NCBI GenBank assembly: GCA_023334545.1 | Contig: JAADVB010000081.1 | Span: 1 to 64,000, forward strand | DNA length: 64,000 nucleotides | Reading direction: 5' to 3' | From: Salisapilia sapeloensis | Taxonomy: Eukaryota > Oomycota > Peronosporomycetes > Peronosporales > Salisapiliaceae | In this document: in pieces, positions 1 to 64,000 of the stretch | How the letters are laid out: each line of letters opens with the position of its first letter | Numbering within the stretch: position 1 is the stretch's first letter | The notes under the pieces: model-generated | Told to the model about the DNA's origin: nothing | Database searches by the model: none | The model's input: only the letters and a program-made list of their open reading frames with translations | Translations under genes and position numbers: made by a program

Positions 1-455
1 AGAGCCAAGCCGCCAACACAACATCCTCGAGCGCAAAACCCAAGGTAGCGAGCTCGAGTCGACGACCAAACTTTTGTCTTTCAAACTCCCAATTTTGGCA
101 CCTATGAGTAGAGAATGCTCAAAAGTGTCTAGTGGACTGGTTTAGAGTGTCTAGAAGACGTTCCTTCATCTCTAAAAAGATCAAAGTAAGTCTACGACTG
201 CTCAAGGTACATCAAGTACTAGAAGCCTCGATCGCTGTCCGAGATTATCATGCATGTGCAGTCACGGTCACGAGATCATCGATAGTCGACAATTCTAGCA
301 AGGATAGGGACACAATGTGTAGTGATAGTTCCTACGTAGCTATTTAAACGTAAATAATGGGTTTAACATGCCTGATTACTTTAAATGTACATAACAAAAG
401 CACAATATCATGGACAAAAGAAGTGTATTTGCCTCTACGTTTCCTTGGTGGAAAT
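1..455. other. Non-coding edge, nothing recognised
   Basis: No convincing gene is visible. The short open frames here lack family resemblance. The right end is probably the 3' UTR of the leftward NDP kinase gene. A gene whose body lies left of the window cannot be excluded. Confidence 0.5.
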
Positions 456-1127
456 CTAGTTGTCCGCGACGATCCAAGAGTCGAGAGCGCGCTCGTAGTC
501 GTTGAGCTCCTCTTCCTTAAACCACATGCCGATTTCATGGGCAGCAGATTCCGGGCCGTCAGAGCCGTGGACCAAGTTGCGGCCCGTGGAAATGCAGTTG
601 TCGCCACGGAGCGTGCCAGGAGCGGCGTTGTTCGGGTTCGTCGCGCCGAGGATCTTGCGTCCCGTGAGAATGACATCAGTTCCCTCGAAGACGAGGCAAA
701 CGATCGGGCCGCTGGTGAAGTACTCGACAAGGCCATTGAAGAACGGCTTCTCCGACAGATCAGCGTAGTGCGCGCGAGCACGCGCCTCAGTAGGAGTCAT
801 CATCTTCATGGCGACGATCTTGTAGCCCTTGCGTTCGAAGCGAGCGATGACTTCGTTGACAAGGCCACGCTGGACACCATCCGGCTTCACAGCGATGAAC
901 GTACGCTCCTGAGACGTGCCGGCGACACCGGTGTAGGGTGACACTTTCTTAGCCTCAGCCTGAGCAACGGATCCGACGGCAATGCCAGCAGCCACGGCGG
1001 CCACCGCAAGCGTCGCCGTAGGGGCAGAGATCGAGGCAGTCGACACAGCACCCTTCTGGGCGTGGAAGGAACGGACACCAGCACGCTTGGCGGCAGATGC
1101 GACACGACGGGTAGCACGGGAAAACAT
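456..1127 (-). CDS. Nucleoside diphosphate kinase, mitochondrial-type
   Basis: Transfers the terminal phosphate between nucleoside triphosphates and diphosphates through a phosphohistidine. Single exon, 223 aa. The kinase core begins near residue 72 and carries KPDGVQRG (81-88) and the active-site segment NLVHGSDGPESA, with the phosphorylated histidine at about 187. Residues 1-26 are rich in Arg, Ser and Ala with no acidic residues, like a mitochondrial presequence, followed by an Ala/Val-rich hydrophobic stretch (about 36-57) that could be a membrane anchor. The core is the usual ~150 aa, so the extra ~70 residues are the targeting region. It is head-to-head with the HYPK gene (135 bp between starts). 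An Inr-like TCATTTT lies about 30 nt upstream. Family assignment is secure; mitochondrial location is inferred. Confidence 0.95.
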   Translation of the reverse strand: MFSRATRRVASAAKRAGVRSFHAQKGAVSTASISAPTATLAVAAVAAGIAVGSVAQAEAKKVSPYTGVAGTSQERTFIAVKPDGVQRGLVNEVIARFERKGYKIVAMKMMTPTEARARAHYADLSEKPFFNGLVEYFTSGPIVCLVFEGTDVILTGRKILGATNPNNAAPGTLRGDNCISTGRNLVHGSDGPESAAHEIGMWFKEEELNDYERALDSWIVADN

Positions 1128-1262
1128 ATTTGTTTGGTCTAGTAGACGAGTATCCTAAAATGAGATGTACATGTCCACAGAATATTATTATCCAATCCCA
1201 TCTGCTCCTTTTTTATTTATAACCAATGAAACAATGATTGTCAACCGCCAGACAACCAAATC
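1128..1262. promoter_or_regulatory. Divergent promoter, NDP kinase / HYPK
   Basis: A 135-bp gap separates two outward-facing start codons and must hold both promoters. On the minus strand TCATTTT (1157-1163) matches the oomycete initiator consensus YTCANTYY and sits about 30-36 nt from the kinase ATG. Promoter function is inferred from position and motif. Confidence 0.5.
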
Positions 1263-1679
1263 ATGAGCAAGGAAGAGAAGGACGCGGAGCAGCACGAGTC
1301 GGACGAGGAGGAGGATCAGACCAAGGATCAAACGAAAAAGGATGAGAATAATGCGCTCCAGAAAATGACTGATGTCGTCGAAGAAAAGCAAATGGACGAG
1401 AACGCGATGAAAGAGGCGTTCCAAGCTCTTCAGAAGCAAGAGGCGGCTGATCGGGAGACCGAACGCAAGAGGTAGTGTGCACAGCTGGACGCAATATACT
1501 ATATTTAAGCGCTAAATTTGTCTGCAATTAGGGAAAAGCAGCTAGCGGCAGTTAAAGTTGACAAGGAGCACGTTGAGCTGATTGCTCGTGAAATGGAGCT
1601 CACGACGCAGCAGGCGGACCGGAAGCTTCGTGAAGCCGACGGAGATCCCGTACAGTGCCTCCAAGCTATGCTCGTCTAG
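1263..1679 (+). CDS. HYPK: HYPK-like UBA protein, NatA partner
   Basis: Spliced model: exons 1263-1471 and 1532-1679, 118 aa, intron of 60 nt. The N-terminal half is very acidic and lysine-rich. The second exon encodes the typical HYPK/NAC-alpha UBA fold: VDKEHVELIAREMELT, then a second helix, then GDPVQCLQAMLV at the C-terminus. In animals and fungi HYPK binds and tunes the ribosome-associated N-terminal acetyltransferase NatA and acts as a small chaperone. Reading past the intron ends in a stop 2 nt later, so splicing is required to include the UBA domain. It converges on the cNMP/RGS gene, 83 bp downstream. Confidence 0.88.
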
Positions 1680-1762
1680 AATAGTTACAACACCTTTGCA
1701 GTAATAAATCATGGACGATATAGCTTGTCTAGTTCACTACTCTCTTCCAGTTCCTATTCGCT

Positions 1763-3897
1763 TCATCCTTCCAGCTGCACTTTGCTTGGTTGGAAAGCCA
1801 TTAACTTCCTTGGATCCATCGCATACATCGGATTATTCTTCTTAGCGATAAAACCAAGTACAGAGGATAGTCGGTCGATCGTCAGACTCTCAACTCGCTC
1901 TTTATCAGCGGGAGCAAGTGTATCGTGGAATGCCTCCAACGCATGGTCTTCAAGTGCCTGTCGATACATGTCGTTCGACAGCTTCTCGAGAACATGCTCA
2001 AACGCACTTGTCTTTTGAAATCGTGGCAATGCATCTCGTGTCATCAGCTTTAGAATCTCCGTACAAGCTTCATCAAAGACATGGACACTTGGCACCGAAC
2101 TGTTTTGTACGTCGTAGAGAAGTCTCTTGCGTATCCAGTCGGGGAGATTAACCTCCGACTCCGATCCCTCCTTGATATACTGGCTTACAAGCACGTCTGC
2201 TGCGTGCTTTCGAAGGCCTATAGCGTCCTTTGCATCATCGTCGTCTATACTTCGATACTCCTCCACACCTTCACAAAATCTGAAGTTTTCATCACTATGT
2301 TCATCCTTCACGAATCGACAAAAGGCTTGCTTTAGCTTTGGTTGAGCGAACACGCTTTCTAAATCACACTTCGTCCCATCCCATGCGATCTTGGCGGTCG
2401 CGTAGGCTACAGGATACACACGAAACAATTCATTTAAAACGTCTTTAGGACAAGATAACACGACGGCAGCGGTACAAGCGACGATAGAGCCATCTTGTCC
2501 TAGTTGCAATCGGTCGAAAGTGAACTGACCAAAGTAGCATCCAGGTCCAAGCAGCACAGATTTGTTTCGACGATATCCGAATGCCTTTCGTCCTGTACGA
2601 ATGATCTCGAGCGAACCGTTAATGACAAGCATAAATCCTACTTCGTTCACACTGTTATGGTCTAGTACACAATCACCGATTCGGAACTTGTCTAAAAGCT
2701 CCATCTTCTGACTTAACTGTTTGATCCCGTCTTCCGGTATATCTGCCAGGAATAACAGTATACCGCTACGCAATGCTTTTATCACAAGTCTTTCCCGAAG
2801 GACAGCATAAATACTAGCTTTCACTTCTGGAACGTACTCCAAGAAGACGTGGAAAGCCTTCTTTTCAATTGTCAGTAGCATACAGCTTTCCAATGACGTA
2901 ATTGTCGCTGTTCGAGGCGTGTTGATCAATAGAGACATCTCGCCAAAGAAGGAGCCTGGTGTCAGTGTAGCTAAAGGAGCCTTAGCTTTCGAATTTGACG
3001 CTTTCAACCGTCCTGCTAGCGTCAAGTACATTTGATGACTAAATGCCTCGCCTTCCTGCACAATGACCATGCTAGGCGGATATACTCGAATCGTTGAGAG
3101 TTCTGTAAGTATACTGAGTTTCTCAGTCGGTATGGAAGAAAAGAACGGGATATTTCCCACAAGCTCCTGTACTTCACCACTCGTGATTGCGCTCAAGCAA
3201 GGCTCATTGTTACTCTTAAGCTTAATACGAAGGTAGCATACTGGACGTATAACCACTACACGGTCTGCATGCGCCGACTTCAATATAATCTCCTCGCCTC
3301 TCGTTTGGCACGAGTAGCGACACAAGATCTTGTCGGGCTTAAATACGAGTAGAATCTCCGTCGATAAAATACTCTCAGCAGTGTCGCAGTACGAATTGGG
3401 ATACATTTTCGATTGATCACTCCGCGTGACGGACATCATCTTAACAAACCTACTCGATCCATTCTCGGAGGCTACGCGCAACCGAATGGCTTTACTATTG
3501 CCTAGGTACAAATCAATACATCCGTCGTAGATAAATAGCATTGCTCCATTCTGCCGCCGAATCGACTTGTCTCCTTCCAGTTTATGCATTTGGGCATGAC
3601 GCACAATACTATCCTGAGTAGCTTCTTTAACAAGCTGTAGCAATATACTATTTTGATAAATACTGCTGATGGCATCCGCTCGACCAAGACTAAAGCTGCA
3701 TGCCCCACCCATGGTTAGCAAAATCGTGACGACGGATTCGTTATCTGTAGGCTTATCGAAACGATTATCAATATAGTAGTCTTGGACTTGTGCTGGTTTA
3801 AACGTTCTAGCCTGTGTCCATTTGAAATGGACTTATAGGTGACAAGAATAGTTCGTGCAAGTTGCGAAACCTCTGACATTATCGGCAAAAATAGCAT
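1763..3897 (-). CDS. Cyclic-nucleotide-binding / RGS fusion protein
   Basis: Proposed exons 3871-3897 and 1763-3811 with a 59-nt intron (691 aa). The reading frame stays open upstream of the first ATG in the long exon (3712) to the acceptor at 3812, which is why I add the small 5' exon; a start at 3879 is also possible. Domains: an N-terminal region that may be a degenerate cNMP domain, a canonical cNMP-binding domain at about 225-350 whose phosphate-binding cassette reads FGEMSLLINTPRTAT, a third degenerate one at about 355-480, and an RGS domain at about 495-640 (LKQAFCRFVKDEHSDENFRF). RGS domains speed GTP hydrolysis by G-alpha. The fusion suggests cAMP or cGMP control of heterotrimeric G-protein signalling. 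Head-to-head with the calcium channel (139 bp). Confidence 0.8.
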
Positions 3898-4036
3898 CTA
3901 GGAACGAGTACTTGGTAGCTGTATGAGGTGGCAGCGGTGCACATAGCTAAGAATAGTTTGTGGCATGCTAGAAAGTGGGCACTCCCACGGTGGAACGACT
4001 TTTTCATAGCTATCTAGGCTTCTACACAACGATAGT
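3898..4036. promoter_or_regulatory. Divergent promoter, cNMP-RGS / Ca2+ channel
   Basis: Only 139 bp separate the proposed start of the cNMP/RGS gene from the calcium channel ATG. Both genes must take their core promoters from this gap or from each other's 5' end, so co-expression is plausible. No single motif is convincing. Confidence 0.45.
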
Positions 4037-7000
4037 ATGACCTCGGCGTGCCATGCTGAAGAAACGTTAGATTACGAGGACGTAGCGAAGCATCGTCGTG
4101 GTGCGCTAACGCCGGAAGGAAAGGTTCGTAACTACCTTTTATGAATAAATAAGAGTAGATTTTATATCATGATTATAGAGCCTTGGTGTGGAACGAGCGT
4201 TGTGCTTTTTAACTCGGGAGAACCTACTTCGTAAGAGTTGCATCCTCCTTGCATCTTCGAAATACTTTGAATGGTTCATCATCTTTGCAATACTGTCCAA
4301 CTCGGTCTTGCTTGGAATCAGTGACTACAGTGTTGTAAAGGATGTAACAAGTCTCGAACCAGTAAGCAATGGAACCCGATTCGAGCATGACGAGCTAAAG
4401 ATAGTGTACTCGCTCGAAAATGACATTATAAGACACTCTGAGCTTCCTTTCACCGTCATCTTCACGATCGAGTGTCTCGTGAAGATCATTGCCATGGGTT
4501 TCGTTGGCCAAAGGGGAACATACCTTCGGGATCCGTGGAATATCCTTGATTTTGTCGTCGTCCTATCCAGGTAAAGTTTTTTTATATAAGTTGATATCGA
4601 GTGCTACCGAACTGATGTGATATAATCCTTTACAGCCTCGTCACACAGACACTTGATACACTGTATCCGAACATGCCGAACGTGTCTGCGATTCGGACCA
4701 TTCGAGTACTTCGGCCATTGCGCTCTCTATCCGTCATACCTGGCATGCGGCGGCTTATATCTGCTCTTTTGAAAGCATTACCAAAGCTCGCGAATGTCGT
4801 TGTTCTATTGCTCTTCGTATTCTTCATCTTTGGTGTCTTAGGCGTACAGCTCTTTAATGGAGGCTTGACACGACGCTGTCGATTGACGCCATACCCTGTA
4901 AAGATGCCTTATGACCCATCCGTGGGTGACTACGTGTGGCCAGCGCCGGAAGAGTATATAGTAACCGTACAGAACGATCCATCTCCACATATATGTCACG
5001 AAGAGTATGTTGATGTACCGAAAGATGATACCTTTATACACTATTACACGGAAGAGCGCATTTGGAATGAGCCACAGCCATGTTTCTGGCCGATCAACGA
5101 AGACGACACACTTCTTTGTGCTCCACCTGATGACTCTGGTAACCACAAATGCTACTCTGGTACGACATGTGGATCGGACTATGACTATCTTGGTAACCGG
5201 CGCTTTCAAAATGAACGCGTGATGGACTCTGCACTTCATTTGGAAGAATTGAATTGGGGGATCACGAACTTTGACAATATCGGCTCTGCTTCACTCACGA
5301 TTTTTCAATCCGTGACACAGGAAGGATGGACACAAGTGATGTACATGATCATGGACTCGTCTGAGCCTCTTATTGGCATCCTATTCTTTATCGTTTTGCT
5401 CTTCTTCGCTTCTTTCTTTGTCATGAACTTACTATTAGCTGTTATTTCCGAAGAGTTTAATCTAGATGAAGGCGCAGATCTTACCAAAGTTATTAACCAA
5501 GATACACGTAAGGAAGCGGAGCCAACGGCGTACAAAGCAACAGAAAAGGAGGAACTTTCATCGTCTGCATTGTACAAGTTTGTTTCGCATACATACTTCT
5601 CGAATTTCATCATGATCGTGATTCTACTGAACACCATGGTACTGATGATGGATTATCACGGAATATCAAGAGAGCTAGACAATGCCCTCGAGATGATCAA
5701 CTTTGTCTTCTCTATCATATTTATCTTCGAGATGGTAATAAAGCTACTGGGCCTAGGCCCGCGCAAGTATGTCCAGGACGCGTTTAACACCTTTGATGCT
5801 TTTGTCGTGATCATGGGAACGCTAGAAATGATTACTACGCCGCCTACATTTATAACAGGAGATACGGAGTCTACAAAGGCAGCAGTGTCCGCGCTCAGGT
5901 GTTTTCGTCTCTTTCGAGTCTTTAAACTCGCACGGAATTGGCGATCGTTACGAGAGCTGCTAGCAATGATTGCAAGAGCTGTGGCTAGTATCGCGAACTT
6001 TGCTGTGCTTCTTCTTCTCATGATCTACATCTATGCTCTAATCGGCCTCCAACTCTTTGCCAATACCTTGCACTTTGATGAACACGGGTACGTGATGAAA
6101 GTGGATCAAGGGATTGACTTTTGGCGTGGAGAGGTAAGCTACTACTTGTTGATTAAATGAGTCGTTGGAACTAAATATGTCATGATTGTGCATGACTGGT
6201 ATAGGTACCTCGCAACAACTTTGACAGTCTCTTGTGGTCCTGCCTAACTGTCTTTCAAGTTATTACGGGTGAAAATTGGAATACGATTATGTACGACGGA
6301 ATTAGAGCCAACGGTGCAGTTGCCGGTGCATACTTTATATCTCTGGTAGGACTTCTGATATTCCACTTTGCTTCCTCATGTTTTGATATGAAGGCTAACA
6401 GAGATAATTGACGTAGATCATCTTTGGAGACTTTATATTGATGAACTTGTTTCTCGCCTTGCTACTTGATAACTTTAGTGGGAATAATGAGAATGATGGA
6501 GAGAAAGAGGACAGAGAGGAAGGAATGAAGCAACTAGTGCAAAAGATGTCTACAATGAAAGTAGTTCCAGAATTTACACAGACTTTACGTCGATCATCTC
6601 GAATGCCAATACTAGCCTCTCGAACGAGTATGATATCATCCCTACATGGAATTGACGGGAAGATCGACGAGGGTGATAGTGGTGACGAAGACGCAGAATC
6701 AGTCGACCTCGATCAGTTGTCGAAAGACCTTGAGAACTATTCACGGTTACATTCAGCTAGTCTTGCTCGGCAATCTGTACGGTCCAATCGTTCGTTCAGG
6801 CACTCCGCCGAGGGTGATTTAGGTAGAAGCCGAAAGTCATCTTTTATTCCTTCCAGCGACAAGCCTGAAGAAGTTGATGAAGCGAAACCCAAAGACGAGG
6901 ATGATGCATTCTTTCCACTACCACCTCAAGGCAAGTCACTCCTTCTCTTTCCTGAAACAAACCGATGGAGACAAAAAGCCTTTCAGCTCATCTCTCACCC

Positions 7001-9496
7001 GTGGTTTGATTCCTTGGTACTCGTACTCATCATCTTCTCGTCCTTGGCATTGGCCGTGGACGATCCTATCGCGGACGAAATGGCGCCAAAAGCAATGATT
7101 TTGAAAAAGCTGGACCTTATCTTTAATGTCTTGTTTTTGATCGAAATGCTGCTGAAAGTCTTTGCACTGGGATTGGTGTGGCATAAAGATGCTTATCTGC
7201 GGAACTCGTGGAACATATTGGACTCCATCATCGTAATGTCATCTATGATCATGATGGCAGGTGATGGAAACAAGTTCAAGTTTTTACGGTCTCTTCGGAC
7301 ACTTCGGACGCTGCGACCTCTTCGAATGATCAGCCGTCGACCAGGTTTACGTCTAGTCGTCAACTCTTTAATCGAAGCGATACCGGCAGTCGTGAACGTG
7401 TCGTTTGTTTCGTTGCTAATCTTTCTCATCTTCAGTATAGTTGCCGTGACGTATTTGAAAGGGACGTACTATCGCTGTCAAGGCGATGTCTTCGAGTCCT
7501 TGACAGAGGAGCAGCAAGAGTTCTTGACGTTTCCAGTAGTGTGGACGAACATGACAATGCATCAACAGCAATGGTTTGATGGTAATGCATCTTGTATCGA
7601 GTTCAGCTCCAGTCCAAAAGCAAGAATCACATCGAGATATATATGCGAGTGCTTTGGAGCCGAGTGGGGGCCATCGCTTCTCGAGAATCAAAATTTTGAC
7701 AATGTCGGCTACGCGCTCATGACGTTCTTTGAGATTTCGACGACAGAGGGCTGGGCAGATGTGATGATGGCAGGAATGGATGCTACGGAAGTGGACATGC
7801 AGCCGATTGTAGACTACAACAAGCCCATGTCATTGTTCTTTGTCGCCTTCATTTTCATCGGAAGTTTCTTTGTCGTCAACCTTTTGGTAGGTGTGATCAT
7901 CGACAACTTTAATCGGATGAAGGCAGCATTAGGTGGAGACTTTTTATTAACACCAGAGCAGCGAAAGTGGATTGAAGCTCAGAGAGCTGCTTCTCGAGTT
8001 GGACCTGTACGTATATTAAAGCCGCCCAAGAATCCCGTTCGAAAGTATATATTCATGTTTGTCCGAAGTATCTACTTTGAATGGTTCATCATGGGATGTA
8101 TCATTGGCAATACGCTCTTGATGGCAACAATGTACTTTGGCGTATCATCCCTCCAACAGCTCTTGATGGATATTATAAACTACATCTTTGCCGCCATCTT
8201 CACGGTCGAAGCGATCCTAAAGCTATTTGCATTCGGATGGGCATACTTTGAAGATGCATGGAACAAGTTTGACTTTTTTGTCGTCTCAGGAACGCTCGTT
8301 AGTATCATCGTTGAACGCGTGACGGACACCTCCGTCCGGACACTCACAACGTTCGTACGTATATTTCGCGTCACTCGTATTCTACGACTCGTCAAGGCTT
8401 CCAAAAGCATTCGACAGATCATGCTGACGTTGTACATTGCCCTCCCAGGTCTTAGTAACATCGCATCCATCCTCTTTCTGCTCATTTTTATCTTCGCTAC
8501 GATGGGTGTCCAGCTCTTTGCCACCGTTGAGTTACATAACAACATTGATTCTCATGCAAACTTTCAAAACTTTGGCATGGCTACGTTATTCCTCCTGCGT
8601 GCAGCCACCGGTGAGTCTTGGAACAATTGCATGCACGACCTTGCCACGAGCACCCCAGACTGTGTAAATGAGTTCGTATACGACCCGAACTTGTGCGATT
8701 ACACCACGACGGAAGATTGTGTCCCATTAAAAGGGTGTGGTAACTTAAGCGCCTACGTCTACTTTTGCCTCTACACGCTCCTCGTGACATACGTGATGCT
8801 AAACCTGACTATCGCTGTCATTCTTGAAGGTTTCTCGTCTTCCCATGAAGACGATGAACCTCTGTTTGAACCAGAGCTTTTGGATGAGTTCCGAAAGAAA
8901 TGGGCTGAAATCGATCCTCGTGCAACTGGATTCGTGAGCGTGCTGAAGCTCAAGACGCTTATTAACATTCTGGAACCTCCGCTAGGAAGATATGGGACGC
9001 TACTAGATAAGCACGAGCTACTAAGCTACATGAGTATGAAGCATCAACTAGCTCCTAAGGCTCTAGATATGTACTAATATGTACTTTTTAAATATAGGTG
9101 ACTTGGATCTGCCGCTGTATGAAGGCGAGCGCGTCCTCTTCAAGGATGTGCTACTAGCCATGGCTCGAGAAATGGTGAAAGAGGTGCGTACACTTTTAGT
9201 CGTATAAAGCACGTGTTATCTTATATTCACTTTCGATCTATTAGGCAGTGTCAGGAGATCCGAATGCTATTGTGACAATGGCATCTCCACCAGATGAAGA
9301 GTTTGCGCACGAACGCATTGACTTTTTCGCCCACGAGTACTTTGCCGTCGTCGTCATGCAACGAAGTGTCGTGGACTGGTTACGGACAAAGAGACGATTA
9401 GAAAAGCAGTACATGGAAGAGTATAAGAACAAGATTAAGAAACCGAGTGGTCGACCGAAAAAGGTGCGGGATGCACGCGTGTACACAATTGCATAG
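4037..9496 (+). CDS. Four-domain voltage-gated calcium channel
   Basis: Spliced model of seven exons: 4037-4123, 4179-4570, 4636-6133, 6205-6345, 6417-9033, 9098-9183, 9245-9496; 1690 aa, introns of 55-71 nt. This is a 24-transmembrane CaV/NaV-type pore. All four S4 voltage sensors are seen, for example [13 protein letters not shown] (I), [13 protein letters not shown] (II), [14 protein letters not shown] (III), [14 protein letters not shown] (IV). The pore loops read TQEGW (about 387), TGENW (about 681), TTEGW (about 1148) and TGESW (about 1437), an EEEE ring as in calcium-selective channels rather than DEKA of sodium channels. After S6 IV an EF-hand-like segment ([12 protein letters not shown], about 1536) matches the usual CaV/NaV C-terminal position. 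The C-terminal tail is short and basic. Likely roles in zoospore or hyphal Ca2+ entry are inferred. Confidence 0.93.
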
Positions 9497-9512
9497 ACAT
9501 CAACTCGTAGAA

Positions 9513-9530
9513 ATATATATATATATATAT
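9513..9530. repeat. (AT)9 microsatellite
   Basis: Nine AT units lie just after the stop codon of the calcium channel gene, in the likely 3' UTR. No function is implied. Confidence 0.9.
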
Positions 9531-9613
9531 TCCAAAAGAAGATTTCACTAGTGTTGTATCGGATGTTTGTGGTTTATTGATCCAAAACAGCGTTTGAAAT
9601 GGAGAATCTAGGT

Positions 9614-10154
9614 CTATCTACGTCGTCCTCGGTCTCGACCTCGTCCACTCCGGCGGCTGTCACTTGTACCTACATCAATGCGTTCATATTCATTCTCATC
9701 TATCATACACATGAAACGTACTTGGTTTAAATGCCCAGTTGACGCTAATCTTTTCACCCAAAATCTCTGTGCCATCCAGTCGAGCGATAGCATCCTTGGC
9801 CGCATCGAACTCCTCGAACTCGACGAGCGCATACCCTTTCACGAAACCTGTGCGCCGGTCTAGATTCAAATGCATGTTCTTCACAGGGGCATCTTCACCG
9901 AATGCATCCATCAAGTCATCCTGCTGTGCCTCTTCATGCACACCAGTGACGAAGAGAATCCAGCCTTCGATCGATTTAGCTGCGTCCTGTTTGTCCTCAT
10001 CCTTATAGTCGAGTTTTTCGAAAACCCCGCTGCTGCCACCATATCTCTCAGTATCCATAGCCGCTCGACGAGGACCCCGGCCTTTTACATTATTTCTAGG
10101 ACTCATAGAGTCGCTCGTATCATCCGAATATCGTCCTCCTCGCTCTACTTCCAT
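9614..10154 (-). CDS. RBM8A: Y14/RBM8A-like exon junction complex protein
   Basis: Exons 9722-10154 and 9614-9669 (intron 52 nt), 162 aa. One RRM follows the conserved lead-in SIEGWILFVTGVHEEAQQDD. RNP1 is KGYALVEF, and the helix after it, EFDAAKDAIARLDG, is typical of Y14. The second exon adds the Arg/Ser/Gly tail ending RGRDRGRRR, as in Y14 proteins. Y14 pairs with Mago to lock eIF4A3 on spliced mRNA upstream of exon junctions. Without the splice the frame would run into FHVYDR and stop, losing the basic tail. The intron-rich neighbourhood fits a working exon junction complex. The start chosen gives the usual length; a longer open frame upstream is not conserved-looking. Confidence 0.92.
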
Positions 10155-10297
10155 TATTTTTTCTAATGTCGTGACTTGTTGCTCGAGGTCAAATGGTACC
10201 GTCTCTACATACAATTGACAAGTGTAAAGCGCACGCTTGCCAGTCGGAACGGTACGAGACTTGGCCAACGAGTACTCGGTCTCTATTCGACAAGACG
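10155..10297. promoter_or_regulatory. Divergent promoter, Y14 / K+ channel
   Basis: The starts of Y14 (-) and the potassium channel (+) are 143 bp apart. If the upstream in-frame ATG at 10193 is used for the channel, the gap shrinks to 38 bp. The function is inferred from spacing only. Confidence 0.4.
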
Positions 10298-11745
10298 ATG
10301 ATGACCGAGTCGGAGGAAACTCCATCACCCACCAGCAATGAACAGGAATCCAGGGACCACCATGAAGCAGTGGATGTAGCGGAAATGGAAGATAAACCAG
10401 AACCGAGTATAAATTCAAAGGAACGTCCTGCTCGACCGCAATTGACACTCGACACGGATCAGATAAGCCCCAGCGTAGGCAAGTCGAGGTTCCTAGAGTC
10501 GATGAATCTAGACTCTCCTACTGAATCCACTGTCATGGACGACGACGATGACGACATGTCCGAGTATGACGCCGAGACACCTCAGACGAAAAAGCTCCAA
10601 GGCCAGCATGATCAGAACTTTCGCGTCAATGGCATCATCGTCGACCATGAGGTCGTCGGAGGTGCTCGACCGAATTGGCAATACATGTACGAAGTCCTGT
10701 TCAAAAGCAGCACTCCATCCGGCCAACGTATCGCCGTCATCCTCCTCGTCTTCGTCTCCATGAGCGTCGTTGTTGGTATCTTTACCTTTTATATCTACGA
10801 GGCAACATATTCTCATCCTATCTCTACCTCATAGCTGTGCTGGATAGTGTCGAGGAAATACGGTATGCAGTCATATACTGGTATCTCTACGATCGCATCT
10901 AACCCCCTGCCTCTAGTTTCTACATTGGCGACATCTTACTCGTACTAGAGATCCTCTTCACGGCTTTCTTCTCCATCGAGTACCTCCTCCGACTCGTATG
11001 TCTCCAACGACCACTTGAATTTATCCTCAGCCTCCTCGGCTTTGTCGATATCTGTGCACTCGTGCCATCCTATCTAGGTCTACTCCTACCGACTGCAAGA
11101 CCTCTTCTCCATCTAGCTGTCTTACGTATCTTTCGCGTCATGCGAGTCTTTCGTGTCTTGCGCATGGCTCGATTCGTCGATGCCGCAGCGGCTTTAAACG
11201 ATAACATTCACGCCAACAAACGGCGTATCGTCGTCTTCCTCGTCGGTATGTTCAGTCTTATCCTCGTCATCGGCTGTGCCATGTACTTGATCGAAGGAGA
11301 CCGATACGAGTTCTCCAACATACCCATCAGTCTCTACTGGACTGTCGTCACCATCACGACCGTCGGGTATGGAGATATCTTTCCTCTTACGGTCATGGGA
11401 CGTATCCTAGCTACCATCGTCATGCTCGCGGGTTACGGCATCATCGCCTGCCCGCTCGTGTTGAACCAGTCGGCTGGTATCGATGCACTCACGGACATCA
11501 ATGAGTGTCCGCGATGCTACCGTCGACAGCATCAAGAAGACGCCAACTTCTGCCGTGTCTGCGGTGCAGCGCTACGACAGCCACAAGCCAAGACGATTCG
11601 TATGCGTCGAGAACGCGTTCGAATGGCCAAGCTGAGGCGAATGGCGCAACGTACACCATCCACCGCGCGATCGACAAGCCATCTCCTTCAAGACGACTTC
11701 AACTCGCCTCGATCCGACGCGCCATGCGATGCAAAGACTGCATGA
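10298..11745 (+). CDS. Kv-type potassium channel with C-terminal zinc ribbon
   Basis: Exons 10298-10775, 10835-10862 (only 28 nt) and 10917-11745; 444 aa. The N-terminal ~140 residues are acidic and disordered. A six-helix channel follows: S1 crosses the micro-exon, S4 reads VLRIFRVMRVFRVLRMARF, and the filter TTVGYGD (about 315) marks potassium selectivity. After S6 comes NECPRC, 11 residues, then CRVCG, a C-x2-C-x11-C-x2-C zinc-ribbon pattern at about 365-390, then a basic tail. There is no T1 or cyclic-nucleotide domain. The short linker between S4 and the pore resembles KvAP-like channels. The gene lies next to the calcium channel. An alternative upstream ATG at 10193 would add 35 residues. 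Confidence 0.88.
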
Positions 11746-12074
11746 CTTGCTTTTTGTATACGACTGCGTCCTCTCCACTTTAGACTACAAGACGACGTTT
11801 TTTCTTTTCTTTCTAGCCTTTTTATCTTTCAACTGTCAATGCATCCTTGTGACGTTTCACTTTGTCGAGCATGGGAAGCTACGGCCATGTCTAAACGTCA
11901 AGACGTTTCCTCTACTTGCCTACTCGACCGTACCTTCGCATTCGGTGCGTCGAGGGCGGTTTCAATCTCCAAGGGCCGTTTTACTTTGAAGTTGATGGCG
12001 GTTGAAGCGACGCAGGAGGGATGACCTGTGGTCATGATGTGGAGGACGCTATATAGTTGTATACTAGAGACAAG
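11746..12074. other. Intergenic, nothing recognised
   Basis: About 330 bp between the K+ channel and the Tousled-like kinase. It holds a T-rich tract near 11797-11831. No supported open frame or RNA gene was seen. Confidence 0.5.
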
Positions 12075-14235
12075 ATGTCGCCCCGCCAAGGCAACATGCT
12101 ACGCGATGGAGAACAAGAACGTGAAAGCGCGGCAAGTACGGAACGGCTGACCATGCTTCGATCACCTAGCGCCAGTCCAGGTGCAGCGCCATTTGATGAG
12201 AACAATCCGTGTCCGTTCGTCACAGGTACCTACAGCGAAGATGAAGACCAGAACATGGAAGTCATGCGGTCGACGCCCGGCGTTGCTTTCTCGCCATCAC
12301 CGGTCGAGCATGAGGACGTCAAGCAGAGCAAAAGCCAAGTGAAATTCGCCTCTCTTGCAGACGACTTCCCCGTTGCCACGACTGGCACAGCTCTCCCCCT
12401 CGCGACACAGTCGTGCGCACAAGAGGCGGGTGGTGTCAACTTCTTTGCTAGTCCGTTCCACGGCCGACAATCACCTGCGCGTGCGGAGACGACTCAGATT
12501 GAAGAGATCGCACAGGCGGAGGAATCACAGGTGCTGTACAAGGAAGGCAACTTGAAAGGCGTGACGTTCGTCGCAGCATCCCATCGGAGTAGCTCTCCGT
12601 TGTGCGAAGAGAAAGTTGCTGCAGACAAAGTCATTCGGCAACAAAGGAGGTCTCCTTTTCAACTCCATGCGTCTAGTCCACTGCCATTGTATAGCTACGA
12701 CGCGAGTAAGGATGATATGGACGAAATGGAGGTAGGTGCTGCTCTAGAGCACTTTGTCCATAGATCCTCACGTTGTACTTGTAGGAAGTGCGATGGAATC
12801 TGCAGGAACAAGTCTTCCAAAGGTACACAGAACTGAGGCAGCAAGAGCCAGAGATGGGGACACTCGAGATTCGAGACAAGTAAGGTTGACAATACGATAG
12901 ACAGGATGGCGCTAATGTTTGCTACGACTGTAGTCGGACGTTCTTCCGCTCAGGCAAACGGAGGGAAGCAGTGATGATGGAGAAGCGATTCTACGAAGCT
13001 CGTTACAGAGAAGTAAGTTGTATATATTAAGACAGACAGTAGTAGCACTGACATGTTGGACGACAGACGCAGGACACGCAGTGGTTTGAGAAACGTCTCA
13101 AGGAGTTTGAAGAGCCCTACAAGAATTTCTGTGTAAGGTTCTATACATGCTTTTGGTCGTAGATGGTAGCTTAGATGGATATGATAGATGGAAGAGAAGA
13201 AACACAAGCTGGCTATGGTCCAAGCGCATCTTCAAAAGAGTACGTCCATCGTCCATACTGTTTCCTGTGACGGCATTGTAATAACCTTGGATGTATCGCA
13301 GCGTCACCTTTTAAGAAACTCCCGATCCTATGCAACCGGTTCCTGCTCGTGTGTCTTCGAGGACGAGGAGGCAACGGAGAAGTATGGGAAGTGCTCGACT
13401 ATCAACAGGGTCAACGCCGCGTCGCGATCAAACTCTCGACGGCGCAACGATATCTTCGAGAAGAACACTGTACGCACGTGGTAAGTCGTTAAAGTTGCTT
13501 ATTTTTCCCCGCACAATGCTCATTTCATGTACCAAAAGCGACTGCAACACCCGCACATTGTACTCGTTGGTGGCAATGCATTCGCGTTCGAGTATCGGCA
13601 GCAGATCTATTCTGCGTTCATGCAAGAGTGCATCAAGTCAGACTTGCAGCAAGAGCTCGACCTGTGCGACTGTCTGCCAGAGCCGACGTCCCTCAAGATG
13701 CTTTATCAACTCTTGACAGCCTTACTCTATCTACATGAAGAGGTAGTGTCTGCTAGTACAAGGTGGCCAAAACATTCTCATATATGTTTCCTCTTAGCAA
13801 AAGATCGCGCACTACGACTTAAAGCCGTCCAACATTCTCGTGTGCGAAGATATGACGATAAAGCTAACTGACTTTGGTCTCGCGCGCCATGTTGATGCGC
13901 AAACGGCAACTTCGACCATTGGTACCCTTCGGTATCTCCCACCCGAGTGTTTCCGAGACCGAGGAGATGCGACCGTTGGAACAGCCGAAAAGGCTGACGT
14001 GTGGATGGTCGGCGTCGTCTACGCACTGATGATCTGGGGCAAGCACCCGATCTTGGGTGACCGGTCGGCGCGAGAAGACGCGAAAAATCTCATCGGCAAC
14101 TTCAACGGCAACGTTCGGATCCCGAAACCCACGTCGGAAGTGTCACGGAAGATCATCCAGAGTTGCCTCCAGTTGGACCCGCGACAGCGACCGACGACGA
14201 GGGAGCTGCTGCAGGCAATGACGCAAGGCGTATAG
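12075..14235 (+). CDS. Tousled-like serine/threonine kinase
   Basis: Eight exons: 12075-12731, 12785-12879, 12934-13012, 13067-13132, 13188-13239, 13302-13480, 13539-13742, 13798-14235; 589 aa. Residues 1-220 are disordered and Ser/Pro-rich. A charged, coiled-coil-like part follows, ending in the TLK-style lead-in MEKRFYEARYR and then CNRFLLVCLRGRGGNGEVW. The kinase domain has a Gly-loop (GRGGNGEVW), VAIK with the ATP-binding lysine near 359, a catalytic loop HYDLKPSN (about 449-456) whose HYD in place of HRD is typical of the Tousled family, DFG (about 468), and YLPPECF. TLKs phosphorylate the histone chaperone Asf1 during S phase. Introns of 53-62 nt interrupt the kinase domain. The upstream in-frame ATG at 12057 is an alternative start. 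Confidence 0.88.
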
Positions 14236-16016
14236 GTCAACTACATCAAAGTACTATTAAAGAAAAAAGAAAAGAGTGTAGTTGTAGCGAAGACGATAAA
14301 AACAATTAGACTTGCATCCATCCCTAGTGCTTCTTGGTGAGTTGCCGTAAAAATTTGGAGGTGCAGGAGATAGGAAGCGATTCTCGGCAAGTAGAGAGAC
14401 AAGGGATACAGACAGCTCCCTGGATGTGAAGATACATGGACCAAACCACGGATGCAAGACGCAGCGCTGCTGAAAATTTCCAAGAGATGCTTGTGCACTG
14501 GATAGGAAGCACGTTCAAGTTACTGTCTAGGAAGGCATGATAATTTCCATGGGTATTGCTCGGTTACTGAAAGGCCGAGTTAGATACGATACGAACATGT
14601 GCAGCGTAAGCGTCCAGAGGGTATGGAGGACATGTCAATACTTCAGAATGCGTGCGCTACACTCCGAGTTACCCGGCCGATTTTTGGATACGGAAGTTTG
14701 CAATGAATCAAGTTGAACTTGGAGGTTGCATACGCTACGTGCATCTGAGTGTATGTCGACAATGCAAGCGATATTTTCATGATGAACACGGTGAATTCGA
14801 ATCGAGTATGGAAGCTGCTTGCTTTTCTCTGTGCTGTATACTGTCTGCCGGAAGCATCTCATATCGGTATTTACAATTCCTTATCGATGACGACAATTTT
14901 CGCACGTAAATTTTTGAAGGCAGTCTACCACAACAGTGCACTGCCGTGCGCACATATCATGCCAAGGTTGTGAAGAACATACAATCGTCAGCTGGCATGG
15001 TCGAGGAGGACGCAAGGTTTAGATCTTGAGACTGACCGGCCAGCCTCCGAAACGACGCTCGGCTTGTCACATGGCGTCCATATATGCGCCGCATCATCTT
15101 TATCTTTTAGGCAGAATCGTACGAGATGCAATGTGTTTCACAGGAAGGCTATTTCATGTGGTATAACGTGTTGTACTACCTTGATCGTGCGAGTTCGCTA
15201 GAACCTTGTGCAAGTACCATCTTCTATCTCCACTTCGAAATGATCGCTCCATTTTCTACCTCGCGACGTTGTACCTGTATAAGATCGATTGGTAGCCATA
15301 ACGATTTGGACCTTGCGTGCACTTGATGTTGCCGCATAAAGATAGGTGGTGGTGTTGACGAAAACAACGCGCATCGTCGGCAATGCAGTTGAAGCTTGAA
15401 GCAAGCTTTTTTGAACGCATGTTTCTGCCCGGCTTCGAGTGTCGTCGGGAGGTGATGAAGCTCGTACAGCCAACGATAGTCGTGTCAGCACTTCGGCTTC
15501 CACCGTCGTTGCATCCTGCACGATACTTGTAAATTTTTTAATTGACGTGACCGTGGTGGTATCCAGCTGGAAGTAAATAGCGAATCTTGAATGGCCATGC
15601 GCTGGTTGCCACAAAGTGGGTTCATGGCCAGTCAGTGGTTGCAACAGGGTTTTGGTTTCGAACAGCGCGATGTAAGGTACGACCACGAGGCAATGATTGC
15701 CATTGGTTCGACGAAACTACACGTACGCCCGTTCCGAAGATACAGCACGTGCTCATCAATGAGTGAAGACGTGAAGAAAGAGCTTACGTGGTAGAAAGAA
15801 TAAGAGTGGAAGGACGTCTCAGCTGGCGCGAGGCACTGGCTGTGCGAAATGTTGAATTTCAAACTGTTGAATTTCAAGTGATTTTTTGCAAAAGCCAGCA
15901 ACACATCTCTATTCCAACATCTGCAGACTGTCCATGCCGTTTGACACGGTGCAATCGCAGGTTTGAAAAGCGGCCAGAACCGAATTAGCACGCCAAGACG
16001 TAAATGCCCAAATTGG
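14236..16016. other. Long non-coding stretch (1.8 kb)
   Basis: No supported gene. Open frames in all six frames are short and without family resemblance, including a 162-codon minus-strand frame (15198-15686) that lacks an ATG at its start. A 13-base direct repeat, TGTTGAATTTCAA, occurs twice 15 bp apart at 15850-15877. The region may hold UTRs or an unrecognised non-coding RNA. Confidence 0.5.
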
Positions 16017-16415
16017 ATGAAGCGGTCCAGAGCCTACGAAGACCTCGTCGCACTCGAATCGACGCATACCAAGCCTCGATGCAGACACTTTGGCAGTAAA
16101 CGACAAAAGACCGACAAGATTGCCAAAGAGCTGTCACTTGACCATCTCGTCCTAGACGACGAGCGAGATGACCTCGACCATCCCGAAGAGGCGCATTGCG
16201 ACTTCACCATATCACCTACGGAAATCTCCTTTCTACAGAACGACGATAAGACCGACAAACTATTCGCACTACCGGACTCGACGACCCACTCGCGACTGCG
16301 ACGAAATCGCGTCCGACTAGAAGCACTTCATCTGAGTTCGTTCGAAAAGCGCTTGGCGCCATACATCGAATGCCGGACCATGGCACTTCAGCCGCTGCAC
16401 CAGCACAACGCGTAA
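16017..16415 (+). CDS. Unrecognised small protein, 132 aa
   Basis: Uninterrupted ATG-started frame, very hydrophilic. It begins with a basic patch (MKRSRAYED) and has a basic, KR-rich stretch (GSKRQKTDK), then an acidic segment (LDDERDDLDHPEEAH), then an Arg-rich region. Composition suggests a small nuclear protein. I recognise no domain. The frame stays open 5' of the ATG to 15963, so a spliced 5' exon is possible. It could also be chance, because the flanks are non-coding. Confidence 0.4.
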   Translation: MKRSRAYEDLVALESTHTKPRCRHFGSKRQKTDKIAKELSLDHLVLDDERDDLDHPEEAHCDFTISPTEISFLQNDDKTDKLFALPDSTTHSRLRRNRVRLEALHLSSFEKRLAPYIECRTMALQPLHQHNA

Positions 16416-16572
16416 AGCTGCTTCTCCGCCCTTCATCTCGTCGAAGATGGCGTACCGCTCGTGTACCGGTCTTCTTCAAGTCGTTGAAGAAACGGAAGAC
16501 TTGGCTGCTTCTTGCTATTTAAATAGAAAGTTATACAATTCTTGCAATCTACTTATGGTTTTATTTCTCTAT

Positions 16573-17709
16573 TTATGCATATGGGTTCCATTGACTATGT
16601 CCGCCAGGAGGTGGACGTCTCGAGCTACTCGACATGGTACTACGTCCAGAGTCCGATGGCGTCGCAATGCGTCGACCGTGGTCCACCCACGGACTACGAT
16701 TTCCATACTGATGACTGATCTGGTTGCCTGATCCGAAGGTCGCAGGTTCGTGGCTCGACACGCGCTGCTTGAATTGCTGTTGCTGAACCAACTTGGACAA
16801 GGGCGAAGTAGCTCCGTGACGAGCCGACGAAAGGCTTTGGTAACTTGAAGTTGGCGGCGGGCCATAGCTCTGGCAGCTGGAAGTGGATCGAGATCCAACG
16901 GAGCTGCCACGACGCGCAAGCCACAGCCGGCGCTTCTTCTCCCAATTCTGATCGCGCTTGGAGCTTGTTAATGGTGGCTGCTGCGTCCAAGTAGAAGAAA
17001 CGGTGCTGTTCCCACGAGATAACGAAGCTTCTCTACCAAAGGAAGAGTACGATGGCTGATGGTTCATATCTGCGCCTCCGGTTGGATAGTAGCTATCTCC
17101 TTCCACCCGATGAGCGTCAAGTCGATTGTTAGCTGATGCCGTCGATGGGTGGAGATCGCTGCGATAGCTACCAGCAGTTGGCGGTATCAAAGGATCTTGG
17201 TAACCTCGCATGCCAGATGCAGCTGAGATACTTTCCTCATACGCACCCGAGCTTGGTGGGCTCCGGATCATATGCTCTCCACTTCCATACGCATTCGTGG
17301 TAGGCATAGCCTGATCTCGGTAATAACTTGAAGTCGGTGGCGGTCTGGCCAGCCCAGCTTCGCCACGATAGCTGCCAGAAGTAGGTGGAGCCTGATCTGC
17401 GTAATAGTTTGAAGTAGGAGGCGGTCGGGACATTGCAGTGTCTACACGATAGCTGCCAGAAGTAGGTGGAGCCTGGTCTCCATAGTAGCTAGTAGGTGGA
17501 GGTCTGGACACTGCAGTTTCGCCACGATAGCTGCCTGACGTTTGTGGAGGTTGTACAGCCGATTGCAATCGACTATTCTCGGTCGTACTCGGACAGTCGT
17601 ACATTTTAAAGTGTTGCTCGGAGACGGGCGAGTCGTGGACTTCGCTTCGTGGTGGATCCATCGACCCAAAGCCACCAGCACCTACATACTCATCCTGTTC
17701 AGCGTACAT
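16573..17709 (-). CDS. Low-complexity repeat protein, unknown function
   Basis: Single-exon frame of 378 aa, rich in Ser, Pro, Tyr, Gly and Gln. Imperfect repeats of about 27 residues, each containing a PPPTSxYYxDQ segment and an APPTSGSYRG-like segment, occur three times at about residues 57-140. Degenerate copies continue (PPSSGAYEES, IPPTAGSYRSD). A basic patch (RDQNWEKKRRLWLARRGS) lies near 245. No signal peptide, membrane helix or known domain is seen. The composition resembles disordered scaffold or condensate-forming proteins, but no function can be claimed. The ATG at 17709 starts MYAEQDEYVG. Conserved reading frame across diverged repeats supports a real protein. Confidence 0.7.
   Translation of the reverse strand: MYAEQDEYVGAGGFGSMDPPRSEVHDSPVSEQHFKMYDCPSTTENSRLQSAVQPPQTSGSYRGETAVSRPPPTSYYGDQAPPTSGSYRVDTAMSRPPPTSNYYADQAPPTSGSYRGEAGLARPPPTSSYYRDQAMPTTNAYGSGEHMIRSPPSSGAYEESISAASGMRGYQDPLIPPTAGSYRSDLHPSTASANNRLDAHRVEGDSYYPTGGADMNHQPSYSSFGREASLSRGNSTVSSTWTQQPPLTSSKRDQNWEKKRRLWLARRGSSVGSRSTSSCQSYGPPPTSSYQSLSSARHGATSPLSKLVQQQQFKQRVSSHEPATFGSGNQISHQYGNRSPWVDHGRRIATPSDSGRSTMSSSSRRPPPGGHSQWNPYA
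17364..17530 (-). repeat. Coding tandem repeat, 81/78-bp period
   Basis: The motif CACGATAGCTGCC recurs (plus-strand view) at 17364, 17445 and, as CACGATAGCTGCC again, at 17523. The spacings are 81 and 78 bp, both multiples of three, so copy number can change without breaking the frame of the repeat protein. Confidence 0.85.
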
Positions 17710-18520
17710 GCTCCTTTTAACGCAAATATATCGATGATACCAAATCCGAGAGAGGAGCGACCACCAGGAGGAGCGTGTAGCCTAGTCGAGCTTCGCTTTA
17801 CATGCATGTCCGCAGACGTTAGTGTCGACATGTTTTCACGTCTAGGAAATGAGAAATGGCTATATTTGGAACGCTCGACGTCGTCTGTAGGATCCCACTT
17901 TCCTAGTAGACATGAGCTTATTTGATGCTGCTAAAGACCTCGTCTGGTTCGCTCTGAGGGATAATAGAAATAAGACAGTAGACCTGACGAGTGTTAGTTT
18001 CCACATCAATTCTTTCTACGATCATTTGCTCTCCGAAAGGCATGCTCAACCTCAGAAATCCATCAAAGTTTCCAAACTTCCAAATACATTTCCATTCCAA
18101 TTCCATATCCACAAACCTTAGTAAAAACATCAAATAGCGCGTCAGATGTCAATGTCTAAGCTAGACATCTTCTTGGCGACTTGATGGACGAAATGGATTC
18201 GAAGCACTTGGTAACTTGGACGACGGTCACCTCTCGTCAAAAGTATCGCGATACCTCCCACAAATCATTATCACGATGTACACCTTGACTAAGTCTTTTT
18301 AATTATTTATAACAATATATCATATATGAAATCTACTATTGAAGCAAATGCTAATCAAAACATTGTACCTTTTTATCGATTACTGCGTAAAATCAATTTG
18401 TAAAGGATCAGTTCTAGGAGGTATGACGGTATCTCGACACCCAACTAAACCACATTACGCCTATCGTACTTGTCATTCATATCCTCCGTCACCTCCAATA
18501 GCTCAGATTGCTACATTACG
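17710..18520. other. Intergenic, nothing recognised
   Basis: About 810 bp between the divergently transcribed repeat protein and SEC63. An Inr-like TCATTCAT (18474-18481) lies about 45 bp before the SEC63 ATG. A 69-codon ATG frame at 17912 has no resemblance to any family and is left out. Confidence 0.5.
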
Positions 18521-20244
18521 ATGCTATCCGAGTCGGAAGCTGCGTTCTACTCCTTCGGAGCTGTCATGCTCCTGCTCTATCTAGTCCCTGCAGGCATCTA
18601 CACTAGCTACAGGCTATACAGACAGCCCAAAGCAGCTCTTCGATCCAATGCTTTTCAATTCCACCTCGCGATCGTAGTCATCCTCATCGCACTCCTGTGG
18701 CAATGTTTACGTACACTTGAGGACGTCGATATCTCTGGCGTCTTCGACCCCTATGATATCCTCGGTGTGACCATGTCAACCTCCATTAAGGACATTAAGC
18801 GCAAATACAGACGCATGGGAAGAGAACTTCATCCTGACAAGAACCCTAGTGCCCAGGCAGCAGCACAATTCCAGCGCCTGACGAAAGCCTATGAAGCACT
18901 GACAGATGCACGAGGGATGGAAAACTATAAAAAGTATGGTCATCCAGACGGCAAGCAGTCGATCCTGATGAACTTTGCCGGTCTATCCGACTTTGGCGAT
19001 AGCAACGGGTCGATCTTTGTCCTCCTCTACTTTATCGGTATCTTTGTCGGTCTCCTCTTCCTCGTCTACTACGTCCGAGGAGGTGGTAGTAGTCGAGATA
19101 GAACCCACGTATCGAAAGACACTAGACAGAAGCTCGTGGAGGCTGTAAAGAATGACATGAGCGTCCAGGACATTGCAGAGCTCTTGCTCTCCACCCCTGA
19201 GATGGCAGGAACAAGTAGTGAGAAGGAGACAATGGAGCTACAGCAACGCAGCAAAGCGCATGAAAAAGTTTTGAAGAAGATAGACGCAGCCAAAGCTCTA
19301 CCAGCACCTGCCATTGCTCGTATCAAGAAATGCACTGATCTAGCGACTCGGTATCATTTCCGTACAAGGCTCTATCATGTAGTATCTAACTGAGTCATGT
19401 AGAGAGAACCTCATCGCCTTGTACTGCTTCCTCCGTCGCCACAAGCTGCCAAACCTCATGAAACCTGATTGGCGTACTCTTTCCTACTTCTATAACAGCT
19501 ACAACAGTTCTCATACCTCGAAATAGTCGAAATGCGTACGCGTCGTGTCGTCCTCGAACTCCCCTTCCTCCTAGACGTACTCCTTAGTATCCTCTACCTC
19601 CATTCTACCTCTAACTCACGATAATCGTAGCTCTTTGCCGACATCGCGACGGCCGTGAGCGTTAAACGCGGAGATAAGAGTACAACGGTGGAGCGTTGTG
19701 TGGGTCTGCTAGCAGGTATGATGCAAGGCAGCCTCGTCGCAGATGACCAGGCACTACAGGAGCAACGCCAGCGCCTCTCGACCGCTCCTCCGTCCTATCA
19801 GCTCGTCAATCCGTCCTTGTGCGTAGTCGACGAAGACCACGTGCGGCCTGGCGACTACCTGACACTATCGCTACAACTCGTTCGAGAGCATCTAGATGAA
19901 GGAGACAGCGCCCCATTAGCAGCAAGTGTCTACGATCAAGTGGATCCGTCCATCTTGTATCGAAAGGAACATGTCTACTTTATCGTGACGGAGAAAAAGA
20001 GTCGACAGCTCTTGTCTGCTTGGAAGTGCAACGACTTGAACAAGACAGTGGACGTCCAGAAAGTGTTCCAAGGACCGTTCAAACCAGGTACGATGCATAT
20101 ATTGATCCGTCTGCTCTAGTTATATTCATGCTGTGTCTAGCCAAGTACCAGGTCGAGATCCAAGCCATGTCAATGTGCTACTTGGATGTCTCGAGTACCA
20201 CTTCCGTACCTCTCGAGGTCGAAATGGAGATGGATCGGAAGTAG
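18521..20244 (+). CDS. SEC63: SEC63, ER translocon J-protein
   Basis: Exons 18521-19350, 19403-19473, 19527-19576, 19631-20087, 20141-20244; 503 aa. Two N-terminal membrane helices (about 9-30 and 46-63) precede a lumenal-type J domain (about 75-145) with the HPD motif at 104-106 that stimulates BiP. A third helix (about 163-186) leads to the cytosolic Brl/Sec63 domain, including ENLIALYCFLRRHKLPNLM and, after the last intron, KYQVEIQAMSMCYLDVSS. SEC63 works with SEC61/SEC62 in post-translational import into the ER. The C-terminal acidic tail is short. The 50-nt third exon is easily missed. Its stop lies 10 bp from the stop of the opposing J-domain gene. Confidence 0.9.
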
Positions 20245-20254
20245 AAAATCTGAA

Positions 20255-20943
20255 TTACTGAATGACACACTCATCATCGTCCTTGTGTTTTCCCTCTCGT
20301 CGTCGCTCCATCTCACGTTCCTTGGCCTCTCGTCTCATCCGTTCCTCTCGACGGACAAAGTAGCCTGCTTTTTCATCCAATTTATAATGCTGCATGTGCC
20401 TAGAGGTCGATTAGTACGAGAAGAGGATGGCGGAGAGGATGGCGTACGCTGTGACGCGAGCACTGCCTGGACTGCGTGCCGTAGGGGTATTGTCCCGAGA
20501 GGAAGACGAGTGCATTTGCGCCCTCTTCTTCGGCTCGACGCCATAGTGATGATAGAGCCATTCTTCCTCATTAATGCCATAAGCTGGTCCGGTATACATG
20601 GTAAAGTTGGAGCTGCCTCGTCTGGACCTCGGTCCGTACGTTTGTTTCCCGAACCGGTCATCTCCGGCGGTTGGATTGTAGGAAGTCCGGAACGTAGCGT
20701 CATACTGTCGTCGTTCTTGCGGATCCGTGAGAATATGATACGCCTCGTTCACGCGTTTAAAAGCTTCGGCTTTCGACTGATCATTCCCTGTTACATCCGG
20801 GTGCAGCTTTCGTGCTAATTTCCGATAAGCTTCTTTAATTTCTTTGGTCGATGCATTCCTACGCTCCAATAAGTCCTTGTATAATCACTAGTATCCATCA
20901 ATGGAACCTACCGAGAGACGCTGAGGACGGCGTAGTAATTCAT
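20255..20943 (-). CDS. Small DnaJ (HSP40) family protein
   Basis: Exons 20912-20943 (32 nt), 20448-20858 and 20255-20399; 195 aa. The first two exons join to give MNYYAVLSVSRNASTKEIKE, a textbook J-domain start, with HPD at 30-32 and QERRQYD at the end of the domain. Gly/Phe-rich and zinc-finger regions of type I/II DnaJ proteins are absent, so this is a type III J-protein. The last exon adds a highly charged helix (RREERMRREAKEREMERRRE). Reading through the second intron would instead end in a short hydrophobic tail, AYAILSAILFSY. That intron contains a perfect TACTAAT branch-like site, so I prefer the spliced form. The client is unknown. Confidence 0.82.
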
Positions 20944-21152
20944 TCTGAATTCTTTTCTTTTTCCAAGAACCACTTGTCGCAGGTACCGCACCCACCCAAC
21001 AAAGTACGCTCCCTTTTATACCGCAGTTTCGACCGTCGAGTATTCTCTCTGACTCTTTGTATACCGCCAAAGAGACAGATTCTCGCTCTCGACCACACTT
21101 GCTCTTCGCACCCGTTGGCTTCTGCCCGATAGCTACTTCCTCGATACACGTC

Positions 21153-22708
21153 ATGAGCGTCTCGAATGATCGCGCACGATGGAGCCTCGCTCGCGCCACG
21201 GAGTTCTTTAGTGGAGATGGAAAACCAGACATGTACACACCTCTTTCTTGGTCCTAGTAGACGATTCGAACCTTAAAACACCATTTTTAGGCTTGATATT
21301 CGAGGCATGACGGCCGTCACCAAAGGTGCGACGGGGAAGCGTGATAAATTCCGTAAGAGCGTCTCGAAATGTGGCGTGTCGATCTACGGGCCCAAGCACC
21401 AGCAATCTACAGGTACACTTGTTTCGTCGACATCCCTCTCGCTTTGACATACTAAGAACACGTATAGAAGCGTCGCGAGGGAGCGGCAAGGAACGTATCT
21501 TTATTGAAGACCCGCGAGCGCCTTGTTTAAACATTGACTATGCCAATGAAGCCTACAGGCTCTTGCCGTCGTCTGAGAAGTTTAGCGCCCATTCGGGCGT
21601 CTGCCAGATCCTCGGCACCAAGAGCATTCGAGGTGGCAAGCACAGGATTAAAGTCGGCGATATCATCCGCTTTGGGAGCGTCGGGCTACTAGTGACGGAG
21701 ATTGACACTGGCGGCGTCGGACCGAACGACGCCTCGCTCTCGACCGCCGAGACCAATAGTCTCATCCAGCGCGTCGTCTGCCATGACGATGGCGTCGCGG
21801 ACGTTGACTCTGGTCTGGACACGGATGACGATGGCGGGGAAGGCTCTGGGAATGACGAGAGTAAGCCTCGAGCGTCTCTCTCTCGACAATCCACGAGTGC
21901 CATTTGCTACGTCTGCTACGACGAGACGGAGGAAGACAACCCTCTCATCTCGCCATGTAAATGCACTGGTGATACCAAGTACATTCATCTGAATTGTCTC
22001 AAGCGCTGGAACACGAATGGCGAGAAGAATGAGATTTGCACCGTCTTGGATGAACGTAACGCTCGATGCTGTAGCATTTGCAAAGCTCCTTACCCAAGCA
22101 AGACACGTCTTCCATCCGGGAAGTGCATCTCTCTCCTCCCCGATCGTCTCCAAGCACCCAACATTATGTTCCAAGTCGTGACGAAACACTCGTCATCAAC
22201 GCTGAACCTATCGACGAGATACCAACTGAGCTACAAGAGTCTCTTGGAGAATGACATCCATCGTCCGCTCATGGTCGGACGCTCATCTCAATGCGATCTC
22301 GTCCTCAAGTATCGCACCGTCTCGACCATCCACGCGGAGATTCACTATACCAAGGGTGAATTCTTCCTCAAGGACGCCGGGAGCTCCAATGGGACACTAC
22401 GATACATTTATCGTCCACTTACGCTGCATAACAATCAGAGTCTCCACGTCAAGTTCGGTCGTACGGTCTTGTCAATTAAACCGACGAAGAAGATTCGATT
22501 GCCGCACTTCTTCTCCGGTACGACTGGAAATGGTCCGATGAATGAGTATGGACGATCGGAGGACGGTATGCAAGAAGAGGACGATCAGGCGCTGGACCAC
22601 GTGACGCCGACGGACCAGCGGCAGCGCTTTGCGTCGCCCCCCGCGGCTAGTTCGAATGGCAATGCTGGACATGGGCTCCAGTCGCAGATGGACAATTTAG
22701 ACTTGTAG
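21153..22708 (+). CDS. FHA and RING-variant (RINGv) domain protein
   Basis: Exons 21153-21232, 21291-21412, 21468-22708; 480 aa. A first FHA-like region (about 75-150; IKVGDIIRFGSVGLLV) is followed by a C4HC3 RINGv/MARCH-type finger at about 213-275 (CYVCYD, CKCTGD, HLNC, CCSIC), then a second, canonical FHA domain at about 330-405 (LMVGRSSQCDLVL, TIHAEI, DAGSSNGT). RINGv proteins are usually membrane E3 ubiquitin ligases, but no membrane helix is visible here. FHA domains bind phosphothreonine, so a phospho-directed ubiquitin ligase is a reasonable inference. The C-terminal 70 residues are disordered. The stop is followed at once by two hairpin repeats. Confidence 0.82.
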
Positions 22709-22712
22709 CACA

Positions 22713-22792
22713 AGTGTCCTCCACGACAAAATGGACACTTGAGAATGTCCTCCATGAGAAATGGACATTTTGATAGTGTCCTCCATGACAGG
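22713..22792. repeat. Tandem hairpin repeat after FHA/RINGv stop
   Basis: Three copies of GTGTCCTCC/ATGTCCTCC spaced about 30 bp. The first two each form an inverted repeat: AAGTGTCC with GGACACTT (8 bp) and AATGTCC with GGACATT (7 bp), loops of about 12-13 nt. The third copy keeps only the left arm. They start 4 bp after the FHA/RINGv stop codon, so they lie in its 3' UTR. Confidence 0.75.
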
Positions 22793-22887
22793 ATCACGAC
22801 GCGAGGAGCATGCATACTGTAATAATTTTCAACCTTTGCCATGAATTTGTCAACCTTTCTTGTATGTCCACTTGTATTATTGTCCTC

Positions 22888-25560
22888 CTAGACGTCCACA
22901 ACGTTGAACTCGACGATGCTCCGGGCCAAATTCGCCATAATCGCGCTTTCGAAGCGAGCTGCGACGCTCGGATGATCGCGTTGCATCTTGCGATACTTGC
23001 TTCGACTAAGGAAGAAGAGGAGAGTTGTCGCTCGAGCTTCAGCCGAGAACTGATGTCGACGACGCAATGCGAACTCTGATGACCCGCAGATGCCACCACA
23101 AGACACGCGCATGACCCTCTTCCGTCCAGAGAAGCCAGGCCCCATGGCTTGATGGACCTTGGATGGCACATACACATCCACTTTGCCATACCCGATGAAG
23201 TAGATCCCAGTCACGAGCGATCCGACTCGATAGACCGTATCTCCTTCTTGTTTCCACATGTACTCGATATACTTTTCTCCAATCTCACGCGTCAAAGCAC
23301 CATCCGCATGCTCTCGCTTCGGCAACATCTCTTCCAACAACTGCATACGATCACTACCTTTCGGTATACTAGACGTAAGCGGTTGCACGCCTTCACTAAG
23401 CAGTAGTTCATCCTCACACCATTCAAGAGCACGGTCGACGGATTCAAAGACGAGAGAGCCATCGCCACTACCATCTTCATGCTCTAAAACGTCATGCACA
23501 CGTAACAAGTTCTCTACTTCAGGGATGACACTCGCGAAGATTAACGTGATGCCATGCTGATCCAAAAGCTGCTTTGTTGCTTGGAAGCAGCTACGGACGG
23601 CAGTGGCATCGACACCTCGTACACGTTCAAAGTCGAGGATGAAAAACTGTGTGCGCTTCGCGGTCATGATCTCCGCCGATTCATCCATCGGATCCGTCTC
23701 GAGACTTGAGAAGGCTGCACCACCATCTTCTAATGTCGTTAGTTCATCCTCTGCATCTGTCGTCCCAGCGACACTAATCGGTATTTCAGGGGATAGTAGC
23801 GGCGTGTGTTCCTGCATCACACCTCCATCCGAGTGATTCGCATTCACTAGTACATGCTTTCGTATCTCTTCATTCATCTTGACACTACTCCCGAAGAAGA
23901 TGAATCCGTCGAACTCTAACGTGACGATCGCTAGACGTAGACGCTCGAGTACACGTTGTTCTCGTCCACTACGTTCTACTCGACTACTCTTGACAACACG
24001 TCGAACGCTAGAAACGTTGATATACGAGTAGATAAAGTTGAAACCAGCGATGACGATGCCGAGGATGATCCCAGCTTCAAGGTTCAAAAAGTTCATCGCG
24101 AGGAACGTTAGCCAGACGATCGCATACTCTCGTCCGAGCATCTTCTTTCGAGCATGGTACATCCATTCCGAGATGAGGTCAGCGGCGATGAGCGTCTGGA
24201 GGGCACCGAAGAAGAATTTAGGAACGTAAGCGATGATCGAGAACGGACAAAAGACAACCACGATTTCTAATAAAGCGACGAGGACACCATTGAGACGAGT
24301 GAAGACACCGCCACGCATGGTGAAAATCGTTTGAGAGAAGATGTAGGAACCAGTGAAGCCACCCGTGAGACCGGATACGAGGTTACTAAACCCGACTGTC
24401 TGGAGCTCGACGTTATAGTCTAGTGGTCGACCAAGTCCCATCTCGACTGCCGCGACGTCGAGAGACGAGGAGAAGCTTACTACGAAAAACATAGCGATCC
24501 AATTCGGAATCTGAGCAGTCATGAAACTAAAGTCGACCTTGTCTAGTTGATAGAATTGGTAGCTATCGAATACAGAAGGTTGGGAGTGCGGGAGCTGACC
24601 GACCCAGCCACTGTCTCGAGCGTCTTGCATCGAGTACCCAAAGCCAAAGAGAATGGCGTAGAATATAAACAAGACAGATCCGAGGCAGCTCGGGAGGACA
24701 CCGATGTGGTCCACGTGCGTCACGATGACAAAGATGAGGACGCCGGCGAGGAGACCTGGTGCGATGAGTGTCAGCGACTCGGCGTTCGCGAGCTCTGGCC
24801 AGTCCGAAAGGTCTTTGATGGTCTTGGACGACATGGCTGATAGACCGGCGTCGAGACAGTAGAGACCGATGTAGGCGAGGTAGCCACCGATGACCGGCAT
24901 GGGGAGGTACTGGACGAAACCAGCGAGTTTCAGCTTGCCTGTGATGATGAGGGCGATACCGAGCAGGGCAGTAGAGCCGGCTAGAGTGAATAAAGTGGTG
25001 GCAATAAGCTCTTCGATACTATACGTCTGTGCTTTGGCTCGAACGGCGTCGGCGATGTTACTCGCCATGGCAGAGAGGAAGATGAGTCCTGCGTCCTGCA
25101 CTTGACCGACTGCAAAGGGGAGGGAACTACGAAAGGCAAAGCAGAGCTGATGGACGGAAGCAGACACGAGCACGAGCTTGACGAACATGTCCATATACGG
25201 CTGGAAAGCTTGGTCACGGAAAATGATTTGCGTAAAGCTGATCATCAATGGGATCAAGATGATCGTATTCAAGAGTCCATATAGTCCGACACGCACGGCT
25301 GCAGAACCTTGTGATGGCTCTTGCGTCGTCGTATCCATCGGTTGCGGTTTCAATGGTGAACGAGTGGTAGCGCCATTGGTCTGTGCTCGACGCTCGATAA
25401 AGTGGCGAGGAGTGCGTTTATGACTGATGCTACCGTACGCTACGTCGCTAGAGCGACGAGTGAGTATCGGGCTAAAGGATGTATCTCGGGGAGTCCGATG
25501 TCCATCGGGAAAGCGAGCAGGAAAACCTGGAGACCGAGCAGCGGCCCCAGCACTATTCAT
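22888..25560 (-). CDS. SulP anion transporter with STAS and cNMP-like domain
   Basis: Single exon, 890 aa. A disordered N-terminus (about 1-90) precedes a SulP/SLC26 membrane domain (about 95-510) with many hydrophobic helices. Then comes a STAS domain (about 540-690; FILDFERVRGVDATAVRSC), and at about 745-880 a cyclic-nucleotide-binding-like domain (VGSLVTGIYFIGYGKVDVYV). The phosphate-binding cassette of this last domain deviates (GGICGSSEFALRRRHQFSAEA), so nucleotide binding is uncertain. SulP proteins carry sulfate, bicarbonate, chloride or similar anions. The SulP-STAS-cNMP order is also found in some fungal vacuolar and algal members. The start ATG at 25560 is the first in frame. Confidence 0.9.
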   Translation of the reverse strand: MNSAGAAARSPGFPARFPDGHRTPRDTSFSPILTRRSSDVAYGSISHKRTPRHFIERRAQTNGATTRSPLKPQPMDTTTQEPSQGSAAVRVGLYGLLNTIILIPLMISFTQIIFRDQAFQPYMDMFVKLVLVSASVHQLCFAFRSSLPFAVGQVQDAGLIFLSAMASNIADAVRAKAQTYSIEELIATTLFTLAGSTALLGIALIITGKLKLAGFVQYLPMPVIGGYLAYIGLYCLDAGLSAMSSKTIKDLSDWPELANAESLTLIAPGLLAGVLIFVIVTHVDHIGVLPSCLGSVLFIFYAILFGFGYSMQDARDSGWVGQLPHSQPSVFDSYQFYQLDKVDFSFMTAQIPNWIAMFFVVSFSSSLDVAAVEMGLGRPLDYNVELQTVGFSNLVSGLTGGFTGSYIFSQTIFTMRGGVFTRLNGVLVALLEIVVVFCPFSIIAYVPKFFFGALQTLIAADLISEWMYHARKKMLGREYAIVWLTFLAMNFLNLEAGIILGIVIAGFNFIYSYINVSSVRRVVKSSRVERSGREQRVLERLRLAIVTLEFDGFIFFGSSVKMNEEIRKHVLVNANHSDGGVMQEHTPLLSPEIPISVAGTTDAEDELTTLEDGGAAFSSLETDPMDESAEIMTAKRTQFFILDFERVRGVDATAVRSCFQATKQLLDQHGITLIFASVIPEVENLLRVHDVLEHEDGSGDGSLVFESVDRALEWCEDELLLSEGVQPLTSSIPKGSDRMQLLEEMLPKREHADGALTREIGEKYIEYMWKQEGDTVYRVGSLVTGIYFIGYGKVDVYVPSKVHQAMGPGFSGRKRVMRVSCGGICGSSEFALRRRHQFSAEARATTLLFFLSRSKYRKMQRDHPSVAARFESAIMANLARSIVEFNVVDV

Positions 25561-26745
25561 TCTTGTCGCTCTTGAAAATGGTATAGTCAGGCTTCATCCA
25601 TCTGGGTATGAGACGATCCAAGAAAAGGAGGGGGAGGTACTTGATACCTCCGGAATGGATGGACAATCGAGAGAGATGGTGCTAGTACGTTCATGAAAGT
25701 TGTCATGTACTATGGTATCTAATATGGAATTCCAGGTTTCCATAGATATGGGATAAGCAAGGTTTCCGTTGGTGATGGATTGGCAACGAGTAATATGGTA
25801 TACTTGGTTGGACGTTTCTACTTGAACCTTTCGGTGTGCCGGTAGATGAGGAAGATGTAGGTAGAGACGGAATGTACCTTGACTTCGCTCTATCTAATGG
25901 GTCTGGCTATCTTTCGAAGGAGTTGAGATTAGAGGAGGGATGCATTAGGATCTACTGCGCTGCAAAAGAGATTTGTGTGGTACATGGATCTTGTCTCGTC
26001 TGCACGGCTGACGGGAAGGTAGCAGATGTCGATACGAACAGCGGTCGTATCAAGGCTTTGCTAGTGCATATGCGTTCTGTCGACGATGCAGAAGCGTCGG
26101 CAGTATGCGCTGTGGCGATACTTTCAAGTCGCTTCTCTTCTTTCATGACGTGTATAAACGCATTTCGATGCTAGTTGCGGACATGATGTATAGGATCACA
26201 GTACCTGATATCTTTCCTTTCTACTTTGCTGTCGTCATTGATGAGGTTTGTGCAGGTTGTGCACGACAAAGCTCTCTTCCTCTCGTATGCCCAATGATCA
26301 GGAATACGTACGGCATGTTTTCGTTTAATACTTCTCTCCATAGAAAGCTACAGCATCAAATGTACATCTTGTTCATCCGTACCAACCTACACTACCTAGG
26401 CGATGAATATGTAAAACCTCCACTTGAAAACTGTTGTCCCCGTCCTCGGGTCCTGTCTGGTGGTAGAGCCAATAACGTAGATCTCGAAAGGATAAGGCAC
26501 GGTTACCATATCTCAGGTACATCGTGCTTTCAAATCTACTCTTCATGCACACAGCACAGGAGCTTCATCCCAATTATAACAGTGTGCAAAGTCCGAGGTA
26601 TTAAATTATCGCAATACACCACAGATACTGAAAGCATACAAGACGATCTACTAGTTACATTCTATCCAAATAATACTAGTATAAGACGAGAATGTAAGCG
26701 TTCACTTTATTAATCCATGGCAATTTCAATTTGCTCACGATCTTC
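25561..26745. other. Intergenic with two weak open frames
   Basis: A plus-strand frame open to 26174 covers 25836-26174 and reads as plausible protein (SNGSGYLSKELRLEEGCIRI) but has no ATG at its start. A 202-codon ATG frame at 26105-26713 looks random in composition. Neither resembles a known family. They could be parts of one small spliced gene or decayed coding sequence; I cannot support a model. Confidence 0.35.
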
Positions 26746-28808
26746 TTAAGCATACATGCTTTCGATTACGTCCTTATGGTTCTCCATGACATTTCGCCGC
26801 TTGAGCTTCAGCGTCGGCGTCATCTCACCGTACGCGAGCGAAAAGTCTCGGTCCAGGATCGCGTACTTGGAGACACGTTGGGCATGGGAAATCGCTCTTT
26901 CATTCGCACGAGCGACACCTTCATCCAAGTACTTTTGAATGTTTGGACATTCCTTTGCCTCTTGGACAGTTGTCGCTGAGCTTCCAACAGATTCACATAC
27001 TCGCAAGGCTGTCGGGTCCAGCTGACTCGTCGGAAGTCCATTCTCATCAGGAACTGTCCGTAGAGTAAGGAGAGCAGAGACAAACTTTCGGCGGTCGCCA
27101 ATCACGACTGCATTCGACAGAATGCTCATTTCGTCCTTGAGGACGTTTTCAATCAGACCTGGATGCATGTTCTCTCCGCCTGCAGTGATAATGAGCTCCT
27201 TAATACGACCAGTGATCTTCACGAAACCGTCTTCATCCACGTCGGCACAGTCACCCATGTGATACCATCCTTCGTCATCTATCGCTGCTTTCGTCTGGTT
27301 CTCATCGTTTAAGTATCCCATCATCACGTTTCGACCGTAGAGGCACAACTCACTCGTGCCTTCCTCCGACTTGACCTTGGATCCGGACAAGGCTGGACCG
27401 GTGGTGCCGATCTTCCAGATACCACGATTACCAGACGTCAGCGGTCCTGTTGCCTCACTCGCGCCCATGACCTCATAGACGGGAATGTCGAGCGCAGCGA
27501 AGAACTCGAGCGTCTCCTTTGCAATGGGAGCAGCAGCGCTGATACATAGCAGAGCTTCGTCCAGACCAAGCGCTTGCTTGATTTTGGATAGCACAAGCGC
27601 ATGGCAGATGCCATAGTCGTACGGATCGCCGTCTTCCTGGCCGTACTGAGAGTACTGGCTACGTCGCCAGCCACTGCTTTTGGCCCAAGCCATCAGAAGG
27701 CTCTTGATCAGACCAGACTCAGCCGCGACAGTCTTGAGCTTCTCTGCCATCTTCTCCCATACTCGAGGCACGCCAATGAAGATTGTAGGCTTCACCTCCT
27801 TTAGCGTGTCCACGAGTGATCCCTTGAGCGCATCCGGCTGGGCAAAGTAGACCTGGCAGCCTGATCGCATCGGCAGGTGGACGTCAGCTGCCAACGCTGC
27901 GATGTGCGAGAGCGGGAGAAAACTGACGATACGATCGACGTTGCTCATGGATCGACCGTAAGGCTCGTAGAAGTGAGGTGCTGTGGATGCCATCGTCCAT
28001 GTGAGGTTGTCGTGGGAGATCATGACGCCCTTGGGATTTCCAGTCGTACCGGATGTGTAGATGAGCGTACAGCACTCTCCAGGATGCTGCATTTCCATTC
28101 GTTCCTGCAACTGCTCGTCCGGTACGTCCTGTCCGACTTGCAAGAACTCTTCGAACGAGTACACAGGAATGGTGGCGTGGATGTCCTTCGGTACCTCAGC
28201 GTTATAGACGACGAGAGCCTTGAGTTGTGGCAAGTCCTGCTGCACCTCCAACAGTTTATCTAGCTGCTTCTGACCGTCGCAAAGGACGACCATCGAGTTG
28301 GAGTGCTCGACAATGTACTTGCAGGCTGGAGGCGTGTTTGTCGCGTAGATACCGGTGCCGATGCCTCCCGCGAAGATCGTGCCGATGTATCCCATGACCC
28401 ATTCAGGCGAGTTGAAGCCAATGATACTTACGCCTTGGAAGCGTTGGATACCGAGATGCAGGAGAGACTTGCCGAACGCTTTGCTCTGGTCGTAGTACTC
28501 TTGGAACGTCATCGAGTGCCTATCATGGTCGACTAAGCTCTAGGTTTCCATAGAAAGAAAATGTAACCTAAGTTACCATTTGTCACCGCGTTTGATATGA
28601 AATGCTGGCTTTGAAGCGTCCTGTTGGAGACGGTCGTGGAAGACCTCGATGACCGTTTGGGCGGGGCGAGCACCTAGCTCACCGTCGCATGGACGGATCT
28701 CCACTTGGCCGTCGATGCGCCAAGTCTGTCGATAAAGGTATGGGTCTATTGGCAATTGTAATTGCAGTCGAAAGAGAAGTTGCGTACACGATAGTCGGAA
28801 GGTGCCAT
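26746..28808 (-). CDS. Long-chain acyl-CoA synthetase, bubblegum type
   Basis: Exons 28790-28808 (19 nt), 28577-28745 and 26746-28519; 653 aa. It activates fatty acids to acyl-CoA through an acyl-adenylate. The AMP-binding P-loop is LIYTSGTTGNPKGVM, followed by GWYHMGDCADVDEDGF and the linker GRIKELIITAGGENMHP. The C-terminal third (ALLTLRTVPDENG, RDFSLAYGEMTPTLKLKR) matches the ACSBG/bubblegum branch, where that region is longer than in ACSL enzymes. No signal peptide or transmembrane helix is evident. The joined first exons give MAPSDYHPYLYRQTW and the junction KW-HSMTFQEYYDQ, as expected for the family. The 44-nt first intron is the shortest I place with confidence. Confidence 0.9.
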
Positions 28809-29630
28809 GTCCAGAGTTTGTAAATTAGGGAAATGATATCCAAGGGAACCAAGCGGCTTTCAAACGGACGGCATGCATGTTGTATGGACGTGAGGGATTA
28901 CACCAATCTTGTCACTTCAAAGTGGTAGTACGATGTATTGATATGCAATTATCGAGTTTCTAATGGCTTGAAGGTGCAAGTACCTTGATGGAGAACGTTC
29001 ACGATGTAGTTGCCACGTTGACCGGGCGTTCGCTTCGATATCATATGCAACGACTTATTGTGGATACGACAGAAGCTCCATACGCCATAAAAGTTTTGGC
29101 ACATGAAGTACCAAGGGTGTCCTCGTCCACGGTAGAGTGGCTCTTGGTGGTAGAAGGTCTCGATTGGAAGGACGCATCGAGCTGTACTGGACATCTTTAT
29201 AAGACCGGTAGAGAGACCAAGGGCGATGCGCATTCGAGCCGGATAGAAGCAATCCAACATTAACAACTGGGTGCACTTGTGTCAAACACTATCACTACCC
29301 TTGCATGGAAGCGTCCGAGTATACATGATTCGCTTCCTTCTCTCTGTACGCCAGTCACTTAGGTCCAAGACCTAATCCAGGTGTATGTCTTCCTACTCAG
29401 AGTTGACATGGTATCGAATCTGATGTTCTCGAAGGTGGTTTCATCAACTATCTTCACGTCTCTCGTCTCGATTAGAAATAGCGAAAGGCAAGGAAGATGC
29501 TATAGCACACACGCCAACTTGCATCAGACCAGAGAGTATTTCGAACGTATAGCCCAAAGCTCGAAAAATCGACTTTGACGTCGTCTCAAAACTTTTCGCA
29601 CAAGCGCACGCCACTTCCGTCGCCTTGTTT
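28809..29630. other. Intergenic, nothing recognised
   Basis: About 820 bp between two divergent genes (acyl-CoA synthetase and the KRE9/KNH-like gene). Short open frames on both strands near 28949-29285 lack ATG-plus-family support. Confidence 0.5.
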
Positions 29631-30479
29631 ATGATACTGACGCCATTACGCCGGGAGCGCCGGCGAGAGGGCAGTCTTGCCTTCATGATACTCAGAGGCA
29701 TGCACACGTCCCCCACCGCAGTCCCCACCCGCGGCTCGACCATCGTCGGCTCGCAGACCTTCTCCGGGTTTCACGGACGCAGCCCACTCTTCTCCGCCAC
29801 TTCAACTACCATATCGCCCGCTTCGACCAATGCGAGTCGAACGCGGTCCTGGCAGTCGCTATTTGACGCGCCGGACGACCCGGCTGGTCGCTACCGGCAT
29901 CGACGTCATGGCGCCCATAGCGCCAATGCTGCACGCGGCATTGTCTCGCGCAATCGCTTCGACAGCCTCGACGACGATTCGGATATGAACGCTGTAGGTC
30001 CATCGCCACTTGAGTTAGCTGCAATACAATCGCAGCGAAAGCCACCAAATAACGCGCGACGGGCGCGGAGACGTAGTGCAACGGACCAGAGCAATCAGCT
30101 TGCACCAGCAAAGTGCTCGAGCTTGATGGTCGCGAGTGTCGAAGCCGTGCCATCAGACGTCCGTGCGCACGCCGAGACGCAGGACGCGAACGAGAATGGT
30201 ACATCTGCAGGTGGCTGGGTCCGTGGGTCACCAGCAGAAGTCCGATGGTCTGTTTTGGACACCTCGATACAAACCGTTCGGTTGGATGTCTGCAATGCCA
30301 AGTGGGATGTCCCGACGACAATCTCGACGGAGGCATCAAACGATGGCACTTTTCTATGGAAACGAGTGTATTGGGGCATGCCGATCACGGACGGATATTA
30401 TATAAACGTCTATGATGCAACGGAAGGCAAAGAGTTACGTCTACTCGCGACAAGTGACTACTTTCGTGTCGTTCGTTAA
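29631..30479 (+). CDS. KRE9/KNH-like domain protein
   Basis: Single exon, 282 aa from the first ATG. Residues 1-190 are basic, Ser/Ala-rich and disordered, with RRERRREGS near the start and an RRARRRS patch. The C-terminal ~80 residues form an Ig-like beta fold resembling the KRE9/KNH (Ser-Thr-rich membrane-anchored) family: VRWSVLDTSIQTVRLDVC, then NDGTFLWKRVYWGMPITDGY and INVYDATEGKELRLL. That family is linked to beta-1,6-glucan in fungi, and oomycete walls are glucan-based. There is no evident signal peptide here, which is odd for a wall protein, so a 5' exon may be missing or the role may differ. Convergent with the BED-RraA gene. Confidence 0.6.
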   Translation: MILTPLRRERRREGSLAFMILRGMHTSPTAVPTRGSTIVGSQTFSGFHGRSPLFSATSTTISPASTNASRTRSWQSLFDAPDDPAGRYRHRRHGAHSANAARGIVSRNRFDSLDDDSDMNAVGPSPLELAAIQSQRKPPNNARRARRRSATDQSNQLAPAKCSSLMVASVEAVPSDVRAHAETQDANENGTSAGGWVRGSPAEVRWSVLDTSIQTVRLDVCNAKWDVPTTISTEASNDGTFLWKRVYWGMPITDGYYINVYDATEGKELRLLATSDYFRVVR

Positions 30480-30586
30480 ATCTCGAGCTAGAGCCGATCG
30501 GTCACCTCGCTCTCGTCGTCCTCTTTTGCTTCGCGTCAAGTTGGTAGAAAATGGAGAAATAAAAAATCAAATTATCATCCACACAC

Positions 30587-31588
30587 TTAAAATGTCTTCG
30601 GCCGGAAGCGCTGGAATGAACGTTGGAGCTGCTCGCCTTGTTGCACGGCCTCGGCGATCTTGGTGTCCTGCTCTTCCATCATCTCCGCCTTGGACGCCAC
30701 GTCCGCTGCTTTCTCGATCGGAACTACGATCACGCCGTTCGCGTCGCCACGGACGATGTCGCTGTTCCGGACGACGCAGCCCGATACACTGATGGGACAC
30801 CCAACGTCCGCGACGGTCGTGGCACCGCGCTGGCCGTGAACAGACGTACCTTTGGCGAACGCTGGGAAGCCCATGGTGCATATCTCCTGGACATCGCGCA
30901 CGCGACCATCGGTGACGACACCCGCGACGTTGCGAGCTTTTGCTGCCGTCGCGAGTAGTCCGCCGAATACGCCGGTGGTGCTACCTTCGGGCGCACTGAT
31001 GACGATGACTTGACCCATCTCGGTCGTGTCAATGTAGTTAAATGGTAGCTTCCGGACGGCAGCGCCCTTGGCAGGAAGCACTTTGACCGTCAATGCCGGT
31101 CCGCAGATATTCATAGACAAAGGGTTTTCATACCCTCGGATTAAATCTACGTCTACGAGATGTCCTTCAATTTTAATGGACGCCATGGCGTCTGCAATGG
31201 CACATGTCGATAGCTTGGAGAAGCGCAGGAGGAGATCCGTATCGAGATCATCCGTCTCGAGGAAACCTACAACGAGTTAATATAAACTACGTGAAAACTA
31301 CGAGAGTAATTTACTTGGTAAAGCGAGTTGCGCCGAGGCGTCTTGCAACGCGCCTTCGGATGTCATGGGTGGATTTGCACTGCGCTTACTTGTCTTTTGG
31401 TTGCTTACAAAGTTCGGCATGCAGCCGCCGAAACGAAGGTGCTCGGCTAAACGAGTCGCGTTCGCCGCGTACTGCTTTTGACACTTTTTGCACTCGTACC
31501 GGACGAGGTTTTTCCCAGACTCGATACTATCTTCCGTCGGCTCGATGCGTGTGAAAAAGTCGTAGACGTTCGAGGGTTTCCGTCCCAT
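30587..31588 (-). CDS. BED zinc finger fused to RraA-like aldolase domain
   Basis: Exons 31315-31588 and 30587-31266, intron 48 nt, 317 aa. The N-terminal ~60 residues carry a BED-type finger: CKKC, 13 residues, H, 5 residues, C (about 33-56). Residues about 92-317 are an RraA/HMG-aldolase fold: DTDLLLRFSKLSTCAIADAM, then GVVTDGRVRDV with the Arg-Asp pair used for substrate and metal, and RGDANGVIVVP. The splice restores frame exactly and produces the expected RraA N-terminus (LETDDLDTDLLLRFSKLST), so the fusion is not an artefact of reading frame. RraA-fold proteins are aldolases/decarboxylases for hydroxy-keto acids, or bind RNase E in bacteria. BED fingers bind DNA. The start at 31588 is the first ATG; the frame is open further upstream. 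Confidence 0.82.
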
Positions 31589-31805
31589 ATCCTCGGCACC
31601 ACGCACGTCAACTAGCTGGTCGTCCACACTTGTGCGTGATACTTTCGCGTAGTTTTCTCCGCCTTTCGTTTCTTCCCAACAAATTGTGTAACTTATACTT
31701 GTATGCAATGTTTCTCGAAGGTACAAATAACCAACACAGCCGAAAGAAAAGAATTTGGATAACTTCCTAAAAAAGCTTGTTTTTGTCTAGCTTTAAATCA
31801 AACGC

Positions 31806-33923
31806 TTAATCCACCTCTTCCATCGTGCTCTCCTCTTCCTCGCCCTCAAGCGGAGGCAAGTCGTCCATGTTCTCATCCGCAGCATCATCATCGTCGTCGA
31901 TGCTCAGACCGAGCTTAATAAGACGGTGGATACGGTTCGCGAACGTCGTCGGCTCATCGAGGCTGAAGCCAGACGTCAGGAGCGACGTGTCGTAAAGCAA
32001 CCAGATGAGATCCTTGACCGTCTTGTCGCTCTTGTCGGCCTCGGCCTTTTCACGAAGCGCCTTAATGATCGGATGGAGCGGGTTGATCTCCATCGTCTTC
32101 TTCGACGTCATGTACTGCGACGTGCTGCTGTCACGAAGCGCCTGCGCCTTCATGATACGCTCCATGTTGGCAGACCAGCCGTACTCGCCCGTCACGAGTA
32201 CGCACGGGGACTCGACGATACGGTTCGAGATCTCGACCTTCTCGACCTTGTCGTCCAAGACCTCCTTCATGAGCTTGGTAAGACCCTCCGTAGCGGCCTT
32301 AGCCTCCTCGAACGACTTCTTCTCGTCCTCGGTTTCCTCCATCTGGAGTCCTTCCTTGCTCACCGAGATGAGCTTCTTGCCCTCGTACTCCTTGAGCTGC
32401 TGGACGGCGTATTCATCGATAGCCTCGACCATGAACAGCACCTCGTAGCCCTTCTTCTTGAGCTTCTCAATGAACGGAGACGTCTCGACCGCCTTCTTGG
32501 ATTCACCCGTGACGTAGTAGATGCCAGGCTGGTTCTCCGGCATGCGCGAGATGTAGTCGTCGAGCGACGTCATGTCCTCACCGCTCTTGGTCGAGTGGTA
32601 GCGGAGGAGCTTGGCGATCTTGTTACGGTTCGTCGAGTCCTCGTGGATACCGAGCTTAAGGTTCTTGCTGAAGGCCTCGTAGAACTTCTTGTAGTTCTCC
32701 TCGTCTTCAGCGATTTCAGCGAACATCTCGAGGCACTTCTTGACCAAGTTCTTCTTGATCACACGCAAAATCTTGTTCTGCTGGAGCGTCTCACGCGAAA
32801 TGTTCAACGGCAAGTCCTCAGAGTCGACAACACCCTTGACGAAGGACAAGTACTCAGGCATCAAGTCCTCGCAGTTGTCCATAATGAACACACGACGGAC
32901 GTAAAGCTTGATGTTGTTCAGCTTCTTCTTTCCGCCACCTTCAAACATGTCGAACGGAGCGCGCTTCGGCGTGTAGAGGCACGCCTTGAACTCGAGCTGA
33001 CCTTCAACAGAGAAGTGCTTGACGGCCATGTGCTCCTCCCAGTCGTTCGTGAGCGACTTGTAGAACGAAGCGTACTCGTCGTGCGTGACGTCCTCCGGCT
33101 TGCGCATCCAGATCGGCTTCTGGTCGTTCAGGTGCTGCCAGTCGTGCGTCACCTCCTGGATCTTCTTGGTCTTCTTCTTCTTCTCACCATCTTCGTCCTC
33201 ATCAACTTCCTCAACCTTAGGCTTGTCGTCCTCTTCCTTCTCGTCTTCCTCCTCTTCCTCATCGTCAGTCACCTCCTTCTCTTCGGTCTTCTCGACGTAA
33301 AGACGGATGGGGAAACCAATGAACTCGGAGTGCTTCTTGACGAGGTCCTTGAGCTTGCGCTCTTCAAGGTACTCAAGCATGTCCTCCTTGAGCTTGAAGT
33401 CAATGCGCGTACCACGCGGGATGCGCTCGCCCTGGTCCGGGGTGATCGTGAAGGAGCCACCAGCGGCAGACTCCCACACGTACTGCTCGTCGTCATTGTG
33501 CTTGGAGTGGACGACGACCTTGTCGGCAACAAGGTAACCAGAGTAGAAACCGACACCGAACTGACCGATCATAGAGATATCAGCGCCAGCGGAAAGCGCT
33601 TCCATGAAGGCCTTGGTGCCAGACTTGGCAATCGTACCGAGGTTGTTGATCATGTCGGCCTTGGTCATACCGATACCAGAGTCCTGGATGGACAAAATGC
33701 CGTTGGCCTTGTCCGGGATGATCTTAATCTCGAGGTTCTTGTCAGCGTCAAGGACGGACGGGTCCGTAAGCGACGCGTAACGGATCTTGTCGAGCGCATC
33801 ACTTGAGTTACTGATGATTTCACGGAGGAAAATGTCCTTGTTCGAGTAGAACGTGTTAATGATCAGACTCAAGAGCTGGTTGATGTCCGCCGAAAAGGCG
33901 AAGGTTTCTGCTTCCGCGCTCAT
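31806..33923 (-). CDS. HSP90: Cytosolic HSP90
   Basis: Single exon, 705 aa. ATP-dependent chaperone for kinases, receptors and other clients. GHKL ATPase motifs: [40 protein letters not shown] charged acidic/Lys linker (about 215-265) separates the N and middle domains, and the protein ends in MEEVD, the docking peptide for TPR co-chaperones, which marks the cytosolic form. The frame is open upstream to 33971, but the ATG at 33923 gives the usual [16 protein letters not shown] start. Strong bias toward C/G-ending codons fits high expression and creates a long antisense open frame. An Inr match and heat-shock-like elements lie upstream. Confidence 0.98.
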
Positions 33924-33969
33924 GTTTCTCTTGTTTCGGTTGAAAATGCGCGCTTGAGGTGTCCGCGGC

Positions 33970-33985
33970 AACTATGGAAATGACT
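33970..33985 (-). promoter_or_regulatory. Oomycete Inr/FPR-like core promoter of HSP90
   Basis: Minus-strand sequence AGTCATTTCCATAGTT closely matches the oomycete core promoter consensus GCTCATTYYNCAWTTT. It lies about 47-62 nt upstream of the HSP90 ATG, a typical distance from transcription start to start codon. Function inferred. Confidence 0.6.
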
Positions 33986-36153
33986 GGGTGCAGGTCTTGC
34001 GGATCTTTTATTCGACTTACTTGACTTTTGTATGGGCGACCCTTCCCGCCCAATGCGCCACCGATTGGAACTTATCGATGGATCTTTCTCGAACTTGGAT
34101 TCGAGAAGGGTAGGACAGCAAGTATGAGGATGGAGGTTCGCTTGGATGGGGCATTTTAATTATAATAGAATAGTATAAATGGATGCATGGAAAGTGTAGA
34201 CGGAGATGGTGGGGAGGTAGGAGGCGACGAGCTCTTCCGTGGATGGTGGTAGTAGCATGGAAGATTCTAGACGGATGGGAATATTCGAACAGTCGCTGAT
34301 ATACAAAAAACAAGTGTATTATTAGTGTAGCCATATCGAGTTTGGAAAGTCAACTTCATCTAAACTTCAACATCGTGTCCGCTGAGAGGATACCTGGAGC
34401 GAAGCTACTCTCTTGTCATCTGAATGGAACATGGATGGCTTTCTATTTATGTCCTGTCTCGTGTATTGGTGCAATTGAGTCTATGTGTGGATGGTTATCA
34501 TTGACAGGGACGTAAGCGCCACGTGTTCACTGTTGCAGCTTTCCGTTTAACAGTCATACCTTCGTATCTCTATCTGAGTGAGTACTACGTATCAGGACAA
34601 TCTTCCTTTGGATCCATTTTCTTGTGCACAAAAAATTGATGCATATAGAAAGTATGCTCACCACTGTTGGGAGGATATACCACTATAAAAATTGATAATG
34701 GCATTGCCACCTTTTCAGATGAATTGCATTCTCTTTCCTTTGACATGAACCTAGGCTTGGTGTACAAGAGATACAAGGATCATTAAAGCCAAGTATAATG
34801 ACGTTTATGGAGATGAAAAATGAACATTCCGTGTGCGCCTTCGGAACTGTGTCATCTCGAACAAGCGATGAATATAGATATCTCTTCCGTTAGACAACCT
34901 GCTATGCCGTGCTTCAAAGTATCTTCTTTCTGAGCTGTACGAAGACATTATAAAATAAGAGATATATATTCTATGATGAAAGCTCTAGCAAGTAAATCGG
35001 TGTTCGTTGAGTAGATAATCGGGTAGTACACAAGGCATTGAAGGCGATATGAAAACAAAAAAGGATAAATTATAAGAGAAATTAATACATGAGTCTTTGA
35101 CGGGTTTCCTACTCTTTTGTCGTTATCCACCTTTTCATTCCTATCTATGCATGTCGTTCGCTTTTCAGCCGACCTTTGATGGGGCATAGTGTCGAGCGTA
35201 TCATCGGAAGTCCTTCAGGTTGAAGTGTCATTCGATTTACTTCCGCTATTGAGCTCTTCGCTGTTTTACTGGGACGGATACAGTGCGCGTTGAACATGGC
35301 GCTCAATTATTCCATCCAGCACGGTACTGTGTCTGTTCCGAAATAATAGAGAAGGGCTCAATAGCGCAAGTAAATCGAAGAGCTCACCGAGTCTTTCGCG
35401 CGCTTTTTCAAATGTGCACATTTCGAGCACCAGGCATGCTTTGAAGTCTTCTCGAAGATCATTTTCTCCTGTGTGCATGAAAGACGAAGACAGAGATAAA
35501 CCAAGAATATGAATTCGCATCTCCATTGGCAGTAAAGGACACTCGCTTATGCATTCGATATGATGGGAGAAAGTTGTATTGAAGTGTTGTGTTAGGTTTC
35601 CATAGCATGTAGCTACTCCGAATCAACAACTCTCAACGAACACAGAGCTGTCCGATTTGAATATCGAGAATATAATTGCTAAAAGTGAGCCCCCAATCAT
35701 GCCGACTCGGTATTCAGTGCAAACACGGCTTAAAATGTGGATGGTTTTAGACTGTTGAGGATCGCAACCTTCGCCATCGAAGCATTTGCAATCTCTTTGA
35801 TAGCGTATACGATACAATCTTTTCTACGAGCACAAAACTAATTGCCAGCAAAACCTACAGTAGGCCCATCTCAAATGTACATTTACTTGTACAAGTAGAG
35901 TACTAGCTACCTATCAACTTCCTCAAGACATCATTCCATTAAAGAGAGCATGCATAAAGTACAATCAAACGGACATCGTGCCAATATGATCTAAGAAGAC
36001 TGATGCTAGATACAGCAACTCTTAAAAGCTCCTGCTGCAACAACTAGATAGAAAACATATATGAATATAAATTGATCTATTACCAGCATACGCGATTTAA
36101 CTGCAGAGTATCTAGAAGAATGGACTTCTTAACAATCTCACTTTCGTACGAAT
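33986..36153. other. AT-rich non-coding region (2.2 kb)
   Basis: Apart from HSP90 promoter candidates at its left end, no supported gene, tRNA or mobile element was seen. Only short random frames occur. The right end is probably the 3' UTR of the leftward lipase gene. Confidence 0.5.
34087..34108. promoter_or_regulatory. Candidate heat-shock element upstream of HSP90
   Basis: TTCTCGAA and TTCGAGAA occur as two TTCnnGAA units (34087-34094, 34101-34108) separated by 6 bp, about 165-185 nt upstream of the HSP90 start. Heat-shock factor binds alternating GAA/TTC units; the 14-bp offset between units is not the ideal 5-bp phasing. Location in front of a heat-shock gene supports the call. Confidence 0.5.
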
Positions 36154-37593
36154 CTACTTGCGCTCGTCCTTCTCGTATGCGCTTCGCATGAGCAGAAACA
36201 AACTCTTATAAGTTTTCCTTGCGTTTTCATCCCAAGCAGTTCCTGTGCGATGATTGCCGTTCACACGATAGACATGCCATCGTCCTTTGAGGTAGTGACA
36301 ATGGTCTTCCTGGATATCATCTACCGAAGTATGTGAGTTAAAGCGAAGACGACGCTTATGACCAACCGTCGGGACATCGTGTGCAGTTGCTTCTGACTCA
36401 GTCACTGGTGCAAGTGCGTCATCGGAAGCTGCTAAGGCTTCCGGTATCTCTGCTGGCGCAGGGAACCAAGGTCGGTCCATCGACTTGATATTAATAATCC
36501 CATCGTTCGTCTGCCACGCATCCGAGTCAAATCCTTCAAAGAGGTCTGGAAGTGACTTTGTCACGATAGTCATCACCCAGCTTAACCAGAAGAGGAACGA
36601 AAACCAGGAGAAAGAAACATTCTTTGCTCGTCTCCATAGCAGAATGGACAGAAGAAAAGCTCCTTGCAATCGAAACGCCAAGGACATTTCGATCGGTAGT
36701 AGATCCATCAACAATAAGCCGAGGACTACTAGTACCAGCAGCTCTGCCGCTGGGAAATGAGCCGAGTCGTGCGTCGTGGCGATGCTTAGCAAGTAGATCT
36801 TGTCCATTTCAATCAACTTTTTATTTCGTTGAACGCGTTCGTGAGGTAGGATGTCGAAAAACAAGTTCCCTTTGTGCATTCTCCGAGGCATGTTCGGACC
36901 AGCGAGATCAGAGAGCGAATGGTCTCTCCATTGCGTCATCCGCAAGTCGTACATGGAACGAAGGAAAGGAAGTTTTTGGTAAATCTGAAGCCAGCCGATG
37001 ATGACACCACAGAATGCCTGTCCTCGTAATCCCAACGGCGATGTCGTATCGCGGATACCAAAGAGGTATGGAAACGTCGATCCCGTGAGTGGACTCGCGA
37101 TCGTCGTGAGGCTACGCACCCACGAAGCATCTGAGCCGACTTTGAAAAAGTCTTGGCAAAGCAATTGGTAAAGCTCCAACGCAGTGGTGCCACCACAGCT
37201 GTGACCAACGAGGTGTATCGGCCGCTTGCTGCTCCACTTGGCATGCAGTGGATGGTGGAAAGTTGGACCATAGCGATGGTGTCCACGTTCCTTCGAGTGC
37301 TCTTCTCCGTAATCGACCGTACCACCATAGAGTTGGTAGAAGGTCTCGCACGCCCGATCATGGTCTGAAGTGATGATACCACAGTCAACCATGATATGAT
37401 TCGGATTCAATTCTTGCAGAATGTCGTCTGGCCAATACGCCGGACCTCGCCCGTACAGCGGCCTCGAACGCCCATAGCCGAAGGCACCTAGCACAGTCCA
37501 AGCATCTTTAGTAACTCTGGAAAGCTAGGTAGAGAGTCGTAGCCATTGCATACCGTGGATAAGAACGACAGGAAACTTGGTTGTCGCTGACAT
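36154..37593 (-). CDS. Membrane-anchored lipase, bacterial family I.5-like
   Basis: Exons 37554-37593 and 36154-37487 (intron 66 nt), 457 aa. Alpha/beta hydrolase: oxyanion strand PVVLIHGAFGYGR, a zinc-lid-like segment GGTVDYGEEHSKERGHHRYG, and the nucleophile elbow PIHLVGHSCGG with Ser about 110. The VDYG..H...HGH.R.G pattern is the signature of Staphylococcus/Geobacillus family I.5-I.6 lipases. The catalytic Asp and His are probably further on (HDSAHFP or the C-terminal GNHRTGTAWDENAR). Several hydrophobic segments (about 265-345) are not part of the bacterial enzymes and suggest membrane anchoring. No signal peptide is seen. Expected substrate is neutral lipid or triglyceride. Confidence 0.8.
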
Positions 37594-38973
37594 TGTCAGT
37601 GGACTGAAGGACGAGCGAATATGCGAATGAAAAGGTAAAGGCCGCCCACGCTCACATAGCATTAGTACTCGACAGGCATGTCGACCGTACGTAAATTGCC
37701 ATCATTCATATGGAACGGTATAGAGGAATGGCAGGTTCGAGTAGGAACAAATGACACTGTCACATCAAGTCAACTTCAAACGCGATTCTGAAGATACTCG
37801 TGTCTGCAACTAAGATGGTCCATAAAGAGATTTTAAGTGGAGTACCAGCTATACTCACGATGTTCGGTTCGATTTCACCATGATTGACTAGAATTTCATT
37901 ACGTGTATATTTGACGATCAAGTGCGATTTTGAAGAGCTTCTTGCGTTGTGACGATGTTTATGTCAATGCTGTCTTCGTCCACATTGCGACAACGCTAAT
38001 GAGAAAAATGCAAACTGGGCAATGGGCTTATTCATTTACGTGGACGTGTCCGTGCCCGCGTTTCTATTCAAATCGTCATCAGTAACCACATGAGTATGTA
38101 CCTCGAGATAGTAGCATGGTTGCAGCATATTGACGCATCAAATTGGTCTGGTTATCGCCTTTCATCGCAAAAAGTTTTTTACTGAGCAAGGTCGACCCGG
38201 AGCTCTACGAGATACACAACTAGAAATCGTAAGATAATGCTTATAAGCAGTGTGTAAGTCTATTGAAGTGCACGATGATACCGCCGTCAAGAGCGCGTTG
38301 ATCATGCTCATGACATTTACTTCGCGTCAGAGATAGTGGTACATGAGGAGACTGCGTTATCGCTATTGGTAGATTACATTATCTAGGACAAGAAACTCAT
38401 GAACACATCGACATCGTTTATACTTCTTTGTGAGCTACATTCCATTTCCATTTGTTCATCACGGTGAAGCTTTTCAATCGATTGATCAACTTGGGTACCG
38501 CTTCCATTGGATATTGCTTAATCCAAATGACAATGTCACCAAGGTGTTGGTGGGAAGGTGCACTGTAGCGATTAAGACAAGCATAGGACGAGCAAACGCA
38601 ATTAAAGTTGGCTTGACATAAAGATGCCCGCATCTTATGCAAATACCTCTACATTCCTAAAGCAACCGCGTGGTATGGATATAGAAAGAGCTAAGCACGA
38701 GATGAAGTATGAAGCAATGTCGAAACGGAATCCACGATATCACTCCTTCCAACAAGATCGGGCTGCTATACTCGAACATTCCAAGCAACTACAACTCCCA
38801 ATTACGGGATCAACGTCCATTGTAGCCATTGAAAAGTAGTTTAGAGCAAAGATGATACTTTTGTATTTATAAAAGCAGCAAAACTTTGATCCACGCCGGG
38901 TTTGGCGTTTAGTTGTATAAATAGAATAGACAGTAACCAATTAATATGAGCTTAAAAGCTCAACGCAAAGTAC
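37594..38973. other. Intergenic region (1.4 kb)
   Basis: Mostly without recognisable features between two divergent genes. It contains one small ATG frame at 38624-38839, listed separately. Confidence 0.5.
38624..38839 (+). CDS. Possible small protein, 71 aa, unrecognised
   Basis: ATG-started frame with protein-like composition: Lys/Glu-rich helix (MDIERAKHEMKYEAMSKRN), then RAAILEHSKQLQLP. No known family. It could be the last exon of a small spliced gene or chance. The stop lies 134 bp before the PP6 regulatory gene start. Confidence 0.25.
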   Translation: MPASYANTSTFLKQPRGMDIERAKHEMKYEAMSKRNPRYHSFQQDRAAILEHSKQLQLPITGSTSIVAIEK

Positions 38974-40892
38974 ATGGAGTCGCTACTTTTGCTTCCAAAC
39001 GTCCGAAGCTTGCTCCAACAAGAGAACTTGATCCAGCTCTTTTCAGACATCAATATACAGGATGATCGATATATCCCGACGCTCCAGTATCTCGTGCAAC
39101 CTGACCACTGTAAGAATCGGAGTGTATTGCAGATATTATCTTTGCTCATGTCTATACAGTACAGGAACTAGTTGCGCTTCTGTTAGAGGAACCTCACGAG
39201 TCGTTAGAGAAAACAATTGCGTCCACAGGCAATGGACAATACCCGGTATATAGTCAGTACTCGTTCGTGTATAAAGCGCAATGGCTGCTTTGCTCGTCCA
39301 CTTTTTCCCATGGTATCATTTCAGCGATACTGTCGTTAAATTCACAGCAAAAGCAGACACTACAGGAGTTTATGTTGTGCTGTAATACTCGTGATACGAT
39401 GGTAACCGAGGCCTTCACCCGCTTTTTATCGGCTATCATTGATCAACATTCAGTGATAGGCTTGGTTACTTTCTTCGAGGACCGTCAGGAAGAGCTTGTT
39501 GAAACGTTACTCGTTCAATTGTACTACGAGTCCGTCCGAGAAGTCCTCGTTCTTATATGTACAAACACCAGCGATACCGAGGTGCATATGAAAGGGTTTG
39601 TTGGGCAGTTATTACATCAACTCAGTCCACAGTCCAAGCTACTCGAAGACACTTCCCTTGTGTCTAGTCGGGTGATCGAGAAACTAGCCAAGGATGAACC
39701 ACATCATACGTTCTCTCGTGTGATGTTCACTTGCGACTTCATTACAGACATCATTCATGAAAAACGAACAGGAAGCATAGGTTGGTTTTACGTCAATGAA
39801 CTGATGCACAACGAGACGTATATCAACCATTTTCTGGATGCAGTTGTGTGGGAACTTACGACTTTGCCGACGTTTCTCGCGAATGAGTCCTATGCAGTCA
39901 AAGTGCTGAACACTTTACTGCAGCAGTCTCAGTGTGGTTGTGTCACGAAGTTAGCTTTTACAGGACGACCGAGTGACACAGAAGCATGGCAAGAACAAAG
40001 TCCGCACGTCGACTTGAGCTTGTTATGGAAAAAGATGATCGAACGATTACCAGAGCTTTTACAACTAGTACAATTACCACTCACACGGTCCTTTCGACCG
40101 ACACTGATTCAGGTCATCTACTTGATACTTCCTATCGTCAACTGCTCCTGCTATATCGTCGACCAACACTTAATCAAAGCGAAGACATTCGAAACGCTGA
40201 TCGAAGTCGTTCTCAAGTATCCACGTCTTCACATCGTCCATTCTGCCGTCGTTCGACTCTTCATCCTCTCCCTCGAAGACGCACCATTCATGTTTGGTAA
40301 AGAGCTTCCGGTTCTGCGCACTGGAAGCGATCCACTTCGACTCCACTTATTGCTACAAGGCTGTCTCGAACTACTGCTCTCGTCATATGAGAAACAGCTA
40401 GAATTTCCACCTGCCTTCACCGACATTTCCATCTCCTTTGACCAAGCACTTACGGCAGCAAGGGCTAACTTGACCCAACCTCCCCATCATAAGCTCTTGA
40501 AACGATGGCAAAGATATCGATCCAACTTTCTGCTTCCAATTCAAATGCTGTGGGAGAACCAAGTACAAGAGAAGAAGATCGTGTCTGCTCCACCCTCTCC
40601 AAAGCACACCGACAGTGAACTAGAAACACTTCCTCCTACCATTTTTACACAAGACAAGGACTCACCTACAAAACCCACTATTCTTTGCCATTCGCATCCG
40701 ATCCAAGGCTTAATGGAGGAGATGATAAGCACGACGGAAGAAGTGGTCGTATCAGACGAACTTGATCATCAGAAAGACAGTGAGACCCCTCTGTCTGCTC
40801 TCTATGATGATGAAGAGCGAATGATCATGGAGAAGGTGGTGTCGGAGCAAGAGCAACGTACTGTCATCACATCCAATCAAGCACAGAACTAG
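38974..40892 (+). CDS. SAPS-domain PP6/SIT4 phosphatase regulatory subunit
   Basis: Exons 38974-39109 and 39160-40892 (intron 50 nt), 622 aa. All-helical protein of the SAPS family (yeast SAP155/185/190, human PPP6R1-3), which binds PP6/SIT4 catalytic subunits and directs them in cell-cycle and nutrient signalling. The N-terminal exon joins as LQYLVQPDHLQELVALLLEE, the usual place where the conserved core begins. Conserved-looking segments include STFSHGIISAILSL and LIEVVLKYPRLHIVHSAVV. The C-terminal ~130 residues are acidic and disordered. A second ATG frame overlapping the 5' end (38946) is in another phase and stops early. TIP41, another PP2A-class regulator, lies 20 kb away. Confidence 0.82.
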
Positions 40893-40930
40893 ACAATCAG
40901 ATGCAGAGAACAAGAGACTAGCAAGTATAT

Positions 40931-42697
40931 CTATTCAGCTTCTTCCTTTACTTTTTCCTCCTCCTCTTCCTCCTTCACTTGTTCCTGCTTGACTTCCAAA
41001 CCGTCCAACAGCTCACGTATCTGCGTTCGAGACCTTTCAATGTCCTCCGTCGTTTTCTCTTCGTTCTCGTCCTTCACCTCGAGCTCTTGCTCCAACAACT
41101 CGAGCTGCTCTTTCAAAGTGTCCACGACACTCGATCGCTTCAAATTGCTTTCGTACAGTTGGATATTGATGTACGCATTCAACTTTCGAGAGTACGTGCA
41201 CAAGTGAGCAAGCGTAAAGGCAAGTCGTTGTAGCACATATAGCCCTGCCTCCAGTCTACGAACATACGCCTCGTCCGAGTCATCATCGACACTCGATTGA
41301 ACTCGTTCGTAGTACTTGCCAAACAAACTCACAAGCCGATCTACCTTTTCCATCTCATTCTCGATAAACTTTGCATGGAATCGATCACAAACATCGTGCT
41401 CTGCCTCTGGACGCAAGAGACCACAGCACGAAGCGATGATACTCGCTGTATTCTCCTCCAGCTGAGCTTTCACGGACGCAAGCTTGTAGTTCTTGGACGG
41501 ACGAACGATCTTCTTGCCCATAAAGTACGAAAACAAGGCACGCAAGCCACCGACTTGGACCAGTCGCTCGCAATTCCGAACGTTCCCGATCGTCGCGTGG
41601 TCTACGATCCGCACTGCGCCATGACCGACGAATAGTTTCTTGTCTTTCAAGCACCGGAGCATGAGCTCCATGCCTTCTAAATGTCGAAAGTGGTCCTGTG
41701 CCTGTCGAACGAGCAAGACACTACATAACGAATTGACTAGGTTTTCTACCAACTCTTCCTCTTCTTCTGACGCTGGCGTCCGCTTACGGTACGGAGCCAA
41801 CGCCTGGAGAAGTCCATCCAGTCCATCCGTATCCTCTTGCTTCTTGAGAAAATGATCTCGAGAAGCTGGACCGGATTGGAGCAGGATGGATAGGATTTCA
41901 CTAGCGTACAATTTATTTTCACTAAAGGAACGAGATGGACTAACTAGTTGGAGTAGGAACGGCGCGACATTCGTGTGTCCGATGGCTTGTTCACATGCAG
42001 ATGGAAGCACCTCGGCAACGTTTTCCAGGAGCTGGAGGGAATGGTAGATCCCCGTCGCCTCGGCAGCGTTCTCGTCCTGCGTCGGGTTCGCTGCATCCAT
42101 CTGCCACATGTTGGACACTACTAACGAAAGCATGTTCTGGTCTACAAAGGTCTGGACGAGGCCGCGAGTGTGCTCGAGCACAGCAGACGTGGCGGAAGCT
42201 TCTTCCTCCACCACGTCCGAAAGCTCCGCAAGAACGGAGAGGACACTAAGGCGTACGTCTAGATTCTCATGGGAAAGCATACCCAAGAGCATACTAGGTA
42301 CTTGTAGCTCCTGTAGACGTGGATATAAGGACGAAGCAGCACCCACTGCCTTCCATTTATTCACTTCTTCATCGAGTGTCACCTCGGAGTCCATGAATTT
42401 CGTCGGGTCATTCGCGTATTTGGAGCGTTGGAGAGCGTTTTTACGTATAGCTTTCTGTAGTGAAGTCGCCATGGATTTTAAGGAGCGTGCATCGAGCGTT
42501 AGCACTTGATTCTTGTCAGCTTGGGCCAATAATCGGTCCATATCGTCCTTGGACATCTCTGTTTCCTGTGTTCTGGAACGTTTAGCATGAGATTCGACGC
42601 CATCCGTGTAAGTGGATGGGTTGTCTTCGTCAATATCATCTTCTAGAGACCGTTTCTTCGCATGTACGTCGGATTCAGAGCGAGAGGAAGAGCTCAT
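40931..42697 (-). CDS. CTNNBL1: CTNNBL1 (beta-catenin-like protein 1)
   Basis: Single exon, 588 aa. Armadillo-like helical repeat protein of the spliceosome (Prp19/CDC5L-associated) that also acts as a nuclear import-type adaptor. Diagnostic segments are DRLLAQADKNQVLTLDARSL, the helix KFMDSEVTLDEEVNKWKAVG, SMLLGMLSHENLDVRLSVLS, and the conserved HGAVRIVDHATIGNVRNCERL. The N-terminal 55 residues hold a basic KR-rich signal (HAKKRSLEDD and SHAKRSRTQE), and the C-terminus is a long acidic coiled coil. Length is close to human CTNNBL1 (563 aa). It fits the intron-rich genome. Confidence 0.93.
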   Translation of the reverse strand: MSSSSRSESDVHAKKRSLEDDIDEDNPSTYTDGVESHAKRSRTQETEMSKDDMDRLLAQADKNQVLTLDARSLKSMATSLQKAIRKNALQRSKYANDPTKFMDSEVTLDEEVNKWKAVGAASSLYPRLQELQVPSMLLGMLSHENLDVRLSVLSVLAELSDVVEEEASATSAVLEHTRGLVQTFVDQNMLSLVVSNMWQMDAANPTQDENAAEATGIYHSLQLLENVAEVLPSACEQAIGHTNVAPFLLQLVSPSRSFSENKLYASEILSILLQSGPASRDHFLKKQEDTDGLDGLLQALAPYRKRTPASEEEEELVENLVNSLCSVLLVRQAQDHFRHLEGMELMLRCLKDKKLFVGHGAVRIVDHATIGNVRNCERLVQVGGLRALFSYFMGKKIVRPSKNYKLASVKAQLEENTASIIASCCGLLRPEAEHDVCDRFHAKFIENEMEKVDRLVSLFGKYYERVQSSVDDDSDEAYVRRLEAGLYVLQRLAFTLAHLCTYSRKLNAYINIQLYESNLKRSSVVDTLKEQLELLEQELEVKDENEEKTTEDIERSRTQIRELLDGLEVKQEQVKEEEEEEKVKEEAE

Positions 42698-43128
42698 GAC
42701 GTCCGAAAGTTTATTATCTACTTTTTGTGTCGCGTTTTAGTGTCGTGGAAAACACTTGAACAAAATATAGGACCAGGAAAAGGTACTTGAGAAAGCGTCT
42801 ACTTGGCTCTTTTTGACCATCGTCATGTACGCTCACGACGTACTCCTGTGCTCATGCAAAGTCGGAGCATTATATATACATCTACCATTACGATATTAAA
42901 ACGAGCTAAAAGACACATAAGCAGATTCTTCTCAATACTGCATAAAGGTCTAGCTGAAAGATAATGAAAGCTAGCTGAACTAGTAGATATTCATGTATAT
43001 TCCTGTTCTACTTAGGACTGCAAGATCGGTTGAGGCCGAGATGCAAAGAGCACTCGCTGTCGCGCGATCCCAACGACTTCATATTGCAATTCTATTCCCA
43101 TTCCACTCCATAAGCACATATGTATCTC
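42698..43128. other. Intergenic, nothing recognised
   Basis: 430 bp between CTNNBL1 start and CTF8 stop, both leftward. No open frame or RNA gene is supported. It should include the CTNNBL1 promoter and CTF8 3' UTR. Confidence 0.5.
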
Positions 43129-43389
43129 CTACAAGCTGACGATGCTACCTTCATCCTGTTCAGCTCCACCATGCTTTTCAAGCACAGCAAAAGGCTTTGG
43201 AAGCGGCGCTAGCTTCCCAGTGAGTAGCTGATGACCGATACGCAGTGTCGGTACGCCATTCACAAACTTTAGTTTCCCGATCTCGGTGTCCTGGAAGCCA
43301 TCGGAAGCTTCCTCCGGTACGATCTGTCCTTGGAACTCGACCACACACCACTCGTGGTCCGCCCCCGTCGTCTCCACCTCCACGAGCAT
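43129..43389 (-). CDS. CHTF8: CTF8, alternative RFC clamp-loader subunit
   Basis: 86 aa, single exon. CTF8 binds CTF18 and DCC1 in the alternative replication factor C complex that handles PCNA during sister-chromatid cohesion. Evidence is the family pattern WCVVEFQGQI, then IGKLKF, then VPTLRIGHQLLTGKLAPLPKPFAVLEK, together with the characteristic tiny size. It is head-to-head with the C2/PH-like gene, 100 bp between starts. Confidence 0.85.
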   Translation of the reverse strand: MLVEVETTGADHEWCVVEFQGQIVPEEASDGFQDTEIGKLKFVNGVPTLRIGHQLLTGKLAPLPKPFAVLEKHGGAEQDEGSIVSL

Positions 43390-43489
43390 GCTTCGAGCTT
43401 CCTGTTCGTGTGCTTTATCCGGATGACTAGCATCTTATCCGGACAACAATTCCACGACACAAGCTGCCGGTGCTTCGATCCTAGCAGCT

Positions 43490-44593
43490 ATGGAGACGGC
43501 TTCCTCAGCTAGTACGCCGCCAAAACCACGTACCAAACCATCCATGGTCAACAGACTAGATGCCTATCAAGAGTCAGACTTGCCAGGTACACCACCACCT
43601 CCACAAGAGCTGCCAAATACGGAAAAGAGACCAGCGAGCGTCACGTATGACGACGAACAAGTCGCGTGTGGTAGAAGGTTGCAACGTGCAATCCGTAGAT
43701 TCATGTTCCGAACTAGATACGCTCGTAGTCGTAGTGCAGAAGGTCGACCGGCCCAAGTACGTGTACTTCGGACATTAGGATTAGAACTCTTATGCGATTT
43801 TCGTAACCTCGCCTACTTGTACTGCAATGTCCGCGTCCTCAAGCAACCGTTCGGTCCGTTCATGTTCCAATTCCAGACTTCTCGTTGTACCAACGTCTAC
43901 GGTGGGCATTGGGAAGACGACGAGCTCTTCGTGCCGTATCTCTCTTCCAAATGCGAAATCGTCCTCACGCTCGTGGGCGTCACGAGTCGAGGACGTAAGC
44001 GGCATCTAGGCCAAAGCGTCATTCCTCTGCACACGTATTGGGAACGCAGCGTTCAGACTGTGACAGAATCCCTGGGCAAGTGGAAATTCCCGACGGAGGA
44101 AGAGCTCCTTGGAACAGGTCGCTACATCAAAGGACAGTTCGAGGTAGAAATCAAACCCGTCGCGTCCAATTCCTCGGGTCAGTTCCTCATGGCCCCTCCG
44201 ATGAAACTCCAAAACAGTACGTCATGGAAAGCACTCTGGTCTGCTTGGTCCAAGACGAAAGAAGAGGAAGACGCAAGTACGAATACACATGCTACGAGTT
44301 CTACTTTAAAGGAGGTGGAAGGCAACTTGGTGTGTCGTTGGGGCGTGCTAAGCGACACCTACTTCCACCTCTTTGACCACAACTCTGCCAAGCTCTACGT
44401 CAGCCTCGACCTGGCGAAACTACAGCTCATTCAGCCGACAGAACAGGAGCAAGAAGACGCGAATACTCGTCTGTATCCCGTTAAAGTCTACAGCCAAGGC
44501 TCGACGTACGTGCTATTCGTCTCTACTCTCCACCTACAGCAGCTATGGGTCTATCGTATCGACTGCTGTCGACGCAAGCTCCTGATTCCATAG
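43490..44593 (+). CDS. C2-like / PH-like domain protein, unrecognised family
   Basis: Single exon, 367 aa. After a Pro-rich N-terminus and a basic, IQ-like helix (RRLQRAIRRFMFRTRYARSR, about 62-81) comes a beta-rich region (about 92-225) with C2-like features: VRVLRTLGLELLCDFR, then DDELFVPYLSSKCEIVLTLVG, then GQSVIPL. The last ~120 residues resemble a PH domain (GNLVCRWGVLSDTYFHLFD, ending in a Trp-containing helix, LQQLWVYRIDCC). Such domains bind membranes or phosphoinositides. The domain calls are by eye from pattern only. Convergent with the aspartoacylase-like gene. Confidence 0.65.
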   Translation: METASSASTPPKPRTKPSMVNRLDAYQESDLPGTPPPPQELPNTEKRPASVTYDDEQVACGRRLQRAIRRFMFRTRYARSRSAEGRPAQVRVLRTLGLELLCDFRNLAYLYCNVRVLKQPFGPFMFQFQTSRCTNVYGGHWEDDELFVPYLSSKCEIVLTLVGVTSRGRKRHLGQSVIPLHTYWERSVQTVTESLGKWKFPTEEELLGTGRYIKGQFEVEIKPVASNSSGQFLMAPPMKLQNSTSWKALWSAWSKTKEEEDASTNTHATSSTLKEVEGNLVCRWGVLSDTYFHLFDHNSAKLYVSLDLAKLQLIQPTEQEQEDANTRLYPVKVYSQGSTYVLFVSTLHLQQLWVYRIDCCRRKLLIP

Positions 44594-44733
44594 ATATGTA
44601 CTAGCTGTATTTAAGAAAAGAGTCTTCGGAAAGAAAAGAAAGGTCTATTGCGTCTTCTTCGCTAGCCATCCAAGAGGTCTACAAATCTTTGGTTTTAGAT
44701 ACAGAAGTAGGCAATCGAATATAGGTACAGGTC

Positions 44734-45831
44734 TTACGATCCGACGTTCCAGAGAGATTGGATCTTGGGAAATATAAGGTATGCGTCATAATCCACGACG
44801 AATGCTCGTGGATTCTCGTCAGGAGACGTGTATCCGATCGGATGTCCAGCTTGGACGCACTGGAAGTTCTGATGACCGACACCGTCAGCCCATTGGAACC
44901 CTTCCTGCGACAGTTTAAACACCTGCGTTATCTCGTACGTATGTCGCTTGCCAGTGGACTCTACAACGGAACTAGTAGGTGTATCTAAAACGACCGTCTG
45001 TGTGTCGTGCTCTAGTATCTGCCATACCCTACGTTCTAAGTCATCTACGGTGGCACTGGAGAAGGCACTTGCCTGGCCACTCTCGTAGCAGATGCCTGTA
45101 CCGCCATGGATGTTCACGTACTCGTCCGTGAGCGCTACTTGACCATCTGCTAAGAGATGATTCGGATCTAGGAGATGGATGTCACAAGGCAGGCGGCGTA
45201 GCATTTGCTGTAGCTGACTGTCGTGCTCCACACGTTGTGCCTGGCGTCCTGCTAGGCGGATGAAAGGATCGGAAGGCTTGTTCGTCGAATGCACATCCAG
45301 CAATACGTCGCTTTGGGCTAGAATTGGAGCTAATGCTTGTGCTCTTTGCTGCTCATACACGCTTGATTCGTGATTTCCAGACAAGAGGTCCTGTCGGAAA
45401 CACCGGTTCATGTCTGCATGAGGAACACTTCCTCGCGTACCCGTACGAATCGCTACAGGATTACCATATATGAGTGTCAAGGATCCATTCACGACTGTCG
45501 CGGGGTTTCGAGCTGCTTGTGGAAGCAAGAGAGCTTGTCGAAGTCGATCAAGCACATCGACACCAATGCGTTCATTCCCATGCACACCACCCATGATCGT
45601 AACATTCTTCCCAGCACGTGCGGACTGAGATGGGAAGCGATAGACGCCATGGAGGAGCTGCTGGTACTTCATTTGTCCACTTTCGTCTTCTGAGACGAGA
45701 CTCTTTCTTTTGTTTACAATTCTTTTCTTCCCATGAGACGAAACCATATCCTGAAGCGATTTATTTTGAATCGGAGCATGATGCATCTCCTTATCCTCTT
45801 CTTTCTCCTCTTCCAGGCCTCGTATGGCCAT
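44734..45831 (-). CDS. Aspartoacylase / succinylglutamate desuccinylase-like hydrolase
   Basis: Zinc hydrolase of the AspA/AstE family, single exon. Zinc and catalytic motifs: GGVHGNERIG (His and Glu ligands), DMNRCFRQ, and DVHSTNK (third ligand His), all in the right order. In animals aspartoacylase cleaves N-acetylaspartate; which N-acyl amino acid is used here cannot be read. The open frame allows 365 aa from 45831, but this would overlap the opposing MINPP-type gene. Starts at 45747 (MVSSHGKKRI) or 45672 (MKYQQLLHGV) remove the overlap; the catalytic domain begins after the last of these, so I consider them at least as likely. Confidence 0.85.
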   Translation of the reverse strand: MAIRGLEEEKEEDKEMHHAPIQNKSLQDMVSSHGKKRIVNKRKSLVSEDESGQMKYQQLLHGVYRFPSQSARAGKNVTIMGGVHGNERIGVDVLDRLRQALLLPQAARNPATVVNGSLTLIYGNPVAIRTGTRGSVPHADMNRCFRQDLLSGNHESSVYEQQRAQALAPILAQSDVLLDVHSTNKPSDPFIRLAGRQAQRVEHDSQLQQMLRRLPCDIHLLDPNHLLADGQVALTDEYVNIHGGTGICYESGQASAFSSATVDDLERRVWQILEHDTQTVVLDTPTSSVVESTGKRHTYEITQVFKLSQEGFQWADGVGHQNFQCVQAGHPIGYTSPDENPRAFVVDYDAYLIFPKIQSLWNVGS

Positions 45832-47097
45832 CTAAGTGAAGACAAACGCAATGTACTAAAGTCACACATGTCTACCAAGACAGTGTACCCACCTCCACCG
45901 ACATTTGATGACCAGCTCAAGCAAGAGAGCGAGGTCGAAACGACCGACGAATGCGTTCCGATCCAGCTCAATTATGTCATTCGACACGGCACGAGACACC
46001 CGACAATCAAGGATATTCGTAAGATCAATGCCACGCATGCAAAGCTGAACACTAGCAGTCGAGCAGACTCGTGGATCTCGTCCTGGACGTCCAGATATAG
46101 AGACGAAGAGGAGGCGTGGCTCGCACCTGCTGGCGTCACGGAGCTCGTGGGACTCGGACAGCGTCTACGTGCTCGATTCGGAGCATCCATGGGCATTCAA
46201 TTCCACGCCGACAAGTTCGTAGTGGAGCACACATGGAAGGAGCGGACGCAGCAGAGTGCTTCGGCCTTTGCTCACGGCTTCTTTCACGGTCCGCAGCCAG
46301 TGTTCATGTCCGCGGCGCCGGCCGGACAAGATGAGATCCTTCGGTTCTATGATAACTGCCTAGCTTTTGAAGTGCAAGTAGAAAAGAATAAGTCAGCTCT
46401 AGTAGAACATACAAAGTATAGGGATAGTCATGCCATGCGTCGGAACTTGCGCAAGTTCCGACAAGCAGCAAACGACCCGACGTTGTTGCAAAAGGACATG
46501 GAGGCTGCTTACAGTGCCTGTGCCTTTGATGTCGCAACGCACGGCATTCTCGATGAATGGTGCTCGCTCTTTGACGTCGAATCGCTCCTGTCCTTGGACT
46601 ATCTAAACGACCTCAAGCACTTCTATCGCAAAGGCCATGGCAACGCCATCGCCTATGAGATCGCTTCTCCTCTTCTGCAGCACGTCGCGCAGACGATGGA
46701 GAGCAGAGTGCGTGGCGACACGAGTGTCGAAGGCCACTTTCGCTTCGCACACGCTGAAACGATCCTCCCTCTTGCTTCGCTTCTTAATTTGTCCAGTTTG
46801 GACATCCACCAAAGTCGTTTAGATGGACACTTCCGTGCCGATACGCCTCTCGAAGTCGCTCTCAAGCGCAAGTTCAAAGGATCGGAGCTAGCTCCTTTCT
46901 CGGCCAACATTGGCTTCGTCCTATATGACTGTCACGACGGCTTTAAAGTCCAGACGCTGCTGCATGAACGTCAAGTGACGTTTGATGCATGTGGTAACGA
47001 GCCTCTGTGCCCATTTGAAGAGTTCAAAGACATGTTCCGGACTTGGCTATTCGAGTACGACTTCCAGACGCAATGCCAAGTACCATTTGAAAAATAA
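45733..47097 (+). CDS. Secreted histidine acid phosphatase, MINPP/phytase type
   Basis: Single exon, up to 454 aa. The hydrophobic stretch MHLLILFFLLFQASYG is a signal peptide; starting at 45775 (440 aa) places it at the very N-terminus and is the better start. The active-site motif is VIRHGTRHPT. The distal catalytic motif is HAET in FAHAETILPLASLL, where MINPP1 has HAE rather than the HD of classical phytases. This supports a multiple inositol polyphosphate phosphatase-like enzyme, able to dephosphorylate phytate or other inositol phosphates outside the cell or in the secretory pathway. No C-terminal anchor is evident. Its 5' end overlaps or abuts the divergent aspartoacylase gene. Confidence 0.88.
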   Translation: MRRNHILKRFILNRSMMHLLILFFLLFQASYGHLSEDKRNVLKSHMSTKTVYPPPPTFDDQLKQESEVETTDECVPIQLNYVIRHGTRHPTIKDIRKINATHAKLNTSSRADSWISSWTSRYRDEEEAWLAPAGVTELVGLGQRLRARFGASMGIQFHADKFVVEHTWKERTQQSASAFAHGFFHGPQPVFMSAAPAGQDEILRFYDNCLAFEVQVEKNKSALVEHTKYRDSHAMRRNLRKFRQAANDPTLLQKDMEAAYSACAFDVATHGILDEWCSLFDVESLLSLDYLNDLKHFYRKGHGNAIAYEIASPLLQHVAQTMESRVRGDTSVEGHFRFAHAETILPLASLLNLSSLDIHQSRLDGHFRADTPLEVALKRKFKGSELAPFSANIGFVLYDCHDGFKVQTLLHERQVTFDACGNEPLCPFEEFKDMFRTWLFEYDFQTQCQVPFEK

Positions 47098-47113
47098 GAA
47101 AGCAATCTATTCC

Positions 47114-48387
47114 TTAATCCAATTCATCTACATTCGTCTCCATCTCTTTCGCTCTTGATGCCATGTGAACAGGTGCTGGAGGAGGTAGTAAAGGTGCCTC
47201 TGTCTCTACAGAAGACAGAAGAGGAGTGACGTTCAAGAGGCGCGTGGCAGGTGGAAGAACCTTGTCATGATCCATGGTAACCTCCGACGCACTCTCCACG
47301 ACCTTGTAGTTACTCTGTACAAAGGTCTCGGTGGAGCTGCCGATGCCAGCTCCGACACTTGCACACTGCTCCAAGAGCTTCATCCGATCGGGAGTCACGT
47401 CGACGGGAGCTCTCGTTTCCTCCTGATTATCATTCACGACATTCTCCCATCGCTTCTGTCTCTGTTGTCTCAAGTCCTCGCTCTCTTGCGTCGGACGAAT
47501 CGTTTCGCCAGAGTACACGTTCGTACGTGCCTCTTGTTCATCTCTCCTCTTCTTCTTCGCGTCCTGAATCATCTGCTCAAAGAAGAGGAAGTTCTGTTCA
47601 TCCCGATCCTTCTTCTCCTGCCGAATTCGATCCATCTCGACTCTCTCAGCTTCCTGAGCTGCCTTATAGTCTCCATCAGAAGCATCCAACGCTCGTCCCC
47701 ATGCATCCACTCGACGTCGCTCGTCCTCAAAGACCGGACGATCGTCCAAGTACCGTAGTTTCCGACAACGATAGATGATCGTCTTGCGATACTGCTTAAT
47801 GTGCTTCACGACGTCATTTCCGTGGAGATACAGGACCTTTAGCTCCGGCATGTTGGACAAGATATCTACGATCGCCGGATCATCGAGTTGGTTCCCTTGG
47901 ACATCTAGGACACTCAGCTTTGGCAGAAACTCGACGGCAGCGATATCGGACGCTGAGTGGAGATAATTCCCCTTTAACGCTAATGTCTAGTAGGAGATCG
48001 TATAAGTACATCTACCTAGATCTACGCATGTCGATGGAAACGTACAGTCAATTGATGTAGATGGCTCACATTTTCTATACAAGAGATCTGGTTCTGACTA
48101 AGGTTCAGTGAATCCAACTCGAGTAATGTATCAAGACCTTCTATCTTTCGGATCAAATTTTCATGCAGATAGAGAGATCGGAGATGTGTCTGATGCTCAA
48201 GACCTTCGATACGAGGCAGACCATTGCCTTCGAGCCACAAGACTTTCAGGTTCACGTACTCTTCCAGATTTTGAATACGTCGGAAACCCTTGTAGTGGAG
48301 GTACAGCTTGTCATTCACCGATGGCGTCGTGTACAAGTCATGCTCTCGACAGAGCTTGCGCAAGTACGGCTTCTCCATGTCGACCAT
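47114..48387 (-). CDS. DNAAF1: DNAAF1/LRRC50-like axonemal dynein assembly factor
   Basis: Exons 48046-48387 and 47114-47986, intron 59 nt, 404 aa. It begins [19 protein letters not shown], very like LRRC50/ODA7 proteins. Six leucine-rich repeats of the SDS22 type follow (for example [44 protein letters not shown]), then the LRR cap [19 protein letters not shown] and a charged coiled coil. The protein pre-assembles outer-arm dyneins in the cytoplasm. Its presence implies a motile flagellate stage, as in oomycete zoospores. The C-terminal 100 residues are variable. The stop codon is 16 bp from the stop of the opposing MINPP-type gene. Confidence 0.88.
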
Positions 48388-48511
48388 AGCTGCTGGAGAT
48401 CGAGTGTGACCTTTCAAGATCGAAAGATCGCATCTGCCGTTTCGATATCAAAGAGTAGAGGTACGAGTACTACTGGCACTGGCCATGGAATATCTCCTTT
48501 ATTCAAGGTTC

Positions 48512-49588
48512 TTATAGCTGGTTAGTCGAGTTCAAGTTCTTGAACGCAACCTTGACGCGCTCCATCATCGACTCCTCAGCCTTGCGGACCCACACGCGCG
48601 GGTCGTAGTACTTCTTGTTCGGCTTGTCGGCGCCCTCCGGGTTACCGATCTGGTCCTGCAAGTAGTCCTTCTTCTCGTCATAGAACTGACGGACACCGTT
48701 CCAGTACGCCCACTGCGTGTCCGTGTCAATGTTCATCTTGACGACACCGTTCTTGACAGCGTCAAAGATCTCCTCTTCCGTCGAGCCAGAGCCGCCGTGG
48801 AAAACGAACATGACCGGCTGCTTCTTCGACGGAGCAACCTTCTCGGACACGTACTTCTGGAACTTATCCAAGAGCTCCGGGTGGAGACGGACGTTGCCAG
48901 GCTTGTAGACACCGTGGACATTGCCAAAGGCAGCGGCAATCGTAAAGTACGGGGAGACTTCGCTAAGCTCGTTGTAGCAGTAGAGAATGTCCTCCGGCTG
49001 CGAGTACAGCGAGTTGTTGTCGACACCAGTGTTGTCGACACCGTCTTCTTCGCCACCCGTGATGCCGAGCTCGACTTCCAAGATCTGGTTCATCTTGGCC
49101 ATGCGCTTGAAGTACTCCTTGCTCGTCTTGACGTTCTCCTCCATGGGTTCCTCAGACAGGTCAAGCATGTGGGAGCTGAAGAGCGGGACGCCGTGCTGGG
49201 CAAAGTACTCTTCATCGGCCTGGAGCATGCCGTCAAACCACGGAAGCAGCTTCTTGGCGCAGTGGTCCGAGTGCAAGACGACCGGCACCTTGTAGTGCTT
49301 GGCCATGGCGCGGATGTGGTAGGCGCCGGCAACGGATCCGAGGACCGAAGCCTCCTGGTTCTTGTTGTCAATGCCCTTGCCGGCAAAGAAGGCGCCGCCG
49401 CCGTTCGAGATCTGCAAGATCACGGGCGAGTTGGCGTCGCGGGCGGCCTGGAGCACGGCGTTGGCCGTGGACGAGGACGTGACGTTGACGGCCGGGATGG
49501 CAAAGTCGTGGTCTTGCGCATAGTGGTAGAGCTTGACGACGTCCTCTCCGTTGAGGACACCGACGGGTACAATATCCAAGACTCCCAT
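48512..49588 (-). CDS. FBA: Class II fructose-bisphosphate aldolase
   Basis: Single exon, 358 aa. Splits fructose 1,6-bisphosphate into dihydroxyacetone phosphate and glyceraldehyde 3-phosphate. Zinc-dependent class II, subtype A: LHSDHCAKKLLPWFDG (catalytic Asp and zinc His), ELGITGGEEDGVDN, AAFGNVHGVYKPGN (zinc His), VFHGGSGSTEEEI (phosphate loop) and NIDTDTQWAYWNG. This form is shared with yeasts and many bacteria, not with animals. The frame extends upstream to 49636 but MGVLDIVPVGV at 49588 is the expected start. Codon use is biased as in HSP90, indicating high expression, and an excellent Inr match lies 40 nt upstream. Confidence 0.97.
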   Translation of the reverse strand: MGVLDIVPVGVLNGEDVVKLYHYAQDHDFAIPAVNVTSSSTANAVLQAARDANSPVILQISNGGGAFFAGKGIDNKNQEASVLGSVAGAYHIRAMAKHYKVPVVLHSDHCAKKLLPWFDGMLQADEEYFAQHGVPLFSSHMLDLSEEPMEENVKTSKEYFKRMAKMNQILEVELGITGGEEDGVDNTGVDNNSLYSQPEDILYCYNELSEVSPYFTIAAAFGNVHGVYKPGNVRLHPELLDKFQKYVSEKVAPSKKQPVMFVFHGGSGSTEEEIFDAVKNGVVKMNIDTDTQWAYWNGVRQFYDEKKDYLQDQIGNPEGADKPNKKYYDPRVWVRKAEESMMERVKVAFKNLNSTNQL

Positions 49589-49627
49589 TCTTACGTTTGT
49601 GTTTCTGTGGCTTGTGTGCGAGGCGGC

Positions 49628-49643
49628 AAGATCCAAAATGAGC
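49628..49643 (-). promoter_or_regulatory. Oomycete Inr core promoter of the aldolase gene
   Basis: Minus-strand GCTCATTTTGGATCTT matches the oomycete 16-nt core promoter GCTCATTYYNCAWTTT at most positions, 40-55 nt upstream of the aldolase ATG. It is the best Inr match found and supports both the start choice and the taxonomic inference. Confidence 0.7.
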
Positions 49644-50221
49644 TTTTCGAACCTTTTGCGGTGATCTCATGTCGAAGTGTCTATGTCCACAGCAGCATTT
49701 ACTAATTTTCTATATCAAAATTCTAGTCAACTTAAAATTTCAAGAATTCATTTATCATATCATAGCTCTTTCTAAAAAGAAATATTTATCTCCAAAAATA
49801 AGAAGGAAACGTTGCTGTTGAAGTGGAGGCAAGAGCTCCATGTGCTTCTACCAACGCTTTCCCTTCTAAGAGTGCATGTTCGCATCATCGACCTTGTCCC
49901 TCAAGCGTTGTCCTTGCTTTAGTAATAGATATACCAGATGCATCTTGTTTGCATCATGAAGCGTCTTATATGACGCTGCAGTGTCTATGCCACCTTCTCT
50001 CCGCATCGAATTAAAGACAAGTACATGCATGCCCCTGTTTTTCCCACACGCCTTCCCTCCTTTTGCTCTGCACACCGTCAATCGCCATACAAAATGTAAC
50101 TACCTCTCGTCCTCGTCGTCTACACCTCTACACAGTCAGTGTCTTCACTTGATTTTTGTATGTGAATTCGAACTACGTTCATTTTCCATCGAGAACCGAG
50201 AAACAAAGGTCGAGTACTAGT
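49644..50221. other. Intergenic between aldolase and SYLF genes
   Basis: About 580 bp, divergent flanks. AT-rich at 49700-49800. No gene supported. Confidence 0.5.
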
Positions 50222-51653
50222 ATGCCGATTAATTCACCCTACCACTCCTCTATGGAGAAGGAGATCATTAAAGCGACGAAAATCGTCGACTCCTTCTTCG
50301 GTTCTACCGTCAGCGCAGACGGTGCCATCCCGACGGAACTTTTACGCAAATGCAGCGGCGTCGCATTCCTCACGGTCATCAAAGGAGGTTTCGTTTGGAC
50401 GGGCAAAATCGGCACTGGCGTCGTCATCTCGAAACTCCCGGATGGGTCCTGGTCGCCACCCTCTGGTATCGGCACCGCCGGCGTCGGCTTTGGTGCTGAA
50501 ATCGGTGGGGAGCTCGTCGACTTCCTCATCATCCTCGGCTCCCCCTCGGCCGTACGCACCTTTAAGAAAGGAACGCAGGTAAGCGTCGGTGCAGGACTAG
50601 ACATCACCATGGGCCCTGTCGGTCGTACTGCTGCAGCCAGCGTCAATGCCAGTGGCGGCGGCTTTAGTGCCAACTACTCGTACAGTCACTCGAAAGGAGC
50701 GTACGCTGGCATCGGTCTGCACGGCTCTACGATCATGATCCGAGGCGACATGAACCACAGATTCTACGGCTCGGAAGTGTCGCCGATGCAGATCCTTTCA
50801 GGCGACGTCCAGCCTCCTGCCGGCTCGTGTGATATGCTCTACGAAGCCATTAACAGAGCTCTTAGCCACGAACAGAACATGCATCAGCCTGCCCTCGAAG
50901 GTCCCTCTTACGCAAGCCAGACGTACGGCAGCTACCACTCTCGTGAAGAACGTGCGAGCGTCCTCCAGAGCGCCAGTCGCTCCTCAATGAACGCCAGCGT
51001 TCCGTACGACCACCAGCGTTCTTCCTCATCCTCATCATCGTCCATCCCTCCACCCACCACCGTCGAAGCCGACCCAAATGACCCGAGACTCCGTCGCTTT
51101 AGCAATTACAAGAGTGAAAAGGAACTTTACGAACAGTTCGCACAGCAAAAGAATGGCGGGAGTAAGCAAGAGTACAAGCACACGAATCCGAATGCGCCGG
51201 CAGTCCAGTACGAAGCTCGTCCGGCACCGGATGCCTCTCGTCCACCACGCCCATCGACCTCGTCTTCCTCCAGCTTTTCTGCACCAAAGCAAGAGGCACC
51301 TCCCGTACCTTCTCAGGCAACTGGATCCGAGATGAAGCAAGTGTACATGCAAGTGATCAAGTTCATCAAGACGCAATGTCCACATGCCGATGTGCAAAAG
51401 TTCAAGGACAATTGTCGTCTCTTTGGACAGGACCAAATGTCTTTGGACGCCTACTTTACCTATTTGAATTCGATATGCTCTCAGCAGCATCTCAAGGAGC
51501 TTTGTCCGCAACTTGTCCGACTACTTCCGACCGCCGACAAGCGAGAACGCCTATGGGTACGTTGTATTCAATTTCCTAGTCATTTCCTCCTGATCCTCAT
51601 GTACGTAAAAATAGCAAAAATACGTCTCGGATGTCCTGCTCCTTCGAGTATAA
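50222..51653 (+). CDS. SYLF (Ysc84/SH3YL1-type) lipid-binding protein
   Basis: Exons 50222-51556 and 51615-51653 (intron 58 nt), 457 aa. The SYLF domain fills residues about 10-215: CSGVAFLTVIKGGFVWTGKIG, SGIGTAGVGFGAEIGGELVD, VSVGAGLDITMGPVGRTAAA and GLHGSTIMIRGDMNHRFYG. SYLF proteins bind phosphoinositides and, in yeast and mammals, bundle or nucleate actin at endocytic sites. A long Ser/Pro-rich disordered part (about 230-375) follows, then a helical C-terminal region (about 380-457). The splice gives the C-terminus RERLWQKYVSDVLLLRV. If the intron is retained, the frame stays open straight into the next gene. Confidence 0.82.
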
Positions 51654-51727
51654 AGAAAAGAAAAAACATGCTTATCTTTTTTGAAACTTTTATCTTTATT
51701 TTTATTTCTTGTTGCGAAGAGACGTTG

Positions 51728-52180
51728 ATGGATCTACAGCTTACGCAGGAAGAGATTGATGCATGTCGAGAGTCGTTCGTACACTTTGACAAGGATGGGA
51801 GTGGGACGATTGACAAGTATGAATTAGCACGAGTCTTGGAAGCTTTAGGACAAAACCCGACGGATGAAGAACTCTTTCAGATGATCGCCGAGGTCGATAG
51901 CGACCACAGTGGCGAAATCGAGTTTACAGAGTTCCTGCAGGTCATACAGGGACAGAAAGCACGCGCGGCGCAGTTCGATGATGAAACCGACTTTGTCGAC
52001 GCGTTCGTGGCATGTGGCGGTAAGGCTGACAAATCAGGACATGTTGAGCGAAGGTTGCTTGTACAGCTCATCAAGAAGGACTTCGGCCTGCCCATCGACC
52101 TCGACCGAATGCTCGACGCGCTCGACACGGACGGCAGCGGCGAGATCGAGTACGACGAGTTCAAAGCGCTATTGTCCTAG
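51728..52180 (+). CDS. Calmodulin-like EF-hand protein
   Basis: 150 aa, single exon. Three intact calcium loops are visible: DKDGSGTIDKYE, DSDHSGEIEFTE and DTDGSGEIEYDE (EF1, EF2, EF4). EF3 is degenerate (GGKADKSGHVERR), lacking the leading Asp. It is the size of calmodulin but clearly diverged, closer in style to axonemal dynein light-chain or centrin-like CaM relatives; a precise family is not claimed. The ATG lies 74 bp after the SYLF stop and in the same frame as SYLF exon 1. Its stop codon overlaps that of RAD18 on the other strand. Confidence 0.88.
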   Translation: MDLQLTQEEIDACRESFVHFDKDGSGTIDKYELARVLEALGQNPTDEELFQMIAEVDSDHSGEIEFTEFLQVIQGQKARAAQFDDETDFVDAFVACGGKADKSGHVERRLLVQLIKKDFGLPIDLDRMLDALDTDGSGEIEYDEFKALLS

Positions 52181-53091
52181 CTTGCTCTGGAACTGCCGCC
52201 GGGATTTTTTAGCACTAGGTTTGTACCCACATGCCTCGCACTCGGACGCGTCGTTCAGAAGCGTGCAGCGAGGACACTCCCAACTACTTTCTTCCGTTGT
52301 TTCCTGCTCTTCCATCTTGCGTTTCTTGTCATTGCTATCTGGTACTACACTACTAGCCTGTTCTACGCTATGTCCATCCTTTCGCTGCTGAATCTCGGCC
52401 TTGAGACGAGCGAACGTCGCGTTCATGGCCGAGGAAGACTGCGTTTTCGCGACGGTGGAGCGGAACCGCTCCTGTTGCCGCCGCTGATGGTTCCGGACCA
52501 CCTCCTGCTTGAGCTTTGCTACACTCTTGGGTGCACTCGAGTCTGCCTGTGCGTTCCACAACAGCACAAACTAGATGCACATTCAGATAGATATCTACTT
52601 GGAGCTCTATTACGACGTACCTCTTTGTGTATTTGGATAATCTCATCACGCTTGGTCGTACTGACTCGTATACCTGTATCCTCGAGCAATTTACGTACCT
52701 CCTTGTCCTTCATGACGCTGTAATTGACCAGCGGCATGCGTTCCAGTGGTGCCTGTCCACCGTCCTCACTTGCCTCTTCACTCGATCCATCGAGCGGATG
52801 GCGTTCAAGTACAGGAAGTAGTCTCGGCTTAAGCTTCCGAAACGATGCAGCAAGTCGCTCGACGGTTCGATTCGCCACGAGCTCTGCTGGCGTGCACGGC
52901 TGCTTGCATTCGGGGCAGCAGCCATTGGAGCCTCGAGACTGCAAGAAGCGTCGAACACATTCAGAGCAAAAGACGTGGCTGCAAGGCAATAAAACAGGTC
53001 CGTGATAGAACTCGCCGCAGATCAAGCACCGGAGAGCTGCCTCCATGTGCTGGAGCTCCGGCTCGGTCCATTCGGCCTCCTCCATTTGCAT
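52169..53091 (-). CDS. RAD18: RAD18-like E3 ligase with RING, SAP and RanBP2 finger
   Basis: Exons 52621-53091 and 52169-52570 (intron 50 nt), 290 aa. The C3HC4 RING is at about 22-65 (CLICGEFYHGPVLLPCSHVF, ending CCPECKQP). A SAP domain follows (about 125-160; VMKDKEVRKLLEDTGIRVST), and the RAD18-specific stretch FVLLWNAQADSSAPKS is formed exactly across the intron. RAD18 with RAD6 monoubiquitinates PCNA at Lys164 for DNA damage bypass. The UBZ finger normally between RING and SAP is not seen. Instead a RanBP2/NZF-type finger, WECPRCTLLNDASECEACGY, sits near the C-terminus (about 260-280). The protein is short compared with human RAD18 (495 aa). It is head-to-head with the CCNDBP1-like gene (66 bp). 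Confidence 0.85.
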
Positions 53092-53157
53092 CTGTACTTT
53101 CCCGCCAGTTTTCTATGGATTAAAATATGCGATGTTTGACAACGACGACACGAATTG

Positions 53158-54304
53158 ATGGACACAAACAACGAAATGAGCCATAAGACCTACCTCGGAG
53201 CTTTTACGGACAAAGTGAAGGCGTATATACATGAACTAGAAGACTTTCGACAACATAATCGACTCCAGACTTTCCAGCCAAAGTTTTGGCTTCAAAATGA
53301 AGATTTTAACGTCGCGAGAGACGTTTTCATTGCGGTAGGATATGAAGTAGAGTTTGTATAGGCTGGTAAATTGATAGAATGACTGTATTAGGCTAGTGGA
53401 AGCATCGGACATGAAGTGACCAAGTTCTCGCTTGTGTATAGCAAGACACCGTCCGAGGCAGAAGCCGAAAGTATCTGTCGAGCCATGGATGAGCCGTGTG
53501 AGCAGCTCGTATCTGCCGCCAAAGTCGCTCTCTTCTGCGGTGCTGGTCCGTCACTTGCCAAGGAGATCCTCAACGATGCACTGTACTATTCTACACTGGT
53601 CTTGTATGCCTACAGCCTACTTATCAAGAAAATGAACTAGACGATTGCTTACATGCGTGAGGGACTTGGGCCTTGGCGTGCTAGATGGACGACTAAAGGA
53701 TGTCCCACAACTCACAGGTCGCGTGTGGGAACACTCCAAGGCACAGGTTTCTAAATCCAACTGCATCGCGTCCAAGAAGAGCATGCTCCAGTGCATTAGT
53801 ATGCTCAATTCGACCATCCAAGAGCTACAGGAAGCTGTCCAAGAGGCTTCTAACGAGACAGAAAAGGATGTAGAGGACGAGGATGACTTTGATTTCGATG
53901 TCGACATGTCCGAAGAGGAGACGAAGCTACTGGAAAGTGCCATTAAGCTACTCTCCATGTGTGCAGCCGTGCTCAAACGAGGCGTTTTGACCTTAAAAAA
54001 CGCTCAGAACGTCGAAGACAATAACACTTTCCTCAAGTGGACAGCCGAATTGGAACTCGCCTACGGAGAGATGCAGGACCCGATCGTCGACATGGGCGCA
54101 GCCTGCACGCCGCCTCCATCCACAGACGAATTGGCCGCACCGATCACAAGCATCGAGGCTGCGACCATCAAAATCCTCGATGCACTCGCACAGCACCCAC
54201 AGCGTGAGCTTAAGGATGAAGAGCAGTTGGCAACAGGCCGCACGGCCCTTGAGCGTCAAGTACAGGTCGTTCGAGACCATCTCGCTGCCGTGGAACAGGA
54301 ATAA
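53158..54304 (+). CDS. CCNDBP1: CCNDBP1/GCIP-like protein
   Basis: Exons 53158-53334, 53392-53582 and 53641-54304; 343 aa, introns 57-58 nt. All-helical protein of the Grap2/cyclin-D-interacting (GCIP, Maid) family. Family-like segments: GHEVTKFSLVYSKTPSEAEA, the central TGRVWEHSKAQVSKSNCIAS, and LLSMCAAVLKRGVLTLK. In animals it inhibits cyclin D and HLH factors; its ancestral role is unclear. An acidic insertion (DVEDEDDFDFDVDMSEEE) lies in the middle. Both introns carry in-frame stops, so splicing is required. Confidence 0.75.
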
Positions 54305-54431
54305 AATGCATACAACCCTTCAGGATCTATATGTATGACGTCGTTTTTCTGGAACAATACAAAAACCAAGTGTAATATCGAATAAAAGTACTCAAAAGGT
54401 GATCTCGGGGCTGTCTTGGGCCAGTGACGGC

Positions 54432-55518
54432 ATGGAGACGAGAGGGAAGAAGCGTAAGCGTGTGGGCTTCCACGGTGCCGAAGTCATCGAGTATGATGCT
54501 GAACGGCCAGCTGTGGTGCACTTGGGTGGAGCTAAAAAAGCGTGGGCTCTAAAGAACGATACGCTCGAGAATAAGGCGAGAGGACTGGATGAGACGGCGG
54601 AGGACAAACTCGAGCAAGCGTACGTGGACGAATTGACCGAATGGCTGTCGAATCGAGGGCTCACGGCACTTCCACTTGCGTCGGATGAAAGTAAAGTGCC
54701 TTATCTTCGACGACAGACGCACTTAGCCGATCTCCTCTTCACATCTGCAGAGCTCTTGGCAGCATTTTCCGACGCTGAGGAGCATCAGGAGAACAGATTG
54801 GAGGCTAAGAAACTAGTACAAGACAGTATAGATGCATGGGTAGCTAGAGATGAATACGTAGACAAGTTACATCAATTGCATCTACTTAAAAAGCAGGTCG
54901 ATGGGCAGGAAGATGAGAGCTATGCGTTCGGAAGGCGCTTCATCTCCATCGAAGCGTACTTGGAGTCAATGGAGGAAGATGAACTCGTCGCTCTGGCGAC
55001 AGATAAAGGTGTCCATATACCTGGGCTAGAAGGAAAGCAGAGGACGCAGTTCCGAGTCCCAGACAGTGAACTCGTCGGGACTCTTGGCATGGCTGTAGGC
55101 AAGCCGCTAAAGAAGTTGACACTACGGGAGCTAGTTCTTGAAGCACAGGCTCGAGGCCTGAATGTCTTCCGAGCGAACGACAAAACGTCTAAGAAGAAAA
55201 AGATCTGGGTTGATGCCCTCAAGGTAGTACGCGTCTACCATACTTATTGGAACATGATTAATGGAATTGTAGCCTGTAATGCGAGAGGAGATACGGGACT
55301 TTAAGATACGAGAGGCGAGGGAGACGGTGCTACGTATGGTCCTAACACCAGTCCTGGAAGAGCAGATGAAGCATCAACAAGTGAAAAACGTCGTGGCACT
55401 CGTAGACGAGACATTACGTCGGGAAGACGCAATGGCAGATAAAGTGGAAAGCAGTTTGGAAGATGAACTCCAGTCAAGATTCACACAGCTCTTCCACCTC
55501 GAAAGACGAGCGACCTAG
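54432..55518 (+). CDS. Unrecognised charged protein, 345 aa
   Basis: Exons 54432-55223 and 55273-55518 (intron 49 nt). The N-terminus is basic with GKKRKRVGFHGAEV, where RVGF fits the docking motif for protein phosphatase 1. Helical Glu/Leu/Lys-rich sequence follows. Around 200-260 are two SAP-like helix-turn segments (ELVALATDKGVHIPGL and TLRELVLEAQARGLNVFR). The second exon is a charged helix. Nuclear location is likely from the KKRKR signal. I do not recognise the family. It is preceded by CCNDBP1 (127 bp) and followed by the PH-domain gene, all on the plus strand. Confidence 0.75.
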
Positions 55519-55681
55519 ACACTTTTCTTTTCTTTCTAGTAAACACGAGTCGTAGCACATGTACTTGTTCCTCCTTCGTTCCGTTTCAGAAAGGCTTTGG
55601 CCTTTCCTCTTGATCGAATCTATTTTCAGACGACAGCTCGACTCGTCTTGCTCTTCTCGCCGATCGAAGTTTCCAACGTGC

Positions 55682-57976
55682 ATGAGCGCCAGTATCGAAC
55701 CTCGAGCACATACGACGGCACTAAGCACCGTGGACGAAGAGGCTGGGAAACAGTCGGCTTCAAATGCTTCTGAGCTCTCATCCATGGACTTGGAATCTTC
55801 TGCTCGAGCTAGCAGCGTACATACCTTTTCTATCCTCCTGTTCATACGCATCATATCCACTTGGAAAATATAGGTCGAGAGTCCAGATAAGAAACCTCCT
55901 GATCGCTACGGGACTCCGGATGCAAAGGTGAAAGCCAGGTTACAGCACTTGTGGGCACAGCATACGACGTCGACGCCAGTAAGTGCCTTGAGAACGCTTT
56001 CGAGAGACTTTACGTTGCCACAAGTGCCTTCTGCCATCTTCCATGAAAGCTGCGCCAGTCTCAGAGACCAATTTCTGCGCGTACGAGACCGGTTTTCAGC
56101 GACAGGATCCAAGTCTCGATCGTCATCGCTAAATAAACCGCTGAAAAAGTCTTCCTGTCAATCCGATTCCTTGACAAAGAGACTGGCATTAGCTGTCGAT
56201 GCCATCGCTAGTCGGCCGCCGATAGACGATGCCCAGACGCTCGTGTGTGGTCCTATCGAGCACTGGTACGTGGAAGACTGTCGATTACGAAGGACAATCA
56301 TGTGTACTTCCTTGGAAGCTGGAGCAGCTGTCGTCGCTCGTATCGCGAACGCTGCGCAGCGAGAATCGTCGAATGAAAGCTTAAGTCCAGACTTGAACCT
56401 CCAGTGGGTAGACCAGTCGACGTGGTCCGTGACCGTCACGCTCGTGCTTCCGAAAGTCGGGTCTATCGCAGATGACCACGTCGCATTGGCACAGACGATC
56501 GAAGACGCGATCGTTTCGGACCAAACGCCAGCACAGGTGACACCGGATGACCTGCCATTAGAACGAGGCGCGTACTGCTGGAGCAATCAGTACGGGACGT
56601 TGGTACTAAAGAAAGAAAGTAATGAAGAAATTAGACAAGCAGAAACTTTAGATGAAGCTCCATCAGGTGATGTAAGACCGGCAGGACCACTACCGAGCGT
56701 ACCGGAGGATAGTCCATCGACCAAGGTCGAGCTAAACGTTCCGAATGCACCAGCAATGCCAGAGAAGATGGGCTGGCTGAAGAAAAAGACCGGTATCAAC
56801 TCGTGGAAACTTAGGTATTTTGAGCTCAAGGGGAATCATTTATATTATTTTAAAAACGATACGGACGGCATGCCAAAAGGAGCTATCCTCATGGACCAGA
56901 CACGAGTCACGCGAGCTCGGACGGACGATAAGACGTTCACCATCACAGCATCCAAGCTCCAAGGTTCGCTACAAGTTCTCAAGTTTTCCAGTCGAAAGAT
57001 GCATCATGCCTTCCCTCGCAAGTCTTTCGTCCTCCGCATCGATGACAAGGACGTCGCGAATGCATCGAGCTGGATCGACTTGCTCAATCGTGCCTCTCGA
57101 TACTGGCGCATGGACGACAATATGACTTCAGCGAACACGAAAGCCAACACAATACCTGCTTCGTCCTTCCGTCCAGGCTCTTCATCCTCTTCGTCCTCCA
57201 TCTCTACGCCTGCAGAGGATGATGGACACCACGTTTCTTCCTTTGGCATCTCGTCCATCCTCGAGAACGCTACGCTCCACCACTTTGGCAGTGTCAAGTA
57301 CTTGCAAGCAACAGATCCGCTCTTGTGGGAGATTCATCCACAAGACCAAGCAGGTATCCGCAAGCGAGCAGCAACCGCCCAGACGCGACAGGACTACCTG
57401 ACTATCTTCCACAAGCATGCGTCGACGTTCCGTCAGATCTTTCTCCCACGACCTCAATCGATCTCGCTCGAGCAGACACTTCGAGACATCCTACCCGAGC
57501 GCTTCGTCCTCGATGGAGCGCTCTTCGGAGGCGGCTTAGAAGGCGAATCAAAAGGACTTGAAGACATCTTCGATGACCTCGACGCCAAAGTCAAGCAGTA
57601 CGTAAGTGATCCAGGAGAACGTGTGCGAGCCGTCAGTGCCATTCTCCAGGCATGTGCTCGCACGATCAGCGGCGGCGACGCGTACTTTGTCGTGCACAAT
57701 CTCCTTGGGAACGACCTGATGGTTCTCCGTCCGGCCGAGAACCGCGGCCATCCGATCGAGATCAAGCGTCTCGTAGACCACCCTGGCAGCTTCCGTATCA
57801 CCGTCCATAGCTCCTTTTCCTTCCATCGAGTACGAGACGTCGAAGAGTTCTCGTCTCCAGAAGACGGACACGTGATGACACCGTCGGCACTGTTGTCGGT
57901 CCACACGCAGCACATCCAGGACTTTGATCTGGTCTCAAGCAAGTCGCTACGATGGTTGTGCGTCACGCCGGAATGA
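55682..57976 (+). CDS. PH-domain protein, 745 aa
   Basis: Exons 55682-55816 and 55874-57976 (intron 57 nt). The PH domain is at about 320-430: MGWLKKKTGINSWKLRYFEL, KGAILMDQTRV, and the closing helix SSWIDLLNRASRYW with its invariant Trp. Such domains bind phosphoinositides or proteins. N-terminal (about 50-280) and C-terminal (about 480-745) parts look folded but unfamiliar; the C-terminal region includes ILQACARTISGGDAYFVVHN and FRITVHSSFSFHRV. A Ser-rich linker (SSSSSSIS, about 463) separates PH and C-terminal parts. The overall architecture suggests a membrane-recruited regulator or GTPase-cycle protein, but no catalytic motif is recognised. Convergent with CK2 beta (73 bp). Confidence 0.78.
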
Positions 57977-58049
57977 AAAGATAGGTAGCGTACAAGTAAA
58001 GGAACGAGGTATCAAGTAGAGTTTTTTCTTTTGTCATGCCTGGCACTAG

Positions 58050-59024
58050 TTACTTGGCCTGCTCGTCGTGCAAAGGCGTTTGGAGACGATCCGCTAGTTG
58101 CTTGACCTTCCGGTACGATTCTCTATCTCTGTTCACAGACTTTCGCTTGCCAGTGTAGTACTCACTCGAGGCATGGACCTTGTAGCCAAATACTCGAGGG
58201 ACGTACGTCTGCGTCGGTGGCGACGGCACGAGCTGCGCGTGCGTCATAAGGAACATGTGTGCAAACGTCGTGCCAAAGTACGCGCCATCAATCTCTATGA
58301 GCCAAACATAAATATAAATAAGTATAAAAGTAGTGCACAAGGAAGAAGAAAACATACGTCCAGCGCGCTTGGACTTTGGAAAGTAAATGTCGCGGCATTT
58401 CGGACAAAAGACATTCACCGTCGTGTGGCGAGGGACGTCCGATTGACCGACAGGCAACACCGGCTGACCTTGGCAGTGGACGCGATGACACCGGCCAAAG
58501 TCGACGCTCTGGTACTTTTCCAGCATCGCCGCCATGCCCTTGGTCGTGAGAATGTATCGCTGGTGGATGAGACCGTAGAGCATTTCAGCTGCCGACTCGA
58601 TCATCTCCTGCTGGATCTGTGTGAGGCTCTGGTCGTGCGGAGCCTCAATGTCCAGGATAATGTCCAACGCATAGTCATAGTACGGGACGATGGCGCTGAG
58701 GCCAGTCAGGTTAAACTCATCCTCGATGTAGTCCTCATCGACTTCGCACAGGAAGGCGTTCTCGCGTAAGGAGCAGAACCATGCAATCCAGCTAGCCTCC
58801 TCTTCTTCCTCGCTCTCGTCCCCGTCCTGCTCGAACTCATCCTCGTCGCTCGAGTCGTCCATGGACGAGTCCTCCTCCTCGTCCTCGTCCTCTTCTCCTT
58901 CGCCCTGCTGTACGTCTCCCCGTCTCATCTGGAGGTTCTCCATGTTGTCCAGGAGGTCCTGAAGCTCATCTTCGTCCGCCGTCTTGCGCTGGCCAGGTGA
59001 CGAAGGCGGCACGGCCCCACTCAT
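58050..59024 (-). CDS. CSNK2B: Casein kinase 2 regulatory (beta) subunit
   Basis: Exons 58358-59024 and 58050-58294, 303 aa. CK2 beta dimerises through a zinc finger and docks two catalytic alpha subunits. Seen: [33 protein letters not shown], and zinc-finger cysteines in [17 protein letters not shown] and [14 protein letters not shown], then [16 protein letters not shown]. The N-terminal ~75 residues are a highly acidic extension ([20 protein letters not shown]) absent from animal CK2 beta (215 aa). The 63-nt intron (58295-58357) has no stop and is a multiple of three, so its retention would insert 21 hydrophobic residues directly after the zinc finger. Confidence 0.92.
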
Positions 59025-59793
59025 TCTAAGCTGCTAGCAACTCGTGTCTTCACGTATACAAAACGCAAGTCAATCCAATAATTGCGATTGTAGGCAGAAG
59101 AATCAGAATTATCTAGATAGTAGTCTCTCCATGGGAAAATTAATAGGAATATGCTCGCTTTACGAGGTAGGTCGAGTATGGCATGCGTGTGTATGGAGGT
59201 GGAGTACCCGGCATTTGGGGATTGGCGTAGGACGCAGAAGTGGTCGGGTGTGACTGATGTGATGAGACGTGTTCTGTTTGCAGTAGCAGGATGTCACAAG
59301 GTATCGAACGAAACACGCGGGCTACGACAGGATCGGTAGGAAAGCAGACTAGAATCGTCATAGGCGAATGGTGCGAGCTATCGACAACAAGCGTACAAGG
59401 TATCGTAAAGACGGTTTGAGCGACTAAGAATTCTTGAGCAACACATAGTTTACAGCGCATATACATCCAACTAGCTGATATTCACATCGAAACAAGCAAT
59501 AGCATGGCTCTATCCATGCCAAAAAAACGAGATAAAAGATCATAAAGATGACATCACCTCTTTATATAAAGCTACTAGTATACCCTATGTAACTTTACAA
59601 CCATCAAAGGCGTACAAAGATCAATACTGTACTTCATGGTCATCCAAGAGCCCGAAGCGAGCTCCGAGTACACTTCGTAGCATGCTTTGGCGCCAGTCCG
59701 AAGGATTTGATTCGTGTTTCCTCCATCCAATCAAAATACTACAAGAACCTCCTATCCTTGATATCAGGGCCCATGTCACAATAGCATTGGAAG
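59025..59793. other. Intergenic between CK2 beta and TIP41
   Basis: 770 bp with divergent flanks. No supported gene. A 62-codon frame near 59151 and a minus-strand frame at 59140-59466 lack family resemblance. Confidence 0.5.
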
Positions 59794-60914
59794 ATGGCTC
59801 GAGGCTTCTACTCTGCGGATGGCGGTGCTGCTGAGCTCCTAAACAAACTCGTACCGGAGGAGATCATCGAGACTGGTCCATATGCCTACGTCGGTGACTC
59901 TCGTCGTGAAAATAAGGTCGAGGCGAATGCAGAGCCGGTGGAATTCAAAGGTATTAAGATCCAGGACTGTGTTGTCGGATGTAATAAGACCCACATCACG
60001 CCCATCGAGACGCTAGATGCGTACGTCTACTCCCTCTTACCTCTTTGCAATACACACCTGACCCAAAAGTAGTGTCGGGGAGGAAGCGCAACTGACGCCA
60101 CCCGAGATGGTCTTTGGCCACAATCAGCTCCTCTTCTACCACGAGCCTTCAGGCGTATGCTACAACTTTTTAGCAGTCGAAGCCCTTAAGGGCGCCCACT
60201 TCTCCTCACAAGATCGCAAAGACCAGGACGTCGTCTCGCAGCAGCAGCGACAGCTCAAGGTGTCCATCGCCAAGGAGAACTCGAACAAGTACGATTATAT
60301 CTATCTTTTCACTTTGCTGCCGCTAACTTTCGCTACAGGGAAGCCGTTAAGGAGCTCGATATCCCATACGACTGGACCTATACGACAGATTATCGGGGCA
60401 ACATCCAGCGAGTGACGAGGGACTCGACGGCTCCGAATGGATTCACTCAGTCTGATAACGTTCGTATCGAAGCGACGGAAGAGCGGATCGATTTGGAGAA
60501 ACTCAAGGAGAGAGAACCGATTCTATGGTTTGAAGACGTCGGGCTGTACGAAGATGAACTGCATGACCACGGCCTCTCCATCATGTCCGTCAAAGTGGTA
60601 CGTCCAGCATGTGTCTATCTTTTCACCACGATACCCACCTCTCTTCCTAGCGCGTGATGCCGTCCGGCGTTTACATTCTCGCGAGGTACTGGATGCGTCT
60701 AGATAACGTCGTTGTACGCCTGCACGAGACGCGTATCCATCACCTCTTCGGTCGCAACTACTTGCTCCGAGAGTTTAGCCGCAAGGAAGCGACGTTCGAC
60801 GAGCTCTTTGCTCAAGGACATCCGAAGGGCATGGCCAACTACACCAACATCGACACTTTCCAGCACTTGCTTCCCGTCCAAGAGACGTGTTATGAACGTG
60901 TAGTACTCGAGTAA
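59794..60914 (+). CDS. TIPRL: TIP41-like protein, PP2A/TOR pathway regulator
   Basis: Exons 59794-60020, 60070-60288, 60339-60597, 60651-60914; 322 aa, introns 49-53 nt. TIP41/TIPRL binds PP2A-class catalytic subunits and, in yeast, TAP42 in TOR signalling. Diagnostic segments assembled across splices: PPEMVFGHNQLLFYHEPSGV, LDIPYDWTYTTDYRGN, LEKLKEREPILWFEDVGLYE, DELHDHGLSIMSVKVRVMPS and YWMRLDNVVVRLHETRI. Length is near human TIPRL (272) with an N-terminal extension. The last intron interrupts the conserved VKV-RVMPS stretch and is removed precisely. Ends 40 bp from the stop of the SPRY gene on the other strand. Confidence 0.93.
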
Positions 60915-60954
60915 CTAGCAATACAAACGAGATGGAACGACATGTACTTGTACT

Positions 60955-61622
60955 TTATGTTTGGATCGGATGCGCGACACGAAGGTAGCCCGGGTGGATG
61001 TACTGGGACCACGCGAGGGACCTCCCGGGCGGTGGGTCACTACGATACATGTCCATGTCGTCGCCGACGTACCCAGCGAAGGTTTCGCGGGCGTTGAACG
61101 CATATGAACAGCAGAGCCACGACTCGGTGGCGGGAATGCCGTCCAGCACTACCGGGCACGGCTCTCGCCATCGCCACTTGGGGTTGTACTGAAGGATGCC
61201 ATTGAGGAAGAATGCAATGCGGCGCTGGTTCATGTCAATCGCGAGACCGACGGTGTCGCCGGCGCTGTACCGCAGCGCGGAGCCGACGACGCCGGCGGGA
61301 GAAACGATGCACCCATTGCACGAGTACGCTAGGACGCACTCACCAGAGGCATCACAGACGCCCACGGCCGTGTCCTCATTGCATTGCTTAGGAATACACG
61401 CTTCGAGGTAGTGGCAGCCGCTCGTGAAGAAGAGATGCTTCCGTCGGTGCATTGGAATGGAAATAAATGGCATGGTAGAGTCCACGTCCTCTCTTCTGAT
61501 CCTACCGAATACGTCTACGTCGTACGCAAGGAAAGTGGCGGTGCATCCGGAACAACGCGGGGAACATGCGACATACAGTATCGCGACGTCGCGCGTTCGC
61601 GCTGACGCTTGCGATCAGACAT
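60955..61622 (-). CDS. SPRY/B30.2-domain protein
   Basis: Exons 61577-61622 and 60955-61514 (intron 62 nt), 201 aa. Almost the whole protein is one SPRY domain: HYLEACIPKQCNEDTAVGVC, then SPAGVVGSALRYSAGDTVGL, then IDMNQRRIAFFLNGILQ, the usual core with the FFLNG turn. SPRY domains are protein-binding modules. The short basic first exon (MSDRKRQRERATSR) could be a nuclear signal. The first-exon join is chosen because donor GTATGT, length and phase fit; an internal ATG in exon 2 is the alternative start. Target unknown. Confidence 0.75.
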
Positions 61623-61657
61623 TTGCTTGAACAAGAAGCGTAGAAAGATGTATATTA

Positions 61658-63078
61658 CTAGTTCGCCCACGTGAGCATGCCGCTGCTTTCATAGTAGCAC
61701 ACGAGCTGTAGCTTTACGAGTTCATCGACGGCACGCTGGCCGTCACGTTCGCTCGGACACGACTTGAGAAAGTCATTCAGGTCGAGCGTCTTGCGGCGTT
61801 TGCGATTCGAGTCTGCACGCTCCGGCGCTAAGTGCGCGTACAGTCGCTCCATCAACGGCCTCAAATCGGCGGACGGCGCGACAATGCGCAGGAGCTGGTG
61901 GAACCTCGTCTCAAGCTCCTGATGCTCAGACAAGAGGTCCTGGACCACACCTTCCTCCTAGTAGCTAGTATGAGTACGATGCGCTTGTACTAGTTTCAAT
62001 GATAAATACATAAGTAAGCTCTTCCTCGGCTTCCTTGAGCTCCTGTTCATACTGCGACGGCGTCTGGTGCTGCTCCGTGAGCGACGCATACGTGTCCTCG
62101 AGTACCTGTATCTCTTGCTGCAACCTACTAGATTCTCGCTCGAGCCGCTCCGTCTCTAAAGCGACATGATCTCCACTAGATTCTTCCTCCTCCTCTTCGT
62201 CGCCTTCATCCAGACGAGCATACTCGCTCTGGAGCTTCCCGACCGAGGTCGAAAGCTCCGAGATCTCTTCCTACGACTACGAGTGACTACCATGCAACTC
62301 CTTGTACTAGTTTTATAAGGTACTTGTAGCTGATCAATCTCTGTCTGTGGGTCGTCTTCCTCGCCGGAAGGAGTCGAGATGTCATGCTCCTGCCGTTTGA
62401 TCCGAATCGCTTCCTTGAGCGCTTTGGATTTCTACTTGATCTACTAAGACCTGCGTCGTGGGGATGCGACAAACCGACGTACCTCGATAGAAGACGCGAT
62501 CTGGTCCTCTACTTCACGCATGATACGACTATACTCTTTCTACTCGTGCATTAGAAGCCAGGAAGACACTTGAGACGACTAGACGTGCCTGTATCTCGAC
62601 ATCTCGACTCTCGACAATCTCCCGAACTTGTTCCTCTCGACGCTCCGACTCCCTCTCCGTCCGAGCCTTTCGAGCCTCGAGCTCCTTAACCAGCTCCATC
62701 CCTATGATCGACATGAGAAGAGCTCGGACCAAGACAAGCAGCAGCAGCACCTTGCTGGAGATGCTGCTCCACTTGGTCCACCGACGTCGCGTTCACGTCT
62801 GCATGTTCCTGTTTCCTCTTCACACTCACTGTCGCTCTCTACACCCCCATCAGCAAGTAGTCTATAGCCTTCGCTAGCCTCCTAGCAACGTACGAGCGAC
62901 GGCAGACCGGTCGATAAGAAGGTCTGCTGCGTCTGCTTTAGCCTCGCATCCAGCACCTCCTGCGCTCTCTCCAACTATTTTAACTATCAATACACATACA
63001 CCTCCTTCTTATCGACTTCCTGCAGACCTTGGCATTGCAAGAAGCGAGCTCCTGGACACACTGCTGCAGCTCGTCCAT
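61658..63078 (-). CDS. Multi-exon coiled-coil protein, unrecognised
   Basis: At least six exons on the minus strand; the 5' part is not resolved. The clearest, from the 3' end: 61658 to about 61957 (EEGVVQDLLSEHQELETRFH, ending SSGMLTWAN), preceded by a long acidic coiled coil (about 62009-62270; LQSEYARLDEGDEEEEEES, ERLERESSRLQQEIQVLEDT), one at about 62325-62430 (KSKALKEAIRIKRQEHDIST), one around 62475-62520 (MREVEDQIASSIE), and one around 62590-62705 (MELVKELEARKARTERESER). Further coiled-coil sequence (LERAQEVLDARLKQTQQTF) lies near 62920-62970, and a possible start MDELQQCVQELA at 63078. Heptad-rich sequence and a small folded C-terminal domain suggest a cytoskeletal or kinetochore-type structural protein; no family is claimed. 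Confidence 0.6.
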
Positions 63079-63202
63079 CCGGTCGGAAGAGCTCGTGGTG
63101 ATGGATATCTTGTACCAGACATTTGCGTCCTCACCAGTGATCTCGTCATGGCGTCTGGTATCTAGGTCTCTCTCGCTCTTTATCTTCGTACCTGACACTA
63201 GT

Positions 63203-64000
63203 ATGACAGATACCTTACGTACGAAACTCTTTCTACGAGGCAAGCACGGCATTGAGTCGCTATGGGGACCTCCATCATCCAGTCAAGACGATGTCCAGAT
63301 CGAGAAACATGACTCCTTTGATCTGCCGCAAGCGGATGTGATGGTCTGTTCTCCTGATGGAAGGAACATCGTACTCGTGTCCACGGATAAGGGATTCAGC
63401 GTCCGAGATACACAAACGTAGGCAGTATCAAGTACATCTACTTTCCTACATATTTCTCATCGACCTCTTCTAGTGGACATGTCTCGATCGACATCGAGCA
63501 TAGTGGCATCCAAGCCATGGCGTGGTCTCCCAAAGGTAGCTACTTGATCTCATGGCAACGGCCGGTGAAAGACTCGGACGATGGAAACCTCATTGTATGG
63601 GACGCCGCCACGGGTGCCATCGCCACGCGTTTCCAGCAAAAGACTTATGCTCGCGACGTGCGTCCTCCTATCCACTACCTACCTGCCGTGCCTAACACGT
63701 CTATGATAGAAATGGCCGTCCCTCCAGTGGTCCTCGGACGAAGCCATCTGCGCCCGACTGAGCAACAACGGCGTCGTCGTCTACAACGGCAGTAACCTCG
63801 CCAGTGGTCCCGTCGGCAGCATCAACCAACCCGTACGTCTTCTTCCCTCCCTCTCCGATCCATCTAACACCTTGATAGGGCACGACCGTCTTTAGCGTCG
63901 CGCCTGGGAACGCACCGTACAAACTCGCGCTCTTCGTGCCGGAGAAGAAGGGCAAGCCCGCGAGCGTCCGCGTGTACCAGTTTCCGTCACTCGACACATG
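63203..64000 (+). CDS. EIF2A: eIF2A, translation initiation factor (3' end cut)
   Basis: Exons 63203-63417, 63474-63657, 63710-63832 and 63879 to the window edge; introns 46-56 nt. The N-terminal beta-propeller of eIF2A is visible: LFLRGKHGIESLWGPP, DVMVCSPDGRNIVLVSTDKG, MAWSPKGSYLISWQRP, then KWPSLQWSSDEAICARLSNN with the family's WPSLQWS-DE motif, and FSVAPGNAPYKLALFVPEKK. eIF2A can deliver initiator tRNA to the small ribosomal subunit in special cases and is distinct from eIF2 alpha. The gene is incomplete because the window ends; about 180 codons (of an expected ~550-600) are present. Confidence 0.9.

Follow-up and report, generated by a model that had tools for sequence, protein, structure and literature searches.

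A predicted fusion of a BED-type zinc finger with an RraA-type enzyme in Salisapilia sapeloensis and related oomycetes, with a probable role beyond catalysis in downy mildews

Why would an enzyme of the RraA type carry a BED-type zinc finger at its N-terminus, and is catalysis still what the protein is kept for? These questions are raised by a gene of the oomycete Salisapilia sapeloensis, found in a window (the whole stretch of DNA analysed, 64,000 nucleotides of contig JAADVB010000081.1) on the minus strand from 31588 to 30587. After removal of a 48-nt intron it encodes a protein of 317 amino acids, and its features are collected in Table 1. The fusion has been read from the DNA sequence with predicted splicing; the initial annotation was correct about its coordinates, its strand and the C-x2-C-x13-H-x5-C motif in exon 1.

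Table 1. Features of the fused gene, with positions in the window.
Feature	Position	Strand	Remark
Exon 1: start Met, BED-type finger, linker	31315..31588	-	start Met aligned with relatives
BED-type zinc finger, residues 5-57, ligands C33, C36, H50, C56	31418..31576	-	
Intron, 48 nt, GTAAAT...GTTGTAG, phase 1	31267..31314	-	GT-AG; contains in-frame stop
Exon 2: RraA-type domain and stop codon	30587..31266	-	
Active-site stretch G194-x20-R215-D216-x2-E219	30884..30961	-	alignments
Pfam RraA-like match (PF03737)	30725..31207	-	sole one found in genome

Is the joint between the two parts real? When the in-frame donor/acceptor pairs with donors from 31400 to 31298 are enumerated, the 48-nt intron appears the likeliest of several choices, and it is preferred because the end of exon 1 that it creates (ASAQLALP) resembles that of the relatives (TAASLAVP in P0003). 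The splice had been called exact, and this wording is too strong: a GTAAGC donor at 31389, used with the same acceptor, gives a 123-nt intron and a protein of 292 amino acids in which linker residues alone are dropped, and a GTGCAA donor at 31380 and some GC donors likewise keep the finger and the start of the RraA part. The fusion itself is independent of the choice between donors 31314 and 31389. Pairs whose intron would reach into the RraA core were rejected in this enumeration, and a random-ORF artefact was rejected on conservation.

Could the two exons instead be transcribed separately, with no fusion protein at all? The gene models of some relatives do begin at the junction or past it (P0032, P0036, P0043, P0066 and P0074), and three of them, P0032, P0036 and P0043, which start just past it, may be exon-2-only gene calls. 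Against separate transcripts, 43 database proteins unite both domains, and exon 2 has no start of its own for the RraA N-terminus: its first in-frame ATG sits inside the RraA core ("ADAM"), so that it requires an upstream exon. The stop within the 48-nt intron means, in turn, that intron retention would yield a finger-only peptide. We regard separate transcripts as very improbable.

The surroundings of the gene offer some observations in their own right. An HSP90 gene (31806-33971, minus strand) is located directly upstream on the same strand, and the 669-codon open frame opposite to it (31797-33806) probably mirrors the codon use of HSP90. A 308-codon open frame (29553-30479, plus strand) converges with the fused gene and has a weak Kre9/KNH-like match (E 0.0009, below the cut-off), and three 81-base units (27 codons) repeated in tandem at 17308-17549 are possibly a protein repeat. 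A match to RNA-binding protein 8A (Y14) is found at 9720-9977 on the minus strand, where 86 residues align at 72% with the end of P0017. In the database models P0017 (Pythium insidiosum) and P0018 (Phytophthora kernoviae), the fused RraA gene continues directly into the Y14 gene; the two genes seem to be neighbours in these species and are some 20 kb apart in the window.

As for the finger, its motif (C33-x2-C36-x13-H50-x5-C56) falls entirely within exon 1. The Pfam zf-BED profile (PF02892) scores 20.9 bits with exon 1 alone and 17.5 bits with the whole fused protein, for a cut-off of 20.6. At E <= 1, the Pfam matches of the fused protein are RraA-like, zf-BED and three weak ones far below cut-off, with no hAT transposase or dimerisation domain among them. 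The best PDB match of the predicted finger fold is the BED domain of ZBED1, with a weak score, and a phmmer search of exon 1 against PDB sequences reached a best E of 0.36, chiefly with C2H2 fingers. For conservation, the window protein was aligned with 54 of its 90 relatives (alignment A1, 55 rows). All 44 rows that cover the finger carry the C,C,H,C ligands, a count partly shaped by the sorting of rows on that pattern; the remaining 11 are gapped there, and a broken finger occurs in none. The zf-BED profile matches 42 of the 55 members at E <= 0.1. Nine positions of residues 5-57, including the four ligands, are invariant over the 44 rows, again partly by row choice. Ahead of the ligands, position 9 is Y/W in all 44, position 11 is Y/F in 43 and position 12 is F/Y in all 44; aromatic residues in this place are, we assume, a trait of BED fingers. 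The initial annotation would have been refuted by a lack of conservation in the finger residues; the ligands are present in every row with the region.

The RraA part is entirely located in exon 2 and matches PF03737 with 111.8 bits (cut-off 24.5). The predicted enzyme fold finds its best structure matches in RraA-like aldolases, and the match list for the full model spans residues 108-278, i.e., outside the finger. R215 and D216, both intact in the window protein, align onto R123 and D124 of 3noj, the former an essential arginine and the latter a metal ligand according to PMC5065237. Across A1 the arginine is kept in 54 of 55 rows and the aspartate in 51. The position of Asp-102 in 3noj is taken by Gly194 here, and by Gly likewise in yeast YER010C; E219 follows two residues past the Asp. 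The window protein is intact at these positions. Gly194 with E219 presumably represents the alternative motif of RraA-type aldolases, and Mazurkewich and colleagues reportedly set out a G-x20-R-D-x2-E/D motif in 2014. Finer labels were tried and rejected: scores fall below the NCBIfam equivalog cut-offs both for the bacterial CHA/HMG aldolase proper (100.7 versus 179 bits for NF006731, 93.4 versus 304.5 for TIGR02798) and for the RNase E regulator RraA proper (45.2 versus 136 for NF006875, 19 versus 241.25 for TIGR02998). Since all the listed cut-offs are missed, the protein is assigned to the RraA-like superfamily alone. Collectively, Pfam, the ligands and the structure matches support a BED-type finger on an RraA fold, with a borderline zf-BED score and a weak ZBED1 match.

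How common is this architecture? A word- and length-limited search of 5.8 billion proteins gave 90 matches. The finger pattern occurs within the first 160 residues in 43 of the 73 best ones (P0003-P0075), which share both domains in the same order and so bear out the fusion first seen in the window; 30 are without it, and with the window protein the count is 44 of 76 rows. The finger is at the same place in Albugo, Lagenidium, Pythium, Phytophthora and downy mildews, and among the named matches the fusion is confined to the oomycetes of the Albugo-Pythium-Phytophthora-downy mildew group. The best named matches are Lagenidium giganteum (72%), Phytophthora kernoviae (69%), Globisporangium polare and Pythium oligandrum (67% each) and Albugo laibachii (64%). 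An oomycete host is thereby supported through protein kinship. Three database entries are annotated with both Pfam accessions (P0022, P0060 and P0069), and the same architecture appears under the names "BED-type domain-containing" (P0004, P0011, P0019) and "demethylmenaquinone methyltransferase" (P0015, P0037), the latter a misnomer, we assume, for RraA-type proteins. The combination had been presented as unfamiliar. In the literature covered by our searches this holds: they found no publication joining a BED zinc finger and RraA, RraA and oomycetes, or an RraA-like protein and a zinc finger fusion, and nothing on-topic for menaquinone methyltransferase in Phytophthora among titles and the opening parts of abstracts; the main text of Morris et al. 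2009 on oomycete domain fusions (PMC2705460) contains no BED, RraA, aldolase, menaquinone, methyltransferase or zinc finger. In public databases it does not hold: there the architecture occurs widely, and annotations already record it.

Both domains are constrained and the linker is free, as expected of a working two-domain protein: averaged over all pairs of the 44 fused rows, identity is 0.747 for the finger, 0.710 for RraA and 0.403 for the linker. The finger and RraA values are 0.898 and 0.826 in ten Pythium/Albugo-type rows (finger higher in 41 of 45 pairs), 0.841 and 0.832 in seven Phytophthora rows (12 of 21 pairs), and 0.865 and 0.738 in six downy-mildew rows (15 of 15 pairs). Some copies have strongly diverged fingers with the ligands kept (P0060, P0068, P0065, P0069, P0070). 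In Phytophthora oleae, finger and finger-less copies are seemingly close together (P0048, P0060, P0068 and P0027; locus tags 009238, 009244-009246).

When was the finger acquired? A tree of 65 rows, with fungi and bacteria as outgroups, unites all 33 oomycete rows (98/96). Among the latter, 20 group at 100/100; 19 of these have the finger, P0094 being the exception, and Albugo is the first split within the fused clade (84/87). Outside it are 13 finger-less oomycete rows, 11 of them named Phytophthora or downy mildews. A single gain is the simplest reading, as the fungal and finger-less rows have no finger; loss in the finger-less paralogs is a possible alternative in a tree with long outgroup branches and no fixed root among the finger-less rows. 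In a larger tree of 76 rows the fused clade has 51 (95/100), and at least eight changes of finger state are needed. Seven finger-less rows are nested in it (P0031, P0032, P0036, P0043, P0055, P0061, P0062); they look like partial gene models and were left out of the 65-row tree. Overall, the 30 finger-less matches divide into 22 outside the fused clade (Phytophthora, downy-mildew and other rows), 7 inside and 1 from Allomyces. Among the 120 of 246 profile-search matches listed, the closest non-oomycete relatives are fungal (Blastocladiomycota, Mucoromycota), with Allomyces-type scores raised by the inclusion of P0075 and P0002 in the profile, and Saprolegniales are absent from the source names. 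Gene transfer between fungi and oomycetes is possible on this pattern.

Where the finger came from is a related question. The initial annotation had proposed a transposon-derived exon, a claim about origin that is compatible with any function. BED fingers are described as transposon-derived in PMC3499209, the finger sits on an exon of its own, the fused rows form one clade, and the same genome has a BED + DUF659 transposase-like ORF (L001, G000:C437:15553-18684), the sole BED match above the Pfam cut-off found elsewhere in its 19.5 Mb. Nevertheless, a search with the finger region gave 27 proteins of 30 candidates, all within the fused family, and comparison with the BED + DUF659 ORF gave no significant similarity (E 1.6), both searches having low power for a 50-residue domain. 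Capture from a hAT-type transposase is not supported so far, and we rate it somewhat below an even chance.

A further comparison is that of the active site with the finger in downy mildews. Six site positions were considered (193, 194, 212, 215, 216 and 219, of which 193 and 212 are our additions). A non-conservative change is found in six of the seven named downy-mildew fused copies (P0024, P0029, P0035, P0039, P0040 and P0044) and none in the seventh, P0028, while all seven keep the four zinc ligands. The named finger-less downy-mildew paralogs keep the six positions in 7/7 (Fisher p = 0.005 for 6/7 versus 0/7, uncorrected for kinship); with R215/D216 alone, the changes number 3/7 versus 0/7. 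The changes differ among species, which suggests separate events. Outside downy mildews, with P0038 and P0041 set aside, there are 35 fused rows, and 34 retain both R215 and D216; P0030 (D216 changed) is the exception, and P. infestans P0037 is changed at position 193. Of the 23 rows in the finger-less group, 22 read GGGRDE and P0053 has Asp in place of Glu; two of the seven downy-mildew paralogs, P0074 and P0093, differ at R213. A set of 27 "core" positions was picked on fungal and finger-less rows, so that its counts favour finger-less copies, and the argument uses the site residues. RraA identity in downy mildews is 0.738 for fused and 0.658 for finger-less copies; the fold is kept as expected of a scaffold, and a half-relaxed enzyme could give the same pattern. 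In most downy mildews examined the finger thus outlives the active site, which probably points to a role beyond catalysis.

What could this role be? The reading we favour, and hold as about evenly balanced, is an oligomeric DNA-binding protein built on an RraA scaffold, with catalysis optional. The N-terminal finger would stand on a disordered linker ahead of the RraA / class II pyruvate-aldolase fold, and the latter would assemble into a ring, presumably the usual trimer or hexamer of RraA-type proteins, displaying several fingers together. A single weak finger would in this way become a multivalent DNA binder, with the ring in the role that the hAT dimerisation domain has in DAYSLEEPER and similar BED proteins. 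In copies whose active site is intact, the window protein among them, cleavage of HMG-type acids or decarboxylation of oxaloacetate might also take place, and in most downy mildews seen the binding role would persist as the catalytic part changes. We infer DNA binding, oligomerisation and a nuclear role; the suggestion of a moonlighting regulator, made from the window alone, gains support from the downy-mildew site changes with the finger kept.

The protein might instead be an ordinary RraA-type aldolase or oxaloacetate decarboxylase, whose finger binds proteins or targets the enzyme and has no part in transcription. The conservation of R215/D216 outside downy mildews favours this, BED domains can work in protein complexes (ZBED3), and with one RraA match found in the genome any needed RraA-type activity would have to come from the fused protein. 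It is at odds with the altered site residues and retained finger of most named downy-mildew copies, and we consider it rather unlikely. The same downy-mildew changes would abolish or alter sensing if the ring were a metabolite-sensing regulator, in which pyruvate, oxaloacetate or a related keto acid alters DNA binding by the finger; this draws on the same domain data as the scaffold reading and on the intact site of the window protein, and seems improbable. A fuller history would have an RraA-type aldolase acquiring the finger a single time, in an early ancestor shared by Albugo, Pythium and Phytophthora, and becoming a multivalent, keto-acid-responsive DNA binder, with the downy-mildew copies turning into pseudo-enzymes that keep DNA binding as the finger-less paralog does the chemistry; taken as a whole it is tentative, and we think it a shade less likely than the ordinary enzyme.

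How does the favoured scaffold protein compare with known systems? The solved chains of yeast YER010C (2c5q) and of the Pseudomonas HMG/CHA aldolase (3noj), both of PF03737, match the RraA part only, whereas in the oomycete protein a zinc finger and a disordered linker precede the fold. DAYSLEEPER and the ZBED proteins share with it an N-terminal BED finger and a second domain, which in the oomycete protein would be the oligomerising part. DAYSLEEPER has a hAT dimerisation domain in the place of the RraA fold and is said to need it for its function, a point cited as unpublished in PMC3499209. The finger-less oomycete paralogs (e.g., P0045 and P0051) are 68-70% identical to the fused protein over the RraA domain in Phytophthora, and have neither finger nor linker. 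To our knowledge, a metabolic enzyme with a moonlighting role in the nucleus usually has no dedicated DNA-binding part; in these oomycetes evolution has fixed a finger on a metabolic enzyme. Neither domain is of a new kind, and databases already contain the architecture; the finger outliving the active site is the most interesting part. Different stages can be seen by species: one fused gene found in this genome, fused and finger-less copies in Phytophthora, and fused copies with a changed site in downy mildews. If our reading is true, these stages from enzyme to regulator offer a switch that can be tested by comparing species.
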